Assembly: GCA_946535985.1 (NCBI GenBank)
Contig: CAMNDY010000007.1
Coordinates: 1 to 64,000, forward strand
DNA: 64,000 bases
Direction of reading: 5' to 3'
Origin: an uncultured Treponema sp.
GTDB lineage: Bacteria; Spirochaetota; Spirochaetia; Treponematales; Treponemataceae
Positions 1 to 64,000 of this stretch are shown here, piece after piece. Within the stretch, counting starts at the first letter, position 1, and every line of letters starts with the position of its first letter. The notes beneath the pieces were generated by a model, which made no database searches, was not told the origin of the DNA, and saw nothing but the letters and a program-made list of their open reading frames with translations. A program made the translations under genes and the position numbers.

Positions 1-123
1 AATTATTCCTGTATGTTTCAACTTATGAAGTTCAATTTTGTGACCCGCACAATTAATACTCTCACTATTTCCACCACAACTACAGGTGGTAAGAGTTATT
101 TGTGCCCGGGATGCAAAGTGTGA
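1..123 (+). CDS. Possible 3' end of a gene entering from the left, zinc-finger-like tail
   Basis: Frame 1 is open from the left edge to TGA at 121-123 and ends in GGKSYLCPGCKV. That resembles the last half of the C-terminal zinc finger of Fpg/Nei DNA glycosylases, where a G-(R/K)-S/T-x-x-C-P-x-C-Q pattern closes the protein. The first Cys pair expected about 16 residues earlier is not in this frame, but frame 3 reads C-D-P-H at 39-50, so a frameshifted remnant is possible. Only about 40 codons are visible, so the identity is a guess. A terminator follows at 151-189. Confidence 0.28.
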   Translation, partial: NYSCMFQLMKFNFVTRTINTLTISTTTTGGKSYLCPGCKV

Positions 124-150
124 AAGATTGAACATTTTTTTTGGAAAATC

Positions 151-189
151 AAGACCACTTATCCTTTGGGTAGGTGGTCTTTTTTTTTA
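151..189 (+). terminator. Rho-independent terminator
   Basis: The stem AGACCAC (152-158) pairs with GTGGTCT (174-180) and is followed by a run of ten T. It would end transcription coming from the left edge, before the methyltransferase gene. Confidence 0.75.
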
Positions 190-193
190 TATA

Positions 194-220
194 GATTATC
201 CGGTCAAGCCGGATAATGAC
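194..220. repeat. Family A palindromic repeat (variant)
   Basis: Palindrome ATTATCCGG..CCGGATAAT followed by GAC. It is a variant of the dispersed family A element and lies 18 bases before the start codon at 239, next to the ribosome binding site. Confidence 0.7.
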
Positions 221-238
221 AAGAGAGGAGGAAAAATT

Positions 239-1075
239 ATGAAGAATGAAAAAAACGATCTGCACGATTACAAAGATGTCGCAGAAAATTACGACAGGTA
301 TCTTGAAGTTATGTACAGAGACTTTGATGCTCACGAGGGCTTTCAGGACTTTTATCTTGAGCTGGCAAAAAAGTATGAAAAAGATGGGGTGATTGATGTT
401 GCTTGTGGAACCGGGGCTGTTTTGCTTTATCTTGCCCGGCATGGAGTGATGGCAGATGGCACTGATTTATCTGAAGAAATGTGCCGCGTCTGTTCAGAAA
501 AGGCGGCTGCACAAAATCTTAAACTCAGGATTTTTCCCGGCAACATGACAAGCTTTGATGCCGGCAGAAAGTATTCTCTTATAATTATTGCCCGCAGTGG
601 CTTTATGCATTTACCTGACCAAAAATCTCAGCGTGCGGCTCTGGAAAATTTAAACCGACATCTTGTACCTGGAGGCATCCTCACCCTCAATACCTTTGAC
701 CCATGGCCGCCGGTTCAGGCTCAGCAGATTTCTACAAAACCCGATGATTACTCTTTCCGCCTGGAATATGTGAACAGCGACGGTTACCGCGAAAAAATCT
801 ATAATGCAATTTCCTATAATCCCTACACACAGATTATGAGCGGCAACTGGAAGTTTGAAACTTATGATGAAGCCGGCAAGGTTATCGGCGAGCGGGTGCG
901 TCCTCTTACAATGCGACAGACCTACCGCTGGGAAATGTTTCTGCTTGCAGAGCTTTGCGGTTTTGAAGTTGTTGATATTTACCGCGGCTACAAGGGCGAC
1001 AAGGAAGATTTGAATGACCCCAACTCAGCCGCAAAATATCGCAGCAATCTGATCTGGATTTTAAGAAAGAAATAA
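239..1075 (+). CDS. Class I SAM-dependent methyltransferase
   Basis: The protein has 278 residues and the Rossmann-fold methyltransferase core. Motif I (VIDVACGTG, about residues 50-58) binds S-adenosylmethionine, and an acidic residue in GTDLSEEM follows, as in the family. The substrate cannot be told from sequence. The ATG at 239 is chosen because GAGGAGG lies just upstream. The open frame reaches back to 86, but those 51 codons run through a terminator and a family A repeat and have no binding site. The next gene starts 46 bases downstream across another family A repeat. Small-molecule methylation is the most likely role (inference). Confidence 0.85.
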   Translation: MKNEKNDLHDYKDVAENYDRYLEVMYRDFDAHEGFQDFYLELAKKYEKDGVIDVACGTGAVLLYLARHGVMADGTDLSEEMCRVCSEKAAAQNLKLRIFPGNMTSFDAGRKYSLIIIARSGFMHLPDQKSQRAALENLNRHLVPGGILTLNTFDPWPPVQAQQISTKPDDYSFRLEYVNSDGYREKIYNAISYNPYTQIMSGNWKFETYDEAGKVIGERVRPLTMRQTYRWEMFLLAELCGFEVVDIYRGYKGDKEDLNDPNSAAKYRSNLIWILRKK

Positions 1076-1080
1076 GTGTG

Positions 1081-1107
1081 TCATTGTCCGGCGTGACCGG
1101 ACAATCT
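1081..1107. repeat. Family A palindromic repeat
   Basis: TCATTGTCCGG..CCGGACAATCT palindrome between the methyltransferase and the acetyltransferase. It leaves only 14 bases before the next ATG. Confidence 0.7.
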
Positions 1108-1121
1108 ATACGGAGATAAAA

Positions 1122-1625
1122 ATGATTAGACAAATAAATAAAGATGAACTCCCTCTCTGCCTTGATTTTATTCATCTGTGTTTTTCAACAGTTGCAGAAA
1201 AATTTGATTTTACACAAGAAAACGCTCCGGGGCATAATGCTTTTATGCCTTTGGAAAAGCTTGAAAACTTCTGGAACTGGGGCTTTTTGATGTATGGACT
1301 TTTTGAGGAAAATCAAAATGGAGAAAAGGAACTGCTTGGATATTTTTCCCTCAGTAAAGATCCGGAGAAAAAAGATACTTATGTTCTTCACAATCTTTGT
1401 GTTAAACCTCAGATGCGGAAACAAGGTTATGGCAAAGCGCTTTTAGATTTTGCAAAAGACAAAGTGCGCGAGCTTGGTGGAAAAATTCTCTTTCTTGATT
1501 TTATTGATGAATACAAGGAATTAAAGGAATGGTATTTTAATAATGGATTTGAACCAAAAGGTACAGTAAAATATGAGCATCTACCCTTTACCGTTGGATT
1601 TGCAGAATGTTTTATAGGAGAATAA
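1122..1625 (+). CDS. GNAT family N-acetyltransferase
   Basis: A 167-residue single-domain GNAT. The acetyl-CoA pyrophosphate loop is visible as RKQGYGKALL (about residues 100-109, the Q/R-x-x-G-x-G/A pattern), preceded by the beta-strand VLHNLCVKPQ. It should transfer an acetyl group from acetyl-CoA to an amine; the acceptor is unknown. A GGAG ribosome binding site precedes ATG 1122. The next gene starts 2 bases after its stop, so the two are probably co-transcribed. Confidence 0.85.
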   Translation: MIRQINKDELPLCLDFIHLCFSTVAEKFDFTQENAPGHNAFMPLEKLENFWNWGFLMYGLFEENQNGEKELLGYFSLSKDPEKKDTYVLHNLCVKPQMRKQGYGKALLDFAKDKVRELGGKILFLDFIDEYKELKEWYFNNGFEPKGTVKYEHLPFTVGFAECFIGE

Positions 1626-1627
1626 AT

Positions 1628-2146
1628 ATGGAAGAAATAATCAGACAAATCAAAAATCAAACAGAAATTAATTTTATCAACATTCAGGAGCAGATTGAGG
1701 TTGCAGATCTTGAGGCGATTTTTGACGGAGTTAATGGCTCCAGATACATTTTTCACAACCTTCATTCCATGGACAGATTTTTTATAAATCCGGTTACCTA
1801 TGTTTATGAAGGTGAAAAACTCTTTGGCATCCCGGAAAACCTCAGTGTAATTTCAAGTGCCCGCGAAGGCTATGTAGCGGATACCTCAATTGTAATTCCG
1901 CGGGAAAAGCTGCTAGCCTATTTTGATTTTGTCAAAAATAAAATTGAAAAATATTTTGATGAACTTACAGCAGAGACACTTCTTCAAAAACCCGAGGACT
2001 GCGAGTATACACGGCTCGAATTGATTCTTGGTCAGTTCCGTCATCAAATGTGGCACGTGGGACTTTCCAGCGCCATCACCTTTGAAGGCAAGAAAATCTG
2101 GAATGAGTTTACGGGTCTTAATGGACTCCGCAAATTTATTTCCTGA
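1628..2146 (+). CDS. DinB-like four-helix protein
   Basis: 172 residues. Spaced histidines (FHNLHSMDRFF near residue 40 and RHQMWHVG near residue 140) match the metal-binding pattern of the DinB/YfiT-like superfamily of small four-helix-bundle proteins, many of them thiol-dependent enzymes or of unknown function. The start at 1628 is preferred over the in-frame ATG at 1607 because AGGAG sits 7 bases upstream of it and the 1607 start would overlap the previous gene. Probably co-transcribed with the upstream acetyltransferase. No substrate can be assigned. Confidence 0.65.
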   Translation: MEEIIRQIKNQTEINFINIQEQIEVADLEAIFDGVNGSRYIFHNLHSMDRFFINPVTYVYEGEKLFGIPENLSVISSAREGYVADTSIVIPREKLLAYFDFVKNKIEKYFDELTAETLLQKPEDCEYTRLELILGQFRHQMWHVGLSSAITFEGKKIWNEFTGLNGLRKFIS

Positions 2147-2237
2147 TAAATGCCTTGTCCTGTTCCGGTATTTTATCATTGGTGTGGCGTGATGCACCAT
2201 TTTTTCCTGTGTAACAAAGATTTACTGTAATTGCCAT
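2136..2237 (-). pseudogene. Remnant of a monooxygenase-like gene start
   Basis: A 33-codon minus-strand frame begins at ATG 2237 after an excellent AGGAGG site. Its first residues, MAITVNLCYTGKNGASR, resemble the N-terminus of small ABM-type (YgiN-like) monooxygenases as I recall them. It then stops inside the end of the DinB-like gene, and nothing downstream continues the expected domain. Read as a decayed or truncated gene that kept its translation start. It could instead be a real small peptide. Confidence 0.35.
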
Positions 2238-2269
2238 TTTAGTCCTCCTGCTTTTTTGCTGCAATATTT

Positions 2270-2746
2270 TCAGGTTAATTCTTTTTGATAAACAAGAGAA
2301 TCATAACCGTTGACTTCTTTCAATATCTTCAGAAAGGAAAAACCAAAGTTTTCATAAAGCCCTTTCTGGTCGGTAGAAATATATATTTTTTTAAAACCCT
2401 GATTTTTTGCAAGGCCACAGATATGGTCCATAAGTTTGCCAATATGACGCTTGCCTCTAAAAGCAGGAAAGGTAAAAACAAAACCAATCCAGGGAGTAAG
2501 CTCTGTATCTGGAATGTCATCGTGTTCGGCAAAGGTACAGAAAGAAAGCAGGTCTTTATTTTGGGTAAGCAAAAAAACTGTTGATTTTTGGCCACAAAGA
2601 TTTTTAAACTCATTATCAGAAAGAAGTTGAAAAAGATATTTACCGGCCCGCCAGTCAGATTCCCCGATTTTAGCCAGCCAGTATTTCTGCTCCTGGGAAT
2701 CCAGTTGATAAAAATCTTTTATCTGAAGGTTTTGTGTATCTGCCAT
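2270..2746 (-). CDS. GNAT family N-acetyltransferase
   Basis: 158 residues with the central GNAT core. The strand GFVFTFPAFRGK leads into the acetyl-CoA loop RGKRHIGKLM (about residues 95-104), and the C-terminal YENFGFS is typical of the fold. The substrate is unknown. It stands alone on the minus strand, diverging from tcdA, with a gap of about 100 bases. No clear Shine-Dalgarno precedes ATG 2746. Confidence 0.85.
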   Translation of the reverse strand: MADTQNLQIKDFYQLDSQEQKYWLAKIGESDWRAGKYLFQLLSDNEFKNLCGQKSTVFLLTQNKDLLSFCTFAEHDDIPDTELTPWIGFVFTFPAFRGKRHIGKLMDHICGLAKNQGFKKIYISTDQKGLYENFGFSFLKILKEVNGYDSLVYQKELT

Positions 2747-2811
2747 AACTTCATTAAATCATTTTTTTTATATCTTTTCTATAATGTGACAATTCCAGCC
2801 GCATCCCCTTA

Positions 2812-2840
2812 TTGTAAACCCTTTCTAATCTCTTTATAAT
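2812..2840 (+). promoter_or_regulatory. Sigma-70 type promoter of tcdA
   Basis: TTGTAA (2812-2817), a 17-base spacer, and a perfect TATAAT (2835-2840). Transcription should begin near 2847, only about four bases before the ATG, so the mRNA would be nearly leaderless. Confidence 0.6.
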
Positions 2841-2850
2841 TACATACTTG

Positions 2851-3621
2851 ATGAATAACAGTCAATTTGCAAGAACACAACTGACTTTCGGAAAAGAAAA
2901 TATGCACAAGCTTTACAATGCCCGTGTAATTGTTTTTGGCATTGGAGGCGTTGGCAGCTATGTTGTAGAAGCTCTTGTTCGTTCCGGCCTTGGTGCAATT
3001 GATATTGTTGATGATGATAAAATCTGCCTTTCAAATTTAAACCGCCAGATTTATGCTCTACATTCTACAATTGGAAAAGATAAGGTTGATGTTGCCGAAG
3101 AACGCATTCACGATATTAATCCCGACTGTAAGGTTACAAAATGGAAAACCTTTTTTATGCCCGACACTGCCGACCTTTTTGATTTTTCGCAATATGATTA
3201 TATTGTAGACTGCATTGATACAGTTACCGGAAAGCTCGAAATAATCAGCCGGGCAAAGGCACTCAAAAAACCTGTTATAAGCAGTATGGGCGCCGGCAAC
3301 AAAGTTGATCCAACAAAACTCAAGGTTGCAGATATTACAAGAACTTCTGTATGCCCTCTTGCCCGTGTTATGCGAAACGAATTAAAAAAACGAGGAATCA
3401 AACGGCTCAAGGTTGTTTTCTCAACAGAAAAAGTTATTCCTCCGCTTGCAGAAGCAGATGACAATTTTGAAGACACCCCGGGAGCACAACGCAAAGGCTC
3501 TCCTAAAAAACAGACCCCCGGTAGCAATGCCTTTGTTCCTTCTGCCGCCGGCCTAATGATAGCTGCTGAGGTTATAAAAGATTTAACACAATTTCATGTA
3601 ACAGATTTGTTTAAAGAATAA
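2851..3621 (+). CDS. tcdA: tRNA threonylcarbamoyladenosine dehydratase (TcdA, ThiF/HesA family)
   Basis: A 256-residue E1-like ATP-dependent enzyme. The nucleotide-binding loop GIGGVGSYVVEALVRSGLG is near residue 30. The acidic DIVDDD, the SNLNRQ motif and DCIDTVTGK follow in the order found in ThiF/MoeB/TcdA proteins. The section with SVCPLARVMRNELKKRGI is characteristic of TcdA, which cyclises N6-threonylcarbamoyladenosine at tRNA position 37, rather than of MoeB or ThiF. ATG 2851 is taken, not the adjacent TTG 2848. No ribosome binding site is visible, which agrees with the near-leaderless promoter. Monocistronic by context. Confidence 0.85.
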   Translation: MNNSQFARTQLTFGKENMHKLYNARVIVFGIGGVGSYVVEALVRSGLGAIDIVDDDKICLSNLNRQIYALHSTIGKDKVDVAEERIHDINPDCKVTKWKTFFMPDTADLFDFSQYDYIVDCIDTVTGKLEIISRAKALKKPVISSMGAGNKVDPTKLKVADITRTSVCPLARVMRNELKKRGIKRLKVVFSTEKVIPPLAEADDNFEDTPGAQRKGSPKKQTPGSNAFVPSAAGLMIAAEVIKDLTQFHVTDLFKE

Positions 3622-3631
3622 TCAGATTTTT

Positions 3632-3669
3632 TAAATAAAAAAAGGGTGCACTCTTTTGAAGTACACCCC
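3632..3669 (-). terminator. Rho-independent terminator after xylB
   Basis: On the minus strand, GGGTGTACT..AGTGCACCC (stem arms at 3660-3668 and 3644-3652, one mismatch) is followed by seven T. It lies just past the xylB stop, in the gap with the convergent tcdA. Confidence 0.65.
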
Positions 3670-3689
3670 TGCTTAATTGCTAAATTAAA

Positions 3690-5174
3690 TTACTTATACA
3701 AAGGACTCAAAGTATCAACAACTTTTGTGTATTCTGAATAAGCTTTATCGTAAGCTGCAACATTTTCTGGAATTGGGTCGGCGCTCTTTGTTGTATCAAG
3801 TGTGATGTGTTCGGCACAAAGCTGGGCAATGTCGCACTTGCCTGTCTGATTCTTTAAGCACCACAAAGCCTGAACTGCACCACCAAGAGCTGCTGCTTCG
3901 TCCAATGCAGGAACGCGGATTGGCAGGTTCATGATATCTGCAGCAATCTGGCGCCACAAAGGAGACTTAGAACCACCACCAATCAAACGAATTTCGCGAG
4001 GCTTAAATCCAAGCTTGCGGAAGGCATCAAGACCACCACGCATTGCAAATACAGCAGATTCAAGAGAAGCGCGGGCAATGTTAGCACGGTTTGTATTTGC
4101 ACTTGTCATGCCTGTAATGCTTGCACGTCCGTTTGGAAGGTTTGGTGTACGTTCACCATTGAAGAATGGAACAACAATAACACCTTCTGAACCACAAGGA
4201 GCCTTAGCTGCTTCTCCGTCCAAAGCTTTAACATCAAGGTCAAAAAGACCGCGAACAAATTCTGTAGCAACTGTACAGTTCATTGTACAAAGAAGTGGAA
4301 GCCATCCGCCTGTAGAAGAACAGAAACCAGAAAGTCCGTTTGCAGGGTCAGCGATTGGCTTGTCAGAATAACCGTACAAGGTGCCCGATGTACCCATACT
4401 CATAGTCAAAAATCCGTCGGCAACAGTACCTGTTCCAACAGCACCCATCATGTTGTCTCCACCACCGGCAGAAACTGGAATGCCCTCTGGAATACCATAA
4501 GCAGCGGCAGCTTCGGCACTAACCTTTCCTGCAGGAGCTTCCGGAGCAATCAACTTAGGAAGTTTTTCCATCAAGCCTGCGTCAATAATATCACAGATTT
4601 TTTTAGACCAGCAGCGGTTCTTAGAATCAAAAAGTGCAGTACCAGAAGAGTCACCATATTCCATAACATATTCGCCGGTAAGCTTCCAGTTAAGATAGTC
4701 GTGTGGAAGCATAATATATTTAAGGTTAGCAAAAGCTTCTGGCTTATGACGTTTGAGCCAGAAAATCTTTGGAGCTGTAAAACCAGGGAGCATAAGGTTT
4801 CCAAGAGCGTCTATAACGGCTGCATCACCACCGGCAGCTTCTGTAATGATTTTACATTCTTCTGCAGTAGAAGTGTCGCACCAAAGTTTAATATTATAAA
4901 GAGCCTTTCCGTCTGCTCCAAGAGGAACAAAACCATGCTGCTGGCCGGAAACACCAATAGCCTCAATTGTTGCCTTATTGGCAGCGCTCAATTTTCCAAA
5001 ACAAACCTTAAGACCTTCATCAAACCATTCAGTCTTCTGTTCGCGTGTACCATCGGCTTCCGAAATCAAATTCATAGGGCAGCTAGCCTTTTCGATGATT
5101 TCCTTTTTTTCGTAATCATAAATTACAACCTTCATACTCTGTGTACCAAGGTCAATTCCAGCAACAGTTTTCAT
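3690..5174 (-). CDS. xylB: Xylulokinase (FGGY family)
   Basis: A 494-residue sugar kinase that phosphorylates D-xylulose to xylulose 5-phosphate for the pentose phosphate pathway. The N-terminal phosphate-binding turn is GIDLGTQSMK; the substrate region has SGQQHGFV. The catalytic Asp lies in SAGGGDNMMGAVGTG, and the second ATPase-fold half has GGGSKSPLWRQ near residue 400. Length is typical. AGGAGG precedes ATG 5174. It lies 39 bases downstream of purA on the same strand, an unusual partner. The nearby xylanase lipoprotein supports a role in xylan use. Confidence 0.92.
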   Translation of the reverse strand: MKTVAGIDLGTQSMKVVIYDYEKKEIIEKASCPMNLISEADGTREQKTEWFDEGLKVCFGKLSAANKATIEAIGVSGQQHGFVPLGADGKALYNIKLWCDTSTAEECKIITEAAGGDAAVIDALGNLMLPGFTAPKIFWLKRHKPEAFANLKYIMLPHDYLNWKLTGEYVMEYGDSSGTALFDSKNRCWSKKICDIIDAGLMEKLPKLIAPEAPAGKVSAEAAAAYGIPEGIPVSAGGGDNMMGAVGTGTVADGFLTMSMGTSGTLYGYSDKPIADPANGLSGFCSSTGGWLPLLCTMNCTVATEFVRGLFDLDVKALDGEAAKAPCGSEGVIVVPFFNGERTPNLPNGRASITGMTSANTNRANIARASLESAVFAMRGGLDAFRKLGFKPREIRLIGGGSKSPLWRQIAADIMNLPIRVPALDEAAALGGAVQALWCLKNQTGKCDIAQLCAEHITLDTTKSADPIPENVAAYDKAYSEYTKVVDTLSPLYK

Positions 5175-5213
5175 TAATTCCTCCTGATTTTTTTTTCTGA
5201 TTTTTTATTTTTT

Positions 5214-6440
5214 TTATTTTATCCAAGGATCCTTTCTAACAAATGTCTCGTTGCGTTCATAACCAACAGAAACAATTGTTACCGGAGTTTCGCAGTAGTC
5301 TTCGATGAACTTAATATAAGCACGGGCATTTTCCGGAAGCTCCATATATGAACGGCAGTTTTTAAGAACAGTTTTCCAGCCTGTAAATTTCTTAAGGATT
5401 GGTTTTGCTGTTTCAAGTTCTTTTACATTTGCAGGGAAGTCTGTAACTTCTTTACCGTTTATTTCGTAAGCAACACAGGCTTCAATCTGATCCATTGCAT
5501 CGTAAATATCAAGGTGTGTAAGAACAAGACCATCCAATGAGTTTACGCGGCAGGCATAGCGCAGAGCAACAAGGTCAAGGTAACCACAGCGGCGGGCACG
5601 TCCTGTTGTAACTCCGTATTCACGACCTGTATCGCGTACATACTGGCAAAGTTCACCTTCGCTTTCGTTGTTGAATTCAGAAGGCATTGGACCGTTACCA
5701 ACACGTGTTTCGTAAGCCTTGAATACACCAACAATCTGGTCAAGGTCATGAGGACCAATTCCACAACCAGAAGCAGCACCGGCAGCACAAGAAGCACCAG
5801 AGCTTACGTATGGATATGTACCGCTGTCCAGGTCGAGCATTGCTCCCTGAGCGCCTTCGAAAAGGATATTTTCTCCCTTTACTTTATACATTTCGGCAGC
5901 CATATTAACACGCATGCTCATAAGGCGGTCGCGATATTTATCAAGATATTCTTTGTCTTCGCCATCAAATTCAGCCATTTTTTCAGGCCAGTCTAAGTCG
6001 GCAAGGCGAACACCATCACGATGGGCTTTTTCGGCATAGGCAATACCCATACCGCGTCCTGTAGTTCCAATTGGTCGTTTTCTTGCAGCATCACGATCTT
6101 TATCCATCTGACGATAACGTGGAAGAATAAGCTGTGCGCGGTCAGAAATAAATACTCTGCCTTCCCAGTTAATTCCGTTATCTTTAAGCATCTGCAGCTC
6201 GTTGAAAAAAGCTTCTGCATCAATTACCATGCCCGAACCAAGAAATACTTTTTTATCGGCATAAAGAATTCCAGAAGGAACCTGATGAAGTGCATACTGT
6301 TTTCCGTCTACAACAATTGTGTGACCTGCATTTGGACCACCTGCATAACGAACAACATACTTAGCATCTTCGGCAAGATAATCAACAATTTTACCTTTAC
6401 CTTCGTCTCCCCACTGGGCACCAATTACAACTACATTCAT
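5214..6440 (-). CDS. purA: Adenylosuccinate synthetase
   Basis: 408 residues. It joins IMP and aspartate using GTP, the first committed step to AMP. The GTP loop GAQWGDEGKGKIVD is at the N-terminus with its catalytic Asp, then NAGHTIV, the IMP-binding GTTGRGMGIAY (about residue 130) and VTTGRARRCGYLD near residue 275. Slightly shorter than the usual 425-430 residues, but all key motifs are present. GGAGG precedes ATG 6440. First gene of a purA-xylB unit, diverging from the xylanase gene. Confidence 0.95.
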   Translation of the reverse strand: MNVVVIGAQWGDEGKGKIVDYLAEDAKYVVRYAGGPNAGHTIVVDGKQYALHQVPSGILYADKKVFLGSGMVIDAEAFFNELQMLKDNGINWEGRVFISDRAQLILPRYRQMDKDRDAARKRPIGTTGRGMGIAYAEKAHRDGVRLADLDWPEKMAEFDGEDKEYLDKYRDRLMSMRVNMAAEMYKVKGENILFEGAQGAMLDLDSGTYPYVSSGASCAAGAASGCGIGPHDLDQIVGVFKAYETRVGNGPMPSEFNNESEGELCQYVRDTGREYGVTTGRARRCGYLDLVALRYACRVNSLDGLVLTHLDIYDAMDQIEACVAYEINGKEVTDFPANVKELETAKPILKKFTGWKTVLKNCRSYMELPENARAYIKFIEDYCETPVTIVSVGYERNETFVRKDPWIK

Positions 6441-6515
6441 TAAATTTTACCTCCGCGATTTTTTTCGCACTTTAAACATTATATAGAAACAAAGGCCTAT
6501 ATTCAACAAGCGCAA

Positions 6516-6544
6516 TTTACCTAAAAGGCCTAATCTGATACACT
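6516..6544 (+). promoter_or_regulatory. Promoter of the xylanase gene
   Basis: TTTACC (6516-6521), 17 bases, TACACT (6539-6544). The leader would be about 13 bases and carries GAGG just before ATG 6564. Two AGGCCT palindromes flank this region (near 6493 and 6526) and could be operator halves. Confidence 0.45.
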
Positions 6545-6563
6545 AGAATTTGAGGTTGCAATT

Positions 6564-7877
6564 ATGAAAAAATTTTTAACGCTTTTATTAATGGTAGCAG
6601 CTATTGGATGCCTTAGCTGCTGTTCTAAAAAATCAGAGAAATCTGAAACAAAGGAGTCCGACCAGGTGACAGAAGCAGCAGAAACAACGTCTTCTCCATT
6701 TACAGGTCAATTTGCCGGAAAAAAAATTACTGCTAAGCAGGGTGCAGCTGAACAGCAGGAAGAGGCAGATGATTTTGTAAAAGAAGCACGTCTTTGCGAT
6801 ATGGCACAAAAATACGGATTCAAACTTGGCGCTTGTGTTTCTTACAGTCAGTTAAATCGGGCAAGTTACATTAAAATGCTTGCAGAAGATTTTAACACAA
6901 CAACAGCCACAAACGAATTCAAAGCCTATTCTCTTTTGAACCAGCGAAAAAGTATGGAAAACGGAGTTCCTTCTATGAGTTACGGACAGGCAGATGCAAT
7001 TGCCCGCATGGCTCAGGAAAAAGGAATTGGAATCCGCGGACACGTACTTGTTTGGGATGCTTACATGACCCAGTGGTTTTTCCGCGAAGGATTTAAATCT
7101 GACGGAGCAATTGTAAGTAAAGAAGAAATGGAAAAACGCCTTAAGATTTATATCGAAGACGTAATCACCCATTTTGAAACAGAATTCCCTGGTCTTGTTT
7201 ATTGCTGGGATGTTGTAAACGAAGCCGTTGCCGATGGTGCAAATGAATGGATTCCGGATAATCCTTATCACATCAGAAAATCACGCGGCGGACAGACAAA
7301 CATTTTCTACCAGACAATGGGCGAAGATTACGTCAAATATGCCTTTAAGTGCGCCCACGACACAGTACAGAAGGTAAATCCAAACATCAAACTTTTTTAC
7401 AATGATTACTCCACCTTCTACCAGGGCAAGCGCGACGCAATTATTGCCTTGATTAAGTATCTCAACAAAGACGAAAAGCTTTGTGATGGCGTTGGAATGC
7501 AGGGCTATATTGGTGGCTATGGTCAGCAGAATGGTTGTATGAGCAACAATGATTTATCTCTTATAAAAACAGCAATCAAAATGTACAGCGACCTTGGAAT
7601 TGAAGTTCAGCTTACAGAAGTTGCCGTTAGAAATTACGATGTTTTACAAATGGAAAAACACGGAAAGTTCTACGGAAACTTAATGCGCACAATCATCAGT
7701 GCCTGCAACGAAGGAGCAAACTTCACAGGTCTTACAATCTGGGGAATTGTAGATAATCCAAACCTTTCAAAATCAGACTACAGCTACAAAATGAACGGCC
7801 CATACTGCGGCTTATTCGATAAGGACTTAAAATACAAAAAGGCCTATAAAGAAGTTTACGCTGTTTTGTCCGAATAA
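6564..7877 (+). CDS. Endo-1,4-beta-xylanase, GH10, lipoprotein
   Basis: 437 residues. A short hydrophobic signal ends in a Cys-rich lipobox (IGCLSCCSKK), followed by a charged linker to about residue 75, so it is probably tethered to a membrane. The GH10 barrel then shows TTATNEFKAYS, RGHVLVWD, the acid/base Glu in CWDVVNEAV, YNDYS, GVGMQGYIGGY, the nucleophile Glu in VQLTEVAVRN, and LTIWGIVDN. It should cut xylan internally. Its convergent neighbour's stop codon is only 5 bases away, leaving no room for separate terminators. With xylulokinase nearby, this points to xylan use. Confidence 0.92.
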   Translation: MKKFLTLLLMVAAIGCLSCCSKKSEKSETKESDQVTEAAETTSSPFTGQFAGKKITAKQGAAEQQEEADDFVKEARLCDMAQKYGFKLGACVSYSQLNRASYIKMLAEDFNTTTATNEFKAYSLLNQRKSMENGVPSMSYGQADAIARMAQEKGIGIRGHVLVWDAYMTQWFFREGFKSDGAIVSKEEMEKRLKIYIEDVITHFETEFPGLVYCWDVVNEAVADGANEWIPDNPYHIRKSRGGQTNIFYQTMGEDYVKYAFKCAHDTVQKVNPNIKLFYNDYSTFYQGKRDAIIALIKYLNKDEKLCDGVGMQGYIGGYGQQNGCMSNNDLSLIKTAIKMYSDLGIEVQLTEVAVRNYDVLQMEKHGKFYGNLMRTIISACNEGANFTGLTIWGIVDNPNLSKSDYSYKMNGPYCGLFDKDLKYKKAYKEVYAVLSE

Positions 7878-7882
7878 GACCT

Positions 7883-9112
7883 TTATTTTACACAGGCCCT
7901 TATATTTTTTGCAAATTCAGCAAATTCAGTAGGATTTCGCTGATAAACTGCAAGATAAAGGTCTGGCAAAGCTCCACCAGGACAAGATGCAGCCCAGAAG
8001 CGTACATCATCAGACTGTCTGTCGTATGCCTGGGCTCTAGAATGAACTGGTGCAAGCTTTGTTAGATTAGACAAATCGGCCTGAGCATCTTCTGTAAAAA
8101 ATTCGGCAAGATATCGTTTACAGTTTGAATTATCTGTTAAAAGCATACAAGAAATTGCAGGAGCAATAATTCCGTATTCAATTGTAGACGAAACCGGCGG
8201 AACTACAAACGATTCATATTTACTGATTGTTTGATAAGGAATATTTCTGTGATCTTTAAGAAAAGTAAAAAAGACACCAATATGATTGTCGTCTGCAAAA
8301 TAAAGCAGATCATTTTTTTGTCCATTAAACCATGCCGGATGTGTAAGGCCTTCTTTTGGCCAGGATTTAAGCATATCAAGAACAGAACGCAAGGTTACAT
8401 TAGGAGCTCCAAGATCTTTATCCAGCAATTCTTCAAAGTCTGTTCCGTTTTTTAATTCAGTAATAAGATTTTTATAAGCTTTTACACCGCCCATTGCTTC
8501 TATGAGGCTTCCTACAAAAGCTGTAAGAACCCTGTCATCGGCACCTGCACAGAAAAAGGGACTGAAAACATGATTTTTTGCCTGATTAAGATAATTCAAA
8601 AATGTTGGAAGACTGGATGGCATATTTTCGATTGTTTTACTAATAACATCTTTGCTGTAGGCAAGTTCACAGTGATCCAAAAGAATAGGTACGCATTTTT
8701 TATTGCGAAGACTGCTTGGCATACTTTCAATAATTTTAGTAGGGATATCTTCGCTGGAAGCTTCCAGGGAGTCTGTAATCTCTCCTTTCCAGGTAAAAAG
8801 CATATCGTATTTATCTTTGATAGCTGCAAGATCAATTGCACCCTCAGAAAGCACATCCATTTTTAAGATGATTTTATCTTCTACAGGAATTTTTTCCTTC
8901 AAAATATCTACATATTCTTCAGAAAGCCCGTAAAAAGCAATGCGAACAGTTCTTTCGGCCTTCTTCTTTTTTATTGTCGAAACTGTAGCAGTTACAGAGC
9001 TAATAACAACAGCAAGAGCCACAACAATAATTGCAGCCAATTTAATAACTTTATTTGTCTTCTGCGATTTTTCAGATTTTTGATTCATTTTTTTAGAGTT
9101 CTTCTTAGCCAT
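7883..9112 (-). CDS. Membrane-anchored substrate-binding-like protein
   Basis: 409 residues. A Lys-rich cytoplasmic start of about 22 residues is followed by one membrane segment (IKLAAIIVVALAVVISSV) and a large extracytoplasmic domain starting near AERTVRIAFYG. The pattern of hinge-like segments (DMLFTWKGEI, SCMLLTDNSNC, YLAEFFTEDAQADL) resembles sugar-type ABC solute-binding proteins, but it lacks a lipobox and no transporter genes adjoin it. It may be a binding sensor or a diverged binding protein. It converges with the xylanase gene and diverges from the sodium-dependent transporter. Confidence 0.55.
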   Translation of the reverse strand: MAKKNSKKMNQKSEKSQKTNKVIKLAAIIVVALAVVISSVTATVSTIKKKKAERTVRIAFYGLSEEYVDILKEKIPVEDKIILKMDVLSEGAIDLAAIKDKYDMLFTWKGEITDSLEASSEDIPTKIIESMPSSLRNKKCVPILLDHCELAYSKDVISKTIENMPSSLPTFLNYLNQAKNHVFSPFFCAGADDRVLTAFVGSLIEAMGGVKAYKNLITELKNGTDFEELLDKDLGAPNVTLRSVLDMLKSWPKEGLTHPAWFNGQKNDLLYFADDNHIGVFFTFLKDHRNIPYQTISKYESFVVPPVSSTIEYGIIAPAISCMLLTDNSNCKRYLAEFFTEDAQADLSNLTKLAPVHSRAQAYDRQSDDVRFWAASCPGGALPDLYLAVYQRNPTEFAEFAKNIRACVK

Positions 9113-9150
9113 AAGTTTATTATCGGTTAAAATCCCCGTTTTGTGAATAT

Positions 9151-9179
9151 TTTACAACTTCCCATACCTATGATATAAT
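9151..9179 (+). promoter_or_regulatory. Sigma-70 type promoter of the transporter gene
   Basis: TTTACA (9151-9156), 17 bases, TATAAT (9174-9179). A strong match. AAGGAG lies 7 bases before ATG 9219. Confidence 0.7.
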
Positions 9180-9218
9180 AGAATCTTATAATGTCTAATT
9201 AAAAACAAGGAGATTTTT

Positions 9219-10619
9219 ATGGAAAACGAAATCAAACCTCGCAACTCGTTTACCGGTTCCATCGGATTCGTACTTGCGGCGGCAGGAAGTGCTGTTGGTC
9301 TTGGTAACATCTGGCGCTTCCCTTATCTTGCAGCAAAAGATGGCGGTGGATTATTCCTGGTAGTTTATCTTGTGCTTGCACTCACCTTTGGTTTTACCCT
9401 TTTGATTACAGAAATTTCAATTGGTCGTAAAACACAGGAAAGCCCTCTTACAGCTTACAAAGTTATAAATAAAAACTGGGGCTTCCTTGGTGTATTCTCG
9501 TTTGTTGTTCCTTTCATTATCTACCCTTACTATTGTGTAATCGGTGGATGGGTAATCAAGTATATGGCTACATATCTTGCATTCCAGGGACAGGCTGCAG
9601 TTCAGGACGGCTTCTTTACAGGATTCATCACAGCCCAGTGGCAGCCAATTTTCTTTACAGTTTTGTTTGCCCTCATGTGCTTTGTTATTGTTTATAAAGG
9701 TGTTGAACAGGGAATTGAAAAATATTCTAAAGTTCTCATGCCTATCCTTGTAATCATCGTTCTTTTCATCTCTATTTATGCTTTGTTCATTAAATACACA
9801 GATCCAGAAACTGGAATTACAAGAACAGGTCTTCAGGGAGCTGCAATTTACTTTATTCCAGACTTCAAGGGCCTTACAATTAAAAAGTTCCTCACAGTTT
9901 GTCTCGATGCAATGGGTCAGCTTTTCTACTCACTTTCTATTGCCATGGGTATTATGGTTGCCTACGGTTCTTACATGAAAAAAGATGTAAACCTCGGAAA
10001 ATCAGTAAACCAGATTGAGATTTTCGATACAGGAATTGCTATGCTTGCCGGACTTATGATTATTCCTGCAGTATTTGCTTTCTCTGGCCGCGAAGGAATG
10101 TCTGCAGGTCCAGGACTCATGTTCGTAACTTTGCCAAAGGTTTTTGCAAGCCTTGGAAAATTCGGCGAGTTCCTTGGATTGATTTTCTTTGTAATGGTAT
10201 TGTTCGCAGCTCTTACATCTGCAGTTTCTCTTCTTGAAGCAATTACCTCAAGTATGATGGATAAGTTCAAGTGGGAACGCAAAAAGGCAACTCTTGTTAT
10301 GGCAGGTGCTGCAGGACTTGTTTCTCTGATTGTTTGTCTTGGTTACAACGTTCTTTACTTTGAATTGTTGTTCCCTACAGGTTCAACTGGTCAGATTCTT
10401 GATATTCTTGACTATGCTAGTAACAACGTACTCATGCCAATCGTTGGTATTCTTACATGTATTCTTATTGGTTGGGTTGCTAAACCAAAGACAGTTATTG
10501 AGGAAGTTACTCTCAACGGAGAAAAATTTGGACGTAAAACACTTTACGTTATCATGCTTAAATATGTAGCCCCAATTCTCTTGTTTGTAATTCTTCTTAC
10601 TGGTATTGGAGTTATCTAA
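9219..10619 (+). CDS. Sodium-dependent transporter, NSS/SNF family
   Basis: 466 residues with about 11-12 membrane helices. The N-terminus SAVGLGNIWRFPYLAAKDGG is the signature of the neurotransmitter:sodium symporter family (LeuT, TnaT), whose unwound first helix binds substrate and Na+. Bacterial members carry amino acids such as tryptophan, tyrosine or leucine; the substrate here cannot be told. The short length matches bacterial 11-helix forms. Its last 8 bases overlap the end of metF on the opposite strand. Confidence 0.92.
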   Translation: MENEIKPRNSFTGSIGFVLAAAGSAVGLGNIWRFPYLAAKDGGGLFLVVYLVLALTFGFTLLITEISIGRKTQESPLTAYKVINKNWGFLGVFSFVVPFIIYPYYCVIGGWVIKYMATYLAFQGQAAVQDGFFTGFITAQWQPIFFTVLFALMCFVIVYKGVEQGIEKYSKVLMPILVIIVLFISIYALFIKYTDPETGITRTGLQGAAIYFIPDFKGLTIKKFLTVCLDAMGQLFYSLSIAMGIMVAYGSYMKKDVNLGKSVNQIEIFDTGIAMLAGLMIIPAVFAFSGREGMSAGPGLMFVTLPKVFASLGKFGEFLGLIFFVMVLFAALTSAVSLLEAITSSMMDKFKWERKKATLVMAGAAGLVSLIVCLGYNVLYFELLFPTGSTGQILDILDYASNNVLMPIVGILTCILIGWVAKPKTVIEEVTLNGEKFGRKTLYVIMLKYVAPILLFVILLTGIGVI

Positions 10620-11505
10620 TAGGACTTACATTAAACAAACTTCTGGTGGCTTCGTAAATTCTGCGGGCTACCAGAGGATTATTCATGGTGTAAAGGTGAA
10701 TTCCCTGAACACCATGGGTAATCAAATCTACAATCTGATCAATTGCATAGGCAATTCCTGCGTCGCGGATTGCTTCCGGGCAGTCGGCATATCTTTCCAT
10801 CATATCTGTAAATTTTTTAGGTAGTCTGGCGTTTGTCATGCTTACCATGCGCTCAACCGATTTTTTGTTTGTAACAGGCATAATACCGGCTTCTACAGGA
10901 ACATTAATTCCTTTTATCTGGCAGCGCTCCAAAAAGCGGTAGAACTGATTGTTGTCAAAAAAGAGCTGAGAAAGAAGGTGGGTAGCTCCGGCATCAACTT
11001 TTTTCTTTAAAAAATCTATGTCGTCATAAACCGATTTTGATTCCGGATGAAGTTCCGGATAGCAGGCAGCTAAAATATTAAACTTTTTGCTGCCTTTTTG
11101 AGCTTCATATTCTTTTATAAAAGAAATCAACTCGTTTGCATATTTAAAGTCGTTGCAAGGTTCTTTGCCTTCAACTCTGTCTCCGCGAAGAGCAAGAATA
11201 TTTTCTATTCCTGCTGCTTCAAACTGGTCCAGAACTTGAGTGGCATCTTCTTTTGTCATGTTTATACATGGCATATGAATAACAGGTTCAACCTTGCAAA
11301 CATCTTTAATTCTTCTGGCAATTGCAATTGAGTTTCCGCTGTTAGAACTTCCTCCTGCACCAAATGTTACCGAAATAAAATCGGGATTAAGACCTTTAAG
11401 CTCATCAAGTGTAGAAAAAATTGTGTCTATGGGCATATCCTTTTTTGGAGGAAAAACTTCAAAAGAGAATATTGTTTTTTTAGAAAGCTCTAACTCGTTC
11501 AACAT
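10612..11505 (-). CDS. metF: Methylenetetrahydrofolate reductase
   Basis: 297 residues, the usual bacterial length. It reduces 5,10-methylene-THF to 5-methyl-THF for methionine synthesis, using FAD. The motifs FSFEVFPPK (substrate Glu), SVTFGAGGSS, HMPCINM, LALRGDR, AACYPELHPES, LLSQLFFDN and EAGIMPV run in the family order. It begins 17 bases after the immunophilin gene on the same strand, so the two are probably co-transcribed. Only a weak ribosome binding site (GGCGAG) is visible. Confidence 0.93.
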   Translation of the reverse strand: MLNELELSKKTIFSFEVFPPKKDMPIDTIFSTLDELKGLNPDFISVTFGAGGSSNSGNSIAIARRIKDVCKVEPVIHMPCINMTKEDATQVLDQFEAAGIENILALRGDRVEGKEPCNDFKYANELISFIKEYEAQKGSKKFNILAACYPELHPESKSVYDDIDFLKKKVDAGATHLLSQLFFDNNQFYRFLERCQIKGINVPVEAGIMPVTNKKSVERMVSMTNARLPKKFTDMMERYADCPEAIRDAGIAYAIDQIVDLITHGVQGIHLYTMNNPLVARRIYEATRSLFNVSPIR

Positions 11506-11522
11506 TTTTTGTCTCGCCTAAA

Positions 11523-12686
11523 TTAAAAATCCAAAACTTTAATATCAAAGCAAATGTAAGCGTTACCAGGAATTACTCCAGGATATCCTCTTTCGCCATA
11601 AGCAAGTGCCGGAGGAATTACAGTCTTACGAACTTCGCCTTTCTGCATATCCTGAACCATAAAGTCAAAGCCAGGAATCATCTGCTGTGCACCAGTTGTA
11701 AAGCTTAAAGGATCGTGTCCCTGTGGGTGGAATTCTCTGGAAGCATCGAACACAGCTCCGTCTACAAGATATCCCATATATCCAACAGTAACGTTTTTAC
11801 CCTTACCTACTTTTTCGCCTGCACCTTTTTCTGCAATCTTAAAGTAAACACCTTCTTTTGATTTTTCAAAACCCTTTGTAATTTCTTTAAGCATTTCTTC
11901 TGCACGTTTTGCTTCGCGGGCAGCCTGTTCCTCTGCAAACTTAGCAGCTTTCTTTTCACCTTCTGCTTTGAGCTTGTTAAAGCTTTCCTGAGTTACTGTG
12001 AACTTTTCTGCTTCGGCACCCTGGCGAATAATCTGCAAGGCCTGAATATGATCTCCCTGTTCTACTGCATCTACAATATCCTGTCCTGTTATTACCTGAC
12101 CAAAAATTGTGTGTTTATAGTTGAGCCAGTCTGTTGGAACGTGTGTAATAAAGAACTGACTTCCGTTTGTATTTGCACCGCTGTTTGCCATAGCAAGCTT
12201 ACCAGGCTTATCAAAAATAAATCCGTCTACAAACTCATCTGCAAACTTATATCCAGGGCCACCAGTACCGTTTCCCTGTGGGTCTCCACCCTGAATCATA
12301 AAATCAGAAATTACACGATGGAACAAAAGTCCGTCATAGAAAGGCTCGCCTTTTGCAGCATCCAAAGTTCCTTCTGCCAAACCTACAAAATTGGCTACTG
12401 TCATTGGTGTTTCTTTAAAGAACAACTCTAAAACTATCTGTCCTTTTTCTGTTTGAAGAACTGCAAACAATCCTTCTTTGCCTTTTAACGCTTCTAAAGT
12501 TTCTGCGCTCATTTTTATCTCCTGTTTTTTCTTAGTTGATTTTTTTTCTTCCTTTGGTTTTGCTTCCGAAATTACACTTTCCTGCTTTTTTTCGGGAGTT
12601 GTAGTTGTTTTTCCTTTTTTTGTGCTGCAGCAGGAAAGACAAGTTAATGCCATTAATGCCACCACAATTGATGTTAGCTTTTTCAA
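11523..12686 (-). CDS. Cyclophilin-FKBP fusion peptidyl-prolyl isomerase, lipoprotein
   Basis: 387 residues with two unrelated prolyl isomerase domains in one chain. A signal with lipobox LTCLSCCS and a Lys-rich linker precede a cyclophilin domain (about 70-225: FHRVISDFMIQGGDPQGNG, NGSQFFIT). A charged helical linker follows (AKFAEEQAAREAKRAEEM), then an FKBP domain (about 285-387: VTVGYMGYLVDGAVFDAS, VIPPALAYGERGYPG). Dual immunophilins of this kind have been described in Treponema. It probably folds exported proteins. The start is a TTG with AGGAGG 8 bases upstream. Confidence 0.9.
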   Translation of the reverse strand: MKKLTSIVVALMALTCLSCCSTKKGKTTTTPEKKQESVISEAKPKEEKKSTKKKQEIKMSAETLEALKGKEGLFAVLQTEKGQIVLELFFKETPMTVANFVGLAEGTLDAAKGEPFYDGLLFHRVISDFMIQGGDPQGNGTGGPGYKFADEFVDGFIFDKPGKLAMANSGANTNGSQFFITHVPTDWLNYKHTIFGQVITGQDIVDAVEQGDHIQALQIIRQGAEAEKFTVTQESFNKLKAEGEKKAAKFAEEQAAREAKRAEEMLKEITKGFEKSKEGVYFKIAEKGAGEKVGKGKNVTVGYMGYLVDGAVFDASREFHPQGHDPLSFTTGAQQMIPGFDFMVQDMQKGEVRKTVIPPALAYGERGYPGVIPGNAYICFDIKVLDF

Positions 12687-12702
12687 AATATCCTCCTAAT
12701 GA

Positions 12703-12727
12703 ACCCTTCGACAAGCTCAGGGACCAC
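12703..12727. repeat. Family B repeat
   Basis: CCCTTCGACAAGCTCAGGGA plus ACCACG, between the immunophilin start and the stop of the upstream gene. Confidence 0.8.
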
Positions 12728-12731
12728 GTTT

Positions 12732-13505
12732 TTACATTTTGCTTGCAAACCAACCGCTTATGGCATCCATACGGGCTGTCATGGATTCTGTAATCTTTCC
12801 GCGGACTCCGGGCATTTTCTTGCTGTCCAGGTCGGCACAAAGGTATACTACCATTCCGTCCCCGCATTCCTGAATAAGAAGATTAATTACAAGATCATGC
12901 GGCATTATTGCTCTAATAGGTCCAAGACCAAGATCATCTGTATTTGAAAATACTGTAAGTAATTCCCTTTCAGTCTGGCTGTATGTAAGCTTGTATCTTG
13001 TTTCGCCAAAGCTTGCATCATCCATAAGGCAGTAATATGTTTTACCGTCGCAATTCCCGGCATTCTTGTCGTCAATTGCAACAGTTGATTTTTCATTATC
13101 TATCATAAAGGCTTTTTTATAAAGAGGGATAACCTTTCGTCGCGTATTTGAATAATAATTGATTTCTGTCATTTTAGAAATTGAACGGGCAATTTCTGAA
13201 GATTTTTGAATACTTGTTGTTTTTGGTAAATAATAAAGGGCTTCGTATGTGTAGTAAAAATGTTTCGGCTTTTTTTCAATAAGATTTGATTTTATATTAT
13301 TTGCATACTGGGTTTGAGGCATGAGCTTAAGATTTCCTTTGCCATCCTCGTGTGTAACTACTATTTTTCCGTCTTTGATTAATTGTGAATAGTATTTGTC
13401 TCCAACAGTATCTTTGACACTGCTGGAGATTTTATTTTGACTATAAACGTTCGAACAAACTCCGAGTAATAAGGTTGTTGTAAATAAAAAAATGGATCTT
13501 TTCAA
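12732..13505 (-). CDS. Exported protein of unknown function, possibly DUF6675-like
   Basis: 257 residues. A clear Sec signal (KRSIFLFTTTLLLGVCSNVYS) suggests a periplasmic protein. No catalytic motif is recognised. Mixed alpha/beta sequence with conserved-looking segments HFYYTYEALYYLPK, YSNTRRKVIPLYKKA and GPIRAIMPHDLVINLLIQE. I recall similar spirochaete-restricted proteins filed as DUF6675, but cannot confirm this. The start is TTG, with GAGGAG upstream. It lies between jag and the immunophilin gene on the same strand, where many bacteria carry mnmE/mnmG/rsmG. Confidence 0.55.
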   Translation of the reverse strand: MKRSIFLFTTTLLLGVCSNVYSQNKISSSVKDTVGDKYYSQLIKDGKIVVTHEDGKGNLKLMPQTQYANNIKSNLIEKKPKHFYYTYEALYYLPKTTSIQKSSEIARSISKMTEINYYSNTRRKVIPLYKKAFMIDNEKSTVAIDDKNAGNCDGKTYYCLMDDASFGETRYKLTYSQTERELLTVFSNTDDLGLGPIRAIMPHDLVINLLIQECGDGMVVYLCADLDSKKMPGVRGKITESMTARMDAISGWFASKM

Positions 13506-13535
13506 ATCAACTCCTCGAAGAGTTTGTATATTTAC

Positions 13536-14240
13536 TTAGCGAATTCCCTTATACAATACTCTTACCTGCTTATATAAACCATCGCCTTCGCTTTTGGTTT
13601 CAACATCAGGAATGTCGTTGAGTGTTGTATGAATAAGGCGGCGTTCAAAAGGATTCATTGGTTCAAGCAAAATTGAGTTGCGGCGTGAACGAACCTTATC
13701 GGCAGTTGTGTATGCAAGACGAACAAGAGATTCTTCGCGGCGGATACGATAGTTTTCTGTATCCAAAATTACGCGAACATCTTCGTGTCCAAGGCGGCCT
13801 GCATAAATATTTGCAAGAAGCTGAAGAGCATCAAGGTTCTTTCCCTTGCGTCCAATCAAAATTGAAGAGCTTGAAGAATCCATCTTAATTCCGATTTTTT
13901 TATCTTCGCGGTAAGAAACCTGAACTTTAACATCATAGCCCATTTTTTCAACAATCTTAGAAATAAAGTCTATGAGCTTTTCTTCAAACTCACCCTGTGG
14001 AAGAGGATCTGCAACAAGGCGTGAATGTTTTTCTTCAACGTCAGCATCATCAAACATTGCGTGTGATGGCTTTACATCTTCAAGAGTATGAACTCTGATT
14101 TTTACATATCCTTTTTTGAAAAGAGAGTTTTTCTGTGTTTCAAGAATCTCTACATCAAACTGGTCTCTTTCGAGTCCAAGTTCGCTGGCTGCCAATTCAA
14201 TAGCTTCTCTCTCTGTTTTTCCTTCATATTCGTAAGTCAT
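13536..14240 (-). CDS. jag: Jag (SpoIIIJ-associated), KH-R3H RNA-binding protein
   Basis: 234 residues. Jag_N domain (YEYEGKTEREAIELAASELG), then a KH domain with the loop LIGRKGKNLDALQ near residue 135, then an R3H domain ending in RRLIHTTLNDIPDV. It binds RNA and, in Firmicutes, acts with KhpA and YidC in envelope control. It lies downstream of yidC with a gap of about 50 bases, the standard arrangement. GAGGT precedes ATG 14240. Confidence 0.93.
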   Translation of the reverse strand: MTYEYEGKTEREAIELAASELGLERDQFDVEILETQKNSLFKKGYVKIRVHTLEDVKPSHAMFDDADVEEKHSRLVADPLPQGEFEEKLIDFISKIVEKMGYDVKVQVSYREDKKIGIKMDSSSSSILIGRKGKNLDALQLLANIYAGRLGHEDVRVILDTENYRIRREESLVRLAYTTADKVRSRRNSILLEPMNPFERRLIHTTLNDIPDVETKSEGDGLYKQVRVLYKGIR

Positions 14241-14263
14241 TTTAATACCTCGTATATTTTTGT

Positions 14264-14286
14264 GTGGTTTCGACTAGCTCAACCAC
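14264..14286. repeat. Family B repeat (GTGGTT variant)
   Basis: GTGGTTTCGACTAGCTCAACCAC, a compensated stem variant of family B, between yidC and jag. As RNA it forms a hairpin followed by ACAAAAA, so it may attenuate transcription from yidC into jag. Confidence 0.6.
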
Positions 14287-14289
14287 CGC

Positions 14290-16161
14290 TTATTTTTTAT
14301 TCTTCTTAGCTTTTGGTGGCAATGTCTTCTGAACAACTTCCGGTTTTTTTACACCGGCATCTGCTCTTTTTTTAGCCATTATTTTATTAATCAAAATCTG
14401 CTGACCAACCTGCAGGATATTACTTGTAAGCCAGTAGAGCAAAAGTCCGGATGGAGCGCTATAGAAAATAAAGAAGAACATGAATGGCATACCATATGTC
14501 ATGAACTTCATTGTTTTTTCTGTCTGGCCATTACCTGTTGTTGGATTTGTTTTTTGAGTAATAATTCCCGAAAGAATCTGAGTTGCTACATAAATAATTG
14601 GCAAAAGTCTAAGAGTGTTTCCTAACAAAGGAATATTAAACTTAAAGGTATATACACTGTCGCCTTCTGTCAAATCTGGAATCCAGCCCGGAATAAATGA
14701 AGCACCGCGGAATTCAAAGTAGTTATTGAAAAGGTTATACATTGCAATAATTACAAGGAACTGGAAGATCATTGGCAAACATCCCGAAGCCGGATTATAA
14801 CCTGCTTCCTGATAAAGCTTGCCTGTTTCCTGCTGGAGTTTCTGAGGGTCTCCTTCATATTTTTTCTGAATAGCCTGAAGCTTTGGCTGCAGCTGCTGCA
14901 TCTTTATAGAGCTTGTAGACTGTTTCATAGAAAGAGGGAACATCAATATTCTAAGAATGATTGTAAGAACAATAATACAAATACCCCAGTTTGAAATAAC
15001 CTTATGAAGAGTTTCAAGACACCACTTTAAGATTGCTTCAAGCCAGCTGAAAAATCCACTGGACTGGAGGGCTTCTGTAATTTTGTATCCGCCAAAGTTC
15101 CATGCGTTTTTGTCCGGAGAATTGTAAACTCTAAGGCTCTTTTCTTCGCGGGGACCAAAGTACATGTAGTAGCTGTCCTGAATGTCTGTGCCTGTATAGC
15201 TGCGGCGTTCAAACAAAGCCTGAGCATTTGCATAGTCACCAGTTTCAACTTTTGCAGAATAAGTTGGTCTTCCCCAGATAGAAGAATCGGTTGGAATTAC
15301 AAGTTCAGTAAAATACTTACCTGCAATACCGCCCCAAAGAATTTCTTTTTCGTATTTTTTCTGTACGTTATTTGAAAGAATTGTCTTTTTAACTTTTTTG
15401 CCGTTGTAAGCAAGGAACTGTCTGTTTTCATAACGATTCTGTTTTTGATTAAAGCGTGGACCAATTGCCGGAGAAGTTCTTAAAGTATAAGCTGTTCCAT
15501 TAAAGTCCAGACCCGAAGCATCTTTTCCATGAATCATTATATCAAGCTTGAACATATATTCGTTTGGCTTGAAAGAATATTTTTTTCCGATTGCATAAGA
15601 ATGAAGCTTGCCGTTTGAATCTTTTATAGAAACATTCTTCTTAAAAAGAATTGTATAGGCATCCGGTTTTTCATAAGAAAAGATTTCGTTGATGATTTGA
15701 TTTTCGGCGCCACCAATTGCAAGAGCACAGGTTCTGTTTGACTGTGTAACGCTGTCAGAAAGCTGAACAAAATCACCAGTTTCTTTGTCGGAATGTCCAA
15801 TTAATTTATAGCTTATAATATCTCCGCCCTTTGTTGTAAAAATAACTTCTGCAAGGCCGGTATTAATTGTTATTTTTTCTTCTACAGCAGGAGCCTGACT
15901 TTCTGCAGCTTCTGCTTCGTTTTCTGTTTCTTCTTCTGCCTGAGAAAGAAGAGCACTAGTTTCTTCATCAAACAAAGTGTCTGTTAACACTTCTGCCTGA
16001 TTATTCTGACCATTAGCTGCTGTATCTTCAGCAACAACTTCTACAGAGGTCTGTCCTGCAGCATCTGCTTTGTTAACACCAAAAAGCTTTGGAATTAAAA
16101 AGTAAGATCCTACAATTACGAGTGTAGAAAGAACAATGGCCCATATGGTATTCTTGTCCAT
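14290..16161 (-). CDS. yidC: Membrane protein insertase YidC
   Basis: 623 residues. An N-terminal membrane anchor (IWAIVLSTLVIVGSYFLI) precedes a large periplasmic beta-sandwich domain, as in Gram-negative YidC. The conserved insertase core starts near residue 385: NWGICIIVLTIILRILMFPL, KMQQLQPKLQAIQKKYEGDP, GCLPMIFQFLVIIAMYNLF, PSGLLLYWLTSNILQ. It inserts inner membrane proteins alone or with SecYEG. An acidic, low-complexity stretch (about residues 65-95) links the anchor to the periplasmic domain. AGGAG lies before ATG 16161. Part of the rpmH-rnpA-yidD-yidC-jag run. Confidence 0.97.
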   Translation of the reverse strand: MDKNTIWAIVLSTLVIVGSYFLIPKLFGVNKADAAGQTSVEVVAEDTAANGQNNQAEVLTDTLFDEETSALLSQAEEETENEAEAAESQAPAVEEKITINTGLAEVIFTTKGGDIISYKLIGHSDKETGDFVQLSDSVTQSNRTCALAIGGAENQIINEIFSYEKPDAYTILFKKNVSIKDSNGKLHSYAIGKKYSFKPNEYMFKLDIMIHGKDASGLDFNGTAYTLRTSPAIGPRFNQKQNRYENRQFLAYNGKKVKKTILSNNVQKKYEKEILWGGIAGKYFTELVIPTDSSIWGRPTYSAKVETGDYANAQALFERRSYTGTDIQDSYYMYFGPREEKSLRVYNSPDKNAWNFGGYKITEALQSSGFFSWLEAILKWCLETLHKVISNWGICIIVLTIILRILMFPLSMKQSTSSIKMQQLQPKLQAIQKKYEGDPQKLQQETGKLYQEAGYNPASGCLPMIFQFLVIIAMYNLFNNYFEFRGASFIPGWIPDLTEGDSVYTFKFNIPLLGNTLRLLPIIYVATQILSGIITQKTNPTTGNGQTEKTMKFMTYGMPFMFFFIFYSAPSGLLLYWLTSNILQVGQQILINKIMAKKRADAGVKKPEVVQKTLPPKAKKNKK

Positions 16162-16221
16162 GTTTTTCTCCTAAATAAGGTAAAGCTAAAAAATGCTGGG
16201 CGCATTTTTCTTAACGCTTTG

Positions 16222-16485
16222 CTATTCATCAACGGCAGCACAGCTGCCTTTCTCAGGTACCGGGTCGTAGCCGCCTTCGTGAAATGGATTACATCTCAAA
16301 ATTCGTCTGATTGCCATAATAAGACCTTTTCCCGGTCCGTATTTTTGGATTGCTTCCAATGCGTATGCAGAGCAAGTAGGTGTATACCTGCATACCGGCG
16401 GAAACAAAGGAGAAATACATTTTTGATAAAAGCGAATTAGTAAACAGAAAAACTTAGTTAAAAAATTTTTTAACCACTTAAACAT
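16222..16485 (-). CDS. yidD: Membrane protein insertion efficiency factor YidD
   Basis: 87 residues. Conserved YidD motifs are [33 protein letters not shown] and [16 protein letters not shown]. It is a small membrane-associated protein that helps YidC-dependent insertion. The ATG at 16485 is chosen because it overlaps the rnpA stop (TAATG), the usual coupled arrangement. An upstream in-frame start at 16515 would lie within rnpA. Confidence 0.93.
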
Positions 16486-16835
16486 TATTCTTTTAATAAT
16501 CCTGCCTTTTGGCACAAACTTCGAAATTGTTCACATCGCGAGCTGAACGAATCATTTCCTGGATATACTAGAAACAACATATCATATCCGGTGTTCAGAT
16601 GTGATTTTATTAAACGATAGACTTCCCGGCTGTATCTTTTTGATAAGTTCCTTTCGACCGCGTTACCGTAGCCACGAATCAAAGGAAAACCAACTCTGTT
16701 CATTTCCAGGTTATTCTCAAGGTAAAACAACTTGGCACCCGGAATACTTATCTTTTTTCCTTTATTGTACAGCTTTTTAAAATCGGCGGGATTTTTTATA
16801 CGTTCGTCCCGTCTAAAAAATCCCGTTTTTATCAA
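16485..16835 (-). CDS. rnpA: Ribonuclease P protein component
   Basis: 116 residues, the normal size. It is the protein cofactor of RNase P in tRNA 5' maturation. [21 protein letters not shown] opens the protein and the RNR region reads [15 protein letters not shown], slightly diverged from the usual NRIKRLLRE form. The start is TTG at 16835 with GGAAGGA upstream. Lies between rpmH and yidD as in most bacteria. Confidence 0.92.
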
Positions 16836-16855
16836 GACTGTGTCCTTCCCTTAAA

Positions 16856-17011
16856 TTAGTATTTCTTGTGTTCGTCAGAAACAGTGAGCTTTCTGCGGCC
16901 CTTTGCTCTTCTTCTAGCAAGAACTTTACGTCCACCCTTAGTAGCCATGCGGGCTCTGAATCCAAATTTTCTATTGCGTTTTACTTTGCTTGGTTGATAT
17001 GTTCTTTTCAT
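16856..17011 (-). CDS. rpmH: 50S ribosomal protein L34
   Basis: 51 residues, starting MKRTYQPSK and continuing with [25 protein letters not shown] and a slightly extended C-terminus ([11 protein letters not shown]). Typical L34, highly basic. AGGAG lies 8 bases before ATG 17011. First gene of the rpmH-rnpA-yidD-yidC-jag unit. A 20-base gap separates it from rnpA. Confidence 0.97.
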
Positions 17012-17145
17012 AGAACGCTCCTTTTATATATTAAAAAAATTGTTTTCTTGTTAAAAATCCTTCTGAAACTTGTTCAGAAAAATAGTACTCTAATATATCA
17101 TTATTTTTTGAAGTTGGTCAACATGTCACCAGGAAGGATTCATGC

Positions 17146-17168
17146 GCTCCCTGAGCTTGTCGAAGGGT
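17146..17168. repeat. Family B repeat
   Basis: CTCCCTGAGCTTGTCGAAGGG in the gap between the dciA stop and the rpmH promoter region. Confidence 0.75.
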
Positions 17169-17179
17169 GACCCATTTAT

Positions 17180-17647
17180 CTATTCTTCACCAAAAAACTT
17201 CCTTGTTTCCTCTTCGTTCTTACGCATGCGCTCTTCCATTTCTTCCCGGGCTTTTTTAAGGGCTTCTTCGTATACGTCTGTCTCTTTTTTTTCTTTACCC
17301 TTTAATCTGAATGCGAGCGACTGCACCTTAAGATCGGGACTTTCCATTGCAAGCCCCTTGATAATAAATTTCTGGTAGAACTTTAAATACTGGATCCAGC
17401 CCGGATGATCAGACTCAATTATGAGCACGCCGTTTTTAAGATCTACAACACGGGTATTAGAAGCAAGGCGTTCTCCAAGAGGGATGCGTTTATCTATAAG
17501 ATCTTCACGTTCAGAATTTTCTGCATTTGATTTTATACGCGAAACAACATTTCGCCAGACAGACGGAAGCTGGCCTTCATCCGATTGCGAAAAAATTCTG
17601 CACTGCTCAAGAATGCTTTGCATTGAAACAATATTATCTTCACTCAT
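17180..17647 (-). CDS. DciA-like (DUF721) replicative helicase loader
   Basis: 155 residues. The first 110 match the DUF721/DciA pattern: a helical start, WRNVVSRIK, ASNTRVVDLKNGVLIIESDH and GWIQYLKFYQKFI. The rest is a charged coiled-coil tail (EEALKKAREEMEERMRKNEE). DciA proteins bind and help load the replicative helicase DnaB. ATG 17647 overlaps the recF stop by 8 bases; an ATG at 17659 is also possible. Position after recF in the origin operon is the usual one. Confidence 0.82.
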   Translation of the reverse strand: MSEDNIVSMQSILEQCRIFSQSDEGQLPSVWRNVVSRIKSNAENSEREDLIDKRIPLGERLASNTRVVDLKNGVLIIESDHPGWIQYLKFYQKFIIKGLAMESPDLKVQSLAFRLKGKEKKETDVYEEALKKAREEMEERMRKNEEETRKFFGEE

Positions 17648-18776
17648 GCCATTCACCATTCTCTATTTTATAAACTTTTGTGGTATCGTGCATATACCTT
17701 TCGTAGGGTTCGCCCGGTAAAAAAGTACAGAAAAGTTGTTCATATTCAGGCAGCATAGCTGTAAGTTTTGCTCGCTTGTCGGGGTCAAGTTCAAGAAGAA
17801 CGTCATCCATCAAAAGCACGGGTTTCATGCCGGTGGCGCGGGTATAGTAAATAGCTTGAGCAACTCTGAGTAAAAGTGAAATGAGGCGGCACTGTCCTGT
17901 AGAAGCCGTCTGTACAAAATTTTGTCCACCTTTCATAAAAAGAATTTTGTCGCGGTGCGGGCCGGCCATTGTTGTTTCCATTGCTTTATCCAAATCGCGT
18001 CGTGAAAGCAAAAGATCTAAGATATCCTGCGAAGCAGGAAAAAAATTTTTTTCGGAAAAAGCAGGTGAGTTTTGCACAGAATTATCAACATTTTGTGACT
18101 TTGGAAATTTCCAGGAGGGTTCATATACAATATTTACGCCGTCTATTCCTGTAATCTCTTCAAAGATTTTTCCAAAAATCTGGTTAAACTGAAAAATTGC
18201 TTTTTTTCTTTTTTGCTGAATCACAAGACCATACTGAGCCAGCTGACTGTCATATACATCAAGCATTTCGTACTGTTTATTTTTTAAAACAAGGTTGCGG
18301 CTTTTAAGAACTTTTTTATAATTACGCATGTCATCAATGTAAAGATTGTCATAAAGAGTGAGCGACTGGTCTATAAAAAATCGGCGGCACTCCGGTTCTC
18401 CGGTTGCAAACCTCATATCATCATGACAGAACAAAATGCATGGAATTGTATTTATAAGTTCTTTACGGTCCTGAATTTTTTTTCCGTTTTTTTCTATACG
18501 CTTTTTTCCATTTTCAAAAATCACGGAAATTTTTTGAGCAGAATCCTGGCCCTTATACATTACGTTTATGCTAAAATCTTTTTCACCCTTTTTTACAATC
18601 TGAGCATCCTGGTGTGTTCTAAAACTTATTCCGTAAGCAGCATAGTAAAGAGATTCAAGAATATTACTCTTTCCCTGCCCGTTCTGTCCAACAAAAAAAA
18701 TCTCTTTGTTAGACAAGTCTAACGTGTCATTTTTAAGATTGCGGAAATTATAAAATGTTTGAAAAAGAAAGGGCAT
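17640..18776 (-). CDS. recF: DNA replication and repair protein RecF
   Basis: 378 residues. An SMC-like ATPase with Walker A FVGQNGQGKSNILESL, the ABC-like signature region TASTGQCRLISLLLRVAQ, and Walker B VLLMDDVLLELD. RecF loads RecA at single-strand gaps with RecO and RecR. Starts 2 bases after the dnaN stop, so translation is probably coupled, and overlaps dciA. Confidence 0.95.
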   Translation of the reverse strand: MPFLFQTFYNFRNLKNDTLDLSNKEIFFVGQNGQGKSNILESLYYAAYGISFRTHQDAQIVKKGEKDFSINVMYKGQDSAQKISVIFENGKKRIEKNGKKIQDRKELINTIPCILFCHDDMRFATGEPECRRFFIDQSLTLYDNLYIDDMRNYKKVLKSRNLVLKNKQYEMLDVYDSQLAQYGLVIQQKRKKAIFQFNQIFGKIFEEITGIDGVNIVYEPSWKFPKSQNVDNSVQNSPAFSEKNFFPASQDILDLLLSRRDLDKAMETTMAGPHRDKILFMKGGQNFVQTASTGQCRLISLLLRVAQAIYYTRATGMKPVLLMDDVLLELDPDKRAKLTAMLPEYEQLFCTFLPGEPYERYMHDTTKVYKIENGEWHE

Positions 18777-18778
18777 CT

Positions 18779-19915
18779 CTAACCCTTCAAAGGCATTACA
18801 ACGTGCTGATAATCACCTGCAGGTTCAGAGCGAATAATTACAGCTTTAGTAACAAGACCTTCGTCTTCGCGGTTTTCATCAACGTTGAATTCAACAACAA
18901 CATTTTCTGATTCAATAACCTTAAGAGGCTCTGTTACATAAACAAAGTTCATAGCCATTGTAATTGTCTGTCCGTCGTAGCGGCATGGAATCTCTTCTTC
19001 TGCAGCACCACTATCTGTTTCCGGCGAAATCAATTTAAGAACTCCAGAACTGATTCTGAAAATTACTCTGTAAATTTCTTTATCTGCCATGATAGTAATA
19101 CGCTTAAGAGCCGACTCCAAATCTGCCTTGTTAACCTGGAACTTAGTTGTAAGATTTTCAGGAATAACTTTTTTATAGTTAGGGAATCGTCCGTCAATCA
19201 AGCTTGAAGAGAATTCAAAATTTGCAAACTTAATGAAAATTGAATTATCAACTACAGCAACATTTACATTGCCTTCGTCAGAAAGATTTTTAAGAACGCA
19301 TGAAAGAATTTTTGTAGGAATATTTGCCGGTGGAAAATCTGGAACATTTGTTGCAGTTTTAGAAATACATGAAAGTCTGTTTCCGTTTGTTGCAACCATT
19401 GTAAGAGTGTCGCCTTCTTTTTCAAAGTAAACACCGGTCATAAAGCTGCGGCTCTTAATATCTTTTACATCTTTGAAAACTGCAAAAATTGTATGACGAA
19501 TCATCTCTTTAAATTCTTTTGCAGGAAGTTCAAAGAATGGAACGTTTTCTGAAGATCCAAGCTCCGGGAACTTATCGCTGGCCTGACTCTTAAGCTGGAA
19601 CTTAACACGCTTAGAAATTGGTTTGATTGTTACAGCAATATCTTCTTTGATGAACTCAATATCACCAGAAGGCAAAGAAGAAATAATACTCATGAACTTA
19701 TCACAGTAAATTGTTGTGCGTCCTTCTTCCTGAATATCAACCGGAATAGTAGTTGTAAATTTTACAGTAGAATCGGTTGCTTTAATTGTGAGCATATTGT
19801 TCTCTGCAATAATTAAAATATTAGAAAGAATTGTAACTGGACTTTTGTTAGTTATAATTTCCTGTGCAATAGCAATTTCTTTGATCATTGCATCTCTGTC
19901 GAATGTAAATTTCAT
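18779..19915 (-). CDS. dnaN: DNA polymerase III beta subunit (sliding clamp)
   Basis: 378 residues, beginning MKFTFDRDAMIKEIAIAQEI. Three repeated clamp domains of about 120 residues, with the C-terminus ending in VMPLKG near the usual M-P-x-(K/R) pocket. The dimer encircles DNA and tethers polymerases and repair factors. The start at 19915 is chosen because AGGAG lies just upstream. The frame extends 14 codons further (ATG 19957), but without a binding site. It follows dnaA across the oriC-like region. Confidence 0.96.
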   Translation of the reverse strand: MKFTFDRDAMIKEIAIAQEIITNKSPVTILSNILIIAENNMLTIKATDSTVKFTTTIPVDIQEEGRTTIYCDKFMSIISSLPSGDIEFIKEDIAVTIKPISKRVKFQLKSQASDKFPELGSSENVPFFELPAKEFKEMIRHTIFAVFKDVKDIKSRSFMTGVYFEKEGDTLTMVATNGNRLSCISKTATNVPDFPPANIPTKILSCVLKNLSDEGNVNVAVVDNSIFIKFANFEFSSSLIDGRFPNYKKVIPENLTTKFQVNKADLESALKRITIMADKEIYRVIFRISSGVLKLISPETDSGAAEEEIPCRYDGQTITMAMNFVYVTEPLKVIESENVVVEFNVDENREDEGLVTKAVIIRSEPAGDYQHVVMPLKG

Positions 19916-20215
19916 TTTTTTATTTCTCCTATATGATAGCAAACTTATTTTTGCCACATTTTATACGGTTCTTTATTTATATTATAAATTTATAAATTTA
20001 GTAGTAGTAGTATTAAGTTATGTTGATTATGTGTAAAAGTGACTTATCTCTTTATATTATCACAATTTACAAAGTTTATAAAAAGTGATTTTCAATTCAC
20101 AAGTTATCCACTTTTCCACATCTTTTTTAACATAACTTGATTTATCCACAATTATACAACACTTTTTCAACATTTTAAAGAAAATTGTCGTCATTGCGAA
20201 TGCTGGTAATGCAAT
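19916..20215. other. Putative replication origin (oriC) between dnaN and dnaA
   Basis: The region has almost no coding capacity and is very AT-rich. From left to right it holds an AT tract (19965-20000, TTATATTATAAATTTATAAA) that could melt, a DnaA-trio array (19999-20016), and a run of DnaA boxes: TTATCCACT (20104-20112), TTTTCCACA (20112-20120), perfect TTATCCACA (20142-20150), and the weak sites TTATACAAC (20152-20160) and TTTTCAACA (20164-20172). Location and parts match known bacterial origins. The nearest box is about 88 bases from the trio, further than in Bacillus subtilis. Confidence 0.7.
19999..20016 (+). promoter_or_regulatory. DnaA-trio array
   Basis: TAGTAGTAGTAGTATTAA: four perfect TAG trios, then TAT and TAA. 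In B. subtilis, repeats of this trinucleotide beside DnaA boxes guide DnaA onto single strands during unwinding. It lies directly beside the AT tract. Confidence 0.6.
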
Positions 20216-20217
20216 CT
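20190..20217. repeat. Family A-like repeat overlapping the dnaA stop
   Basis: GTCATTGC..GCAATCT ends with a central spacer, the common GTCATT-N-AATCT layout. It overlaps the dnaA stop codon (20216-20218) and could fold after dnaA transcription. Confidence 0.55.
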
Positions 20218-21634
20218 ATTTCTTATATTCTTTAATTTCCCTCATCATAATATTTATTTTAGCTTCAAGACTTGAATCAAGCTTTATGCTTTCTGCAATT
20301 TTGTCATAGGCATGCATAATTGTTGAATGATCCTTTCCGCCAAATTCATTTCCAAGTTCGGAGTAAGAAATTTCTGTAAGCTCACGGGCAATATAAATTG
20401 CAACCTGACGAGGGAATACATATTTCTTATCTCGTTTTTTACTCTTAAGATCAGAAATTGAAATTTGATAATTGTCAGCAATAACCTTTTGAATAATGTC
20501 CAGAGAAATATTTTGAGCAGAGTTAGAATTCAAAATATCCTTAAGCTGATTTTTGGCCATTTCCAAAGTTGGTTCCTGCTCGATAATATCTGCATAAGCA
20601 AGAATCTGTTTTAAAGCAGCTTCAAGCTCGCGGACATTTGTTTCAACATTTTTTGCAATGTAATCAATAATTTCTGCATCTAAAGTTTTGCCTGTCATTT
20701 CAAGTTTCTTTTTAAGAATGGCAACACGGGTTTCATAATTTGGAATTGTAATATCAATACACAAGCCGTTTGAAAGTCTGCTTACAAGACGGTCTGTCAT
20801 ATTTTTAATTTCTTTAATTGGACGGTCGCAGGTAAAAACCATTTGAGCCTGTTTTTCGTGAAGGGCATTAAAGGTGTGAAAAAGCTCTTCCTGAATACCT
20901 TTTTTATTATCAAGAAAGTGAATGTCATCAAGCAAAAGAACATCAAGGTTACGAAATTTATTTATGAATTGAGTTGTCTTTTTAGATGTTAAAGAGTTTG
21001 TAAATTCATTTGTAAAGCTTTCTGCAGAACCGTAATAAATCTTAAGTTTGTCGTCTCCGTTGCTGTAAATGTAGTTACCAATTGCCTGCATAAGGTGAGT
21101 TTTTCCAAGGCCGGAACCACCATAAATAAGAATCGGGTTATATAATTTACCGGGATTTTTTGCAACAGCCATAGAAGCTTTATAAGCAAAATTACTGTTG
21201 TCGCCAGGAATGAAAGTATCAAAAGTAAAAGTTTCCAGCAGCAAAGAATGCTTTTTAGCTTTAGGAGTTTCGCCTGCTTCTACCTTATTTTTATTTATAG
21301 CTTCCTGTTTTGTTTCTTTTGCAGGAGCCTGTTTTTCCGGAATATCATCAATTGTTTTTTCTTTATTTTCTTTGTCTACAAGGCATTTTATTTTTAAATT
21401 CTGACCAGTTATTTGTTTAAGTTTCTTCTGCAAAAGATCAAAATATCCTTTGGAAGTAATCATTGTATTCATAAAATCAGACACAACAGACACAGTGATT
21501 GTATCAATTGAGTCCTCAACATATTTCATATTAAACCAGAGAGAAAACTCATCTTCGTTGTTTTTTTCTTTGAATTCTTTTTCAAGTTCCTTCATCGCAT
21601 ACTGGAACGCTTCTTTAAATAACTCTTTTGCCAT
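20216..21634 (-). CDS. dnaA: Chromosomal replication initiator DnaA
   Basis: 472 residues. Domain I (1-90) is followed by a Lys/Glu-rich linker. The AAA+ domain has Walker A YGGSGLGKTHLMQAIGN, Walker B LLLDDIHFL, sensor RPIKEIKNMTDRLVSRL. The DNA-binding domain IV carries the DnaA signature FGGKDHSTIMHAYDKI. It recognises TTATNCACA boxes such as those in the adjacent origin. The ATG at 21634 has no Shine-Dalgarno; the putative -10 box ends only 6 bases before it, so the mRNA may be leaderless. It diverges from gyrB. Confidence 0.97.
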   Translation of the reverse strand: MAKELFKEAFQYAMKELEKEFKEKNNEDEFSLWFNMKYVEDSIDTITVSVVSDFMNTMITSKGYFDLLQKKLKQITGQNLKIKCLVDKENKEKTIDDIPEKQAPAKETKQEAINKNKVEAGETPKAKKHSLLLETFTFDTFIPGDNSNFAYKASMAVAKNPGKLYNPILIYGGSGLGKTHLMQAIGNYIYSNGDDKLKIYYGSAESFTNEFTNSLTSKKTTQFINKFRNLDVLLLDDIHFLDNKKGIQEELFHTFNALHEKQAQMVFTCDRPIKEIKNMTDRLVSRLSNGLCIDITIPNYETRVAILKKKLEMTGKTLDAEIIDYIAKNVETNVRELEAALKQILAYADIIEQEPTLEMAKNQLKDILNSNSAQNISLDIIQKVIADNYQISISDLKSKKRDKKYVFPRQVAIYIARELTEISYSELGNEFGGKDHSTIMHAYDKIAESIKLDSSLEAKINIMMREIKEYKK

Positions 21635-21640
21635 GGGTTT

Positions 21641-21669
21641 ATTATCATCTAGTTATGCAATTTCTTCAA
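21641..21669 (-). promoter_or_regulatory. Promoter of dnaA
   Basis: On the minus strand: TTGAAG (21669-21664), 17 bases, GATAAT (21646-21641). Transcription would begin at about the A of the dnaA ATG. The -35 and first spacer bases nearly copy the gyrB promoter on the other side of the palindromic element. Confidence 0.5.
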
Positions 21670-21684
21670 GAGAATTTTCTTATT

Positions 21685-21842
21685 GTTCTAAAAATTCTTT
21701 GTCGGCGGGTCCCAGCGACGGAAAAAAAAGCAAGGTATCCCCCGGCATCCGTGCGACGTCCGGCGTAAACGCGGCCGCCCCACTGCCGGTCCCCCCTTAC
21801 TTTCTTTTTCCTGCGTCCCACTCGCCAAAGAATTTTTAGAAC
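21685..21842. repeat. GC-rich palindromic element between dnaA and gyrB
   Basis: Perfect 17-base arms, GTTCTAAAAATTCTTTG at 21685-21701 and its inverse at 21826-21842, enclose about 125 bases of very GC-rich DNA with CCGGC/GCCGG and GCGGCCGC motifs. Inside the arms, GGCGGGTCCC and GGCGAGTGGGAC continue an imperfect pairing. Composition is sharply unlike its neighbours. It may be a MITE-like insertion or a structural insulator between the two promoters. An overlapping minus-strand frame through it looks spurious. Confidence 0.65.
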
Positions 21843-21853
21843 AGGGCAAATCA

Positions 21854-21882
21854 TTGAAAAAATTGCATAATTCAGATAAAAT
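21854..21882 (+). promoter_or_regulatory. Promoter of gyrB
   Basis: TTGAAA (21854-21859), 17 bases, TAAAAT (21877-21882). Transcription would begin near 21889, giving a 25-base leader with AAAGGA. The in-frame ATG at 21854 lies inside this promoter and is therefore unlikely to be the start. Confidence 0.6.
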
Positions 21883-21913
21883 TGAAGAATTACATCAAAT
21901 AAAGGAAACAAAA

Positions 21914-23839
21914 ATGTCGGCAGATTACGGTGCAAGTAACATACAGGTTTTAAAGGGACTCGAAGCAGTTCGCAAACGACCTGGTATGTATATTGGTTCT
22001 ACAGGTCCTCGTGGACTTCATCATCTTGTTTATGAAACAGTAGATAACTCAATTGATGAGGCAATGGCCGGATTCTGTGATACAATTACAGTTGCACTTG
22101 AACGAGATGATATTGTTCGTGTTGTAGATAACGGACGTGGTATTCCTGTTGACATTCACCCTACAGAAAAAATCTCTGCCCTTGAACTGGTTTTGACTCG
22201 CCTTCATGCCGGTGGTAAATTTGATAAGGGTTCTTATAAAGTTTCCGGTGGTTTGCATGGTGTTGGTGTTTCCTGTGTAAACGCTTTGTCTGATTGGATG
22301 GAAGCAACAGTAAAACGCGACGGACACATTTACCAGCAGAAGTACGAACGCGGAGTTCCAAAAACAAAAGTAGAAATTATAGGCGATATTGGTCCGGACG
22401 AGCATGGTACAACAATCCGCTGGAAGGCCGATAAAACAATTTTTACAGAAACCACAACTTACGATTACGATGTTCTTAAAGACCGTCTGCGCGAGCTTGC
22501 CTTTTTGAATTCCGGTGTTGTAATTATTTTCCGCGATGAACGCCTTGAAAATCCCAAGGAAGAAGTGCTTAAGTTTGAAGGCGGTATAAACGAGTTTGTA
22601 AAAGAAATTGACGAAGGAAAAGCTGTTGTTCCTGCCGAACCAATTTACATCAAAGAAGAAAAGGATGATGTAATTACAGAAATTTCCATGCACTATAATT
22701 CAGGCTATTCAGAAAATGTACGCACCTTTGTAAACGACATTAACACACGAGACGGTGGTACTCACCTTGAAGGTTTCCGTTCTGCCGTTCGTTTTGTTTT
22801 GAATAAATTTTTTGAAGCCAACGAAAAGCTCAAGAAAAATTTGGACAAGGAAGAAAAGCTAACTTACGAAGATTTGAGCAGCGGTCTTACTGCAGTAATT
22901 TCTATGAAGGTTCCAGAACCTGAGTTTGAAGGTCAGACAAAGGAAAAACTTGGAAATACAGAAGTCCGCACAATCGTAGATCAGATTGTAAAAGAAAAGC
23001 TCACAATATATTTTGAACAGAATCCTGCTACACTCGAAGCAATTTTGAAGAAGGCCATTGATGAAGCCAAGGCTCGTATTGCAGCCCGCAAGGCAAAAGA
23101 CAATATGCGCAAAAAGACCATGAGTGATGGTTTTGGTTTGCCTGAAAAATTGTCTGACTGTTCAATGAAAAATCCTGAACTTTGCGAAGTATACATAGTC
23201 GAAGGAGACTCTGCCGGTGGTTCTGCAAAGAAAGGCCGCGACCCTAAGACACAGGCAATTCTCCCTCTTTGGGGAAAGATGCTCAACGTAGAAAAAGTTC
23301 GCCCTGAAAAGGTAATGAACAACGATAAACTTGAGCCTGTAATTGCTTCACTTGGTGCCGGCTTTGGAAAAGACTTTAACATTGATAAATTACGCTATCA
23401 TAAAATCATCATCATGGCCGATGCCGATGTCGACGGTTCGCACATCCGTACACTGCTTTTGACTTTCTTCTTCCGCTACATGCCTCAGATTATTGAGCAC
23501 GGTTATGTTTATCTTGCCATGCCTCCACTGTTTAAGGTACAGCTTGGAAAGAAAGATCCTGTTTACTGTTACAGCGATGCAGAACGTGATGCCGCCCTTG
23601 AAGCTCTTGGTGACCAGCGCGATAAAGCCGATGTTCAGCGCTACAAAGGTCTTGGTGAAATGGACGGAAAGCAGCTTTGGGAAACAACTATGGACCCTGC
23701 CCACCGTAAAATGCGCGTAGTTACAATCCCAGATGCCATGGCCGCCGACAGAATCTTCAGCGTATGTATGGGCGAAGAAGTAGAACCTCGCCGCCGCTTC
23801 ATCGAAGAAAATTCCAGCTACGCTAATTTGGATATTTAA
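21914..23839 (+). CDS. gyrB: DNA gyrase subunit B
   Basis: 641 residues. GHKL ATPase domain (VRKRPGMYIGSTG, NSIDEA, DNGRGIPVD, GGLHGVGVSCVNALS), transducer domain, then TOPRIM with EGDSAGGSAKKGRD and the metal-binding DADVDGSHIRTLL, then the C-terminal GyrA-binding part. Together with GyrA it introduces negative supercoils. ATG 21914 gives the usual N-terminus MSADYGASNIQVLKGLEAVR. It diverges from dnaA, and gyrA lies 5.3 kb downstream rather than adjacent. Confidence 0.97.
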   Translation: MSADYGASNIQVLKGLEAVRKRPGMYIGSTGPRGLHHLVYETVDNSIDEAMAGFCDTITVALERDDIVRVVDNGRGIPVDIHPTEKISALELVLTRLHAGGKFDKGSYKVSGGLHGVGVSCVNALSDWMEATVKRDGHIYQQKYERGVPKTKVEIIGDIGPDEHGTTIRWKADKTIFTETTTYDYDVLKDRLRELAFLNSGVVIIFRDERLENPKEEVLKFEGGINEFVKEIDEGKAVVPAEPIYIKEEKDDVITEISMHYNSGYSENVRTFVNDINTRDGGTHLEGFRSAVRFVLNKFFEANEKLKKNLDKEEKLTYEDLSSGLTAVISMKVPEPEFEGQTKEKLGNTEVRTIVDQIVKEKLTIYFEQNPATLEAILKKAIDEAKARIAARKAKDNMRKKTMSDGFGLPEKLSDCSMKNPELCEVYIVEGDSAGGSAKKGRDPKTQAILPLWGKMLNVEKVRPEKVMNNDKLEPVIASLGAGFGKDFNIDKLRYHKIIIMADADVDGSHIRTLLLTFFFRYMPQIIEHGYVYLAMPPLFKVQLGKKDPVYCYSDAERDAALEALGDQRDKADVQRYKGLGEMDGKQLWETTMDPAHRKMRVVTIPDAMAADRIFSVCMGEEVEPRRRFIEENSSYANLDI

Positions 23840-23855
23840 TCCTCGGGGTCAAATA

Positions 23856-24494
23856 ATGCTTTTTAAATCAGAACTCTATTCAATCGAATATGATGAAAAA
23901 AGCAAATCTCTTGTTCAAACTATAAACGAAGCCCTTAATCAAAATTTCAAACGTATTCTGGATTTTTGGGAAATTCAAAAGCTCGAAAACTATGTAGAAA
24001 TCCGGATTTTTTCTGATCTTGAAGAGTGGAAAAAATTTTACGAAAGTTTTGAAAGAGGTCCTTATCAGGATTATATTATTGGCTGTGCTGATGGTTCCAA
24101 AATTTATGTACTTGCTTATGATGAATACAAAAAAACAAATGTGCACAAAAATGATACCGTTGAGGATTTCCAGAAAATTATAGTTCATGAATTTGTTCAC
24201 ATTTGTCAGAATCAGATTTCTACACCTGAATCAACAACTTCTTTTATCATGGGTGAAGGACTTGCTACTTATCTTGCTGACCAGCCTTATAATCATGATA
24301 TAAAAATTGATTATCCTAAAGAAGATATTTTCAATTTTGAAAAATTATTTACACTTACAAATGATTTGTATTCTTTCGCTCAAAAGATTGTCCGAAAAAT
24401 AGCCGAACAGGTTTCACGTGAAAAACTAATAGAATATTCTTTAGATTACACAAAACTGTATAATGATTGGGAAAGCTTAGGATTTTCGGAATAA
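23856..24494 (+). CDS. Putative zinc metallopeptidase (HExxH, gluzincin-like)
   Basis: 212 residues. VHEFVHICQNQ (about residue 110) is an HExxH zinc motif, and GEGLATYLADQ some 30 residues later supplies a third Glu ligand as in MA-clan gluzincins. No signal peptide is visible, so it is probably cytoplasmic. Substrate unknown. It starts 17 bases after gyrB with only a weak binding site (CGGGGT), so it may be read from the gyrB transcript. Confidence 0.7.
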   Translation: MLFKSELYSIEYDEKSKSLVQTINEALNQNFKRILDFWEIQKLENYVEIRIFSDLEEWKKFYESFERGPYQDYIIGCADGSKIYVLAYDEYKKTNVHKNDTVEDFQKIIVHEFVHICQNQISTPESTTSFIMGEGLATYLADQPYNHDIKIDYPKEDIFNFEKLFTLTNDLYSFAQKIVRKIAEQVSREKLIEYSLDYTKLYNDWESLGFSE

Positions 24495-24524
24495 AAATTT
24501 TTCATAAACTAAAGGAGAAATCAT

Positions 24525-25049
24525 ATGTCAAAAATAATTTTACCAACTCTGGAAACCGAACGCCTAATTCTCCGCCCACTTACTATTACCGACCGCGATG
24601 CCATCTTTAAGTGGACCGGTGACCCTCGCGTAAACAAATATATGATTTACCCTTTATACAAAAAAGCAGAAGAAGTTGTTGATTGGGTCAGCACCTTGTA
24701 CGAAGACGAAAAAAAGCTTGATTATGGATTTGTATTAAAAGAGACAGGTCAGCTCATTGGCAGTGGCGGCCTTTATTATCACGACGATATTGATGTATGG
24801 AGTGTAGGCTACAACCTTGCCTACGACTACTGGCACAAGGGCTACACCCCCGAAGCAATCAAACGCATTATAGAATATGCCCAGGAAAAATACGGAGTTC
24901 ATGTAATTGCCGGTACCTTTGCAATAGGAAACGAAGGTTCCCGCCGCGTCATGGAAAAGCTAGGCATGACTTTTTATAAAGACACAGAATACACCAAGCT
25001 CGACGGAAGCGAGACTTTTAAGGCAAAGACTTTTCACAAGGTGTTTTAA
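24525..25049 (+). CDS. GNAT acetyltransferase, RimJ/RimL-like
   Basis: 174 residues. LETERLILRPLTITDRDAIF at the N-terminus and GYNLAYDYWHKGYTPEAIK in the middle are hallmarks of the Acetyltransf_3 (RimJ/RimL) subgroup, followed by NEGSRRVMEKLGM. Members acetylate ribosomal proteins, antibiotics or metabolites; the target here is unknown. AAGGAG precedes ATG 24525. Confidence 0.88.
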   Translation: MSKIILPTLETERLILRPLTITDRDAIFKWTGDPRVNKYMIYPLYKKAEEVVDWVSTLYEDEKKLDYGFVLKETGQLIGSGGLYYHDDIDVWSVGYNLAYDYWHKGYTPEAIKRIIEYAQEKYGVHVIAGTFAIGNEGSRRVMEKLGMTFYKDTEYTKLDGSETFKAKTFHKVF

Positions 25050-25075
25050 TTTTCAACAATAGAGTTTTTATGTGG

Positions 25076-25357
25076 TCACGCAATAAATAAAAGAGGATCT
25101 GAAACATCTTCCCCTTTTTCATAAATAACATAAGGATCAATGTCTATACAGTTTGTTTTGTCGTAAGTGCCATCTAAAGTCCAGGCAAGAGTTCCATTAA
25201 GTACAGTACAATTGTTTTTATAAAAATCAATATCCTTCAGGCATTCAAAAACGCCTTCTCCAACAAGATGAGAAACATCATATTTTTTTACAGCACCATC
25301 AACAAAGTAGACAATAACTTTATAATTGTCCTGTGGAATTACCTGAACTACTTCCAT
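25076..25357 (-). CDS. DUF2442 family protein
   Basis: 93 residues. V-x-P-x-x-x-Y-K-V-x-V-x-F at the start, DGAVKKYDVSHLVGEGVF and WTLDGTYDKTNCIDIDPYVIYEKG near the end match the small DUF2442 fold. Function unknown. It is the last gene of a three-gene minus-strand cassette (HTH regulator, DUF4160, DUF2442) with gaps of 9 and 56 bases. DUF2442 and DUF4160 genes often lie side by side in bacteria and have been suggested to form toxin-antitoxin-like pairs. Confidence 0.78.
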   Translation of the reverse strand: MEVVQVIPQDNYKVIVYFVDGAVKKYDVSHLVGEGVFECLKDIDFYKNNCTVLNGTLAWTLDGTYDKTNCIDIDPYVIYEKGEDVSDPLLFIA

Positions 25358-25366
25358 ATGGAACCT

Positions 25367-25627
25367 CTATTTCAAAGGCATAATTTTTTGAGGAAGCTGT
25401 TTTTGTTTAGCTTTCTCCCAATTTGAATTAAGTTCGTCTTTATGAAGTTCACTCCAAGCAAGAACAAGTTTTAATTTATTTGAAGGTAACGCTCCTTTTA
25501 AAACACAAGAATTGTTTATATCAACCAACGCTTCTGCTTCCCCATATTTTGCATGAAAATGTGGAGGAAGATGATCATCGAAATAAAAACAAATTTCAAT
25601 TCCTTCAAACTCACTTACTATTGGCAT
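25367..25627 (-). CDS. DUF4160 family protein
   Basis: 86 residues. PIVSEFEGIEICFYFDDH, then PPHFHAKYGEAEALVDI is the DUF4160 signature, and LVLAWSELHKDELNSNWEKA is its C-terminal helix. Conserved His and Glu residues hint at metal binding or catalysis, but no activity is known to me. The start at 25627 is chosen for its AGAGG site; the upstream ATG at 25675 has none. Middle gene of the HTH-DUF4160-DUF2442 cassette. Confidence 0.82.
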   Translation of the reverse strand: MPIVSEFEGIEICFYFDDHLPPHFHAKYGEAEALVDINNSCVLKGALPSNKLKLVLAWSELHKDELNSNWEKAKQKQLPQKIMPLK

Positions 25628-25683
25628 TTGAACCTCTCTTGTTATAATTTTACGAGCAAAGATTAAAATGTGCAAGTTATTAA

Positions 25684-26004
25684 TTATTCAAATTCCCGTA
25701 AAACTTCATTTACATAATTTCGTACATCTGCAGCTATTGCTGATTTTAATTTGGCTGTGTTTTCTTTGTTTTTCTTGAAAGACTCACCTATTGGCATAAA
25801 AAGTTTTACTACGTCTATTTCCAGGGCTTCGGTGATTTGGGAGAGGGTTTTTTCTTCTGGATATGAATGAGCAAGTTCAATACTTTTAATAGTTGCTTCA
25901 GAAAGATTTGATTTTTCTGCTAATTCAAACTGAGTTAATTTTTTCTGTTTACGAATTGTACGAATGTTTTCTGCTACACGCATTCGTATTTCAAAATCCT
26001 GCAT
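25684..26004 (-). CDS. XRE family transcriptional regulator
   Basis: 106 residues. A helix-turn-helix of the Cro/C1 type at residues 10-65 (IRTIRKQKKLTQFELAEKSN, LSEATIKSIELAHSYPEEKT), then a short helical C-terminus. ATG 26004 begins MQDFEIRMRVAEN. The frame extends 28 codons upstream as a hydrophobic stretch that is probably non-coding. It probably controls its own cassette, as is common where such a regulator precedes a DUF4160/DUF2442 pair (inference). Confidence 0.85.
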   Translation of the reverse strand: MQDFEIRMRVAENIRTIRKQKKLTQFELAEKSNLSEATIKSIELAHSYPEEKTLSQITEALEIDVVKLFMPIGESFKKNKENTAKLKSAIAADVRNYVNEVLREFE

Positions 26005-26151
26005 ATAAAGTATTTTCAAGCAAAATTTTAGAATATTACATAGATACAATATAAATAAAAAGACAAAAAGTATATTTAAGCTATACAAAAAGGGATATTA
26101 GTTTTATACTATTTTATAAAATGTGTATTTCACATATAAAAGGAGTAGAAT

Positions 26152-26508
26152 ATGAAAACAAAGAAAATTGTTTCCGGAATTATCATAACACTTATGATAA
26201 TTTCTCTGTTTAGTAGTTGTGTTACTTCAACACGAGTTAACATAAATACTGATGTTGATGGAGCTACAGTTTATATTGATGGTCAAGAAGTAGGAACTAC
26301 ACCAACACAAGTATCCTTAAGCAATGCTATATGGGAAAATCCAGATGTAGTTATAAAAAAAGAAGGATACAAAGATCTTCATACAGATTTAAAAAAGGAA
26401 GTAAAAGGAGTTAATCTCGTATGTGGTATTCTTATTTGGTATCCATCACTTTTATGGTGTTATGGTCCTAAAAGTAATCAAAATTATATTTTGATACTTG
26501 AAAATTAA
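26152..26508 (+). CDS. PEGA-domain lipoprotein
   Basis: 118 residues. Signal peptide with lipobox LFSSC (Cys at about 23), then one PEGA domain (VNINTDVDGATVYIDGQEVG, VSLSNAIWENPDVVIKKEGY). PEGA modules are found on surface and S-layer-associated proteins. The C-terminal part has a short hydrophobic stretch (LVCGILIWYPSLLWCYG). AAGGAG precedes ATG 26152. The next lipoprotein gene starts on the last base of its stop codon, so the two are translationally coupled. Confidence 0.8.
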   Translation: MKTKKIVSGIIITLMIISLFSSCVTSTRVNINTDVDGATVYIDGQEVGTTPTQVSLSNAIWENPDVVIKKEGYKDLHTDLKKEVKGVNLVCGILIWYPSLLWCYGPKSNQNYILILEN

Positions 26509-26882
26509 TGAAAAAAAAATATATTTTTTTAATTCTCATCTTTTGTTCATTTTTTGTTTTTTCTTGTAAACAGCAAATTAAAATAACGGGAGAATGGGAA
26601 AATAATGATAGGGTTCTTAAATTTGATGAATACGGAAATTTTCAAATCAAATATAAGAATCCTACTAAAATAAAATCTATTTCTGGTATTACTGCGATTA
26701 AAAAAAATATTTTAGTTTTGATTTTTGAAGAATACGAAACAACAGATGGTATCCAAGGATTTACAGATACAACCGACTTAGCAGGATATAAGGAAGTTCT
26801 ACAGATATCAATAACAGATGAAGTTTTATATACAAAAATACTTGCTTCAGGAAAAGAATATAAATACCAGAAAATAAAATAA
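26508..26882 (+). CDS. Small lipoprotein of unknown function
   Basis: 124 residues with a hydrophobic signal and lipobox VFSC (Cys near residue 20). The mature part starts KQQIKITGEWEN and looks like a small beta-rich domain (GEWENNDRVLKFDEYGNFQI is typical of lipocalin-like proteins). Function unknown. Overlaps the preceding gene by one base. Confidence 0.7.
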   Translation: MKKKYIFLILIFCSFFVFSCKQQIKITGEWENNDRVLKFDEYGNFQIKYKNPTKIKSISGITAIKKNILVLIFEEYETTDGIQGFTDTTDLAGYKEVLQISITDEVLYTKILASGKEYKYQKIK

Positions 26883-26883
26883 T

Positions 26884-27005
26884 TTCGTGCGTTAGGGATT
26901 GTAGCACCTGCCGTCAGGCAGTCCCGAAGGGATGAGCCGCGGTAGACGGCGAAGTGCGAAAAGCCCGACCTATGTGGTGGTTGAGCCTGTCGAAACCACC
27001 ACATA
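26884..27005. repeat. Compound palindromic repeat with a family B variant
   Basis: A GC-rich stretch with several small hairpins: CTGCCGTCAGGCAG, TCCCGAAGGGA, and a long stem TATGTGGTGGTT..AACCACCACATA (26971-27005) whose loop is the family B core GAGCCTGTCG. Composition is unlike the AT-rich genes around it. It lies between two convergent genes and may end transcription on both sides. Confidence 0.6.
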
Positions 27006-27023
27006 GGGAACGCCCAAATTTTT

Positions 27024-27692
27024 TTAAATAATCCCCAGCGGAATCAAAACAGCCAGCAGTACTGCTACACTCGCCCACTCTATGATTAAAAAGCGGGTAC
27101 GTTTTGAGGCAGGCATGTCAGGAACATAATTGCTTGCAAGGAAAAATGGCACGTAGGTTGTGATGAAAACCGGAAGGACGCCCCACCATTTGTAAACCCA
27201 GATAAAAGAATGATTTGAAGTTGCGGCAAGGAAAGATTCAAAGAGGGCAAAGAGCAAAGCCATTTCAAGAGCAACGACTAACTTGCAGCTTATTCCTTTT
27301 TTTCCGTCTTTGGCAAAGTAGCGTTTAGTACGGTCCTGGGGCATCATCTTAAATGAAATAATTCCGGCCAGAGAGAACATCATCGAAAGCTCCCAGCACA
27401 CACCTACAAGCAGAATAAAGGTTGTAGACTCATTACTTACAGACCAAAGCGGATAGCCTGCAAAATGACCAATGATTGCGTTTGCAATTTCGTAGAGCCA
27501 GTGAACGCCATAAAGGGCCAGACCTGCAAAAACTGTTTCATAATTTTTTTTGTGAATCTCTGTCCAGTAAACGTAAAAGACTACTGCCAGAATAAAAATG
27601 AAAGTCCAGTTAAAATTTTCGGTGCTTCGAACACGGATGGCTTGAACCAGTTGTTTGGAAAGCTCAGAGCCGTCTCCCCAGAATTTGAACAT
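27024..27692 (-). CDS. Integral membrane protein of unknown function
   Basis: 222 residues with about six predicted membrane helices (for example WTFIFILAVVFYVYWTE, FILLVGVCWELSMMFSLAGI, LVVALEMALLFALFESFLA, WASVAVLLAVLIPLGII). No family is recognised. The start at 27692 is set by a strong AGGAGG site 7 bases upstream; the frame extends 79 codons further, but without such a site. Diverges from the acetyltransferase at 27739. Confidence 0.75.
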   Translation of the reverse strand: MFKFWGDGSELSKQLVQAIRVRSTENFNWTFIFILAVVFYVYWTEIHKKNYETVFAGLALYGVHWLYEIANAIIGHFAGYPLWSVSNESTTFILLVGVCWELSMMFSLAGIISFKMMPQDRTKRYFAKDGKKGISCKLVVALEMALLFALFESFLAATSNHSFIWVYKWWGVLPVFITTYVPFFLASNYVPDMPASKRTRFLIIEWASVAVLLAVLIPLGII

Positions 27693-27738
27693 AATTATTC
27701 CTCCTTTTTTTTTTATTATTTTAGGATAACATGAAAGA

Positions 27739-28524
27739 ATGAATACCGCCATAAAAAATTCACAAGAAATTCTTTTGGCTCTCAAGCAGCAGCTGGCTTT
27801 TGATTTTAATTGCCGCCCTGAGAATTTTGACAAAGAAGAAAATATTATCACCTTACCCGCTTTGAATGAAAAACGCCGGGTCTTTTCTAAAGAGACTTTC
27901 TTTTTGCAGATGGCAACTCTTGGAAACAACGCTGTAATTTCTGCTGATCAGAAAATTCATCCCTGGCTTGCAGAATGGGTTAAGGGTAAAACCGGCTTTT
28001 GGCTTTTTGAGCAGCATAATTATTTTGAACTGAATGACAAGCTTCGCGAGTTTGGATATAAGCTTAATCTTACACATCATATGTTTTTGCCTGTGCCGGA
28101 GCTTGTTGAAGTTGCGCCGGACTTTGAATACAAATTTATTGAAACCGCCCAAATTATGCAGTATTATGGCAGCCCGGAATTTCCCAATGCAATCTGCAGC
28201 GAGTTTAAACCTGAACGCCCGGATGTGTTGGCAGTGCTGGCAATGAACGGAGAAAAGATTATGGGCATGGCAGGATGTTCTGCAGACAGTCCTGAGCTCT
28301 GGCAGATTGGCATTGATGTTTTACCTGAATACCGTAGACGTGGAATAGGAACTGCACTTGTAAAATTGCTTAGAAACGAAACCTTCCGCCGCGGGGCAAT
28401 TCCTTATTACGGTACCAGTCTTTCCAATCTGCGTTCCTGGAAGATAGCACTTGCCTCCGGCTTTAAACCCGCCTGGGTAGAATGTGAAGCAAGCAGAATC
28501 GAAAAGAATGTATTTGAAAAATAA
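27739..28524 (+). CDS. GNAT family N-acetyltransferase with long N-terminal domain
   Basis: 261 residues. The GNAT core is in the C-terminal half: LWQIGIDVLPEYRRRGIGTALVK includes the acetyl-CoA loop RRRGIGT (about residue 205), then GTSLSNLRSWKIALASGF. The first 130 residues look like a degenerate second GNAT-like lobe, as in several two-lobed acetyltransferases. The substrate is unknown. The ribosome binding site is poor. Confidence 0.82.
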   Translation: MNTAIKNSQEILLALKQQLAFDFNCRPENFDKEENIITLPALNEKRRVFSKETFFLQMATLGNNAVISADQKIHPWLAEWVKGKTGFWLFEQHNYFELNDKLREFGYKLNLTHHMFLPVPELVEVAPDFEYKFIETAQIMQYYGSPEFPNAICSEFKPERPDVLAVLAMNGEKIMGMAGCSADSPELWQIGIDVLPEYRRRGIGTALVKLLRNETFRRGAIPYYGTSLSNLRSWKIALASGFKPAWVECEASRIEKNVFEK

Positions 28525-28533
28525 ATTAAAACC

Positions 28534-28557
28534 GTGGTCCCTGAGCCTGTCGAAGGG
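28534..28557. repeat. Family B repeat
   Basis: GTGGTCCCTGAGCCTGTCGAAGGG, ten bases after the acetyltransferase stop. Confidence 0.8.
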
Positions 28558-28595
28558 CCGCCTTTAGAATACATAAAATTACTTAGGAGTTCCGC

Positions 28596-29000
28596 ATGAA
28601 ATACTTTAGAATCCACACCTCCGACATAGCCTGGCTTACCAAAAAGCCGCGAGGAATTTTTACAACCGTAGGCAAACTTGTAGATGCCAAAACTCTCACA
28701 GAAGAAGACACTGCCGAATACTGGAAGCAGCGCGAATATTTTGAAAAGGTTCTTCCTGTTCCGCCATTTTATGAAAAAGGAAATCCAGACCATGCTGTTA
28801 CCTGGTTTAAGGATACCCCTCAAGGTCAGGACATCTGGAACCAACTTACTTTTTACCGTGAAATGTGTTCCAAGTACGGAGTCAAGCTCTATAAAACCGA
28901 ATGCACTACCCTTCCCGGCCAGGTTATCTACGAAGATGAATTTCAGATTGCAGTTATAAATGAGTCGGAAGAGTTGGATGTAAAGATATCAGAAATATAA
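28596..29000 (+). CDS. Conserved-looking hypothetical protein
   Basis: 134 residues, no signal peptide, no membrane segment. It is rich in aromatic residues (EYWKQREYFEKVLPVPPFYE, AVTWFKDTPQGQDIWNQLTF). I do not recognise a characterised family. A clean AGGAG ribosome binding site precedes ATG 28596 and codon use resembles its neighbours, so it is probably real. Confidence 0.7.
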   Translation: MKYFRIHTSDIAWLTKKPRGIFTTVGKLVDAKTLTEEDTAEYWKQREYFEKVLPVPPFYEKGNPDHAVTWFKDTPQGQDIWNQLTFYREMCSKYGVKLYKTECTTLPGQVIYEDEFQIAVINESEELDVKISEI

Positions 29001-29104
29001 AAAATCCTCACAACTACCACTCGTTAGTTACGCCAACCTAAAGACTAAAATCAAAAAATTTTGTATAATAGTATAATTATATAAATTTCATAGGGAAAAC
29101 AAAA

Positions 29105-31618
29105 ATGGAAGAAATCAAAACTGCCGAAGGTGGCTCTCTCATAAAAATTCCGATTGAAGACGAAGTTAAACAGGCCTATATTGACTATTCAATGTCTGTA
29201 ATTGTACAGCGTGCCCTGCCTGATGTTCGTGACGGTCTTAAGCCGGTTCATCGCCGAATTATGTACGCTATGGATACACTTCATCTTGCAAGCGGTGGAA
29301 AAACAAAAAAATGTGCTACTATCGTCGGTGAAGTTTTGGGACACTACCATCCACATGGTGACGCTTCTGTTTATGATGCTTTGGTTCGTCTTGGTCAGGA
29401 TTTTGCCCAGCGCTATACAACAGTAACTCCTCAGGGAAACTTTGGTACAATTGCCGGTGACCCTCCTGCAGCTTACCGATACACAGAAGCAAAGATGTCT
29501 AAGATCACCGAAGAGATGACCAGCGACATCAACAAAAATACTGTAGACATGGTCCGCAACTTTGATGATACCTGCGATGAGCCTGCAGTGCTTCCTTCTA
29601 AATTTCCATTCCTGCTTTGTAACGGTACTACCGGTATTGCCGTTGGTATGGCTACAAACATGCCTACCCATAACCTCCGCGAAGTAGCCGACGCTATCTG
29701 TGCTTACATTGATAATAAAGAAATCACAGTCGAAGAACTGATGCACTATATAAAGGGACCAGACTTCCCTACAGGCGGAATTATTTACGGTACAAGCGGA
29801 ATTAAAAAAGCTTACACTACCGGACGAGGAAAAATCGTAATCCGTTCTAAGTTCACAATTGAAACAGATAAACGCGGAAAAGAATCAATCGTATTTACAG
29901 AAGTTCCTTACGGCGTAAATACTACAAATATTATCCGCCGCATTAAAGAGCTTGTTCGTGATAAGCAGATTGACGGTGTTGTAAATGCAAACGATGAATC
30001 TTCTGATCGTTCCGGTATGCGTCTTGTTGTTGATCTTAAAAAGGGCGCAATTACAAAAATTGTTTTGAACCAGCTTTTTGCAAAGACAGATTTGCAGTCA
30101 AATTTTGGTGTTATAAATCTGGCACTTGTTCCACAGGTTAAGGAAGGGGCTCCTCGTTATGATGAACCAGGAATGCTTACACTTGCTCCAACTTATCTTA
30201 AGCCGGAAGTTCTTACACTCAAACAGCTTATTCAGCACTTTGTAAATCATCGTGATGAAGTTATTACCCGCCGCACAATTTATGACTTGAAGGTGGCAAA
30301 ACACCGCATGCATATTTTGGAAGCTCTGATTACTGCAATCAATAACATTGATGAAGTTATCCAGATTATCAAATCTTCTGAAAATACAGAAGATGCAAAA
30401 CTCAAACTCGAAAAGCGCTTTAACTTTGATGACGAACAGGCTCAGGCAATTGTTGATATGCAGCTCAAGCGTCTTACACACCTGCTCATTGAAGATTTGC
30501 AGAAAGAGATTAAAGAGCTTCAGGCTTTGATTGATTATCTGGAAGGTTTGTTAGCCGACCATAACAAGATTCTTAATCTGATTAAAGATGAAACCCGCAG
30601 CCTTGCAGAAAAGTATGGTGATGACCGCCGTACCGAAATTGTTGCAAACGAAGTTGAACAGATTAATGTTGAAGACATGATCAAAGACGAGGATATGGTT
30701 GTAATGATCAGCCGCATGGGTTATATCAAGCGTGTTCCTGTTACAAAGTATAAGAAGCAGGGAAGGGGAGGAACCGGAAGCAGTGGAACCAACCTTCTTG
30801 ATGATGACTATGTAAATCAGCTCTTTATTGGTTCTACCAAGGAGCATTTGTTATTCATAACTAACTTAGGACGTGCTTACTGGATGAAGATTCACGAAAT
30901 CCCGGAAAGTGAAAAAACTGCCCGTGGAGCTCATATTAAGGGCTTGCTGCAAGTTGGCCCTGATGAAGAAATTACAACCGTTGTTTCGCTCAAAGAATTC
31001 TCTGATGATATGTACCTCTTTATGACTACAGCACAGGGTATTGTAAAGAAGGTTCGTTCTACAGAATTCCAGAATGCCAAGACACGCGGAATTATTGGAA
31101 TTAAGCTTAATGACGGAGATAAGCTCATTAGTGCAATTCAGACAACTGGTGATGCTGATATTATGCTTGTTTCACGTCGTGGTAAAGCGCTGCGTTTCAA
31201 AGAAGATTCTGTACGCCTTATGGGACGTGCAAGCTGCGGTATAAAGGGAATGAAGCTTAGCGAAGGCGATGAGATTGCTTCTGCAGTTAAAGTTGAATCA
31301 GATTCAAACATGATTCTTATTACAGAGAAGGGTGTTGGAAAACGTATTTCTTTCGATCTTTATTCTGTACATGGCCGAGGAACTGGTGGTCAGAGAATAT
31401 TTGGAAATACAGAAGCCAAGGGTGAAATTATTGGTGCCCTAAATGTTAAGGATTCCGACGAAGTTGTTTGTATGACTAGCCAGGGAAAAACCTTACGCTT
31501 TAAGGCAACTGATATTAAAGAGCAGGGCGCCGGAGCTTCCGGTGTAAACGTTGTTCGTGTTACCGAGCCAGATTACATCGTAGGTCTTGATAAGGTTCAG
31601 GATAAGGATGATGAGTAA
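29105..31618 (+). CDS. gyrA: DNA gyrase subunit A
   Basis: 837 residues. Winged-helix/tower part with VQRALPDVRDGLKPVHRRIM, the catalytic Tyr at about residue 104 in AQRYTTVTPQG, GIAVGMATNMPTHN, and a C-terminal beta-pinwheel with GRGGTGSSG as the gyrase box equivalent. It is the DNA-cleaving subunit. In the quinolone-determining region HPHGDASVYDAL, the position of E. coli Ser83 is Ala. TATAAT boxes at 29064-29069 and 29072-29077 suggest its own promoter, though no good -35 is seen. Followed by a terminator. Confidence 0.97.
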   Translation: MEEIKTAEGGSLIKIPIEDEVKQAYIDYSMSVIVQRALPDVRDGLKPVHRRIMYAMDTLHLASGGKTKKCATIVGEVLGHYHPHGDASVYDALVRLGQDFAQRYTTVTPQGNFGTIAGDPPAAYRYTEAKMSKITEEMTSDINKNTVDMVRNFDDTCDEPAVLPSKFPFLLCNGTTGIAVGMATNMPTHNLREVADAICAYIDNKEITVEELMHYIKGPDFPTGGIIYGTSGIKKAYTTGRGKIVIRSKFTIETDKRGKESIVFTEVPYGVNTTNIIRRIKELVRDKQIDGVVNANDESSDRSGMRLVVDLKKGAITKIVLNQLFAKTDLQSNFGVINLALVPQVKEGAPRYDEPGMLTLAPTYLKPEVLTLKQLIQHFVNHRDEVITRRTIYDLKVAKHRMHILEALITAINNIDEVIQIIKSSENTEDAKLKLEKRFNFDDEQAQAIVDMQLKRLTHLLIEDLQKEIKELQALIDYLEGLLADHNKILNLIKDETRSLAEKYGDDRRTEIVANEVEQINVEDMIKDEDMVVMISRMGYIKRVPVTKYKKQGRGGTGSSGTNLLDDDYVNQLFIGSTKEHLLFITNLGRAYWMKIHEIPESEKTARGAHIKGLLQVGPDEEITTVVSLKEFSDDMYLFMTTAQGIVKKVRSTEFQNAKTRGIIGIKLNDGDKLISAIQTTGDADIMLVSRRGKALRFKEDSVRLMGRASCGIKGMKLSEGDEIASAVKVESDSNMILITEKGVGKRISFDLYSVHGRGTGGQRIFGNTEAKGEIIGALNVKDSDEVVCMTSQGKTLRFKATDIKEQGAGASGVNVVRVTEPDYIVGLDKVQDKDDE

Positions 31619-31619
31619 T

Positions 31620-31639
31620 AAAATCGCTACGCGATTTTT
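31620..31639 (+). terminator. Terminator after gyrA
   Basis: AAAATCGC-TAC-GCGATTTT directly after the gyrA stop codon. The T run is part of the stem and continues for one more T. Further inverted repeats follow to about 31705. Confidence 0.55.
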
Positions 31640-31726
31640 ACGAGTTTACTCTTGCTCGCAAAAGGCTCGCATTTTTGCTGCGCAAAAACCGAGAAAACTC
31701 TAAGGCCGCTGGTGATCGATGAATAA

Positions 31727-31754
31727 AAAAGGCTGTTCGAATGAACAGCCTTTT
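31727..31754. terminator. Bidirectional terminator
   Basis: AAAAGGCTGTTC (31727-31738) pairs with GAACAGCCTTTT (31743-31754). On the minus strand it is followed by more T, so it fits the end of the lipoprotein gene at 31772 best. It can also stop read-through from gyrA. Confidence 0.75.
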
Positions 31755-31771
31755 ACATTTAACAAAGAATA

Positions 31772-32131
31772 TTACTTATAACGTACAGCAAGGGCTGTTG
31801 TTGTGTAAGTTCCCTTTTGAAAGAACAGGAATCTTGTTCCTTCAAAATCAACTGTAACATTTACCACATCGTTAGCAGTTGGATATTCTTTTTGTGCTTC
31901 TTCTAGAATTTTATAATAAAGTCCATAATTTTTTGCTTTTCCAAAAGAAAAGAACACAATACGAAAATCTGTATCAACCATTTTTACGCGACCAAGTACT
32001 TCATAGTTTGATAAGGTTAATGGAATATCTACAATTCCATCTCGTTGTAAAGGTGTTGCAGATTTACAAGATGCAAGTAAAAACAAAGCTGTACAAAGCG
32101 AAAGTACAAAAAATACTTTTGCAGTTTTCAT
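31772..32131 (-). CDS. Small lipoprotein of unknown function
   Basis: 119 residues. Signal peptide with lipobox LLASC (Cys about 22). The mature part shows IVDIPLTLSNYEVLGRVKMVDTDF and EEAQKEYPTANDVVNVTVDFE, reminiscent of spirochaete surface lipoproteins, with no known activity. AGGAGG precedes ATG 32131. Its probable promoter has TTGACA at 32181-32176, touching the first operator-like palindrome upstream, so it may be under the same regulator as the small RNA unit on the other strand. Confidence 0.75.
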   Translation of the reverse strand: MKTAKVFFVLSLCTALFLLASCKSATPLQRDGIVDIPLTLSNYEVLGRVKMVDTDFRIVFFSFGKAKNYGLYYKILEEAQKEYPTANDVVNVTVDFEGTRFLFFQKGTYTTTALAVRYK

Positions 32132-32180
32132 AATAAATTCCTCCTGATTTCAGTTTAGTATGAAAATCTATACATTGTCA

Positions 32181-32227
32181 ATTAACGAATGATAGTTAGA
32201 TAAAATTTAAACTAACGACTGTTAGTT
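32181..32227. promoter_or_regulatory. Pair of operator-like palindromes
   Basis: A good palindrome AACTAACGACTGTTAGTT (32210-32227) and a degenerate copy ATTAACGAATGATAGTTA (32181-32198), 29 bases apart. They lie between the minus-strand lipoprotein promoter (-35 at 32176-32181) and the plus-strand promoter at 32249. Layout and symmetry suit a TetR-type dimeric repressor (inference). Related copies are at 33048, 36940 and 52625. Confidence 0.5.
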
Positions 32228-32248
32228 AGAAAATAATTTAAATTATTG

Positions 32249-32277
32249 TTGACAAAATAATAATTATGGACAATAAT
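32249..32277 (+). promoter_or_regulatory. Promoter of a short non-coding unit
   Basis: TTGACA (32249-32254), 17 bases, AATAAT (32272-32277). A near-consensus promoter with no protein gene downstream before a terminator. Confidence 0.6.
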
Positions 32278-32283
32278 GAAGTA

Positions 32284-32375
32284 TAAGAAAAGGGAGAACT
32301 ATTACAAAATAGTTTAGGGGTTCTATATCATCATTAGGCAAGAAAACCAGCTGGATTTTTTCAGCTGGTTTTTTT
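32284..32375 (+). ncRNA. Candidate small RNA of about 90 nt
   Basis: Bounded by a strong promoter and a rho-independent terminator (AACCAGCTG 32345-32353 with CAGCTGGTT 32362-32370, then seven T). It contains a second hairpin, AACTATT-ACAA-AATAGTT (near 32298-32315). No open frame with a convincing start. Could be a trans-acting or regulatory RNA, or a leader whose gene was lost. Confidence 0.45.
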
Positions 32376-32397
32376 ATTTAACTCATCAGGTCAAAAG

Positions 32398-32427
32398 TTA
32401 TCCACATCTTATGCACACTGTGGATAA
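32398..32427. other. Cluster of three consensus DnaA boxes (left of the parS array)
   Basis: TTATCCACA (32398-32406) and TTATGCACA (32409-32417) on the plus strand and TGTGGATAA (32419-32427) on the minus strand, all perfect TTATNCACA matches within 30 bases. These are better boxes than those beside dnaA. Confidence 0.75.
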
Positions 32428-32444
32428 CTATCGGTTAGAAGTTA

Positions 32445-32976
32445 GTTTCACGTGAAACTGTCTTTACTGATAATAATGAAATATGAAAAAACATCTGGCT
32501 CTCCTTGGGGAAGTTTCTGGACTCTATAGTTTTTAGAGCTGCTCGGATTGATGTTTCACATGAAACATTGTTTGAGCGGAAAAACAGAAAGAAAATAGGA
32601 TCTATCAGGTTTGCATACGAATGAATAAGGAAAAGAGTCTTTTGGATTTGTTTCATGTGAAACAAAGGTTCGTTATCCAGATGTAGTGTTTCATGTAAAA
32701 CAAAGCAGGATTCTTTGGTAGTGAAGGTTTTTTTGAAATGAATGTTTCACATGAAACGGAAAAGGATTTTTCAAAAAAGCTTATAGCGTTTGTGTTTCAC
32801 ATGAAACAATCAGGTTGAAAAGGGAAGGGGGAGAAAGTGTTTCATGTGAAACATATGCTGAAGTGTTTGTAGAGTAGGTTAGTATTGAAGGTGTTTATTT
32901 TTTTTTGTTGTTGTAAAAATGTTTCATGTGAAACGTTGTTGGTTTTTAAGATCTTTATTTTGGTTTCATGTGAAAC
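32445..32976. other. Cluster of nine parS-like (ParB centromere) sites
   Basis: Sites match the core GTTTCACGTGAAAC of the chromosomal parS palindrome. One is perfect (32445-32458). Three have the centre CACATG (32553-32566, 32744-32757, 32794-32807) and four CATGTG (32650-32663, 32839-32852, 32921-32934, 32963-32976). One is degenerate, GTTTCATGTAAAAC (32688-32701). Spacing varies from about 30 to 110 bases. The minus-strand frames through them (with repeated SHET or SCET) are by-products of the palindromes. ParB should load here to organise the origin region; parA and parB are not in the window. Confidence 0.85.
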
Positions 32977-33010
32977 TTTTTGTATAAATAAGAAGTTGTG
33001 AAGAGTAAAG

Positions 33011-33040
33011 TTATCCACAATATGCACCGAGTTATCCACA
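33011..33040 (+). other. DnaA boxes to the right of the parS array
   Basis: Two perfect TTATCCACA boxes (33011-33019 and 33032-33040) in the same orientation, with a weak ATATGCACC between them at 33020-33028. Together with the left cluster they bracket the parS array. Confidence 0.75.
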
Positions 33041-33047
33041 ATGAAAA

Positions 33048-33091
33048 AATAACGACTGTTTGTTAGTTTAAAGAATAACGAACGGTCGTAT
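33048..33091. promoter_or_regulatory. Degenerate copies of the AACTAACG operator-like motif
   Basis: AATAACGACTGTTTGTTAGTT (33048-33068, arms two bases further apart) and AATAACGAACGGTCGTAT (33074-33091). They resemble the palindromes at 32181-32227. From here to 33172 nothing else is recognised. Confidence 0.3.
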
Positions 33092-33172
33092 ATAAAGACG
33101 CAGTTGATTTTTTATTTTCTACAAGATAAAGTTCTTGTGAGGCATGAAAATCATTTTTTTAAAGAATAAATA

Positions 33173-33324
33173 CAAAAAAATAGCGAGAAGTCGAATTTCA
33201 GATTACAAAAAGGCTCTACACTGCTGCCGCATAAGCGGCAACGTATATAATCAAGGCAGTGTAGCGCATAGGCGGTGAACCGCCGGTTTTGGAATATGAA
33301 ATTCGGCTGGTAGCTATTTTTTTT
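33173..33324. other. Palindromic element folding into a three-way junction
   Basis: Outer arms AAAAAAATAGC (33174-33184) and GCTATTTTTTT (33313-33323), then a 12-pair helix (33189-33200 with 33297-33308, one T-G pair). It encloses two more helices: CTACACTGC (33216-33224) with GCAGTGTAG (33256-33264), holding an inner TGCCGC-ATAA-GCGGCA, and GGCGG-TGAA-CCGCC (33271-33284). T runs exist on both strands at the ends. Either a structured RNA or a non-coding mobile palindrome. Confidence 0.6.
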
Positions 33325-33374
33325 ATATTTGAATTTATATATAATTAATTTTCATTCTTATGAGGATAAATAAT

Positions 33375-33893
33375 ATGAATAATATCGAAATTCGTTCTGT
33401 AAAACCAAAAGATGCCAAAGATCTTCTGAAAATCTATTCTTATTACGTAGAAAACACTGCAATCAGCTTTGAATATGTAACTCCTTCTGTAAAAGAGTTC
33501 AAAAAGCGCATAAAAACAATTACAAAGCGATTTCCTTATATCTGTCTGGTAAAAGAAGGTCAGATTAAAGGTTATGCTTATGCAAATACCTTCCATGCCC
33601 GAAAAGCCTATAACTGGTCGGTTGAACTTTCCATTTATGTTGATAAAGACTGCAGAAAGTGTGGTTATGGCCGAATCTTGTATACAGAACTTGAAAAACA
33701 GTTAAAATCCCGGGGTTTTAGAAATATGTATGCCGGTATTGCAACACCTTTGCAGGAAGATGAATATCTTGATTTTTCAAGCCATAAATTCCACGAAAAG
33801 ATGGGTTTTGTAAAGGTTGCAGAGTTCCATGGCTGCGGAATAAAGTTTGATCGTGTTTATAATTTGATTTATGTAGAAAAGGTGTTATCTTAA
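33375..33893 (+). CDS. GNAT acetyltransferase, phosphinothricin acetyltransferase-like
   Basis: 172 residues. The pattern ENTAISFEYVTPSVKEFKKR near residue 25, then AYANTFHARKAYNWSVELSI, YVDKDCRKCGYGRILYTELE and KFHEKMGFVKVAEF follow the Pat/Bar and MnaT type of GNAT, which acetylates phosphinothricin-like amino acids or methionine derivatives. The real substrate is unknown. ATG 33375 is chosen over ATG 33360, since AGGA at about 33362 then serves as binding site. Overlaps the end of the convergent J-domain gene by 9 bases. Confidence 0.88.
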   Translation: MNNIEIRSVKPKDAKDLLKIYSYYVENTAISFEYVTPSVKEFKKRIKTITKRFPYICLVKEGQIKGYAYANTFHARKAYNWSVELSIYVDKDCRKCGYGRILYTELEKQLKSRGFRNMYAGIATPLQEDEYLDFSSHKFHEKMGFVKVAEFHGCGIKFDRVYNLIYVEKVLS

Positions 33894-34499
33894 TTCTTTA
33901 GAATCAGAACCAATTATATGTTGAGAAAGGCTGTTGTTAAGTTTTAATACCTTTTCGTAGTCTTCTTTTACTTGTTCTATAAAAATATAGTCTGGATGCT
34001 TGTTTATGATGTAATTAAAGCATTTTGAAGCATTATACAGGTGCTGCATAGCTTCCAGAAGATTTGAATTGTCGTTAGGGTTATAACCTGTATTTTTAAG
34101 ATATGAATCTTCGAAATTTCCATATGTCATGACAATTCTGCCTGTATCATATTCTGTTACGCCCATATGCATTATATATTCAAGATAATCTGTGTATTCT
34201 TTCACACGTCCGTAGTAATCTGTGAATGAATATACTTTTTTGGCTGTAGGTTGCTCGGTTTTGGACTTGTTTTCATCTATCTGGACTTCTTTTACGTTTG
34301 TTTTGCCCTGAGAATATGTTTTGTTGATAATAATCATGTATTCGTTGTATTTCTGTTTTAATTCTGCAGGAGCGGTGTCCGGATGGTATTTTTTTACGAG
34401 ATTTACATATTCTTTTTTGATTTCTGATAAATTGCCGGAGTTTTTGATTATCTGGAGAAAATTGGAAAGGTCGGATTTGAATTGGGTGGCTTGGTCCAT
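33885..34499 (-). CDS. J-domain (DnaJ-like) protein
   Basis: 204 residues. A J domain occupies about residues 10-70 with the essential HPD in VNLVKKYHPDTAPAELKQKY, so it should stimulate an Hsp70 (DnaK). No G/F, zinc or substrate-binding domain of true DnaJ follows. Instead there is a 130-residue C-terminal region (KVYSFTDYYGRVKEYTDYLE and a helical end) of unknown role. Cytoplasmic. Likely a specialised co-chaperone. Confidence 0.82.
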   Translation of the reverse strand: MDQATQFKSDLSNFLQIIKNSGNLSEIKKEYVNLVKKYHPDTAPAELKQKYNEYMIIINKTYSQGKTNVKEVQIDENKSKTEQPTAKKVYSFTDYYGRVKEYTDYLEYIMHMGVTEYDTGRIVMTYGNFEDSYLKNTGYNPNDNSNLLEAMQHLYNASKCFNYIINKHPDYIFIEQVKEDYEKVLKLNNSLSQHIIGSDSKELR

Positions 34500-34516
34500 A
34501 AAATATTAATAAGGCG

Positions 34517-34624
34517 GCCCTTCGACCAGCTCAGGGACCCCGGTTTTTACTAAAGGACCCCACGTTTCTGTTTGCGTGGTCCCTGGGTTTTGTTCCGATG
34601 TGGTCCCTGAGCTTGTCGAAGGGC
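34517..34624. repeat. Cluster of family B repeats
   Basis: Two copies of the family B core in opposite orientation (34517-34539 and 34602-34624) flank a hairpin in which GGACCCCACG near 34551 pairs with CGTGGTCC near 34574. The composite sits just after lysA on the minus strand and could act as its terminator. Confidence 0.7.
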
Positions 34625-34635
34625 TTTGTTTTTGT

Positions 34636-35934
34636 TTAGAAACACCTCATCAGGTCTTCAATTGTTTCTCTGCGGCGGATTTGTTTTACTTTTCCGTCGG
34701 AAGAAATAAGAACTTCGGCTGGGCGAGGGCGAGAGTTGTAGCTTGAACACATTGAGAATCCGTATGCTCCTGCATCAAGGATACATGCTAAATCTCCGTG
34801 TTGTGCTGCAGGTAAAAGTCTGTCTTTTGCAAGAATATCACCTGATTCGCAGATATTTCCTGTTACAGTCTGTTCAAGCATATCTGAACCGCTGTGTGGA
34901 ATAACTTTTCCGTCACGGATGATTTCTATATCGTGCCAGCTGTCGTACATGCTTGGGCGTACAAGAACGTTCATTCCAACATCTGTTCCAACAAAAGTCT
35001 TTCCGTTGTTGTGTTTTACTGCGTGAACGCGGCCCAAAAGAACGCTGCCTTCTGCAACACAGAAACGGCCTGGTTCTGACTTAAATAATGGGATTTTATT
35101 AGGAATTCCGCTTTTTGTAGGAAGCTTTGTATAAGTTTCTACAAAATCAGTCAGAATTGGCTCAAGGCGCTTTTTAAAATCTTCCATAGGGAAATCTTTT
35201 TCATCATCAAGCTTGTGGTATGGAATTCCGTAACCACCGCCAAAATCAATGAATTCAAGGTTTTCAAACTGATCTGCAATGCGCAAAAGGTTTGTAACTG
35301 CATCAAGATATGGTTGAGGATCCATAAAAAGCGAACCGATGTGCTGGTTTATTCCGGCAATCTTAAGTTCATATTTCTGGGCAATTTCAAAGATTTTTGG
35401 AATAAATTCTTCGGAAATACCAAACTTTGTTTTCTTTCCTCCTGTTACAACTTTTTCGTGATGTCCGGCACCAACGCCCGGGTTAATGCGGACTGCACAC
35501 TTTCTGTCTGCAGGAGCAATATTTAAGTCGCAGAATACCTGTCCTATTAATTCCAGCTGTTCAAGACTGTCTAGACTGGTTATTACATGATTTTCAATAG
35601 CGAACTTAAATTCTTCGGGTGCTACGTTGTTTGGAACAAAGAATATGCGCTCTGCAGGGAATCCTGCCTTAAAAAGCATCTGAATTTCTCCGACACTCAT
35701 TGCATCGCAGTTTATGCCTTCTTCAAGCGCGATTTTTAAGATATGAATGTTTGTATTAGCTTTTACGGAATAATTGGCAGTATACGGGTATTTTGTAATT
35801 ACCTGTGATACTGCATGCATACGATTGCGAAGAATATCTTCGTTGTATACATAAAGTGGCGTTCCATAATTCATTACGATTTCTTCTGGGTTGTTTCCCT
35901 TAAAAAAATCTACTGTATTAATAAATGATTCCAT
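34636..35934 (-). CDS. lysA: Diaminopimelate decarboxylase
   Basis: 432 residues. PLP-dependent fold III enzyme that turns meso-diaminopimelate into lysine. The PLP lysine is in YSVKANTNIHIL (about residue 58). GGGYGIPY binds the phosphate, then SEPGRFCVAEG, VTGNICESGDILA (active-site Cys-Glu) and GAYGFSMCSSYN. Normal length. It follows ddh after 9 bases in a trmB-ddh-lysA operon. Confidence 0.94.
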   Translation of the reverse strand: MESFINTVDFFKGNNPEEIVMNYGTPLYVYNEDILRNRMHAVSQVITKYPYTANYSVKANTNIHILKIALEEGINCDAMSVGEIQMLFKAGFPAERIFFVPNNVAPEEFKFAIENHVITSLDSLEQLELIGQVFCDLNIAPADRKCAVRINPGVGAGHHEKVVTGGKKTKFGISEEFIPKIFEIAQKYELKIAGINQHIGSLFMDPQPYLDAVTNLLRIADQFENLEFIDFGGGYGIPYHKLDDEKDFPMEDFKKRLEPILTDFVETYTKLPTKSGIPNKIPLFKSEPGRFCVAEGSVLLGRVHAVKHNNGKTFVGTDVGMNVLVRPSMYDSWHDIEIIRDGKVIPHSGSDMLEQTVTGNICESGDILAKDRLLPAAQHGDLACILDAGAYGFSMCSSYNSRPRPAEVLISSDGKVKQIRRRETIEDLMRCF

Positions 35935-35943
35935 TTTTTTCTC

Positions 35944-36924
35944 CTAAAGCATATGTGCTCTAATCTCATCCCCGCTGAGTGGGCTCAAATAAGCCGGTGC
36001 AATATCAAATACGGTCTTGCAGCCAATAGCACCTTCTTTGTTCAAACGATAGATTGCGCGGGCATAGGCAACAAGAACGCTTGAAGTAAAGGCTGGGTTT
36101 GAATCGAGCTTGAGACTATATTCGATGATGTTGTTGTATTCGTCGTTCCAACCTGTCTTGCCTGAACGGAAAACAAAGCCTCCGTGAGGGATTTCGGCAT
36201 GGTCACGCTTGAGTTCTTCCTCTGTGATAAAGTGAACTGTTGTATCGTAATCGGCAAAATAGTTTGGCATTTCTTTGATTTCTTTTTCGATACGGGCCTT
36301 ATCGGCACCTTCTTCGGCTACAACAAAGCATTCGCGGGTGTGCTTCTGGCGGGTTGTAAGTTCAGGATTTTTACCGGCACGAACTGCTTCCAATGCTGCT
36401 GGAACAGGTATTGTATACTGCTTTCCATCCTTTACACCTTCTATGCGGCGGATTGCATCTGAGTGCCCTTGGCTTACACCCTTACCCCAAAATGTATAAT
36501 CAGCTCCACCTGGGAGAAGGCTGTTTCCGTATAGGCGCATAAGAGAGAAAAGTCCAGGATCCCAGCCGCAGGAAATAAGGGCTGTGTGTCCGTTATCTTT
36601 GGCTGATTTATCTACATTTGCAAAGTGCTGTGGGATTTTGGCATGGGTGTCAAAGCTGTCTACTACGTTAAAATATTTTGCATATTCTGGTGTCTGTTCA
36701 GGCAGGTCTGTAGCACTACCGCCGCACAAAATCAGAACGTCAATTTCGTCTTTGTGGGCAAGAATATCCTTTACATTATAAACAGGAACTCCTGTTGTAA
36801 GAACCTTTACTGTAGACGGATCACGTCTTGTAAATACTGCTGTAAGCTGGGTGTCCGGGTTGTGCTTGATTGCACATTCAATTCCCTTGCCTAAGTTTCC
36901 ATAACCTAAAATTGCGATTTTCAT
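35944..36924 (-). CDS. ddh: meso-Diaminopimelate dehydrogenase
   Basis: 326 residues. NADPH-binding loop ILGYGNLGKGIE at the N-terminus, FTRRDP for the NADP phosphate, CGGSATDLPEQTP, SCGWDPGLFSLMR and FWGKGVSQGHSDAIRRIEGV, all characteristic of Ddh. It makes meso-DAP from tetrahydrodipicolinate in one step, bypassing the succinylase or acetylase routes; lysA then yields lysine. AAGGAG precedes ATG 36924, and an operator-like palindrome sits just upstream. Confidence 0.94.
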   Translation of the reverse strand: MKIAILGYGNLGKGIECAIKHNPDTQLTAVFTRRDPSTVKVLTTGVPVYNVKDILAHKDEIDVLILCGGSATDLPEQTPEYAKYFNVVDSFDTHAKIPQHFANVDKSAKDNGHTALISCGWDPGLFSLMRLYGNSLLPGGADYTFWGKGVSQGHSDAIRRIEGVKDGKQYTIPVPAALEAVRAGKNPELTTRQKHTRECFVVAEEGADKARIEKEIKEMPNYFADYDTTVHFITEEELKRDHAEIPHGGFVFRSGKTGWNDEYNNIIEYSLKLDSNPAFTSSVLVAYARAIYRLNKEGAIGCKTVFDIAPAYLSPLSGDEIRAHML

Positions 36925-36939
36925 TTTTATATACTCCTT

Positions 36940-36957
36940 AACTAACGCTCGTTAGTT
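36940..36957. promoter_or_regulatory. Operator-like palindrome before ddh
   Basis: AACTAACGCTCGTTAGTT, a perfect 18-base palindrome apart from the central two bases, between the trmB stop and the ddh ribosome binding site. Same motif as at 32210. It may let ddh-lysA be controlled separately from trmB. Confidence 0.55.
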
Positions 36958-37659
36958 TTATTCCTGACTTAAAAGAACTATTTTGTTTTTAAGGGCTTCC
37001 TTCATTACGGTTACAAGATTTTTCTGTCCTGAATACAAACATGAATCATCATCGCTGCCGGTAAGTTCGCCTGTCATTACATATGTTGAATCAATGATTA
37101 CACGTAACTGTCCAGGTTCAGGATCTGTATGATAAATAATTGCTCCATCCAGGTTGTAGTTGCTGTCTGTCATGATTACAACTTTTTTACCGTTATTTAT
37201 AAGTTCGGTAAGCTCTTCTTCGTAAGCATCTACGATTCTTACCGAAGCAGAAATGTAAAGTCGTAGTCTTGTTTCTTTTATCATATCCAAAAGCTTGTTC
37301 TGAATATTTTTGGATCCAATGATTGTTATATAGCCGTCTGTTTCAATCTGCTTTTGTGGAGCGTGTTCTTTAATATAGTCTGCTTTTTGCTGAAGATCTT
37401 TTAGAACGTTGCTTGTAAAAGTTTTAACATCAACCGGAAGATATTTTGTGGAATCTCCCTGGATTAAATAAGCGGCACCTTTGTCTGTAAGGTTTGATAA
37501 AGCAGCATAAACGTTTGAACGAGATATACCTGTTTCTTTAGAAACCTCGTAGCCTGTCATTTCTCCGTGCGAAAGAAGGGTTGTATAAATTACAGCTTCC
37601 TGACGAGTAAGACCAAAGAATGTTAAATCATCGGTAAACTGAAGATTTTGCATTTGCAA
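36958..37659 (-). CDS. TrmB-family transcriptional regulator
   Basis: 233 residues. Winged helix at residues 12-70 (FFGLTRQEAVIYTTLLSHGE, TGYEVSKETGISRSNVYAAL), then a coiled-coil linker, then a C-terminal PLD-like domain (ETRLRLYISASVRIVDAYEE, KKVVIMTDSNYNLDGAII) as in TrmB sugar-sensing regulators. It heads the ddh-lysA operon and diverges from the alpha-galactosidase, so either could be its target. A 7-base inverted repeat in the shared upstream region may be its operator. AGGAGG lies before ATG 37659. Confidence 0.85.
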   Translation of the reverse strand: MQMQNLQFTDDLTFFGLTRQEAVIYTTLLSHGEMTGYEVSKETGISRSNVYAALSNLTDKGAAYLIQGDSTKYLPVDVKTFTSNVLKDLQQKADYIKEHAPQKQIETDGYITIIGSKNIQNKLLDMIKETRLRLYISASVRIVDAYEEELTELINNGKKVVIMTDSNYNLDGAIIYHTDPEPGQLRVIIDSTYVMTGELTGSDDDSCLYSGQKNLVTVMKEALKNKIVLLSQE

Positions 37660-37688
37660 CCTCCTGATTTTTTGAATTTTTCATGTTT

Positions 37689-37710
37689 AGTAGTACTGTT
37701 TAATACTACT
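37689..37710. promoter_or_regulatory. Inverted repeat, possible TrmB operator
   Basis: AGTAGTA (37689-37695), 8 bases, TACTACT (37704-37710), in the region between trmB and the alpha-galactosidase gene. Archaeal TrmB binds sites of the form TACT-N7/8-GAGTA, a similar size and spacing. Confidence 0.4.
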
Positions 37711-37834
37711 TACAAGGGTTAATATACAGAATTTGTATATATTTGTCAAATTTAATTAGTTAAAAATTCAATTTGTATAATTATAAAATAGTTATATAAT
37801 GATTTACTCATTTAATTTTGGAAAGGAAAAATTT

Positions 37835-39604
37835 ATGTCATTACAAGCTCCTTCAAAAATCACTGATAATAATAAGCGATTTGATAATTTTGCTGATGGT
37901 AAAGTGTTTACAGGAAAAAAATCGGGACGTCTTCCTGCAATGGGTTGGAACAGCTGGAATGCTTTTGGCAGCGGTAATACAGAAGCATTGACTCGTGCCA
38001 TGGCTGATAAAATTATTGAGCTTGGTCTTGATAAGCTTGGTTATAAATATCTTGTTCTTGATGATGGTTGTTATAAAAGCGAACGTGTTGACGGAAAGCT
38101 TAGTAATGAGCCGGTTAAGTTTCCGGGTGGATTTAAGACTCTTTCGGATTATGTTCATTCTAAAGGTTTGAAGTTTGGAATGTATAATGATATTGGAACA
38201 AATCTTTGTGCGGGAGCTGCTGTAGGAACCTGCGGGCATGAGGATATTGATGCTCAGTCTTATATAGACTGGGGTGTTGATTTTTTGAAAATCGATAACT
38301 GTTATTATCTTTGGGATAATGCCACTTTTTCAAATCCGGAAAATGCCCGCTTTGTTTTTGCGCCAAAAATTAAAAGTGTGATTGTTGATGGTAAAAAACT
38401 TAGCGCAGTTGGGGATGGCATTTTGACAGGAGCCAGTGTAAAGGTTGATGAAAAAGGAAACTTTGTTTATGGAATCGGAACGTTAGACGGAACTAACACC
38501 GGAACTTCTCCTGTTGGGCTTCGCAGTGGTGAATTGATTTTTGAAGTAGATTCTGCTAGTGAAAAGTCTGTTGAATTACAGGTAGAGTATGCCAGCGGAC
38601 GTGAAGTTGGAATTGGTGAATGGCTGCAGCTTGCTGTAGGTGAAGGAAATGCTGCAGAATATTTTTATGATGATTTATTGCCTGTAACTTCTGACAAAGA
38701 TACTTTTGTTTTGAGCGCGCCTATTAGTATTCGTTTGCGAGCCGGTAAAAATAAAATAAGAATTATGAATCATCGCCGTCAGGAAAACACGCTTGATTCT
38801 TATGCTGCAATGTTAGAGGGTCTTAACAAAGCAAAGCCTGATCATGAAGTTGTTCTTTCAATGTGTGAATGGGGAAAAACTCATCCGCAGAACTGGGCCT
38901 ATAAGGTAGGTGACTCCTGGCGTATTTTGAATGATATTACTTTTAGGGTAGGCAGTGACGGAAACCCTGGTTTTGGTGCCTGGGCAGATCCTGGAACACC
39001 AAGTGTAACTTCGCAATATAATAAAGCTGTTGTTATGGATGTGTTTGCCGGACTGGACAAGGGCTGGAATGATCCTGATATGCTTATGATTGGAATGGAT
39101 GGTTTAAACCTTGTTCAAAATAAAACTCATTTTACCATGTGGTGTATGATGAATTCTCCGCTCATGCTGGGACTGGATTTAAGGCGGGTGAGCCTTGGCG
39201 ATGAGCTTTATAAAATAATTGCAAACCGCGATTTGATTGCTTTGAACCAGGATGCTCTTGGTGTGCAGGCAAAAAGAATTTTTACAACAGCGGATTGTGG
39301 CAGCGAGTCTCCAGACAAAGCATACATCGAAGATATAAATCGAATTGATGTTCTTGCCAAACCGCTTGCAGACGGAAATATAGCCTTGAGTTTTATTAAT
39401 GTAAGCGAGGAAAATTGGACAGGTAATATTAGTGTTTCTGTGAAACAAATTGAAAAAGCTTTTGGTAAAAAGTTAGTTAGTTCTAACAAATTTCAGGTTC
39501 GAGATTTGTGGAGCGGTGAGACTTGGGAAAATGAGAGTGGGGTTTTTGAAATTTCTGAGCTTGGGGCTTGTGATAATTTTACGATAAGAATAAGTCCTTT
39601 TTAA
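37835..39604 (+). CDS. Alpha-galactosidase, GH27, with nested domain
   Basis: 589 residues, no signal peptide, so intracellular. GH27 barrel motifs are PAMGWNSWNAF, YLVLDDGCY, GLKFGMYNDIGTN, the nucleophile Asp in FLKIDNCYY (about residue 154), VVLSMCEWG, and the likely acid/base Asp in WRILNDITF, followed by a beta-sandwich C-terminus. Between the nucleophile and VVLSMCEWG lie about 155 extra residues that look like a beta-sandwich carbohydrate-binding module (VELQVEYASG, IRLRAGKNKIRIMNH). ATG 37835 follows GGAAAGGA. A TATAAT at 37795-37800 lies upstream, excluding the ATG at 37799. Confidence 0.92.
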   Translation: MSLQAPSKITDNNKRFDNFADGKVFTGKKSGRLPAMGWNSWNAFGSGNTEALTRAMADKIIELGLDKLGYKYLVLDDGCYKSERVDGKLSNEPVKFPGGFKTLSDYVHSKGLKFGMYNDIGTNLCAGAAVGTCGHEDIDAQSYIDWGVDFLKIDNCYYLWDNATFSNPENARFVFAPKIKSVIVDGKKLSAVGDGILTGASVKVDEKGNFVYGIGTLDGTNTGTSPVGLRSGELIFEVDSASEKSVELQVEYASGREVGIGEWLQLAVGEGNAAEYFYDDLLPVTSDKDTFVLSAPISIRLRAGKNKIRIMNHRRQENTLDSYAAMLEGLNKAKPDHEVVLSMCEWGKTHPQNWAYKVGDSWRILNDITFRVGSDGNPGFGAWADPGTPSVTSQYNKAVVMDVFAGLDKGWNDPDMLMIGMDGLNLVQNKTHFTMWCMMNSPLMLGLDLRRVSLGDELYKIIANRDLIALNQDALGVQAKRIFTTADCGSESPDKAYIEDINRIDVLAKPLADGNIALSFINVSEENWTGNISVSVKQIEKAFGKKLVSSNKFQVRDLWSGETWENESGVFEISELGACDNFTIRISPF

Positions 39605-39610
39605 TTAGAA

Positions 39611-39703
39611 ATTGTCGGGTCAAGCCCGACAATGACACGGCTTTTTCCAAGCCCGATGCTAAAGAGAACTTTTTTGTCATTACCGGGTTTGACCCGGTAA
39701 TCT
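39611..39703. repeat. Pair of family A repeats
   Basis: ATTGTCGGG..CCCGACAATGAC (39611-39636) and GTCATTACCGGG..CCCGGTAATCT (39676-39703), inverted relative to each other, fill the gap between the alpha-galactosidase and the next gene. Confidence 0.8.
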
Positions 39704-39712
39704 GTTAGTAAA

Positions 39713-40144
39713 ATGAATATTTCAATAAAAAAATTTATAAAATTACTAGCTTCCTCTTATCCACAAGTATTACCCGCAGACCAGGCTAACTTACTGCTCT
39801 ATGCCCACACCCGTGGCTGGCTAGAAGATCAGGACGAACGCTTTTGTGACAAAAATTTAAACCGCCAGACAGCTGCCAGAATCCTGCATCAGTTTATGAA
39901 AATTGAGCTTAAAGTGCCTGACCTGCAGGATATTTCGCCTGCCAATGTTCTTGCAGATTTATATACCTGTCATACTTGTGTAAATCATATTGCCCAGATT
40001 TACCTACGGGGTATTATGGGGACACAAACGGTTGAACGGGACGGGGTGGAGTATAAAATATTTAATCAGGTAGAACTTGTTTCGGAAGAAGAAGGTAAAT
40101 TTTTTATTGAAAAAATAAAAGCAGGCGTTGCGGGCGGCGTTTGA
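39713..40144 (+). CDS. Hypothetical protein with weak SLH-like pattern
   Basis: 143 residues, no signal peptide. NRQTAARILHQFMKIELK followed by ADLYTCHTCVNHIAQIYLRG resembles the helix pattern of S-layer homology repeats, but export signals are absent, so the resemblance may be accidental. No function assigned. It starts 10 bases after a family A repeat and lacks a clear ribosome binding site. Confidence 0.6.
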   Translation: MNISIKKFIKLLASSYPQVLPADQANLLLYAHTRGWLEDQDERFCDKNLNRQTAARILHQFMKIELKVPDLQDISPANVLADLYTCHTCVNHIAQIYLRGIMGTQTVERDGVEYKIFNQVELVSEEEGKFFIEKIKAGVAGGV

Positions 40145-40207
40145 GCCCGCAGAGGGGGTAGCAGAAGACCGCGGAGCGGGCTGGCGCGAGGGGGAGACTT
40201 CCCCCTC
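40144..40207. repeat. GC-rich double hairpin
   Basis: AGCCCGC (40144-40150) pairs with GCGGGCT (40176-40182), and GAGGGGG (40188-40194) pairs with CCCCCTC (40201-40207). It sits exactly between two convergent genes and may stop transcription from both sides, though it lacks long T runs. Confidence 0.5.
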
Positions 40208-41566
40208 CTAAATTAAAGCGTGTTTCTGCCATCTTTTGCTCTTCCAGCGAATTAGCATTGCAATTCCGCGGGTGGTTTCGTCGGTACCAATTCCAAGCCA
40301 GAAGCCTACGAGACCAAGGCCCATTTTAATTCCCATGATGTAGCTGCCCAAAACCATGATTCCCCACATTGAACAAATTCCGTAGAGAACCGGGAATTTA
40401 ACGTCGCCGGAACCTTTGAGGGCTCCAACATAAATGAGGTTGAGGGAGCGGCCAAACTCGATGTAGGTTGAAAAAATGAGCAGGGTACTTACAAAATCAT
40501 AAACTTCGTCTATGTCGGTAAAGATTCGGATGATTGGGGCTTTGACGAGGTTGACTATAAGAATCATAACCATGGAGCAGACGGTTGCAACCAGCTGATA
40601 TTTGAAAATCTTTTTGTAGGCAATATCGCTTTGTTTGGCTCCAACGTAATAACCAGTTTTGATTTGTGAGGACTGTCCAATTGCCATTGCGAAAATAAAT
40701 ACAAAGCGCACGATTGTCATTGTATAAACCTGGGCGGACATGGCGTTGGTTCCAAGTGTAGAAATCATTGCCATAATAACAATCTGACTGATGTTGTAAG
40801 AAAGGCTTTCGCCGGCGGTTGGAACACCTACAGAAAGAATGAGTTTGTAAACCTGTTTTGGAACCTGGAAGATTCCCTTGAGCTCGAAGGCTACGTCTTT
40901 TTTGCGGCGGATGATTATTGCAAGAAGTACGCTTGAAACAAGCATGGACATACCGCTGGCACAGGCAACACCAGAAACTCCAAGAATCGGAAGGCCGAAC
41001 CAGCCGTAGAGGGAGAGAGCGTTTCCTATTACATTTACAAAGTTTCCGATTATTGAAACTACCATTGCTTCGCTTGTGTAGCCGTAGCTTCGGAGGATGG
41101 CACCCTGTAAAGAGCTGAAGGCATTAAAAAAACAGAAGATTCCGCCAAAGATTATAAAGTATTTGAGGGCGTAACCACGAACTTCGTCTTCCAGCTGGTA
41201 GCAGCCAAGCAGGGGTTTGAATCCAAAGAAAACTAAAAGCATGAGGAAAACAGAAAGCAGGGTAATCATGAGGGTAGAAGCCTGAGCAATTTGATTAAGT
41301 TCCTTGTGGGATTTTTGTGCACCTATGAACTGAGCAAGAACGATTGAACAGCCTGTACTTATAACTGCAAAAAGAAGGTTTAAGAAAAATACATATTGCG
41401 AAACAAGTCCTACTGCGGCAACTGCATCGTTACTGTAAGAGCTGAGCATCATTGTATCAACAGACGAAACCAGGATGCGGAAAAACTGTTCCATCGCAAT
41501 TGGCAGGGTAAGCTTGACCATTGGCAAGGCGCCGCGGTTTTGTTTTTGTAAAGTTTTTTCAGGCAT
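40208..41566 (-). CDS. MATE family efflux transporter
   Basis: 452 residues, about 12 membrane helices. The MatE repeats are visible: LPIAMEQFFRILVSSVDTMM, AAVGLVSQYVFFLNLLFA, and in the second half VGVPTAGESLSYNISQIVIM. Such proteins export drugs or metabolites using Na+ or H+ gradients. ATG 41566 follows GGAGG. The frame extends 21 codons upstream, but those codons are a family B repeat (PSTGSG), so they are excluded. Confidence 0.9.
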   Translation of the reverse strand: MPEKTLQKQNRGALPMVKLTLPIAMEQFFRILVSSVDTMMLSSYSNDAVAAVGLVSQYVFFLNLLFAVISTGCSIVLAQFIGAQKSHKELNQIAQASTLMITLLSVFLMLLVFFGFKPLLGCYQLEDEVRGYALKYFIIFGGIFCFFNAFSSLQGAILRSYGYTSEAMVVSIIGNFVNVIGNALSLYGWFGLPILGVSGVACASGMSMLVSSVLLAIIIRRKKDVAFELKGIFQVPKQVYKLILSVGVPTAGESLSYNISQIVIMAMISTLGTNAMSAQVYTMTIVRFVFIFAMAIGQSSQIKTGYYVGAKQSDIAYKKIFKYQLVATVCSMVMILIVNLVKAPIIRIFTDIDEVYDFVSTLLIFSTYIEFGRSLNLIYVGALKGSGDVKFPVLYGICSMWGIMVLGSYIMGIKMGLGLVGFWLGIGTDETTRGIAMLIRWKSKRWQKHALI

Positions 41567-41595
41567 AAAAGTCCTCCGTCCGTCAAAGTTTAGCT

Positions 41596-41624
41596 GCGCG
41601 GTCCCTGAGCCTGTCGAAGGGCGC
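41596..41624. repeat. Family B repeat
   Basis: GCGC plus GGTCCCTGAGCCTGTCGAAG plus GGCGC, 30 bases upstream of the MATE start, with GC-rich arms that extend the palindrome. Confidence 0.8.
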
Positions 41625-41717
41625 AACAAGAATAGATATATTTTACTAAAAATCCTCTTTTTTGAAATTGCCTAAATCTATTAAAAATTTGTAAGAAAAA
41701 ACAGGGGTGATTTTGGC

Positions 41718-42386
41718 TTATTTTTTCTTTTCCACAAGTGCGTAACTTTGTCGGGTCAGGTCGCAGAGTTTTTCAAAATTGGTGACTGCGGTGAGGAGGA
41801 TGGTGATCCAGTATTTTTTGTTCATGTGGTAGGCGGGGAAAATAGATTTCTGGTCTACAAGCTGCGGGATTTGCTCAGGGTCGGCTTTGAGGTTTACGAC
41901 CCAGACGGGTTCTTTGCTTGCAAAACCAAGGTTTTTGAATTTGATTTTCATTACAAGGGCAAACCATTTTTGATTAGGGCAGCGGAAGACTGTGCTTGTT
42001 GTGTCGCCGTCGTCGGACCAGGGGGTGTCGCCTGGGGCATTTAATTTTGTATTCAAAAAGTTGATGTAGGCCGGGTGCAGGTCTGTGCTTGTAAAACAGG
42101 TGGTGCGGATTTTTTCTATAAGGGCCTGGACTTCTTCGCGTAGCTTTCCTACAAAGGCGCCGTGGGCAGAAGGAACATCAAAGAGGATGTATTTTTCATT
42201 GGTGGAACTTTCGTAAACCTGGGCGGTCAGTTTTTGATTTTTGATATCCAGGGTTATGAGGGCGTAAAAATCTTTTTCCTGAAGGGGACTTTGTAAAACA
42301 AGGGTGTTTTGGGTTTGGGTAAAGCCGTAAATGAGGAGCTTGTCTTTTTGAGGAAGCGAAGTGTTGAGGATATGACTAAAGTCCAT
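41718..42386 (-). CDS. MmcQ/YjbR family protein
   Basis: 222 residues. The C-terminal 100 residues match MmcQ/YjbR, a small fold related to CyaY: WFALVMKIKF, VWVVNLKADPEQIPQLVDQ and FPAYHMNKKYWITILL. The N-terminal half is a separate region of unknown type, making this longer than the usual 110-120 residues. Biochemical role unsettled; some members bind DNA. ATG 42386 is chosen as the first Met outside an AT/GC-poor leader. Confidence 0.82.
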   Translation of the reverse strand: MDFSHILNTSLPQKDKLLIYGFTQTQNTLVLQSPLQEKDFYALITLDIKNQKLTAQVYESSTNEKYILFDVPSAHGAFVGKLREEVQALIEKIRTTCFTSTDLHPAYINFLNTKLNAPGDTPWSDDGDTTSTVFRCPNQKWFALVMKIKFKNLGFASKEPVWVVNLKADPEQIPQLVDQKSIFPAYHMNKKYWITILLTAVTNFEKLCDLTRQSYALVEKKK

Positions 42387-42487
42387 GAAGTTATTATAGC
42401 ATAAAAGGCGGCGGGGCAAAATGTATTTTTATTTGTGAAAAGGTGGATTGTGGGTTATAATTTGTTAAACGATTAACAAAAAGGGCT

Positions 42488-42554
42488 GTCATTCCCGTGC
42501 TTGACACGGGAATCTCATAAATAAAGAGATTGTCGGGTCAAGCCTGACAATGAC
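42488..42554. repeat. Pair of family A repeats
   Basis: GTCATTCCCGTG..CACGGGAATCT (42488-42515) and AGATTGTCGGG..TGACAATGAC (42528-42554), back to back with a 12-base spacer. The same composite layout occurs inside the DUF763 gene at 48783-48849. Confidence 0.8.
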
Positions 42555-42574
42555 AAAGTTCGAAAGGAAATTAT

Positions 42575-44239
42575 ATGCCAATGACCGAAATGCCAAAAAT
42601 CACTGCTGTGCCGGGTGGAAAAATCTGGACTCATACTTTTGAAAAATTTAAGGTTACTGTTTATGTGCCAGACAATGATTTAATGGACGATGTTCTCAAC
42701 TACGGTTTTATTGCACCTTACCTTTTGATTTTTGCCGAGCAGGATTATTCCAGCGACTTTGCCGGGGCTGTGGAATTTGCACGAAAAAATAACTTTGAGC
42801 AGATTGCTAAAAAATATGGTACAAGCGTTGTGTATATTTATCCTGTTGCAGAGGGCGGCTGGAAAAATGCAGCGGCGGATTTGTTCAGTGAAATTCTTTC
42901 TAATTCAAAGATCCATGAATATTATGAAGACGGAGTTGTAAAGTTTTATAACCGTTTTACAAAGACGCTCGAAGCCTATTATATCCGCGGTGGGATTTTT
43001 CACACAAATCTTTATGGTTTTGGCCAGGGTGCAGATTATATTGCCGCAAACTGTATAAATCATTTTGAAGGTGACGGCCTTTGGGGCAAGGCAGATTGCG
43101 CTCCGGTTGCCTGTATACTGACAGACTTGAGTGAAGGGGCTAAAATTAAGGTAGATGCCGACGATATACCAGTAGTATCTTATAGAAACACTGGTGCTGC
43201 AAACGAAATTTTTAAACAAAAATGCAAATATTTCCTTGAAAAAGAGACTCCAGATATTTATGCAGACTTTGAAGGCTTTGTAAAACAGTTCCGCCGAATG
43301 CTTGGTCAGCTTGAATTAGATCCTGATCTTGAAAAAGAGGGAATGAAAATTGAACCTGCAGTTGTAGAAGTAAAAACTTCGCCGGATAATATGGGAATTG
43401 ATAAGGGTACGCTTGAACATAAAATCGGTTATTTTGCATTTTATAACAAAGACATTTTTGAAAAAGGACCAGCTCCTCTGCTGCTTGCTTTCCATGGTGG
43501 GGGAGATTCAGCCTTTTATATTTCTTATATTTCCGGCTGGGCAAATATTGCACACAGACACAACTTCCTTCTTGTTGCCGTGGAACATCATTTGAACAGC
43601 ACCGCGACAGAAATGGTGGAGCTTGTGGAGCATCTTAAAAAAGTTTACAACATAGACCCAACCCGCATTTATGCAACAGGCTTCTCAATGGGCGGAATAA
43701 AAACTTGGGATATTATTCAAGAGTATCCGGAACTGATAGCTGCCGCCGCTCCAATGGACGCTACTGTAGACATCGGTGAAAATGTTTATTTTTCAAAAAT
43801 CGACAAGCCGGTAAATACAAGTGTAAGCGTTCCGATTTTCTATGCAGCCGGTGAACAGACTCCTTTAGCAGAGCTTCCATATCAGGAGCAAAAGTGTATA
43901 AACCGAATGGCCTATGCCCTTAAATTAAACGGGGCAACGAAAGAGTACAATGTAAAGCTGGAAGAAAAGGATAAGTGGCAGAATAAACTCTGGGGCGTTG
44001 ATGGTGACTACACAAGCTTTGTCATTGATCCTGCCCGCAAAGGTAAGCTTACAATGCATTTCTTTACCCGCGCCGACGGCAAGTGCTGGAACATTTTTGC
44101 CGGCATAGACAATCAGGGCCACGAATGCCGCCCTCACACCTGCGAATACGCCTGGAGATTTTTGAGCAATTTTTCCCGCGACCCAGACGGTACCATTGGT
44201 GGAGGTGATTTTGAAGAAATCAAAACTTCTCTTATGTAA
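42575..44239 (+). CDS. Double alpha/beta-hydrolase, putative esterase
   Basis: 554 residues, no signal peptide. The C-terminal half is an esterase-like hydrolase: oxyanion region PLLLAFHGGGDS, nucleophile elbow GFSMGG (Ser at about residue 370), and a likely catalytic His in the final region near HECRPHTCEYAWRF. The N-terminal half looks like a second hydrolase fold whose elbow reads YGFGQGADYIA, with Gly where the Ser should be, so it is probably inactive. Similar to feruloyl or polyhydroxybutyrate-depolymerase-type esterases by pattern. The substrate is unknown, but sugar esters would suit the neighbours. Confidence 0.75.
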   Translation: MPMTEMPKITAVPGGKIWTHTFEKFKVTVYVPDNDLMDDVLNYGFIAPYLLIFAEQDYSSDFAGAVEFARKNNFEQIAKKYGTSVVYIYPVAEGGWKNAAADLFSEILSNSKIHEYYEDGVVKFYNRFTKTLEAYYIRGGIFHTNLYGFGQGADYIAANCINHFEGDGLWGKADCAPVACILTDLSEGAKIKVDADDIPVVSYRNTGAANEIFKQKCKYFLEKETPDIYADFEGFVKQFRRMLGQLELDPDLEKEGMKIEPAVVEVKTSPDNMGIDKGTLEHKIGYFAFYNKDIFEKGPAPLLLAFHGGGDSAFYISYISGWANIAHRHNFLLVAVEHHLNSTATEMVELVEHLKKVYNIDPTRIYATGFSMGGIKTWDIIQEYPELIAAAAPMDATVDIGENVYFSKIDKPVNTSVSVPIFYAAGEQTPLAELPYQEQKCINRMAYALKLNGATKEYNVKLEEKDKWQNKLWGVDGDYTSFVIDPARKGKLTMHFFTRADGKCWNIFAGIDNQGHECRPHTCEYAWRFLSNFSRDPDGTIGGGDFEEIKTSLM

Positions 44240-44282
44240 TTAAACGCTGGTTATTAGAAAAAAATATCGTTATTTAAAATTC

Positions 44283-44311
44283 TAGACAATTGAAAATATA
44301 TGTCTCATAAT
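44283..44311 (+). promoter_or_regulatory. Promoter of the large lipoprotein gene
   Basis: TAGACA (44283-44288), 17 bases, CATAAT (44306-44311). Transcription would begin at about 44318, exactly at the chosen ATG. Confidence 0.45.
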
Positions 44312-44317
44312 GATACT

Positions 44318-47077
44318 ATGAAAACTTTCCATAAAAAACTGTCCGGAATTATTCTCCTTCTTCTCGTTTTTTTTACTTCTTGTGAAAATTTTAATGATGG
44401 TTCTAAAATCAAAAAAGAAATTGAAGATACTATTGCTTATAATAATTACCCCTTTTATACAATCAGCTTTGATTATCCGGAAAGTACCGGAGTAATGCGT
44501 TCTCCTGGCGGTAATGAAATTTCTAAAAAATTGACCGATTCTTTTACACTGTGGTTTGATCCTTCTACAGGCTATGAATTTATTTCCTGGAAAATAATTG
44601 ATGCAGATACAAAAGAAGAAATTCAAAATGGTGAATATCTTACTCTTGAAAATATTGATCAGGCACAAACAACCTGTACCTTTACAAAAGCGCCTGCAAA
44701 AAATACAAAGTTTTGTCTTATTCCTTTAATTGCAGAACGTCCTCAAATTATTTTTAATTCACCGGTTTCTTTAAGCACTTTAAAAGATTCTCGCATCCAG
44801 GTTCTTTTTGATCATGATATGGATCCATATTCAATTTATTATACAGAGGCAGAAATTGATGAATTAAAAAAATCAGGAGTTGAGGAAAAAGATTTTCTTC
44901 CACCAATAAGCGATGCTAATCAAAATCATTATGGTTATAAAAAGGCTGAAGAGATTTTCTTTAAAAATATCTTAATTAAAAATGGAAAAACAGGAGAAAA
45001 TATTAATAATTGTTTTAGCCAGCCAATTTTTGAAAATACCAGAAGTCTTACTATTCCTGTAAAAGAAAAAAACTCTCTCGAAGATTTTACACAAGTTTTT
45101 GTTACAATTGAAAGAGGATTTTATTATACAGAAAAAACTAAAGCTACAGATTTGCAAAAACCTGTACAAATGGCAGATAAAAAAAGCTGGATGTATCAGG
45201 TAAATAATAGAACAGATTCCCAACCTTTAATTATCCCTCATGTTGGCAATAAAGATCAATTTTTTGTAAAGCTTTCTGATGAAACAGAAATAAATCAGAT
45301 TCCTTGGTTAGGTAATATTAGTGAAAGTTTTGCAAACATAAAATATGTTAAAGACAATAAATTGAAGCTTGATATTCAGGTACAGGAAGAGGAAAGTGGT
45401 TCAGGACCGGAAAATTGCTTTGAACTTTATGCAACCAAACTTTTTGATGGAGCATATAATGATTTAAGAGTTTGGGAAAACAATAAAATCATTAGTCCGG
45501 AATATTATAAAAATCCTTGTAAGCTTGATTATCAGATATTAACTTCGGATGCCGGTTTGTTTAAAGGGATAGTAGATTTATCTGATTTAGGTGTTGATTC
45601 AGATGGAGTCTATAATTTGTATTGTGTTTTCTATGATAAAAGTGGAAATAGATCTGAATATCCAACAGCCACAGGAAACACAACTTTTTATTTTGCGGTA
45701 GATAATACTTTAAAGATGGCTGAGCCTGTAATTACCGATGAAAGTGTTTCTGAGATAAAGTTTAAAATTTCATGGACACCTTGTATAGATTTGAAAGAGA
45801 CAGTAATTCGTTATAAAAAAGAAAATGAAGAAATTTGGTCAGAACCTTTTATAATCGGACGTGTAGAAAATTATAAAATATTTACAGGTCTTGAGAATAC
45901 AACAACATATGATTTTGAAATTACATATTTTGATTTTGCCGGAAATAAAAAAATATATAATAAGAAGCAGACTTCAGATGAATGGGTTCTTCAAATAAAT
46001 GGGCAACCTTTAAAAACTTTATATAGAGTTGGAGAAAGCTTTAACAAGCAAGGGCTTTCTGTAAAATTAAAAAATGTATTAACAAATGAAGAAATTGAAA
46101 TTAACGAAAACTTATGGAATGTAGATTTAGATTTAACAAAAGGTGGAATTAATAAAAACGGATATATTACTTATAATTATAAGGATTCAATAAAAACAAC
46201 AAAAATTCTTACCAGTTTTAATGTAATGGAAGAAGATGCACTTACAGAAGAAATAATTAGTATTGATAAATGGAATTATAAGTTTGGAGATTTTCCACAA
46301 ACAATTGCAGAACATCAGGAAGATTCCTTTTATACAGAAAATCCTGTTTATAATGATTGCTGGTACTTGGGAGCAGATGGATATTTTTATGAAAAATGTT
46401 TGGAAAATGGTAGCGATCTTGTGAGAGAAAAATATAGCAATGGTTCTTTAGTTTTACAAAGTGATTCTAACAGTTATAAATATTTTAAAGTAGAACCTAT
46501 AGAGTGGACAATTATATGGACTCTAAAAGAATCAGAAACAATTTTCAAGTTTATACCAAAGAGAGTTCTTGTAGAAAAGCATTCTTATTATTTGAATTCT
46601 GATGAAAGAAATATTAATGGAAAAGCAATAAAACCAAATGATTATAAATATTCAACATTAAGGGCTTATCTTAATGGATCCTATGAAGAAGATGATACAC
46701 AGGAAAAAACTTATGAAGGAAAAGGCTTTTTACAAAAGGCCTTTACAACAGGGGCTTTGAATCATATTCTACAAAAACCTGTTGAATTCTATGGCCTTAA
46801 CGAAGAAGGAGTAACAAAACCTTTATCTACAAATGATAAAATATTTTTATTAAGCAAGAATGAATCTAAGCTATTACAAAATATCACTGTTTCTGATTAT
46901 GCATTAGCAAAGGGGCACGATCACGAAGATTATTGTGGTTGGACACATGACAGTGGAAATGATGATCGTGTTTACTCTTTTACTTATGAAAGTGATCAAG
47001 AACAGCTTGAACTGGTTACAGAAAAAAGAAGCATTATTCCAGGAATATTTGTTGATATACAAATAGAGGTATATTAA
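44318..47077 (+). CDS. Large multi-domain surface lipoprotein
   Basis: 919 residues. Signal with lipobox FFTSC, then a beta-rich N-terminal part (SFTLWFDPSTGYEFISWKI) as in other Treponema surface proteins. A fibronectin type III-like domain follows (about 465-555, SWTPCIDLKETVIRYKKENE, TTTYDFEITYFDFAG), then a group 3 bacterial Ig-like domain (YRVGESFNKQGLSVKL), and a C-terminal DUF6273-like domain (EPIEWTIIW, LLSKNESKLL, DYCGWTHDSGNDDRVYS). Probably exposed and binding rather than catalytic. ATG 44318 is preferred over 44300 because the putative promoter spans the latter. It overlaps the convergent DUF3737 gene by 4 bases. Confidence 0.75.
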   Translation: MKTFHKKLSGIILLLLVFFTSCENFNDGSKIKKEIEDTIAYNNYPFYTISFDYPESTGVMRSPGGNEISKKLTDSFTLWFDPSTGYEFISWKIIDADTKEEIQNGEYLTLENIDQAQTTCTFTKAPAKNTKFCLIPLIAERPQIIFNSPVSLSTLKDSRIQVLFDHDMDPYSIYYTEAEIDELKKSGVEEKDFLPPISDANQNHYGYKKAEEIFFKNILIKNGKTGENINNCFSQPIFENTRSLTIPVKEKNSLEDFTQVFVTIERGFYYTEKTKATDLQKPVQMADKKSWMYQVNNRTDSQPLIIPHVGNKDQFFVKLSDETEINQIPWLGNISESFANIKYVKDNKLKLDIQVQEEESGSGPENCFELYATKLFDGAYNDLRVWENNKIISPEYYKNPCKLDYQILTSDAGLFKGIVDLSDLGVDSDGVYNLYCVFYDKSGNRSEYPTATGNTTFYFAVDNTLKMAEPVITDESVSEIKFKISWTPCIDLKETVIRYKKENEEIWSEPFIIGRVENYKIFTGLENTTTYDFEITYFDFAGNKKIYNKKQTSDEWVLQINGQPLKTLYRVGESFNKQGLSVKLKNVLTNEEIEINENLWNVDLDLTKGGINKNGYITYNYKDSIKTTKILTSFNVMEEDALTEEIISIDKWNYKFGDFPQTIAEHQEDSFYTENPVYNDCWYLGADGYFYEKCLENGSDLVREKYSNGSLVLQSDSNSYKYFKVEPIEWTIIWTLKESETIFKFIPKRVLVEKHSYYLNSDERNINGKAIKPNDYKYSTLRAYLNGSYEEDDTQEKTYEGKGFLQKAFTTGALNHILQKPVEFYGLNEEGVTKPLSTNDKIFLLSKNESKLLQNITVSDYALAKGHDHEDYCGWTHDSGNDDRVYSFTYESDQEQLELVTEKRSIIPGIFVDIQIEVY

Positions 47078-47919
47078 ATAAAAATAATTTTACACTTCCC
47101 CTTTTCTGTGGTAATCACCTGATTCATATTTTCATCATCCCCCGCTTTTGGAAGAATGATTTTTCCTGAGGCGGGATTTTTTATTGAAACAAGGGGTGCT
47201 GTGAGTGTGGCGTGCACCGACGACTTTTCAAAAGCCAGGTCTGCATCATCAAGCCGGCAGTTTATAAGGCGCAGATTTTTGCAGTAGCAGAAGGGCTGGG
47301 TTCCGCTGATGGTGCAATTTTCGAAAGTAAGATTTTCTGAATACCAGCCGATGTACTCGCCTTTGATTTTGCAGTTTTTGATGGTCACATTTTTTGCGTG
47401 CCAGAAGGCGTCTTTTGTATCAAGCTGGGAATCAAGCACGCTGGACTTTCGCATGTATTGAAAAGAATATTTTCCGGTAAGGTTTAAGTTTTCTATTGTA
47501 ACGTTTTTTGTGTTCATCAAAAAATATTCGCTGGTGGTGCTGCTATTTTTAATTGCCAGCTTGTTTGTAGACCAGCCGAATTCCGGAGAAACAATATCAC
47601 ATTCATTTATAAAAACATTGGAGCATTCGCGCACAGCCTTAATGCCATGCAAAATGGAATGCTGAATAATCAGGTTTTTTGAATACCAGAGGGCTGCCCG
47701 GCAATTTTCGGTCATTTCGCAGTTTACGATTGTCGTATCATTATTATGCCAGAAAGGATAACGCAGATTAAAATAACAATGCTCGGCTACAATATCGCTG
47801 CTCTCTTTAAAGGCACTTTCGCCGTCTGCAGGCCCGTCAAAGCGGCAGTTTCGCGCAATCACACCCCGAGAATCATATAAAGCTCTTTCCTGATCATATT
47901 CCTGATTTTCAATTTCCAT
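47074..47919 (-). CDS. DUF3737 family protein, right-handed beta-helix
   Basis: 281 residues built from short repeats of the form (N/D)-x-x-(I/F)-x-N-C-x-(I/F), such as NVTIKNCKIKGEY, NLTFENCTISGT and NVFINECDIVSP, giving a parallel beta-helix as in pectin-acting enzymes. The start MEIENQEYDQERALYDSRG is the DUF3737 signature. No signal peptide. Function unknown. Confidence 0.85.
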   Translation of the reverse strand: MEIENQEYDQERALYDSRGVIARNCRFDGPADGESAFKESSDIVAEHCYFNLRYPFWHNNDTTIVNCEMTENCRAALWYSKNLIIQHSILHGIKAVRECSNVFINECDIVSPEFGWSTNKLAIKNSSTTSEYFLMNTKNVTIENLNLTGKYSFQYMRKSSVLDSQLDTKDAFWHAKNVTIKNCKIKGEYIGWYSENLTFENCTISGTQPFCYCKNLRLINCRLDDADLAFEKSSVHATLTAPLVSIKNPASGKIILPKAGDDENMNQVITTEKGKCKIIFI

Positions 47920-48024
47920 ACTTTAAATATAACGAATCTCTATTAAAAAAAGTAGTGAAAATATATATAGATTTAGAATAATTTTGACATAACCTTTAGT
48001 TCAAAAATATGTTATAATATTTTC

Positions 48025-49410
48025 ATGCCTCGAAACTCCGGACATGCAGATCTTCCTCTTCATACGGGTACAGTGCCGCGTTGGCTGGCCGACAGAATGA
48101 TGGTGCTTGGTACGCTCATCACAGAATCTCTGGTGGAAAATTTTGGACCTGATGAAGTTCTTGTGCGTCTGAGCGATCCCCTCTGGTTTCAGTCCTTTGG
48201 CGCGGTTATGGGTATGGACTGGCACAGCTCCGGAATTACCACAAGCGTTATGTATGCTCTTAAGCGTGGGCTCAATCCCAGGGCAAAGGAGCTTGGCATT
48301 TATGTCTGCGGAGGCCGGGGAAAATATTCTCGCATGACACCGGACGAGCTTCTCCAGATTGCAGGACAGGAAGGCTTAAATGGAGACGAGCTGGTCCGTA
48401 ACAGTAAGCTTGTTGCCAAGGTAGATAACAATGCCGTGCAGGATGGCTTTCAGCTTTATCAGCATAATTTTATTTTAACGCGCAGCGGGCAGTGGGCCGT
48501 TGTTCAACAGGGAATGAATACCGCAGAAAAAAAGGCCCGCCGTTATCACTGGTGTTCGTCGGACCTTCGTTCTTTTGTGGAGGAGCCGCACACCGCAGTA
48601 GTTGGAGATAATCGTGGAAAGATTTTGAACCTCACCGACAAAAAAGCTGATGGGGCGCGCAATTCAATTCTTGAAATGTCTCATGAAAACCCCGAGCGCA
48701 TGATAAAAGAAATTGAGCAGATTGGTAAACCGGCGAGTGAGATTATTTTGCTCCAGGGAGGGACGGTTTCAAAGAAAACTGTGTCATTCCCGGGCTCGAC
48801 CCGGGAATCTCTTTTTGAGAGAGATTGTCGGGTCAAGCCCGACAATGACAGGCAGTTGTCTGAGAATGACATAATCCAGGGTACTCTCTTCCCCGAGTTA
48901 GAAGAAACTAACACCCCAAGCCAAATCCAATCTACTGGCCGCTCCATCATCATGCCTGCCCACCACGACGTACAGGCTCAGGATGTAGACCTCAAGCGTT
49001 TAGGCGGAGTGTTAGCCACAGCTTACGAAAGTCAGCCACAAGATTTTGAAAGCCTGCTGCTTACCCCTGGACTTGGCCCGCGTACTCTTCAGTCCCTTGC
49101 ACTTGTAAGCGAAGTAATTTACGGAACCCCAAGCCGCTTTACCGATCCGGCCCGATTCAGCTTTGCACACGGTGGCAAGGACGGACATCCTTTCCCGGTT
49201 CCTCTTAAGATTTACGATGAGTCAATCCGGATGCTGCGGGACAGCATAGAAAAATCAAAGCTTGGGTACAAAGATAAATCGGATTGTATACGCCGTCTGC
49301 ACGAAACGGCGCTGAACATAGAAAAAAACTGCGCTCCACAGGTAGACTTTGATGCTGCCATAAAGTTTGAGCGCCAGCATAGTAAAGAATGGGATGGTAA
49401 AACCGTATGA
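48025..49410 (+). CDS. DUF763 family protein carrying an inserted repeat pair
   Basis: 461 residues. The N-terminus SGHADLPLHTGTVPRWLADR and segments AVMGMDWHSSGITTSVMYAL, YVCGGRGKYSRMTP, HNFILTRSGQWAVVQQGMN and YHWCSSDLRSFVEEPH define DUF763, a family of unknown function seen in many bacteria and archaea. Residues about 253-275 are the translation of a back-to-back family A repeat pair in frame, so the gene stays open. The last 4 bases overlap the Nudix start. No Shine-Dalgarno is obvious. Confidence 0.88.
   Translation: MPRNSGHADLPLHTGTVPRWLADRMMVLGTLITESLVENFGPDEVLVRLSDPLWFQSFGAVMGMDWHSSGITTSVMYALKRGLNPRAKELGIYVCGGRGKYSRMTPDELLQIAGQEGLNGDELVRNSKLVAKVDNNAVQDGFQLYQHNFILTRSGQWAVVQQGMNTAEKKARRYHWCSSDLRSFVEEPHTAVVGDNRGKILNLTDKKADGARNSILEMSHENPERMIKEIEQIGKPASEIILLQGGTVSKKTVSFPGSTRESLFERDCRVKPDNDRQLSENDIIQGTLFPELEETNTPSQIQSTGRSIIMPAHHDVQAQDVDLKRLGGVLATAYESQPQDFESLLLTPGLGPRTLQSLALVSEVIYGTPSRFTDPARFSFAHGGKDGHPFPVPLKIYDESIRMLRDSIEKSKLGYKDKSDCIRRLHETALNIEKNCAPQVDFDAAIKFERQHSKEWDGKTV
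48783..48849. repeat. Back-to-back family A repeats inside the DUF763 gene
   Basis: GTCATTCCCGGG..CCCGGGAATCT (48783-48810) and AGATTGTCGGG..CCCGACAATGAC (48822-48849) with an 11-base spacer, read in frame by the host gene as SFPGSTRESLF and RDCRVKPDND. Confidence 0.9.
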
Positions 49411-49874
49411 CAAAAGAAGAAGAAAACAAGACAAACTGGAGCCAATCTGTTGCAGGCGTCTGCATAAAAGACGGCAAGGTTCTGCTCGCAAGACACACCT
49501 ATGGCAACGGAAAAGGCATGCTCATAATTCCAGGTGGCTACGTTCAGTTTGGCGAGATTCCCCAGGAAACTTTGGTCCGGGAATACCTTGAAGAAACCGG
49601 TGTTACAGTAAAAGCCACAAAGCTTTTGGGAATGCGTTTTAGCGACAAAGACTGGTACGCAGTTTTTGCAGCCGATTACGTAGAAGGCCAACCTCGTTCC
49701 GATGGTGATGAAAACAGCGAAGTTATCTGGATGCCTGTAGAAGAAGCGCTAAAAGACCCGACTGTTCCAGGTCTTACAAAAACCATGATAGAAAAGGCCG
49801 TGAAGGGAAACGGTTTTGAAATCACTCCATACGAAACAAAAACCCCGGGAAGACATCTTTTTACTTTGAAATAA
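49407..49874 (+). CDS. Nudix hydrolase
   Basis: 155 residues. Complete Nudix box GGYVQFGEIPQETLVREYLE followed by ETGV (G-x5-E-x7-REU-x-EE-x-GU), near residues 46-68. It hydrolyses a nucleoside diphosphate linked to some moiety; the exact substrate is unknown. Its ATG overlaps the DUF763 stop (ATGA), so it is translationally coupled. The helicase gene begins 2 bases after its stop. Confidence 0.92.
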   Translation: MTKEEENKTNWSQSVAGVCIKDGKVLLARHTYGNGKGMLIIPGGYVQFGEIPQETLVREYLEETGVTVKATKLLGMRFSDKDWYAVFAADYVEGQPRSDGDENSEVIWMPVEEALKDPTVPGLTKTMIEKAVKGNGFEITPYETKTPGRHLFTLK

Positions 49875-49876
49875 AA

Positions 49877-52420
49877 ATGAATTCTAAGCTTGATGAATAT
49901 CCTATAACTCCTTTTCTCGATGAGATTTGTGACAGTCTTAAAAAATCTCCTTCGCGATATTTGATTTTGACTGCGGAAACTGCGGCGGGTAAATCTACTG
50001 TTTTGCCGCTGGCCTTGCTCCAAAAATTCAGCGGAAAAATTATTATGACAGAACCTCGTCGAATCGCAACGTTAGGTGTGGCTAACAGAGTGAGCGAATT
50101 GTGGGAGACTGCCTGCGAGGGAAGTCCTGATGAAGTTGGCTACAAGATTCATCTTGAAAATAAAATTACAAAAAACACCCGGCTGGAAGTTGTAACAGAA
50201 GCAATTTTGGTAAGGCAGCTGCAAAGCGATCCGGCGCTGGAAGATTATAACCTTGTTATTCTGGATGAGTTTCATGAGCGGTCTGTGAACACAGATTTAG
50301 CGCTGGCATTTTTAAAAGAAGCCATGCAGCTGCGGGATGATTTATATGTAATTATTATGTCTGCCACAATTGATACAGACAGGCTACAAAAGTATCTGGG
50401 GGACGACACTCCTGTAATGAAGATACCGGGAAGGCAGTTTCCGGTAAAGGTGGTGTATGAGGCAGGGAAAAGTGTAGAGGAAGTTGTTATAGAGGAATTG
50501 AATCAAAAGAGAGATTCCCGGGTCAAGCCCGGGAATGACAAAAGGCAGCCCTTCGACAGGCTCAGGGACCACAAGCATTTCAGGAGCAGTGCGGTCCCTG
50601 AGCTTGTCGAAGGGACTGTAGAAGATGGAAACATCCTCGTCTTCCTCCCAGGCATTTCCGACATACGCAAGGCACAGGACAAACTTTTAGCAACCGGCCT
50701 CTTTGATGCAGACAGTGACAATGAACTCTGCATTCTTCATTCAAGTATAACGCTGCAGGAACAAAAACGAATAATAACTCCCCCACATACAGGCGAGCCA
50801 GAAAAACGTCGCGTTATCCTTTCTTCTGCAATTGCAGAAACTTCGCTTACAGTACCGGGAGTTACAACAGTAATAGACTCAGATCTTGCCCGTGTAAACA
50901 GTCTGGATTTGAATACAGGTATGGAAAAACTCACAACTCAAACTGAAAGCGAGTTTTCCGCAGAACAAAGAAAGGGACGTGCAGGACGACTTTGTCCCGG
51001 AACCTGTATTCGTCTCTGGAACCAGCATGATGCGCGTATAAAAGATTTTCCACCGGAGATTTTACGGGCAGATCTTGTGCCGCTTGTACTTGAATGCAGT
51101 GAGCGCGGAGTTTTTAATGTAGACGGAATTGACTGGCTGGACCCACCTTCTAAAGCTTCTTGGGATGAAAGTAAGTCGCTTTTGCTGGAACTTGGAATGA
51201 TTAAAACAGACGGACATATTACTCAAAAAGGAAAAGCTGCTTTAACTCTTGGACTTCATCCGCGGCTTGCGGGAATTGCACTTGCAGCTTTTGATAAACA
51301 AAGCGCCAGCCTTTTAGAAGAAGGCAGACAGCTTTTGATTAATTTTGGTTCCTATGCTCAATCTTCATCAGATATAAAGAACCGCTATATAAATGACCTT
51401 GAGCGCCGTTTAAAAGCCTGCCAATATATAAATGATTTTGATAACAAAAGAGACTTCCTCATTTTGTGCGGATATCCCGACAGACTTGCAAAAAGAACAA
51501 GCGAACCGGGCAAAGATCCTGCAGAATATCAGTTTGCAGGGGGAAGACAGGCAAAATTATACCTGAATGATAACGCCGGAGGGCGTAGTAACAAAAAGAA
51601 CCACGCAAAAACCTCGCTTGCCCCACAATACCTTGTAGCTCCGGATGTACTTTCGGGCCAGAAAGAGGCTGTCATTTTTGATTTTGTAGAACTGTCCGAA
51701 CCAGCAATAACAGATTATCTTGAAAAACATTCTACAATCCGTCAGGTATGTTCTTTCGAAAACGGTATTCTTCAAAAACAGGAAGAAAAATGTTTTGGTA
51801 AAATTGTCCTGTCAACTAAAAAAATCCAGACTTCAAAAGAAGATTATGCCCAAGCCTGGCTGACTGAAATTTCAGAAAAAGGAATAAGCTGCCTCCCCAC
51901 AAATGAAAAAGTCGAAAGCCTGCTGCTTAGAACAGAGTTTATAGAACAGCAAAAATCAGACAATCAAACAGCACAAACAATTCACAACAATTTATATTCC
52001 CGTTTACAAACTACAGCCTCGGAATGGCTCATTCCTTTTATGGCAGGAAAAACTCAACTTACCGCTGCAACAATTTACGACGCCCTCTACTGGTATCTGG
52101 AGGGAGCTCAGACAGACAAGCTTGCTCCGGAAAGTATTACTCTTGAAAATGGCCGCCGCGTTAAAGTAAAATACGAAAAGCTGGACCAGATTCGCCCTGT
52201 TATTGAAATTATTATTCAAAGAATTTTCGGCTGCTTTACTACTCCGCAAATCTGTGAAAAAAAAGTTTTGCTGCGGCTTCTTTCTCCTGCAAGCCGACCC
52301 CTTCAGGTAACCGAAGATCTTGAAGGTTTTTGGACCGGCGCCTGGGTAGATATTTGTAAAGAAATGAAAGGACGGTATCCTAAGCATAATTGGGATTATA
52401 GGGTGGTGGAAAAGGATTAA
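49877..52420 (+). CDS. HrpB-like DEAH-box ATP-dependent helicase with inserted repeats
   Basis: 847 residues. RecA domain 1 has Walker A ETAAGKSTVLPLAL, TEPRRIATLGVA, LDEFHERSVNTDLAL (DEFH as motif II) and MSATIDTDRLQKYL. RecA domain 2 has ILVFLPGISDI, SSAIAETSLTVPGVTTVIDS and QRKGRAGRLCPG. Then come the ratchet and a C-terminal HrpB-type domain. Between the two RecA domains, about residues 212-246 come from three repeats (50512-50616) read in frame. HrpB function is poorly defined. Follows DUF763 and Nudix genes without gaps. Confidence 0.88.
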   Translation: MNSKLDEYPITPFLDEICDSLKKSPSRYLILTAETAAGKSTVLPLALLQKFSGKIIMTEPRRIATLGVANRVSELWETACEGSPDEVGYKIHLENKITKNTRLEVVTEAILVRQLQSDPALEDYNLVILDEFHERSVNTDLALAFLKEAMQLRDDLYVIIMSATIDTDRLQKYLGDDTPVMKIPGRQFPVKVVYEAGKSVEEVVIEELNQKRDSRVKPGNDKRQPFDRLRDHKHFRSSAVPELVEGTVEDGNILVFLPGISDIRKAQDKLLATGLFDADSDNELCILHSSITLQEQKRIITPPHTGEPEKRRVILSSAIAETSLTVPGVTTVIDSDLARVNSLDLNTGMEKLTTQTESEFSAEQRKGRAGRLCPGTCIRLWNQHDARIKDFPPEILRADLVPLVLECSERGVFNVDGIDWLDPPSKASWDESKSLLLELGMIKTDGHITQKGKAALTLGLHPRLAGIALAAFDKQSASLLEEGRQLLINFGSYAQSSSDIKNRYINDLERRLKACQYINDFDNKRDFLILCGYPDRLAKRTSEPGKDPAEYQFAGGRQAKLYLNDNAGGRSNKKNHAKTSLAPQYLVAPDVLSGQKEAVIFDFVELSEPAITDYLEKHSTIRQVCSFENGILQKQEEKCFGKIVLSTKKIQTSKEDYAQAWLTEISEKGISCLPTNEKVESLLLRTEFIEQQKSDNQTAQTIHNNLYSRLQTTASEWLIPFMAGKTQLTAATIYDALYWYLEGAQTDKLAPESITLENGRRVKVKYEKLDQIRPVIEIIIQRIFGCFTTPQICEKKVLLRLLSPASRPLQVTEDLEGFWTGAWVDICKEMKGRYPKHNWDYRVVEKD
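50512..50616. repeat. One family A and two family B repeats inside the helicase gene
   Basis: Family A 50512-50539 (AGATTCCCGGG..CCCGGGAATGAC), family B 50548-50573 and an inverted family B 50591-50616. All are read through in frame, giving RDSRVKPGND, PFDRLRDH and VPELVEG in the protein. Confidence 0.9.
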
Positions 52421-52422
52421 TT

Positions 52423-53250
52423 ATGAATATTGTTTTAATAGTTTTAGGGGCACTCAGCATTTCATACGACGCTACTCTCATTCTCTTAAACCCTGGAACT
52501 TTCTGGGACAACGTTTTTTCATTTACACATATCTGGCTGGCACTGGGTGCTTATTTAATTTTTCTTGCAGTCTATCGCCTAAAAACAAAACACTCCTTCT
52601 GGAGCATCTGGAAGCGCTGGGTTAAACTAACAGTCGTTAGTTTGGGCGCTCTCGTAGCAATTATTTCAATAATAAACCTGACACTCATTTTGAATCCCGC
52701 AATAGTTGGAACAGAGGAAAAAGCAGATCACGTAATTCTTCTTGGTGGCGGAATCAGCAAGGACGGAGTTCTTCCAAAATCTGTTATAAGTCGTGTGGAA
52801 AAAGCCGCTGAATATTTAAACAAAAATCCGGACTCTATCTGCGTTGTAACAGGTGGAACTTTGGACTGGCTGCCTTACGCAGAAGCACCGGAACTCAAAC
52901 GCCAGTTAGCGGCTCGTGGAGTTTCACCAGACCGCATTCTTGTAGAAGATCAGGCAAAAGATACAATTCAAAATTTTCAGTTGAGCTGTAAAATGCTTGC
53001 AGAGCATAAGGGCATGACATATGCAGAAGTTCTTTCAACTCCAACTCTTATAGTTACAAGTCGTTTTCATTTGCGTCGAAGTCAGCGTCTTGCCCGTAGA
53101 ATGGGCTTTACAAATATAAAAGGAATTCCCGCAGCTTGTCCGCCGGTATATGTGCTTCATAATTATGTTCGCGAAATTTGTGCTTATGTAAAATTAAATC
53201 TCAGGATTCTGTTTACTGGAGAACCTCAAAAAATTCAGAATCCTCTTTGA
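52423..53250 (+). CDS. ElyC/SanA/YdcF family (DUF218) membrane protein
   Basis: 275 residues. Three N-terminal membrane segments (MNIVLIVLGALSISYDATLI, WLALGAYLIFLAVYRL, LTVVSLGALVAIISIINLTL), then a DUF218 domain: HVILLGGGISKDGVLPKSVI, VVTGGTLDW, ILVEDQAKDTIQNF, IVTSRFHLRRSQRLARRMGF. Related proteins affect envelope and peptidoglycan integrity. It starts 2 bases after the helicase stop. Its 3' end overlaps the convergent gene by 38 bases. Confidence 0.88.
   Translation: MNIVLIVLGALSISYDATLILLNPGTFWDNVFSFTHIWLALGAYLIFLAVYRLKTKHSFWSIWKRWVKLTVVSLGALVAIISIINLTLILNPAIVGTEEKADHVILLGGGISKDGVLPKSVISRVEKAAEYLNKNPDSICVVTGGTLDWLPYAEAPELKRQLAARGVSPDRILVEDQAKDTIQNFQLSCKMLAEHKGMTYAEVLSTPTLIVTSRFHLRRSQRLARRMGFTNIKGIPAACPPVYVLHNYVREICAYVKLNLRILFTGEPQKIQNPL
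52625..52642. promoter_or_regulatory. Operator-like palindrome inside the DUF218 gene
   Basis: AACTAACAGTCGTTAGTT, the exact inverse complement of the site at 32210-32227, located within codons 68-74. Confidence 0.35.
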
Positions 53251-53722
53251 TAATAGCAGGATTTTCTTTTGCGTAATTCAATATTTTTTCCCTAAGCCCG
53301 GAATCTAAAAGCTCAAGAATTTTTTCACGAGGAACTTTATTTACTGCGGGACAGGTTGGCGTCAACACAACAGTATTTCCATTATCTATTTTATTCACAA
53401 CTCTAAAAGGCCAGATGCTGCAATCAAAAGGTTTTAATTCTGCCGGCAAAAGACATCCTTTATTTTTATCAAGAAAATAGCAGGGAACTTCTTCATCAGG
53501 ATTGTTAGTCTTGTATAACATAGAAAGATCTATAGTCATGCTTGATTTTCCAACAGAACGAAACATTGCATTAGGAAAATCCTCTTTTAATTGCTGCGCA
53601 ATTTCTTTTGAAAAAACAGGCGTTTCCCAAAGGCTTTGCCTGCGAAAACTACAGCAAAATTTACAGGCAGCACAATCAGATTTTTTTAAAATTGAAGAAA
53701 GCACAATAACTACTCCAGACAT
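53213..53722 (-). CDS. YkgJ-like Cys-cluster protein
   Basis: 169 residues. Conserved cysteines in DCAACKFCCSF near residue 20, VPCYFLDKNKGCLLP and PFDCSIWPFRV, and a later TPTCPA, fit the CxxCxxCC family (YkgJ) thought to bind zinc or iron. Role unknown. Overlaps the 38 last bases of the convergent DUF218 gene, and its start lies within the end of the upstream DUF2156 gene by 13 bases, so it is probably coupled to that gene. Confidence 0.85.
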   Translation of the reverse strand: MSGVVIVLSSILKKSDCAACKFCCSFRRQSLWETPVFSKEIAQQLKEDFPNAMFRSVGKSSMTIDLSMLYKTNNPDEEVPCYFLDKNKGCLLPAELKPFDCSIWPFRVVNKIDNGNTVVLTPTCPAVNKVPREKILELLDSGLREKILNYAKENPAIIKEDSEFFEVLQ

Positions 53723-54654
53723 CCATAAAATTTTTCAAGAATAATACTTGGTTTATATGAAAGCTTTGCTTTTCTAAGTCCTTCAACGCCCATGTCTTCC
53801 TCGCGGTTCAAATAAAGAAAATTGCTGCAGGCTTTTGAAAACTGCTGATTAATTACAGCATAAACTCCATCCTTTTCAAATTCCTCAATTGCTTTTTCAT
53901 AAATTACATCAAGCACAGAATCCGAAATTGGAGAAGCAAGAGTCATGGCTGCAGGTATTCCTTTTACATAAAGGACTCCACCCCGGATTTTAAGAACTTC
54001 AAAATTTTCAAGCGCAAGTTTTACACTTTGAAGTTCAAGGTTGAGCACAGGATTTTCATCACCATTTTTTTCTTCATACCATTTTTGGGCAATATAAAAA
54101 ATATCCTTTGAAATGTCACTTTGAGGAAACATTTTAAATTCCCAGTCATTTCCATAAATTCGATTAAAGCGCGAAACATGATTTCTTTTTTTCTGATAGT
54201 TTGAACCGGGCAGCAGCGCAAGATTTTCCTGAAGATAAAGATAATCACAATCATCACGATTTGTTTTCCAGGAAAGGGATTTTTTAAAATATTTTGAAAG
54301 GCATGAATCCAGTAATTCTTTCTGCTCCCGGGTAATAAGGCAAAAAGAAAACTTGCGTCCTTGAGCTTTAGCATCTTCGAAAATAAAATCCAGGGCTGAT
54401 TTTAACCAGGATAAATCGTTTTGCGGAAGCATTTGATTTTGAGATTCAACTTGCTTTTTCAAGGGAATAGGAAAACCATAACCGCTACGGTTTTCATCTC
54501 CGTAATAATATCGAAACAAAGTATTGTTGTGGATTTTCAGCCAGGTGTTGTATTTTTCCTGCAGCAAATAAAGATTTGCAATACAGGAATCACTTCCATA
54601 AAGGCTTCGAGTATCCAGATTATTTTGCAGATACTCAAAATCGAGCAAGTTCAT
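53710..54654 (-). CDS. DUF2156 domain protein (phosphatidylglycerol lysyltransferase-like fold)
   Basis: 314 residues, no membrane part. Two GNAT-like lobes: LDTRSLYGSDSCIANLYLLQEKY at the start, then YLYLQENLALLPGSNYQKKR, RNHVSRFNRIYG and VYEKAIEEFEKDGVYAVINQ-type segments. It matches the C-terminal domain of MprF-like lysyltransferases without the flippase part. Probably transfers an aminoacyl group, but the acceptor is unknown. Paired with the YkgJ-like gene. Confidence 0.82.
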   Translation of the reverse strand: MNLLDFEYLQNNLDTRSLYGSDSCIANLYLLQEKYNTWLKIHNNTLFRYYYGDENRSGYGFPIPLKKQVESQNQMLPQNDLSWLKSALDFIFEDAKAQGRKFSFCLITREQKELLDSCLSKYFKKSLSWKTNRDDCDYLYLQENLALLPGSNYQKKRNHVSRFNRIYGNDWEFKMFPQSDISKDIFYIAQKWYEEKNGDENPVLNLELQSVKLALENFEVLKIRGGVLYVKGIPAAMTLASPISDSVLDVIYEKAIEEFEKDGVYAVINQQFSKACSNFLYLNREEDMGVEGLRKAKLSYKPSIILEKFYGCLE

Positions 54655-54736
54655 ACATTAAATTTATAAAAAAGGACTTTATAATACAAGTAAAAAAATC
54701 TACAAATGTGTAATAATTCTATTGTATAATAAAAAA

Positions 54737-55525
54737 TTATTTTCCAAGCTCAATAGAACGCTGACATGCTGCAGTTACAGCTTGAATTACAGCATTGCGG
54801 AAGCCATTTTCTTCTAAGGCTGCAACGCCTTCAATTGTAGTTCCGGCTGGTGAACAAACCATATCCTTGAGGGCTGCAGGATTTTTGTCTCCCTGCAAAA
54901 CCATTCCGGCAGAACCATAAACTGTCTGGGCAGCATAAGTATAAGCCTGAGCTCTAGGCATTCCACAGCGAACAGCAGCATCGGCCATTGCTTCGATAAA
55001 CATGAATACAAAAGCAGGTCCAGAACCACTTACAGCTGTTACACAATCCATAAGTTTTTCAGGAACAACTTCTACACGGCCGGCAGAAGATAAAATCTCA
55101 ATTGCTGTTTTAGCTTCGGCTTCTGTAATATTGCTGCCATAAGTTACTGCAGTCATAGCCTGCCCAATCTGTGCGCAAACATTAGGCATCATGCGGATAA
55201 AGCGGGCCTCTGGAAAAGTCATTTCCAACTTTTCAATTTTAACGCCGGCAGCCATAGAAATAAAAACTGATTTTGTAGAAATGGAACCAGCAACTTCTTT
55301 ATAAACATCATAAATAAACTGTGGTTTTACCGCCAGAAAAATATAATCACAATCCATCAAATCCTTGTTAGTCTTAACAAACGTAGCGCCTGTTTCTTTT
55401 GCAAAGGCTTTTCCCATTGCGGCATTTTTATCAGTTACTTTGATTTTACTAACATCATATTTTTTGCAGACAGCGCGCATAATTGCACCGCCCATTGCAC
55501 CAGTTCCAATACATCCGATTGTCAT
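54737..55525 (-). CDS. proC: Pyrroline-5-carboxylate reductase
   Basis: 262 residues. NAD(P)-binding IGCIGTGAMGGAIM at the N-terminus, then FLAVKPQFIYDV and RMMPNVCAQIGQAMTAVTYG. The proC signature area follows: VSGSGPAFVFMFIEAMADAA, AAQTVYGSAGMVLQGDKNPA, MVCSPAGTTIEGVAALE. It catalyses the last step of proline synthesis. It stands alone here; proB and proA lie 0.7 kb away beyond the PAP2 gene. Confidence 0.95.
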   Translation of the reverse strand: MTIGCIGTGAMGGAIMRAVCKKYDVSKIKVTDKNAAMGKAFAKETGATFVKTNKDLMDCDYIFLAVKPQFIYDVYKEVAGSISTKSVFISMAAGVKIEKLEMTFPEARFIRMMPNVCAQIGQAMTAVTYGSNITEAEAKTAIEILSSAGRVEVVPEKLMDCVTAVSGSGPAFVFMFIEAMADAAVRCGMPRAQAYTYAAQTVYGSAGMVLQGDKNPAALKDMVCSPAGTTIEGVAALEENGFRNAVIQAVTAACQRSIELGK

Positions 55526-55599
55526 TTTTGCACCTCATTTGTAGTATAGCATTTTTTCCTGCCCTTGCAAACATTCCTCTTCTGCGATAACTTTAAGGT

Positions 55600-56250
55600 A
55601 TGAAAAAATTTGCTAAATCATATTTCTTTGGATCCTTTTTTGTTATATTTTCCCTTTTGATCAGATTATTTGATGTAGAGCCCCTTGGACCGGAAGGTTC
55701 CCGCATTGGTTTTGCAAGCCTTAATGTTTCTGTTCACGACTTTTTTGGAATGCACCTTTTCTGGTACAAGCTAACACAGGTTCTTGGATATATTGCCATT
55801 TTACTGGCAGCTGTTTTTGCAGTGCTTGGATTTATTCAGCTTATAAAGCGTAAAAGTCTTTTAAAAGTAGATAAAAATCTTCTTTTGCTTGGCCTGGTTT
55901 ATATCCTGCTTATGCTTCTTTATGTTTTATTCGAAAAAATCCCTTTCAATTATCGCCCGGTTATTCTGGACCCGGCAGAAGGACTAGAGCCATCTTATCC
56001 TTCGACTCACACCCTGCTCATACTTACAGTTTTTGGAACAGCCCTACAGCTTGCTGCTGATTATTTAAAAAATCCAAAACTGCTGCTGACTGTAAAAATT
56101 TTGTCTCTTACAATTATGGCACTTACAATTGTAGGTCGTCTTGTTTGTGGAGTACACTGGTTTACAGATATAGTTGGAGGAGTTCTGCTTTCATTGTTCC
56201 TGATTTCTCTTTACAAGGATTTAATTCTTTTTACAAAAAAAGAGCAGTAA
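55600..56250 (+). CDS. PAP2 family membrane phosphatase
   Basis: 216 residues with about six membrane helices. Phosphatase motifs: PSYPSTHTLLI (motif 2, catalytic His) and VGRLVCGVHWFTDIVGG (motif 3, nucleophile His in GVHW). Members remove phosphate from undecaprenyl pyrophosphate, phosphatidate or sugar phosphates. No clear ribosome binding site. Ends 5 bases from the convergent proB. Confidence 0.87.
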   Translation: MKKFAKSYFFGSFFVIFSLLIRLFDVEPLGPEGSRIGFASLNVSVHDFFGMHLFWYKLTQVLGYIAILLAAVFAVLGFIQLIKRKSLLKVDKNLLLLGLVYILLMLLYVLFEKIPFNYRPVILDPAEGLEPSYPSTHTLLILTVFGTALQLAADYLKNPKLLLTVKILSLTIMALTIVGRLVCGVHWFTDIVGGVLLSLFLISLYKDLILFTKKEQ

Positions 56251-56255
56251 GATTC

Positions 56256-57050
56256 TTAATCAGAAAAGAGGGTTCCTTTAGCGCCGTCTTCCAGGAGCCC
56301 TGTTAATGCCTTTTCTTTTCCGCCGTTTGTCAAAAGCATTTGAATTCCATATTCGTTTACTTTTTCGGCTGCCTGGAGCTTGGTTTCAATTCCACCGGTA
56401 CCAAAACTGTTGGTCTCGCCTATCTTAATAGATTTGCGCAATTCCGGAATAGATGTTACGCTTTCTATAAGTTTGGCATCCTTGTTGGTTTTAGGATTAT
56501 CGGAATAAACGCCGTCAATATCACTGAATAAAATCAGCATATCTGCAGACCAGAGGATTGCTGTAAGGGCGCTAAGGTTATCATTATCGCCGATTTTAAT
56601 TTCATCAAAGCTTACACTGTCGTTTTCATTGATGATGGGTACAACGCCTTCGTCTACAAGGGTAAAAAGAGTGTTGCGGATATTTAAACTGCGGTGCTCG
56701 TTTTCAAAATCATCTTTGGTAAGGAGCAGCTGGCCAATGTGGAGACCCTGCTGCTGAAAAGCCTTGCGCCACTGATGCATAAGCTCAACCTGACCAATTG
56801 CACATAAGGCTTGGCGGTAGTGAACATCCTTTTTGCGGGCCCATTCCTTTGTTGTAGAAACACCTGCAACCTGAGCTCCGGAAGAAACAAGAATAATCTG
56901 TTTTCCCTCTTTTATAAGTTCTGCACATTGAGCTGCAAAGGACAGCATAAAATCAATGTTGGTTGTTCCGTCGGCCTTGGCAAGGGTATTGCTGCCTATC
57001 TTTATAACTATTTTACGGGCATTTTTTACGCTTTCTGCAATTTTACTCAT
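56256..57050 (-). CDS. proB: Glutamate 5-kinase, short form without PUA domain
   Basis: 264 residues. Amino acid kinase fold: VIKIGSNTLAKADGTTN, ILVSSGAQVAGVSTTKEW, LLLTKDDFENEHRSLNIRNT, PIINENDSV, DNDNLSALTAILWSADMLIL, FGTGGIETKLQAAEKVNEYG. It phosphorylates glutamate, the first step of proline synthesis. The C-terminal PUA domain of E. coli ProB (about 100 residues) is absent, as in several other bacteria. Its ATG overlaps the proA stop by 4 bases. Confidence 0.94.
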   Translation of the reverse strand: MSKIAESVKNARKIVIKIGSNTLAKADGTTNIDFMLSFAAQCAELIKEGKQIILVSSGAQVAGVSTTKEWARKKDVHYRQALCAIGQVELMHQWRKAFQQQGLHIGQLLLTKDDFENEHRSLNIRNTLFTLVDEGVVPIINENDSVSFDEIKIGDNDNLSALTAILWSADMLILFSDIDGVYSDNPKTNKDAKLIESVTSIPELRKSIKIGETNSFGTGGIETKLQAAEKVNEYGIQMLLTNGGKEKALTGLLEDGAKGTLFSD

Positions 57051-58354
57051 CTTATTTGTCCTTCACCATCAATTAAATATTTTGTTGTTGTCAAAACTTT
57101 TATTCCCATTGGACCGCGGGCATGAAGCTTTTGTGTGCTTATACCAAGTTCGGCGCCAAAACCAAATTCTCCACCGTCTGTAAAACGGGTACTGGCATTT
57201 ACATAAACGCAGGAAGCATCAATCATAGATTGGAAAAGTCTTGTATTTGCCCGACTTTCGGAAATAATGCTTTCGCTGTGTTTAGTATTGTGGCTGTTTA
57301 TGTAGCTTATGGCTTCTTCTATTGAATCCACCACTTTTATGCAGCATTCATAATCAAGATATTCGTTGCCAAAATCTTCTTCTGTGGCATGGAGAAGGAT
57401 GGTGTGTGGCCCTTGGACAGGTTCAGGGACCCCAGTGGTTCCTTTTGTTACCACGCATTTTTTCAGTATTTCGTATGATTTTTCATCTGCATGAAGCTTT
57501 ACACGGCCTGCAAAAGTCTTTTCCAGCATTGGCAAAAACTCTTGAGCAACCTTGGTGTGAACTACAATACATTCAATTGCATTGCAAACGCTAGGACGCT
57601 GGATTTTTGCGTTTTCGGCAATACGGCAAGCCATTTCGAGATTTGCAAATTCATCTACATACAAGTGGCAAACACCACTTCCTGTTTCTATAACCGGAAC
57701 CCTTGCATTTTTAACAACATTTTGAATGAGCTTTTTACCGCCACGTGGAAGACAAACATCAATCATTCCTACTGCATTCAAAATCTGATCAACATCGCTG
57801 TGGTCATGTTCGTGTACTTCTACAAGTTCTATTGCTTCTGAAACTCCGCCTTCTACACCGGCAAGAGCTTCTTTTATAACTTTTACAATTGCAACATTCG
57901 AAAGATACGAAGAAGAAGAGCCTCGCAGTAAAATTGCATTTCCGCTTTTGTAGGCAAGGCTAAAGGCATCTACAGTAACATTAGGACGGTTTTCGTAAAT
58001 AATGGCGACAACTCCAAGAGGCACGCGAACCTGGCGGATGCTCATTCCATTAGGAGTTTTCCAGCCTGCAACTTCTTCGCCAACGGGGTCTGTCTGGCCA
58101 ATAACATCGCGAAGACTTGCAATAATTCCATCAATACGTTTGTGATCAAGCATAAGACGGTCAAGAATGGAATTACTCATTCCGGCTTCAAGGCCTGCGT
58201 GTAAATCATCTTTGTTAGCAGCAATAATTGCGTCCCGATTTTTATCAAGAGCCTTTGCAACTGCTTCAAGGGCTGCATTTTTCTGGCAGGCATTCTGCAA
58301 AGCAAGCTTTTGACTGGCTTCCCGCAGGGAATCTGTTGTTTTTTTAATGTCCAT
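57047..58354 (-). CDS. proA: Gamma-glutamyl phosphate reductase with an in-frame repeat
   Basis: 435 residues. Aldehyde dehydrogenase fold: VPLGVVAIIYENRPNVTVDA, GNAILLRGSSSSYLSN, DVCLPRGGKKLIQ, ETGSGVCHLYVDE, the catalytic Cys in QRPSVCNAIECIVVH, and TRFTDGGEFGFGAELGISTQ. It reduces glutamyl phosphate for proline synthesis. About residues 307-316 (GVPEPVQGP) are the translation of a family B repeat, placed in a loop before DFGNEYLDYECCIKVV, away from the catalytic core. First gene of proA-proB. Confidence 0.94.
   Translation of the reverse strand: MDIKKTTDSLREASQKLALQNACQKNAALEAVAKALDKNRDAIIAANKDDLHAGLEAGMSNSILDRLMLDHKRIDGIIASLRDVIGQTDPVGEEVAGWKTPNGMSIRQVRVPLGVVAIIYENRPNVTVDAFSLAYKSGNAILLRGSSSSYLSNVAIVKVIKEALAGVEGGVSEAIELVEVHEHDHSDVDQILNAVGMIDVCLPRGGKKLIQNVVKNARVPVIETGSGVCHLYVDEFANLEMACRIAENAKIQRPSVCNAIECIVVHTKVAQEFLPMLEKTFAGRVKLHADEKSYEILKKCVVTKGTTGVPEPVQGPHTILLHATEEDFGNEYLDYECCIKVVDSIEEAISYINSHNTKHSESIISESRANTRLFQSMIDASCVYVNASTRFTDGGEFGFGAELGISTQKLHARGPMGIKVLTTTKYLIDGEGQIR
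57408..57432. repeat. Family B repeat inside proA
   Basis: GGCCCTTGGACAGGTTCAGG plus GACCC, a slightly diverged family B copy read in frame on the minus strand. Confidence 0.85.
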
Positions 58355-58366
58355 CAGGAACTCCTT

Positions 58367-58392
58367 GGGCCCTTCGACAAGCTCAGGGACCG
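58367..58392. repeat. Family B repeat
   Basis: CCCTTCGACAAGCTCAGGGA plus CCG just upstream of the proA start. Confidence 0.8.
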
Positions 58393-58427
58393 TAAATAAA
58401 AAAGACCGGAACTTTTGGCTCCGGTCT
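58393..58427 (-). terminator. Rho-independent terminator
   Basis: On the minus strand AGACCGGA..TCCGGTCT (arms 58420-58427 and 58403-58410) is followed by TTTTTTATTT. It ends the hypothetical gene at 58440-58961 before proA. Confidence 0.8.
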
Positions 58428-58439
58428 GCATATTCTTTT

Positions 58440-58961
58440 TTAGTAGTTTGCCAGGAAGTACATTCCTAACATCATTGCTAACCGGCATTTTTCTTCTGAC
58501 CATTCAGTTTTGGGAGGAAGGTTTGAAATGTACCACCAGAAAATACCAAATTCGGGGTCAATGCGAAGAGTATATTCTGCAAAGTCTGGGGTGTCCGGTT
58601 TTTGACCAAACATAAGGAAAACTGCCTGATTAATTAACTGTAAGAACAAAGTATAATTGTCTGTCCAGTTATCGTTGCTAAGGAAGATTTCGAGCTGGTA
58701 CAAAAGCTGATCTTTAAGCGCAATATCAGATTTTTCTACCCATGTTTTTTGAATTAAAAGTGTAAGATTTTTCTTAAAGCTGTCTACAAGCTTATCTACA
58801 CCATCTTTTTTGATTTTTGAAAACCCCTTGTCCGAACCAAAGGCAATAGCAATAATATCTGCAGATGACTCGTAACCCTTTTCTTTTGTCAAAAAAGTTC
58901 CAAGTGCATCGATTGTTTTTGAGTCTAAAAATTCACTTATTTCATCTGCCTGTTTAGTCAT
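58440..58961 (-). CDS. Hypothetical helical protein
   Basis: 173 residues, no signal peptide. Mostly helical and rich in Asp, Lys and Leu (DALGTFLTKEKGYESSADII, DNWTDNYTLFLQLINQAVFL). No family recognised. Codon use is like its neighbours, and it has its own terminator, so it is probably a real single gene. Confidence 0.7.
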   Translation of the reverse strand: MTKQADEISEFLDSKTIDALGTFLTKEKGYESSADIIAIAFGSDKGFSKIKKDGVDKLVDSFKKNLTLLIQKTWVEKSDIALKDQLLYQLEIFLSNDNWTDNYTLFLQLINQAVFLMFGQKPDTPDFAEYTLRIDPEFGIFWWYISNLPPKTEWSEEKCRLAMMLGMYFLANY

Positions 58962-59010
58962 ACTTAAATATTAAAGATTTATTAAAGGTTGGTCAATGTC
59001 TCTATTCTTA

Positions 59011-59877
59011 TTATTGAAACACAATATCCCCGGTGTCTACGCCCATACCTTGCAGGGTTTCTTTCATTGTCTGGGTGGTGGCCCAGATCTGGGGTTCGTA
59101 GCCTTTTCCTTCGCCTAAATAATTGGATGGCAGGTTTCGCCAGAAGCTGTCTACGCCAAAGTATAAAATGATTTTTAAGTCTTCATTTTTGAAGGTCTGG
59201 CAGTTGCCATAAGCCTGGCAGCCTCCGGAATGGGTGCCAATCAGGATGCTTTTCCAGGGATGTTCATTCTGCCAGGCAAAAAGGCGCCACAATTCACCGC
59301 CACTATAACTCCAGTTGTCTTGAAGAACTAGAATTGTTCCTGAATAAGACCAGGCATCAAGGCGGCCCATCAATTCAATCTGCGGCCCGTCGCTTCCGCC
59401 ATAGTTACTGCGGGCATCAAGAATTAAAAAATCCTTTTTAAGAACCTTTTCATATATTTTTGGCAGATTATTATGATATTCATCGCTTATACAGCTGTTA
59501 AAACGCACATAATATGCATTTGAAGTTTCTTTTTCAAAATATGTTTGTCCTGCAGGATCCAGACTTTCTGTTGTGCCTTCATCATGTGCAAATGGCTGAC
59601 GATATTCAAAATCTCTGACTCTCATATAAAAATGGCAGTCGTTCATATATTTATCGAAAAGCTTTGTAAGGTCAGAAAAGGTTTTGGCCTTAAAAAAATC
59701 CTTTTGTGAAAAACCAAGCTTTTCCATATCGTCAATGCCGGCATAATTGTCATCTAAAGTTTCCCAGATATATGTAAGCTCTGTTTTAGAAAGGCGGTCA
59801 GCGCGTGGTTTTGCAAAAATCAGAGCGTTGGCGGCACCAAATAACATCAAAATTGCAATTAATACCTTTTTTTTCAT
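59011..59877 (-). CDS. Exported S41-like peptidase
   Basis: 288 residues. Sec signal (KKKVLIAILMLFGAANALIF), then a domain with S41 (C-terminal processing protease) features: a helical start, the strand-turn FLILDARSNYGGSDGP, the expected nucleophile Ser in NWSYSGGELWRLFA, and IGTHSGGCQAYGNC where classic members carry G-x-x-T/S-x-G-K. The usual catalytic Lys is not seen, and there is no PDZ domain. It may use a different base or be inactive. Its start overlaps the stop of the upstream kinase gene by 4 bases (ATGA). Confidence 0.72.
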   Translation of the reverse strand: MKKKVLIAILMLFGAANALIFAKPRADRLSKTELTYIWETLDDNYAGIDDMEKLGFSQKDFFKAKTFSDLTKLFDKYMNDCHFYMRVRDFEYRQPFAHDEGTTESLDPAGQTYFEKETSNAYYVRFNSCISDEYHNNLPKIYEKVLKKDFLILDARSNYGGSDGPQIELMGRLDAWSYSGTILVLQDNWSYSGGELWRLFAWQNEHPWKSILIGTHSGGCQAYGNCQTFKNEDLKIILYFGVDSFWRNLPSNYLGEGKGYEPQIWATTQTMKETLQGMGVDTGDIVFQ

Positions 59878-60470
59878 ACATTTTTTCCTTTTATCTTTTC
59901 TTCTATCATTTGTAAAAAATCGTCAAAAAGTTTTTCTCTCCTTCGGGCTGTTTCGTAAAAAGGTATGCTTAGTTTTTCACATTGTTCTTTCATAATAAGA
60001 CTCTGCTCCACAATATATTCAGCACCTTCGAGAAGCTCATCATCAGATCTATTAAAAGTATAATCCTTGGGAGTGTCGTATTTTCGCTGAATTTCAACAC
60101 GTTCCTGGGGAGTTACGTCGGAGGTAAGAAAATAAAATACCTGGCAATTAGCCCCGCGTAAATATTTTTCGTAATCCTGGGGTAAAAGCTGATACATATC
60201 AAAAACCATGCCGGGTTCAGACACATCATATTTTTTACTGTCGATCATAGCTCTTACAAAGGGAGCCATTTTTCCACTAATGAGTTTTAGCGTGTCCAAA
60301 GAGGATAATCCGCAATAAGTATTTACTCCTGTCTCTGGAAAACATTTTTCAAAACCCGCAATAATTGTATCCATACTGATATGTTGAAATCCAAAACGTT
60401 TTGAAAGAAGTTGAGAAATTGTACTTTTTCCAGCGCGAGGAACCCCGGCAATGATAATGTTGTTTTTCAT
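59874..60470 (-). CDS. P-loop kinase-like protein
   Basis: 198 residues. Walker A IAGVPRAGKSTISQLL at the N-terminus, then HISMDTIIAGFEKCFPETG, a lid-like region around TPQERVEIQRKYDTP and a helical C-terminus. It resembles adenylate/shikimate-type kinases and AAA_33 proteins that phosphorylate small molecules; the substrate is unknown. ATG 60470 is chosen since the upstream extension (to 60527) would run into the divergent yhbY gene. Confidence 0.75.
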   Translation of the reverse strand: MKNNIIIAGVPRAGKSTISQLLSKRFGFQHISMDTIIAGFEKCFPETGVNTYCGLSSLDTLKLISGKMAPFVRAMIDSKKYDVSEPGMVFDMYQLLPQDYEKYLRGANCQVFYFLTSDVTPQERVEIQRKYDTPKDYTFNRSDDELLEGAEYIVEQSLIMKEQCEKLSIPFYETARRREKLFDDFLQMIEEKIKGKNV

Positions 60471-60511
60471 GTTTACTTGTGTAATTGTACAAAGATTGAT
60501 AAAATCAAGCA

Positions 60512-60796
60512 ATGATAGAATTAACAAGTAAACAAAGAAAAGAATTAGAAAGGGTTGCCCACGATTTGCAGCCGGTTGTTATTGTTGGTGGTGCAGGTGT
60601 TACTGACGGCGTTATGGATATGATAGACAAATCTCTGGCCGCGCACGAGCTTATCAAAGTAAAATTCAACGAATATAAGGATGAAAAACAGGAGCTTACC
60701 CAACAAATCTGTGAAAAAACAGCTGCTACTCTTGTAAGAATCATTGGTAACATTGCAATTCTTTTCCGCGAAAAGGAAGAAAAAGATGATAATTGA
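60512..60796 (+). CDS. yhbY: YhbY/CRM-domain RNA-binding protein
   Basis: 94 residues. LTSKQRKELERVAHDLQPVV, then VGGAGVTDGVMDMIDKSLAA (the GxxG RNA loop region) and HELIKVKFNE form the CRM domain. Members associate with pre-50S ribosomal subunits and help ribosome assembly. The next gene's ATG lies within its last codons (11-base overlap). Confidence 0.88.
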   Translation: MIELTSKQRKELERVAHDLQPVVIVGGAGVTDGVMDMIDKSLAAHELIKVKFNEYKDEKQELTQQICEKTAATLVRIIGNIAILFREKEEKDDN

Positions 60797-61580
60797 TTTT
60801 CATGCTCATATATATCCGGAAAAGATTGCCGAAAAAGCTACTGCAGCTGTTGGAACTTTTTATGGAGATGCCCCTATGGCCTGGCATGGACGCGCCCAGG
60901 AGCTTATAGAAAGTGGGAGCAGAATTGGCGTAGAAAAATATATTGTCCACTCTGTTGCAACAAAAGCCGAACAGGTTGAATCAATTAATAATTTTATTAT
61001 CAGTGCCTGCGAAAAATACCCTCAGTTTGTTGGTTTTGCTACCATGCATCAGAATTATCAGAATTATGAAGCAGAACTTGATCGTGTTTATGCAGCAGGC
61101 CTGCGCGGTGTAAAACTTCACCCTGATTTTCAAAAGTTTCAGTGCGATATGCCGGAAATGGACGGACTTTACAGCAAGTGTGCAGCTCTTAATATTCCTG
61201 TTCTTTTTCATGCTGGAGACTGCCGTTATGATTTTTCCGGTCCAAAAAGAATTGCCCATGTTATGGAAAAACATCCCGACCTTATTGTAATTGCAGCTCA
61301 CTTTGGCGGTTACACGGAATGGGATAATGCAATGGAATATCTTGTTGGCAAAGATGTTTATTTTGACACTTCAAGCACCCTTTGGAAACTGCCTGTAGAA
61401 AAAGCCAACAAAATGCTCAAGGCCCATGGAATAGAAAAATTCCTTTTTGGTTCTGACTTTCCAATGTGGGACCACGAAGATGAAATGACCCGCTTTAATC
61501 AGCTGGATTTGAACCAGGAAGAAAGACAGGCTGTTTTATATGATAACGGTGCAGCGCTTTTAAAGAGGATTGGAGCATAA
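60786..61580 (+). CDS. Amidohydrolase family (TIM-barrel metal hydrolase)
   Basis: 264 residues. IIDFHAHIYPEK starts the barrel with the H-x-H metal motif. HPDFQK near residue 115, VLFHAGDCR (third His), IAAHFGGYTEW (His) and the final Asp in FLFGSDFPMWDHEDE complete the amidohydrolase 2 pattern of decarboxylases and lactonases such as ACMSD or resorcylate decarboxylase. The substrate is unknown. ATG 60786 is chosen over the frame's first Met at 60744 because it begins at the conserved motif. Confidence 0.88.
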   Translation: MIIDFHAHIYPEKIAEKATAAVGTFYGDAPMAWHGRAQELIESGSRIGVEKYIVHSVATKAEQVESINNFIISACEKYPQFVGFATMHQNYQNYEAELDRVYAAGLRGVKLHPDFQKFQCDMPEMDGLYSKCAALNIPVLFHAGDCRYDFSGPKRIAHVMEKHPDLIVIAAHFGGYTEWDNAMEYLVGKDVYFDTSSTLWKLPVEKANKMLKAHGIEKFLFGSDFPMWDHEDEMTRFNQLDLNQEERQAVLYDNGAALLKRIGA

Positions 61581-61581
61581 A

Positions 61582-61608
61582 GGGCCCTTCGACAGGCTCA
61601 GGGACCGC
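61582..61608. repeat. Family B repeat before a MATE gene
   Basis: GGGCCCTTCGACAGGCTCAG plus GGACC, ending 8 bases before ATG 61616. The downstream edge of the repeat supplies the purine-rich bases next to the start. Confidence 0.8.
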
Positions 61609-61615
61609 AGGGCAC

Positions 61616-62992
61616 ATGCAAAACGCAGACGAACAATATAACAAGATGGTAAATACTCCGGTCTGGAAGCTTATTACAAAGCTTGCCATTCCGACAATTA
61701 TTTCCATGCTTGTAACTTCGCTCTACAACATGGCCGATACTTTTTTTGTTTCGCAGCTTGGAACAGAGGCCAGTGCCGCCGTTGGAATAGTTTTTCCTAT
61801 AATGTCTATTATTCAGGCCTGCGGTTTTACCCTTGGTATGGGTTCCGGAAGCCTTGTATCAATCCGTCTTGGTCAAAAACGTAACGAAGAAGCTTCAATA
61901 ATCAGTTCTACAGCATTTTTTGCAGCGCTTGGCGTTGGTATTCTTATTACATGCTTTGGAAATCTTTTTGCACAGGCAGTTTTAAGCTTTGTTGGTGCCA
62001 GCGAAAGTGTTCTTCCTTATGCAAAAGATTATGCCCGTTATATATTCTGGGGCGCTCCTTTTATGTGTGCTTCCTTTGTTTTGAATAATGATTTACGCGC
62101 AGAAGGAAAGGCCTTTTTAAGCATGATTGCCCTTACAACCGGCGGCATACTCAACATGATTTTAGACCCAATCTTTATTTTTAAAGATCTTCCACTTTTT
62201 GGACTCCATTTACGTGGTCTGGGCCTGGGCATTCGCGGTGCCGCTCTTTGTACCCTTCTAACACAATTTACAAGCTTCTGGCTGCTTTTTCAGTTTTATC
62301 TTAGACGCAAAGCAATTTGTCATATCAGTGTAAAAAATATAGCAAAATCGCCGGCTGTTTTGGGAAAAGTTGCTTCTACAGGACTTCCTTCTCTGGCACG
62401 TCAGGGTTTGGCAAGTATTGCTTCTATTATGCTTAATAAAACTGCTGCAAGCTTTGGTGTCAGCGCCGTTGCAGCCATGGCTATTGTTCTAAAAATCGTA
62501 ATGTTTATTGCCAGCATGATGATTGGAATTGGACAAGGCTTTAGTCCGGTCAGCGGTTACAACTATGGTGCAAAAAGATATGACAGAGTTCGAAAGGCTT
62601 ATGTTTTCCTTGTAGTAAGCGGGGCTTGCGTGATGTCTGTCTTTGCTATTCTTGCAGTAGTATTTGCCCCTCAGATTATCAGAGCTTTCCGCGATGATCC
62701 TGAAGTTATTGCAATTGGAAGCGTTACCTTGCGCTGGCAGGCAGCCTTTTTACCGCTTCATGCGCTTATTGTTGGTACGAATATGCTCATGCAGTCTACC
62801 CGCCATATAAAACAGGCAACTTTCCTTTCTATGAACCGTCAGGGCATATATTTTATTCCTGCAATTCTGATTTTACCAAGGCTGTTCGGACTTTTTGGAG
62901 TAGAAATCAGCCAGGCCGTGGCAGATCTTCTTAGTACCTTTACAGCAATTCCTTATATGATCTGGTTCTTCAGAAAATTGCCAAAATCATAA
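61616..62992 (+). CDS. MATE family efflux transporter
   Basis: 458 residues with about 12 membrane helices. MatE signatures: KLAIPTIISMLVTSLYNMAD, SQLGTEASAAVGIVFPIMS, GMGSGSLVSIRLGQ, LVSIRLGQKRNEEASII, and in the second half GLPSLARQGLASIASIMLNK and GIGQGFSPVSGYNYGAKRYD. Probably exports toxic compounds. It is not closely similar to the MATE protein at 40208-41566. The start is ATG 61616, preceded by a family B repeat and AGGG. Confidence 0.92.
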   Translation: MQNADEQYNKMVNTPVWKLITKLAIPTIISMLVTSLYNMADTFFVSQLGTEASAAVGIVFPIMSIIQACGFTLGMGSGSLVSIRLGQKRNEEASIISSTAFFAALGVGILITCFGNLFAQAVLSFVGASESVLPYAKDYARYIFWGAPFMCASFVLNNDLRAEGKAFLSMIALTTGGILNMILDPIFIFKDLPLFGLHLRGLGLGIRGAALCTLLTQFTSFWLLFQFYLRRKAICHISVKNIAKSPAVLGKVASTGLPSLARQGLASIASIMLNKTAASFGVSAVAAMAIVLKIVMFIASMMIGIGQGFSPVSGYNYGAKRYDRVRKAYVFLVVSGACVMSVFAILAVVFAPQIIRAFRDDPEVIAIGSVTLRWQAAFLPLHALIVGTNMLMQSTRHIKQATFLSMNRQGIYFIPAILILPRLFGLFGVEISQAVADLLSTFTAIPYMIWFFRKLPKS

Positions 62993-62998
62993 ACTTTT

Positions 62999-63027
62999 TT
63001 TACAAATATCCTTTCTCGTGGTATAAT
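62999..63027 (+). promoter_or_regulatory. Promoter of the acyltransferase-like gene
   Basis: TTTACA (62999-63004), 17 bases, TATAAT (63022-63027). A strong match. AGGAG precedes ATG 63065. Confidence 0.7.
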
Positions 63028-63064
63028 TTAAGTTACTATTAACAAAAACAATAGGAGTAGCAAA

Positions 63065-63901
63065 ATGCGTAAAGATGGTAGGAAAATTAAGACTATCGAC
63101 CCGATGTATAAGCTTATTTCACATATCATGGTAGAACGAAGTGATTCTATGAATATGATTGAGCTTACAGTTCAGCAGGATCCTATCAGAAAATATATAC
63201 GAAAGAAAAAGGATGAAGGATATACCTTTAGTCATCTGGCTGTTGTGCTTGCTGCATACATAAGAACTATTGCAGATTATCCCTTTTTAAATAGATTTGT
63301 AGTAAATAAGACCCTTTATGCCCGAAAAGAAGTGGCAATAGGAATGGTTGTTCTTAAACCCGGCGAAACAGAAGGTACAATGAGTAAAATGTACTTTAAT
63401 CCTGGTATGACTATTTATGAAATTCAGAATGTTCTTGATGAATATATTAATAAAAACCGTGGAGCAGGAAAAACAAACTCTACCGATAAGCTCATGGGAA
63501 TTCTTCTTTCTATTCCAGGACTTGCCCGAGTGGGAGTAAATTTTATTAAATTTTTAGATAAACACGGTTTACTTCCTAAGGCTGTTATTGATGCCAGTCC
63601 TTTTCACTGTACTATGACTATTACTAATCTTGCCAGTATTGGTACCAACTATATTTTCCACCATGTTTACAACTTTGGTACAACTTCGATGATTATGGCT
63701 ATGGGAAATACACGCGAGGATCCTGTAAAAAGACACGGCGAAATTGTTTTTGAAAAAGTAATTCCAATTGGTCTTGTTATGGACGAACGAATAGCAGAAG
63801 GTGTACAGTTTGCAATGGCTTGTAGAAAACTCCAGAGCATTCTGCAGAATCCGGAAGTTTTGGAACAGCCGCCAGAGCAAGTAAAAGAAGATATAAAATA
63901 G
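63065..63901 (+). CDS. 2-oxoacid dehydrogenase acyltransferase-like protein, no lipoyl domain
   Basis: 278 residues. The fold pattern of the CAT/E2p catalytic domain is seen in FSHLAVVLAAYIRTIADYPF, NRFVVNKTLYARKEVAIGMV, PFHCTMTITNLASIGTNYIF and a C-terminal VMDERIAEGVQFAMACRKLQ. In real E2 enzymes the last segment carries H-x-x-x-D-G; here the His and Asp-Gly are missing (DERIAEG). There is no lipoyl or E1/E3 neighbour. It may be an acyltransferase with another catalytic residue or a binding protein. Confidence 0.78.
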   Translation: MRKDGRKIKTIDPMYKLISHIMVERSDSMNMIELTVQQDPIRKYIRKKKDEGYTFSHLAVVLAAYIRTIADYPFLNRFVVNKTLYARKEVAIGMVVLKPGETEGTMSKMYFNPGMTIYEIQNVLDEYINKNRGAGKTNSTDKLMGILLSIPGLARVGVNFIKFLDKHGLLPKAVIDASPFHCTMTITNLASIGTNYIFHHVYNFGTTSMIMAMGNTREDPVKRHGEIVFEKVIPIGLVMDERIAEGVQFAMACRKLQSILQNPEVLEQPPEQVKEDIK

Positions 63902-63907
63902 GCCCTT

Positions 63908-63943
63908 CCCTTCGACAAGCTCAGGACAAGCTAGGCTCAAGGA
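63908..63943. repeat. Family B repeat, extended copy
   Basis: CCCTTCGACAAGCTCAGGAC followed by a partial second copy (AGGCTCAAGGACC), between two genes. Confidence 0.75.
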
Positions 63944-63959
63944 CCACAAGGATGTTTTT

Positions 63960-64000
63960 ATGAAATACTATGTAGACGCAAAGGTAGGGCAGACCGGAGA
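63960..64000 (+). CDS. Start of a gene cut by the right edge, beta-helix-like
   Basis: ATG 63960 opens MKYYVDAKVGQTG, typical of the first strand of right-handed beta-helix proteins (pectate lyase-type or arabinofuranosidase-like), which begin Y-Y-V-D-A/P-x-x-G-x-x-G. Only 13 codons are visible. GGATG precedes the start with no strong binding site. Confidence 0.5.
   Translation, partial: MKYYVDAKVGQTG

Follow-up and report, generated by a model that had tools for sequence, protein, structure and literature searches.

The palindromic element at positions 33173-33324 of the window, the whole stretch of 64,000 nucleotides from an uncultured Treponema sp. that was analyzed here, is a member of a dispersed family of MITEs (non-autonomous DNA transposons). 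We put at roughly three in four the probability that it is an old copy of an ISAs1-type MITE, remodelled after insertion by arm copying. The family is new and ordinary in kind; its mode of evolution is unusual. The original prediction had left a choice between a new structured RNA and a non-coding mobile element; the mobile element stands, and the RNA is not well supported.

Structure and location of the window copy

The minimum free energy of 33173-33324 is −65.8 kcal/mol, compared to −33.95 kcal/mol (sd 3.46) for shuffled sequences (z −9.21), and 0 of 200 shuffles folded as low, which bears out the claim that the structure is too regular for chance. The predicted parts are all present, including a 12-pair outer helix, two inner hairpins with the loops ATAA (33231-33234) and TGAA (33276-33279), T runs on both strands, and matching A/T-rich ends, which form an end helix (33174-33184 with 33313-33323). 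The palindrome continues past these limits, with ~33144-33172 pairing imperfectly with ~33325-33355 (Table 1). No ORF of at least 60 amino acids overlaps the element. The core of the family has a common plan consisting of P1, an asymmetric internal loop, P2, a CAAAAA/TTTTG helix, P3, P4, the GTATATAATTNCAAGG segment and P5. A diverged subfamily in the genomes G292, G021 and G100 retains the identical plan and loops, scoring ~60-90 bits.

Table 1. Features of the window copy and the pairing of its segments.
Feature	Position	Strand	Remarks
Whole extended palindrome (core and outer arms)	33144..33355	+	Matching outer arms ATGAAAATCATTTTTTTAAAG.../ATGAAAATTAATTATATATAAATTC; orthologue L056; orientation set by the family model
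Family core (covariance model R1 positions 1-150)	33175..33322	+	R1 match 157.6 bits, E 2.4e-36, the copy being one of the 37 training sequences
P1 left strand AAAAAATAGC	33175..33184	+	Pairs with 33313-33322; P1 differences among copies are nearly all matched double changes
P1 right strand GCTATTTTTT	33313..33322	+	Pairs with 33175-33184
Internal loop 5' side GCGAGAAG (family GCG[CG]GAAG)	33183..33190	+	Opposite 33307-33314; kept across copies, including the diverged G292/G021 subfamily
Internal loop 3' side CTGGTAGC (family CYGG[AT]AGC)	33307..33314	+	Opposite 33183-33190
P2 left strand (12-pair helix)	33189..33200	+	Pairs with 33297-33308
P2 right strand	33297..33308	+	Pairs with 33189-33200
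P3 left strand CTACACTGC	33216..33224	+	Pairs with 33256-33264; strong covariation
P3 right strand GCAGTGTAG	33256..33264	+	Pairs with 33216-33224
P4 hairpin GCCGC-ATAA-GCGGC	33226..33239	+	
Conserved segment GTATATAATCAAGG (family GTATATAATTNCAAGG)	33243..33256	+	14 bases in the junction, unpaired yet strongly conserved; TATAAT within
P5 hairpin GGCGG-TGAA-CCGCC	33271..33284	+	Every pair changed on both sides across copies

The element lies between a parS-like array (32444-32977), to the right of which it had been correctly placed, and a GNAT-type acetyltransferase gene (33360-33893; PF13420, 4.4e-29) beginning some tens of bases downstream. The array comprises nine parS-like 16-mers (TGTTTCAYRTGAAACA, with 0-2 mismatches; chance expectation 0.15 per whole window); it lies downstream of gyrA and is adjoined by several DnaA-box-like sequences of the TTATCCACA type. 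It is probably an origin/partition region. The proximity of the element to this array looks incidental, because the other copies are scattered over the whole genome. Two further dispersed repeats were observed in the neighborhood. One follows gyrA directly (~31636-31701, ~65 bp) and matches several further sites at 82-94% in the window's genome (G000), G019, G026 and G008. The other, at ~34511-34625 between DnaJ-like and decarboxylase-like ORFs, comprises two short segments with a great number of matches on both strands in the same four genomes.

The sister genome G026 carries the orthologue of the window copy (L056) at the same site, with 96% identity over 181 bp. The terminal inverted repeats of the window copy are degraded and no target duplication is recognizable at it; its original ends and duplication would have been those described below for recent copies.

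Distribution and transposon hallmarks of the family

A search of G000, an 86% complete draft, against itself revealed ~38-40 dispersed copies with 72-100% identity, a count that rests on such searches; minus-strand self-matches were also obtained, due to the palindrome. G026 harbors roughly as many copies. It had been proposed that many near-identical copies would indicate a MITE, and the ~38 copies in G000 favor a mobile element. The proposed homologue search with a covariance model likewise returned a family rather than a single-copy RNA gene. Of 118 genomes of the genus, 64 contain the family according to the model R1, which was built from 37 diverse copies, and many of these 64 have at least 26 scored candidates. 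In a phylum-wide draw of 247 genomes, all eight positives belong to this one genus, which comprises rumen and gut Treponema. When 84,980 GTDB species were scanned for the exact pattern, the 67 stretches recovered all came from Treponema/Spirochaetales records; these are mainly of ruminant origin and include the isolate Treponema sp. JC4. Searches of viral contigs, phages and plasmids gave no match, and carriage by any of these was rejected. An integron attC array was also rejected, the copies being single and dispersed.

The hallmarks of transposition are clearest in the recent copies of the sister genomes G292 and G021, which are ~215-bp units (214-218 bp) ending in CAGGGCAAACGCATTATAAAT and its inverse. 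Direct repeats of 10 bp with at most one mismatch flank 13 of the 17 recent copies, compared to 0 of 272 mismatched control pairs; examples are GGGACTTGAT, GCAAAGATTA and GAAATGCAAT. The ~20-bp terminal inverted repeats (CAGGGC...) of the recent copies are also found in one copy of G000 (L025:4748-4962), where CAGGGCTTCCGCATTATAAATA ends are accompanied by a 10-bp duplication without mismatch, and another copy in this genome (L045) has CAGGGAAATCAATTTT flanks on both sides. Several sites filled in G000 are empty in relatives, namely L023 in G026, L028 in G019, and L029 in both G019 and G008; L023 lacks a clean 10-bp duplication. The elements are thus short and dispersed, have terminal repeats and target duplications, and carry no transposase gene.

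ISAs1 elements have inverted repeats beginning with CAGGG and 10-bp direct repeats (PMC11946415), and the recent copies agree with the ISAs1 pattern of CAGGG ends with duplications of 8-10 bp. G292 itself contains 18 ISAs1 copies (NF033564, E 1.8e-102) with CAGGGCAAACGCATG ends, several of them with clear 10-bp duplications, and the first 14 bases of these ends are identical to those of the element. Two other ISAs1 genes in the genus, L292 in G137 and L291 in G064, have MITE-like ends (CAGGGCCTCCGCATTATAAATA and CAGGGCAAACGCATTATA, respectively). From the terminal repeats, the 10-bp duplications and the presence in the genus of ISAs1 with matching ends, we therefore conclude that the family is a MITE. 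As a side observation, the near-identity of the 18 ISAs1 copies (L270-L287) in the nearly complete genome G292 and their absence from its relative G021 indicate a recent burst.

The enzyme involved is suggested by these ends. An ISAs1-family transposase acting in trans would insert the ~215-bp unit, in which a conserved core of ~150 bp, rich in hairpins, is enclosed by the CAGGG repeats, with duplication of 10 bp of target. Searches for an ISAs1 transposase were negative in G000 and in most of the carrier genomes, which are incomplete drafts, and across the genus the presence of ISAs1 does not correlate with that of the element, so that ISAs1 was rejected as a predictor of it. Since ISAs1 is lacking in G000 and the two do not co-occur across the genus, its mobilization of the window's subfamily (the type-1 copies) is only inferred, and these copies may use another route of movement. 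The core is not part of the insertion sequence, so that this reading does not account for its conservation.

Movement as a REP/REPIN-type repeat by a RAYT (Y1) transposase, which would fit the small size, palindromic form, intergenic location and high copy number of the element, is barely credible. The Y1 transposase domain (PF01797) is absent from G000, and the recent copies have terminal repeats and 10-bp duplications of the DDE type; the duplications largely refute this explanation.

Paired changes in the helices and in the flanking DNA

Among 37 diverse type-1 copies, 97.6% of the helix cells are paired, 228 cells are changed on both sides, and two-sided changes occur in 27 of the 44 pairs. 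The covariation score is 0.366, compared to 0.118 for shuffled and at most 0.054 for slid controls. One-sided changes are nearly absent from P1, P3 and P5, and G-U or U-G cells number 34 of ~4,400 (85 copies). The compensatory changes that had been named as a sign of RNA are thus abundant, but with so few one-sided G-U steps they are weak evidence for it.

The copies of the window's clade, which we refer to as old, differ sharply in this respect from the recent copies of G292 and G021. At 90-95% mutual identity, old copies display 84 matched double and 25 one-sided differences, whereas the recent copies display 38 and 864, respectively. The one-sided differences in recent copies comprise G-T (300) and A-C (263) in about equal numbers, although G-U should be favored over A-C if one strand were transcribed; hence single changes accumulate in the recent copies, and neither strand looks like that of an RNA. 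Given this equality and the scarcity of one-sided G-U cells, the covariation in this family is poor evidence for RNA. Two qualifications apply to these counts. The double changes of old copies go back in part to a few founder variants and are to that extent not independent, and the difference between old and recent copies could reflect lineage rather than age, because they stem from different genomes.

The core could instead be a functional structured RNA, or a domain of one, spread by the transposon and kept paired by selection on its fold. The strong covariation is in line with this, as are the unpaired motifs common to highly diverged subfamilies and the preferred orientation to the downstream gene (80 same versus 11 opposite). 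We consider it unlikely, however, on the base-change evidence above and on three further grounds. The family has no match in Rfam at gathering or relaxed thresholds (a known RNA family was rejected on this basis), the copies are often upstream of promoters rather than within leaders, and selection on an RNA does not account for matching arms in host DNA.

Such matching was observed in old copies, whose flanks are locus-specific and mutually complementary past the limits of the element. At 36-70 nt outside the core the signal is significant (z 7 to 13), tandem gene contexts included (z 7.2), and the complementarity vanishes by 110-150 nt. Copies in G100 resemble the old copies in this. In the recent copies of G292 and G021 it is absent (z 0.7), and the target duplications are distinct. 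In G000, G026 and G008 a lysine-rich gene end, AAAAAAACTGCAAA, is mirrored in the promoter spacer of the next tRNA (TTGACT-ATTTTGCAGTTTTTTTA-TATATT), whereas relatives without the element have an unrelated spacer, AAGTGAGTGTTAATCAC. The outer right arm of one copy (L049) is the exact inverse of its left arm, even at bases left unpaired in other copies. When same-site copies of G000 and G026 are compared, arms differ and yet match themselves (L027/L057), and several copies are in opposite orientation. As a point against arm copying, the flanks of the empty L023 site already carry some inverted similarity.

It was also considered whether the element targets pre-existing palindromes, such as terminators or older copies, in which case the arms would predate the insertion. 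Nested copies (L120, L049 and L055) and arms that in some cases look like terminator stems are consistent with this. Nevertheless, the explanation is very improbable, as the flanks of recent insertions have no inverted complementarity and the empty tRNA sites have no mirrored sequence. Other repeats were also observed at element sites, including an 80-bp repeat (GCACAGCTGCTCGGAGACTCACTCAAAACGCTCCACTGGAGCGTTTTGCCGGC...) inside one G000 copy (L043:11644-11731), which is lacking from the orthologous copy in G026 and has other copies in G026, G008 and G019, and a palindromic repeat distinct from the element (GTCATTGCGAGGAGCGAAGCGACGTGGCAATC and related sequences) in or beside two sites (L089 and L116) in G019 and G026.

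Template switching between inverted repeats has two known outcomes, homogenization of the arms and inversion of the spacer (PMC8604942), and has been proposed as the source of multibase compensatory changes in RNA genes (PMC8794818). Both outcomes are seen here, and old copies change in pairs with matching that spreads to host DNA, whereas recent copies do neither; we therefore favor arm copying by template switching during DNA replication, after insertion, over selection on an RNA. Selection for the hairpin, as RNA or as DNA, is a possible cause of the pairing. Arm copying would occur when the replicating strand folds back and one arm templates the other, so that both arms change together and the hairpin stays matched. 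The same process would carry the matching tens of bases past the element into host DNA, would erase the target duplication, and may flip the core. Remodelling after insertion is suggested by the way in which old copies differ from recent ones. We further propose, tentatively and at somewhat less than even odds, that replication repeatedly rewrites one arm from the other, with the result that perfect hairpins persist and the host DNA near each insertion, such as promoter spacers and gene ends, becomes increasingly palindromic.

Gene context and comparison with known systems

The right-hand gene is co-oriented with the core strand in 80 of 91 cases and opposite in 11. The contexts are divergent in 41 cases, tandem on the same strand (++) in 26, tandem on the opposite strand (--) in 4 and convergent in 4, these counts including orthologous sites that are not all independent. 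Recent copies have a similar orientation tendency. In most copies sigma-70-like promoters are found ~10-65 nt downstream, so that the copies lie on the promoter side of genes and, in most cases, precede the promoter instead of falling in the leader; at these sites the element would persist mostly in one orientation. A portable promoter with a fixed −35 spacing is unsupported, as −35-like sites are spread over ~0-70 nt. With T runs on both strands, the hairpin may act as a two-way terminator, and insulation would be a reasonable benefit.

This distribution raises the question of a domesticated cis-acting DNA element, such as an insulating hairpin or part of an outward promoter, selected near promoters, a reading compatible with an origin as a transposon. 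The excess of divergent over convergent contexts and of ++ over -- arrangements, the downstream promoters, and the sites common to G000 and G026 are in its favor. We regard it as doubtful, however, since insertion bias combined with purging of harmful insertions yields an identical distribution, several sites are empty in relatives, and the copies in G292 and G021 decay on one side at a time.

For the remodelled MITE, which is the reading we prefer, the wider meaning lies in the matched double changes. These are the usual proof of a functional RNA and are found here in a transposon, in tens of copies per genome and dozens of genomes; the signal is missing in recent insertions and extends to host DNA. 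This cautions that covariation by itself should not be taken to identify an RNA. The family also makes the origin and upkeep of hairpins by template switching (PMC8794818) directly testable in bacteria, and points to a possible route by which insertions rewrite promoter spacers.

The family is like ISAs1 elements and the MITEs derived from them in its CAGGG ends, 10-bp target duplication (PMC11946415), dispersal, and lack of a gene of its own. It differs in that its core is unrelated, conserved and structured, not an internally deleted insertion sequence, and in that most host genomes have no detectable ISAs1 gene. With REP/REPIN repeats moved by RAYT it has in common short palindromic intergenic repeats, but not the Y1 transposase, which G000 lacks, and its target duplications are DDE-type. 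The Correia/NEMIS, ERIC, RUP, YPAL and CIR elements are 100-220 bp in length, have inverted repeats, are mostly intergenic and form hairpins. The family resembles them in size, inverted repeats, intergenic location and hairpin fold. At the sequence level the comparison consisted of the searches of Rfam, phages and plasmids, none of which gave a match. Unlike these bacterial hairpin MITEs (reviewed in PMC2229807), the family has a genus-wide covariation that is almost only two-sided, a palindrome that grows into host DNA, and a promoter-side location. Finally, it shares with the template-switch remodelling of inverted repeats the two-sided Watson-Crick changes, arm homogenization and spacer inversion (PMC8794818, PMC8604942); those studies concerned RNA genes and yeast coding DNA, whereas here the remodelled sequences are dispersed copies of a mobile element and their flanks.
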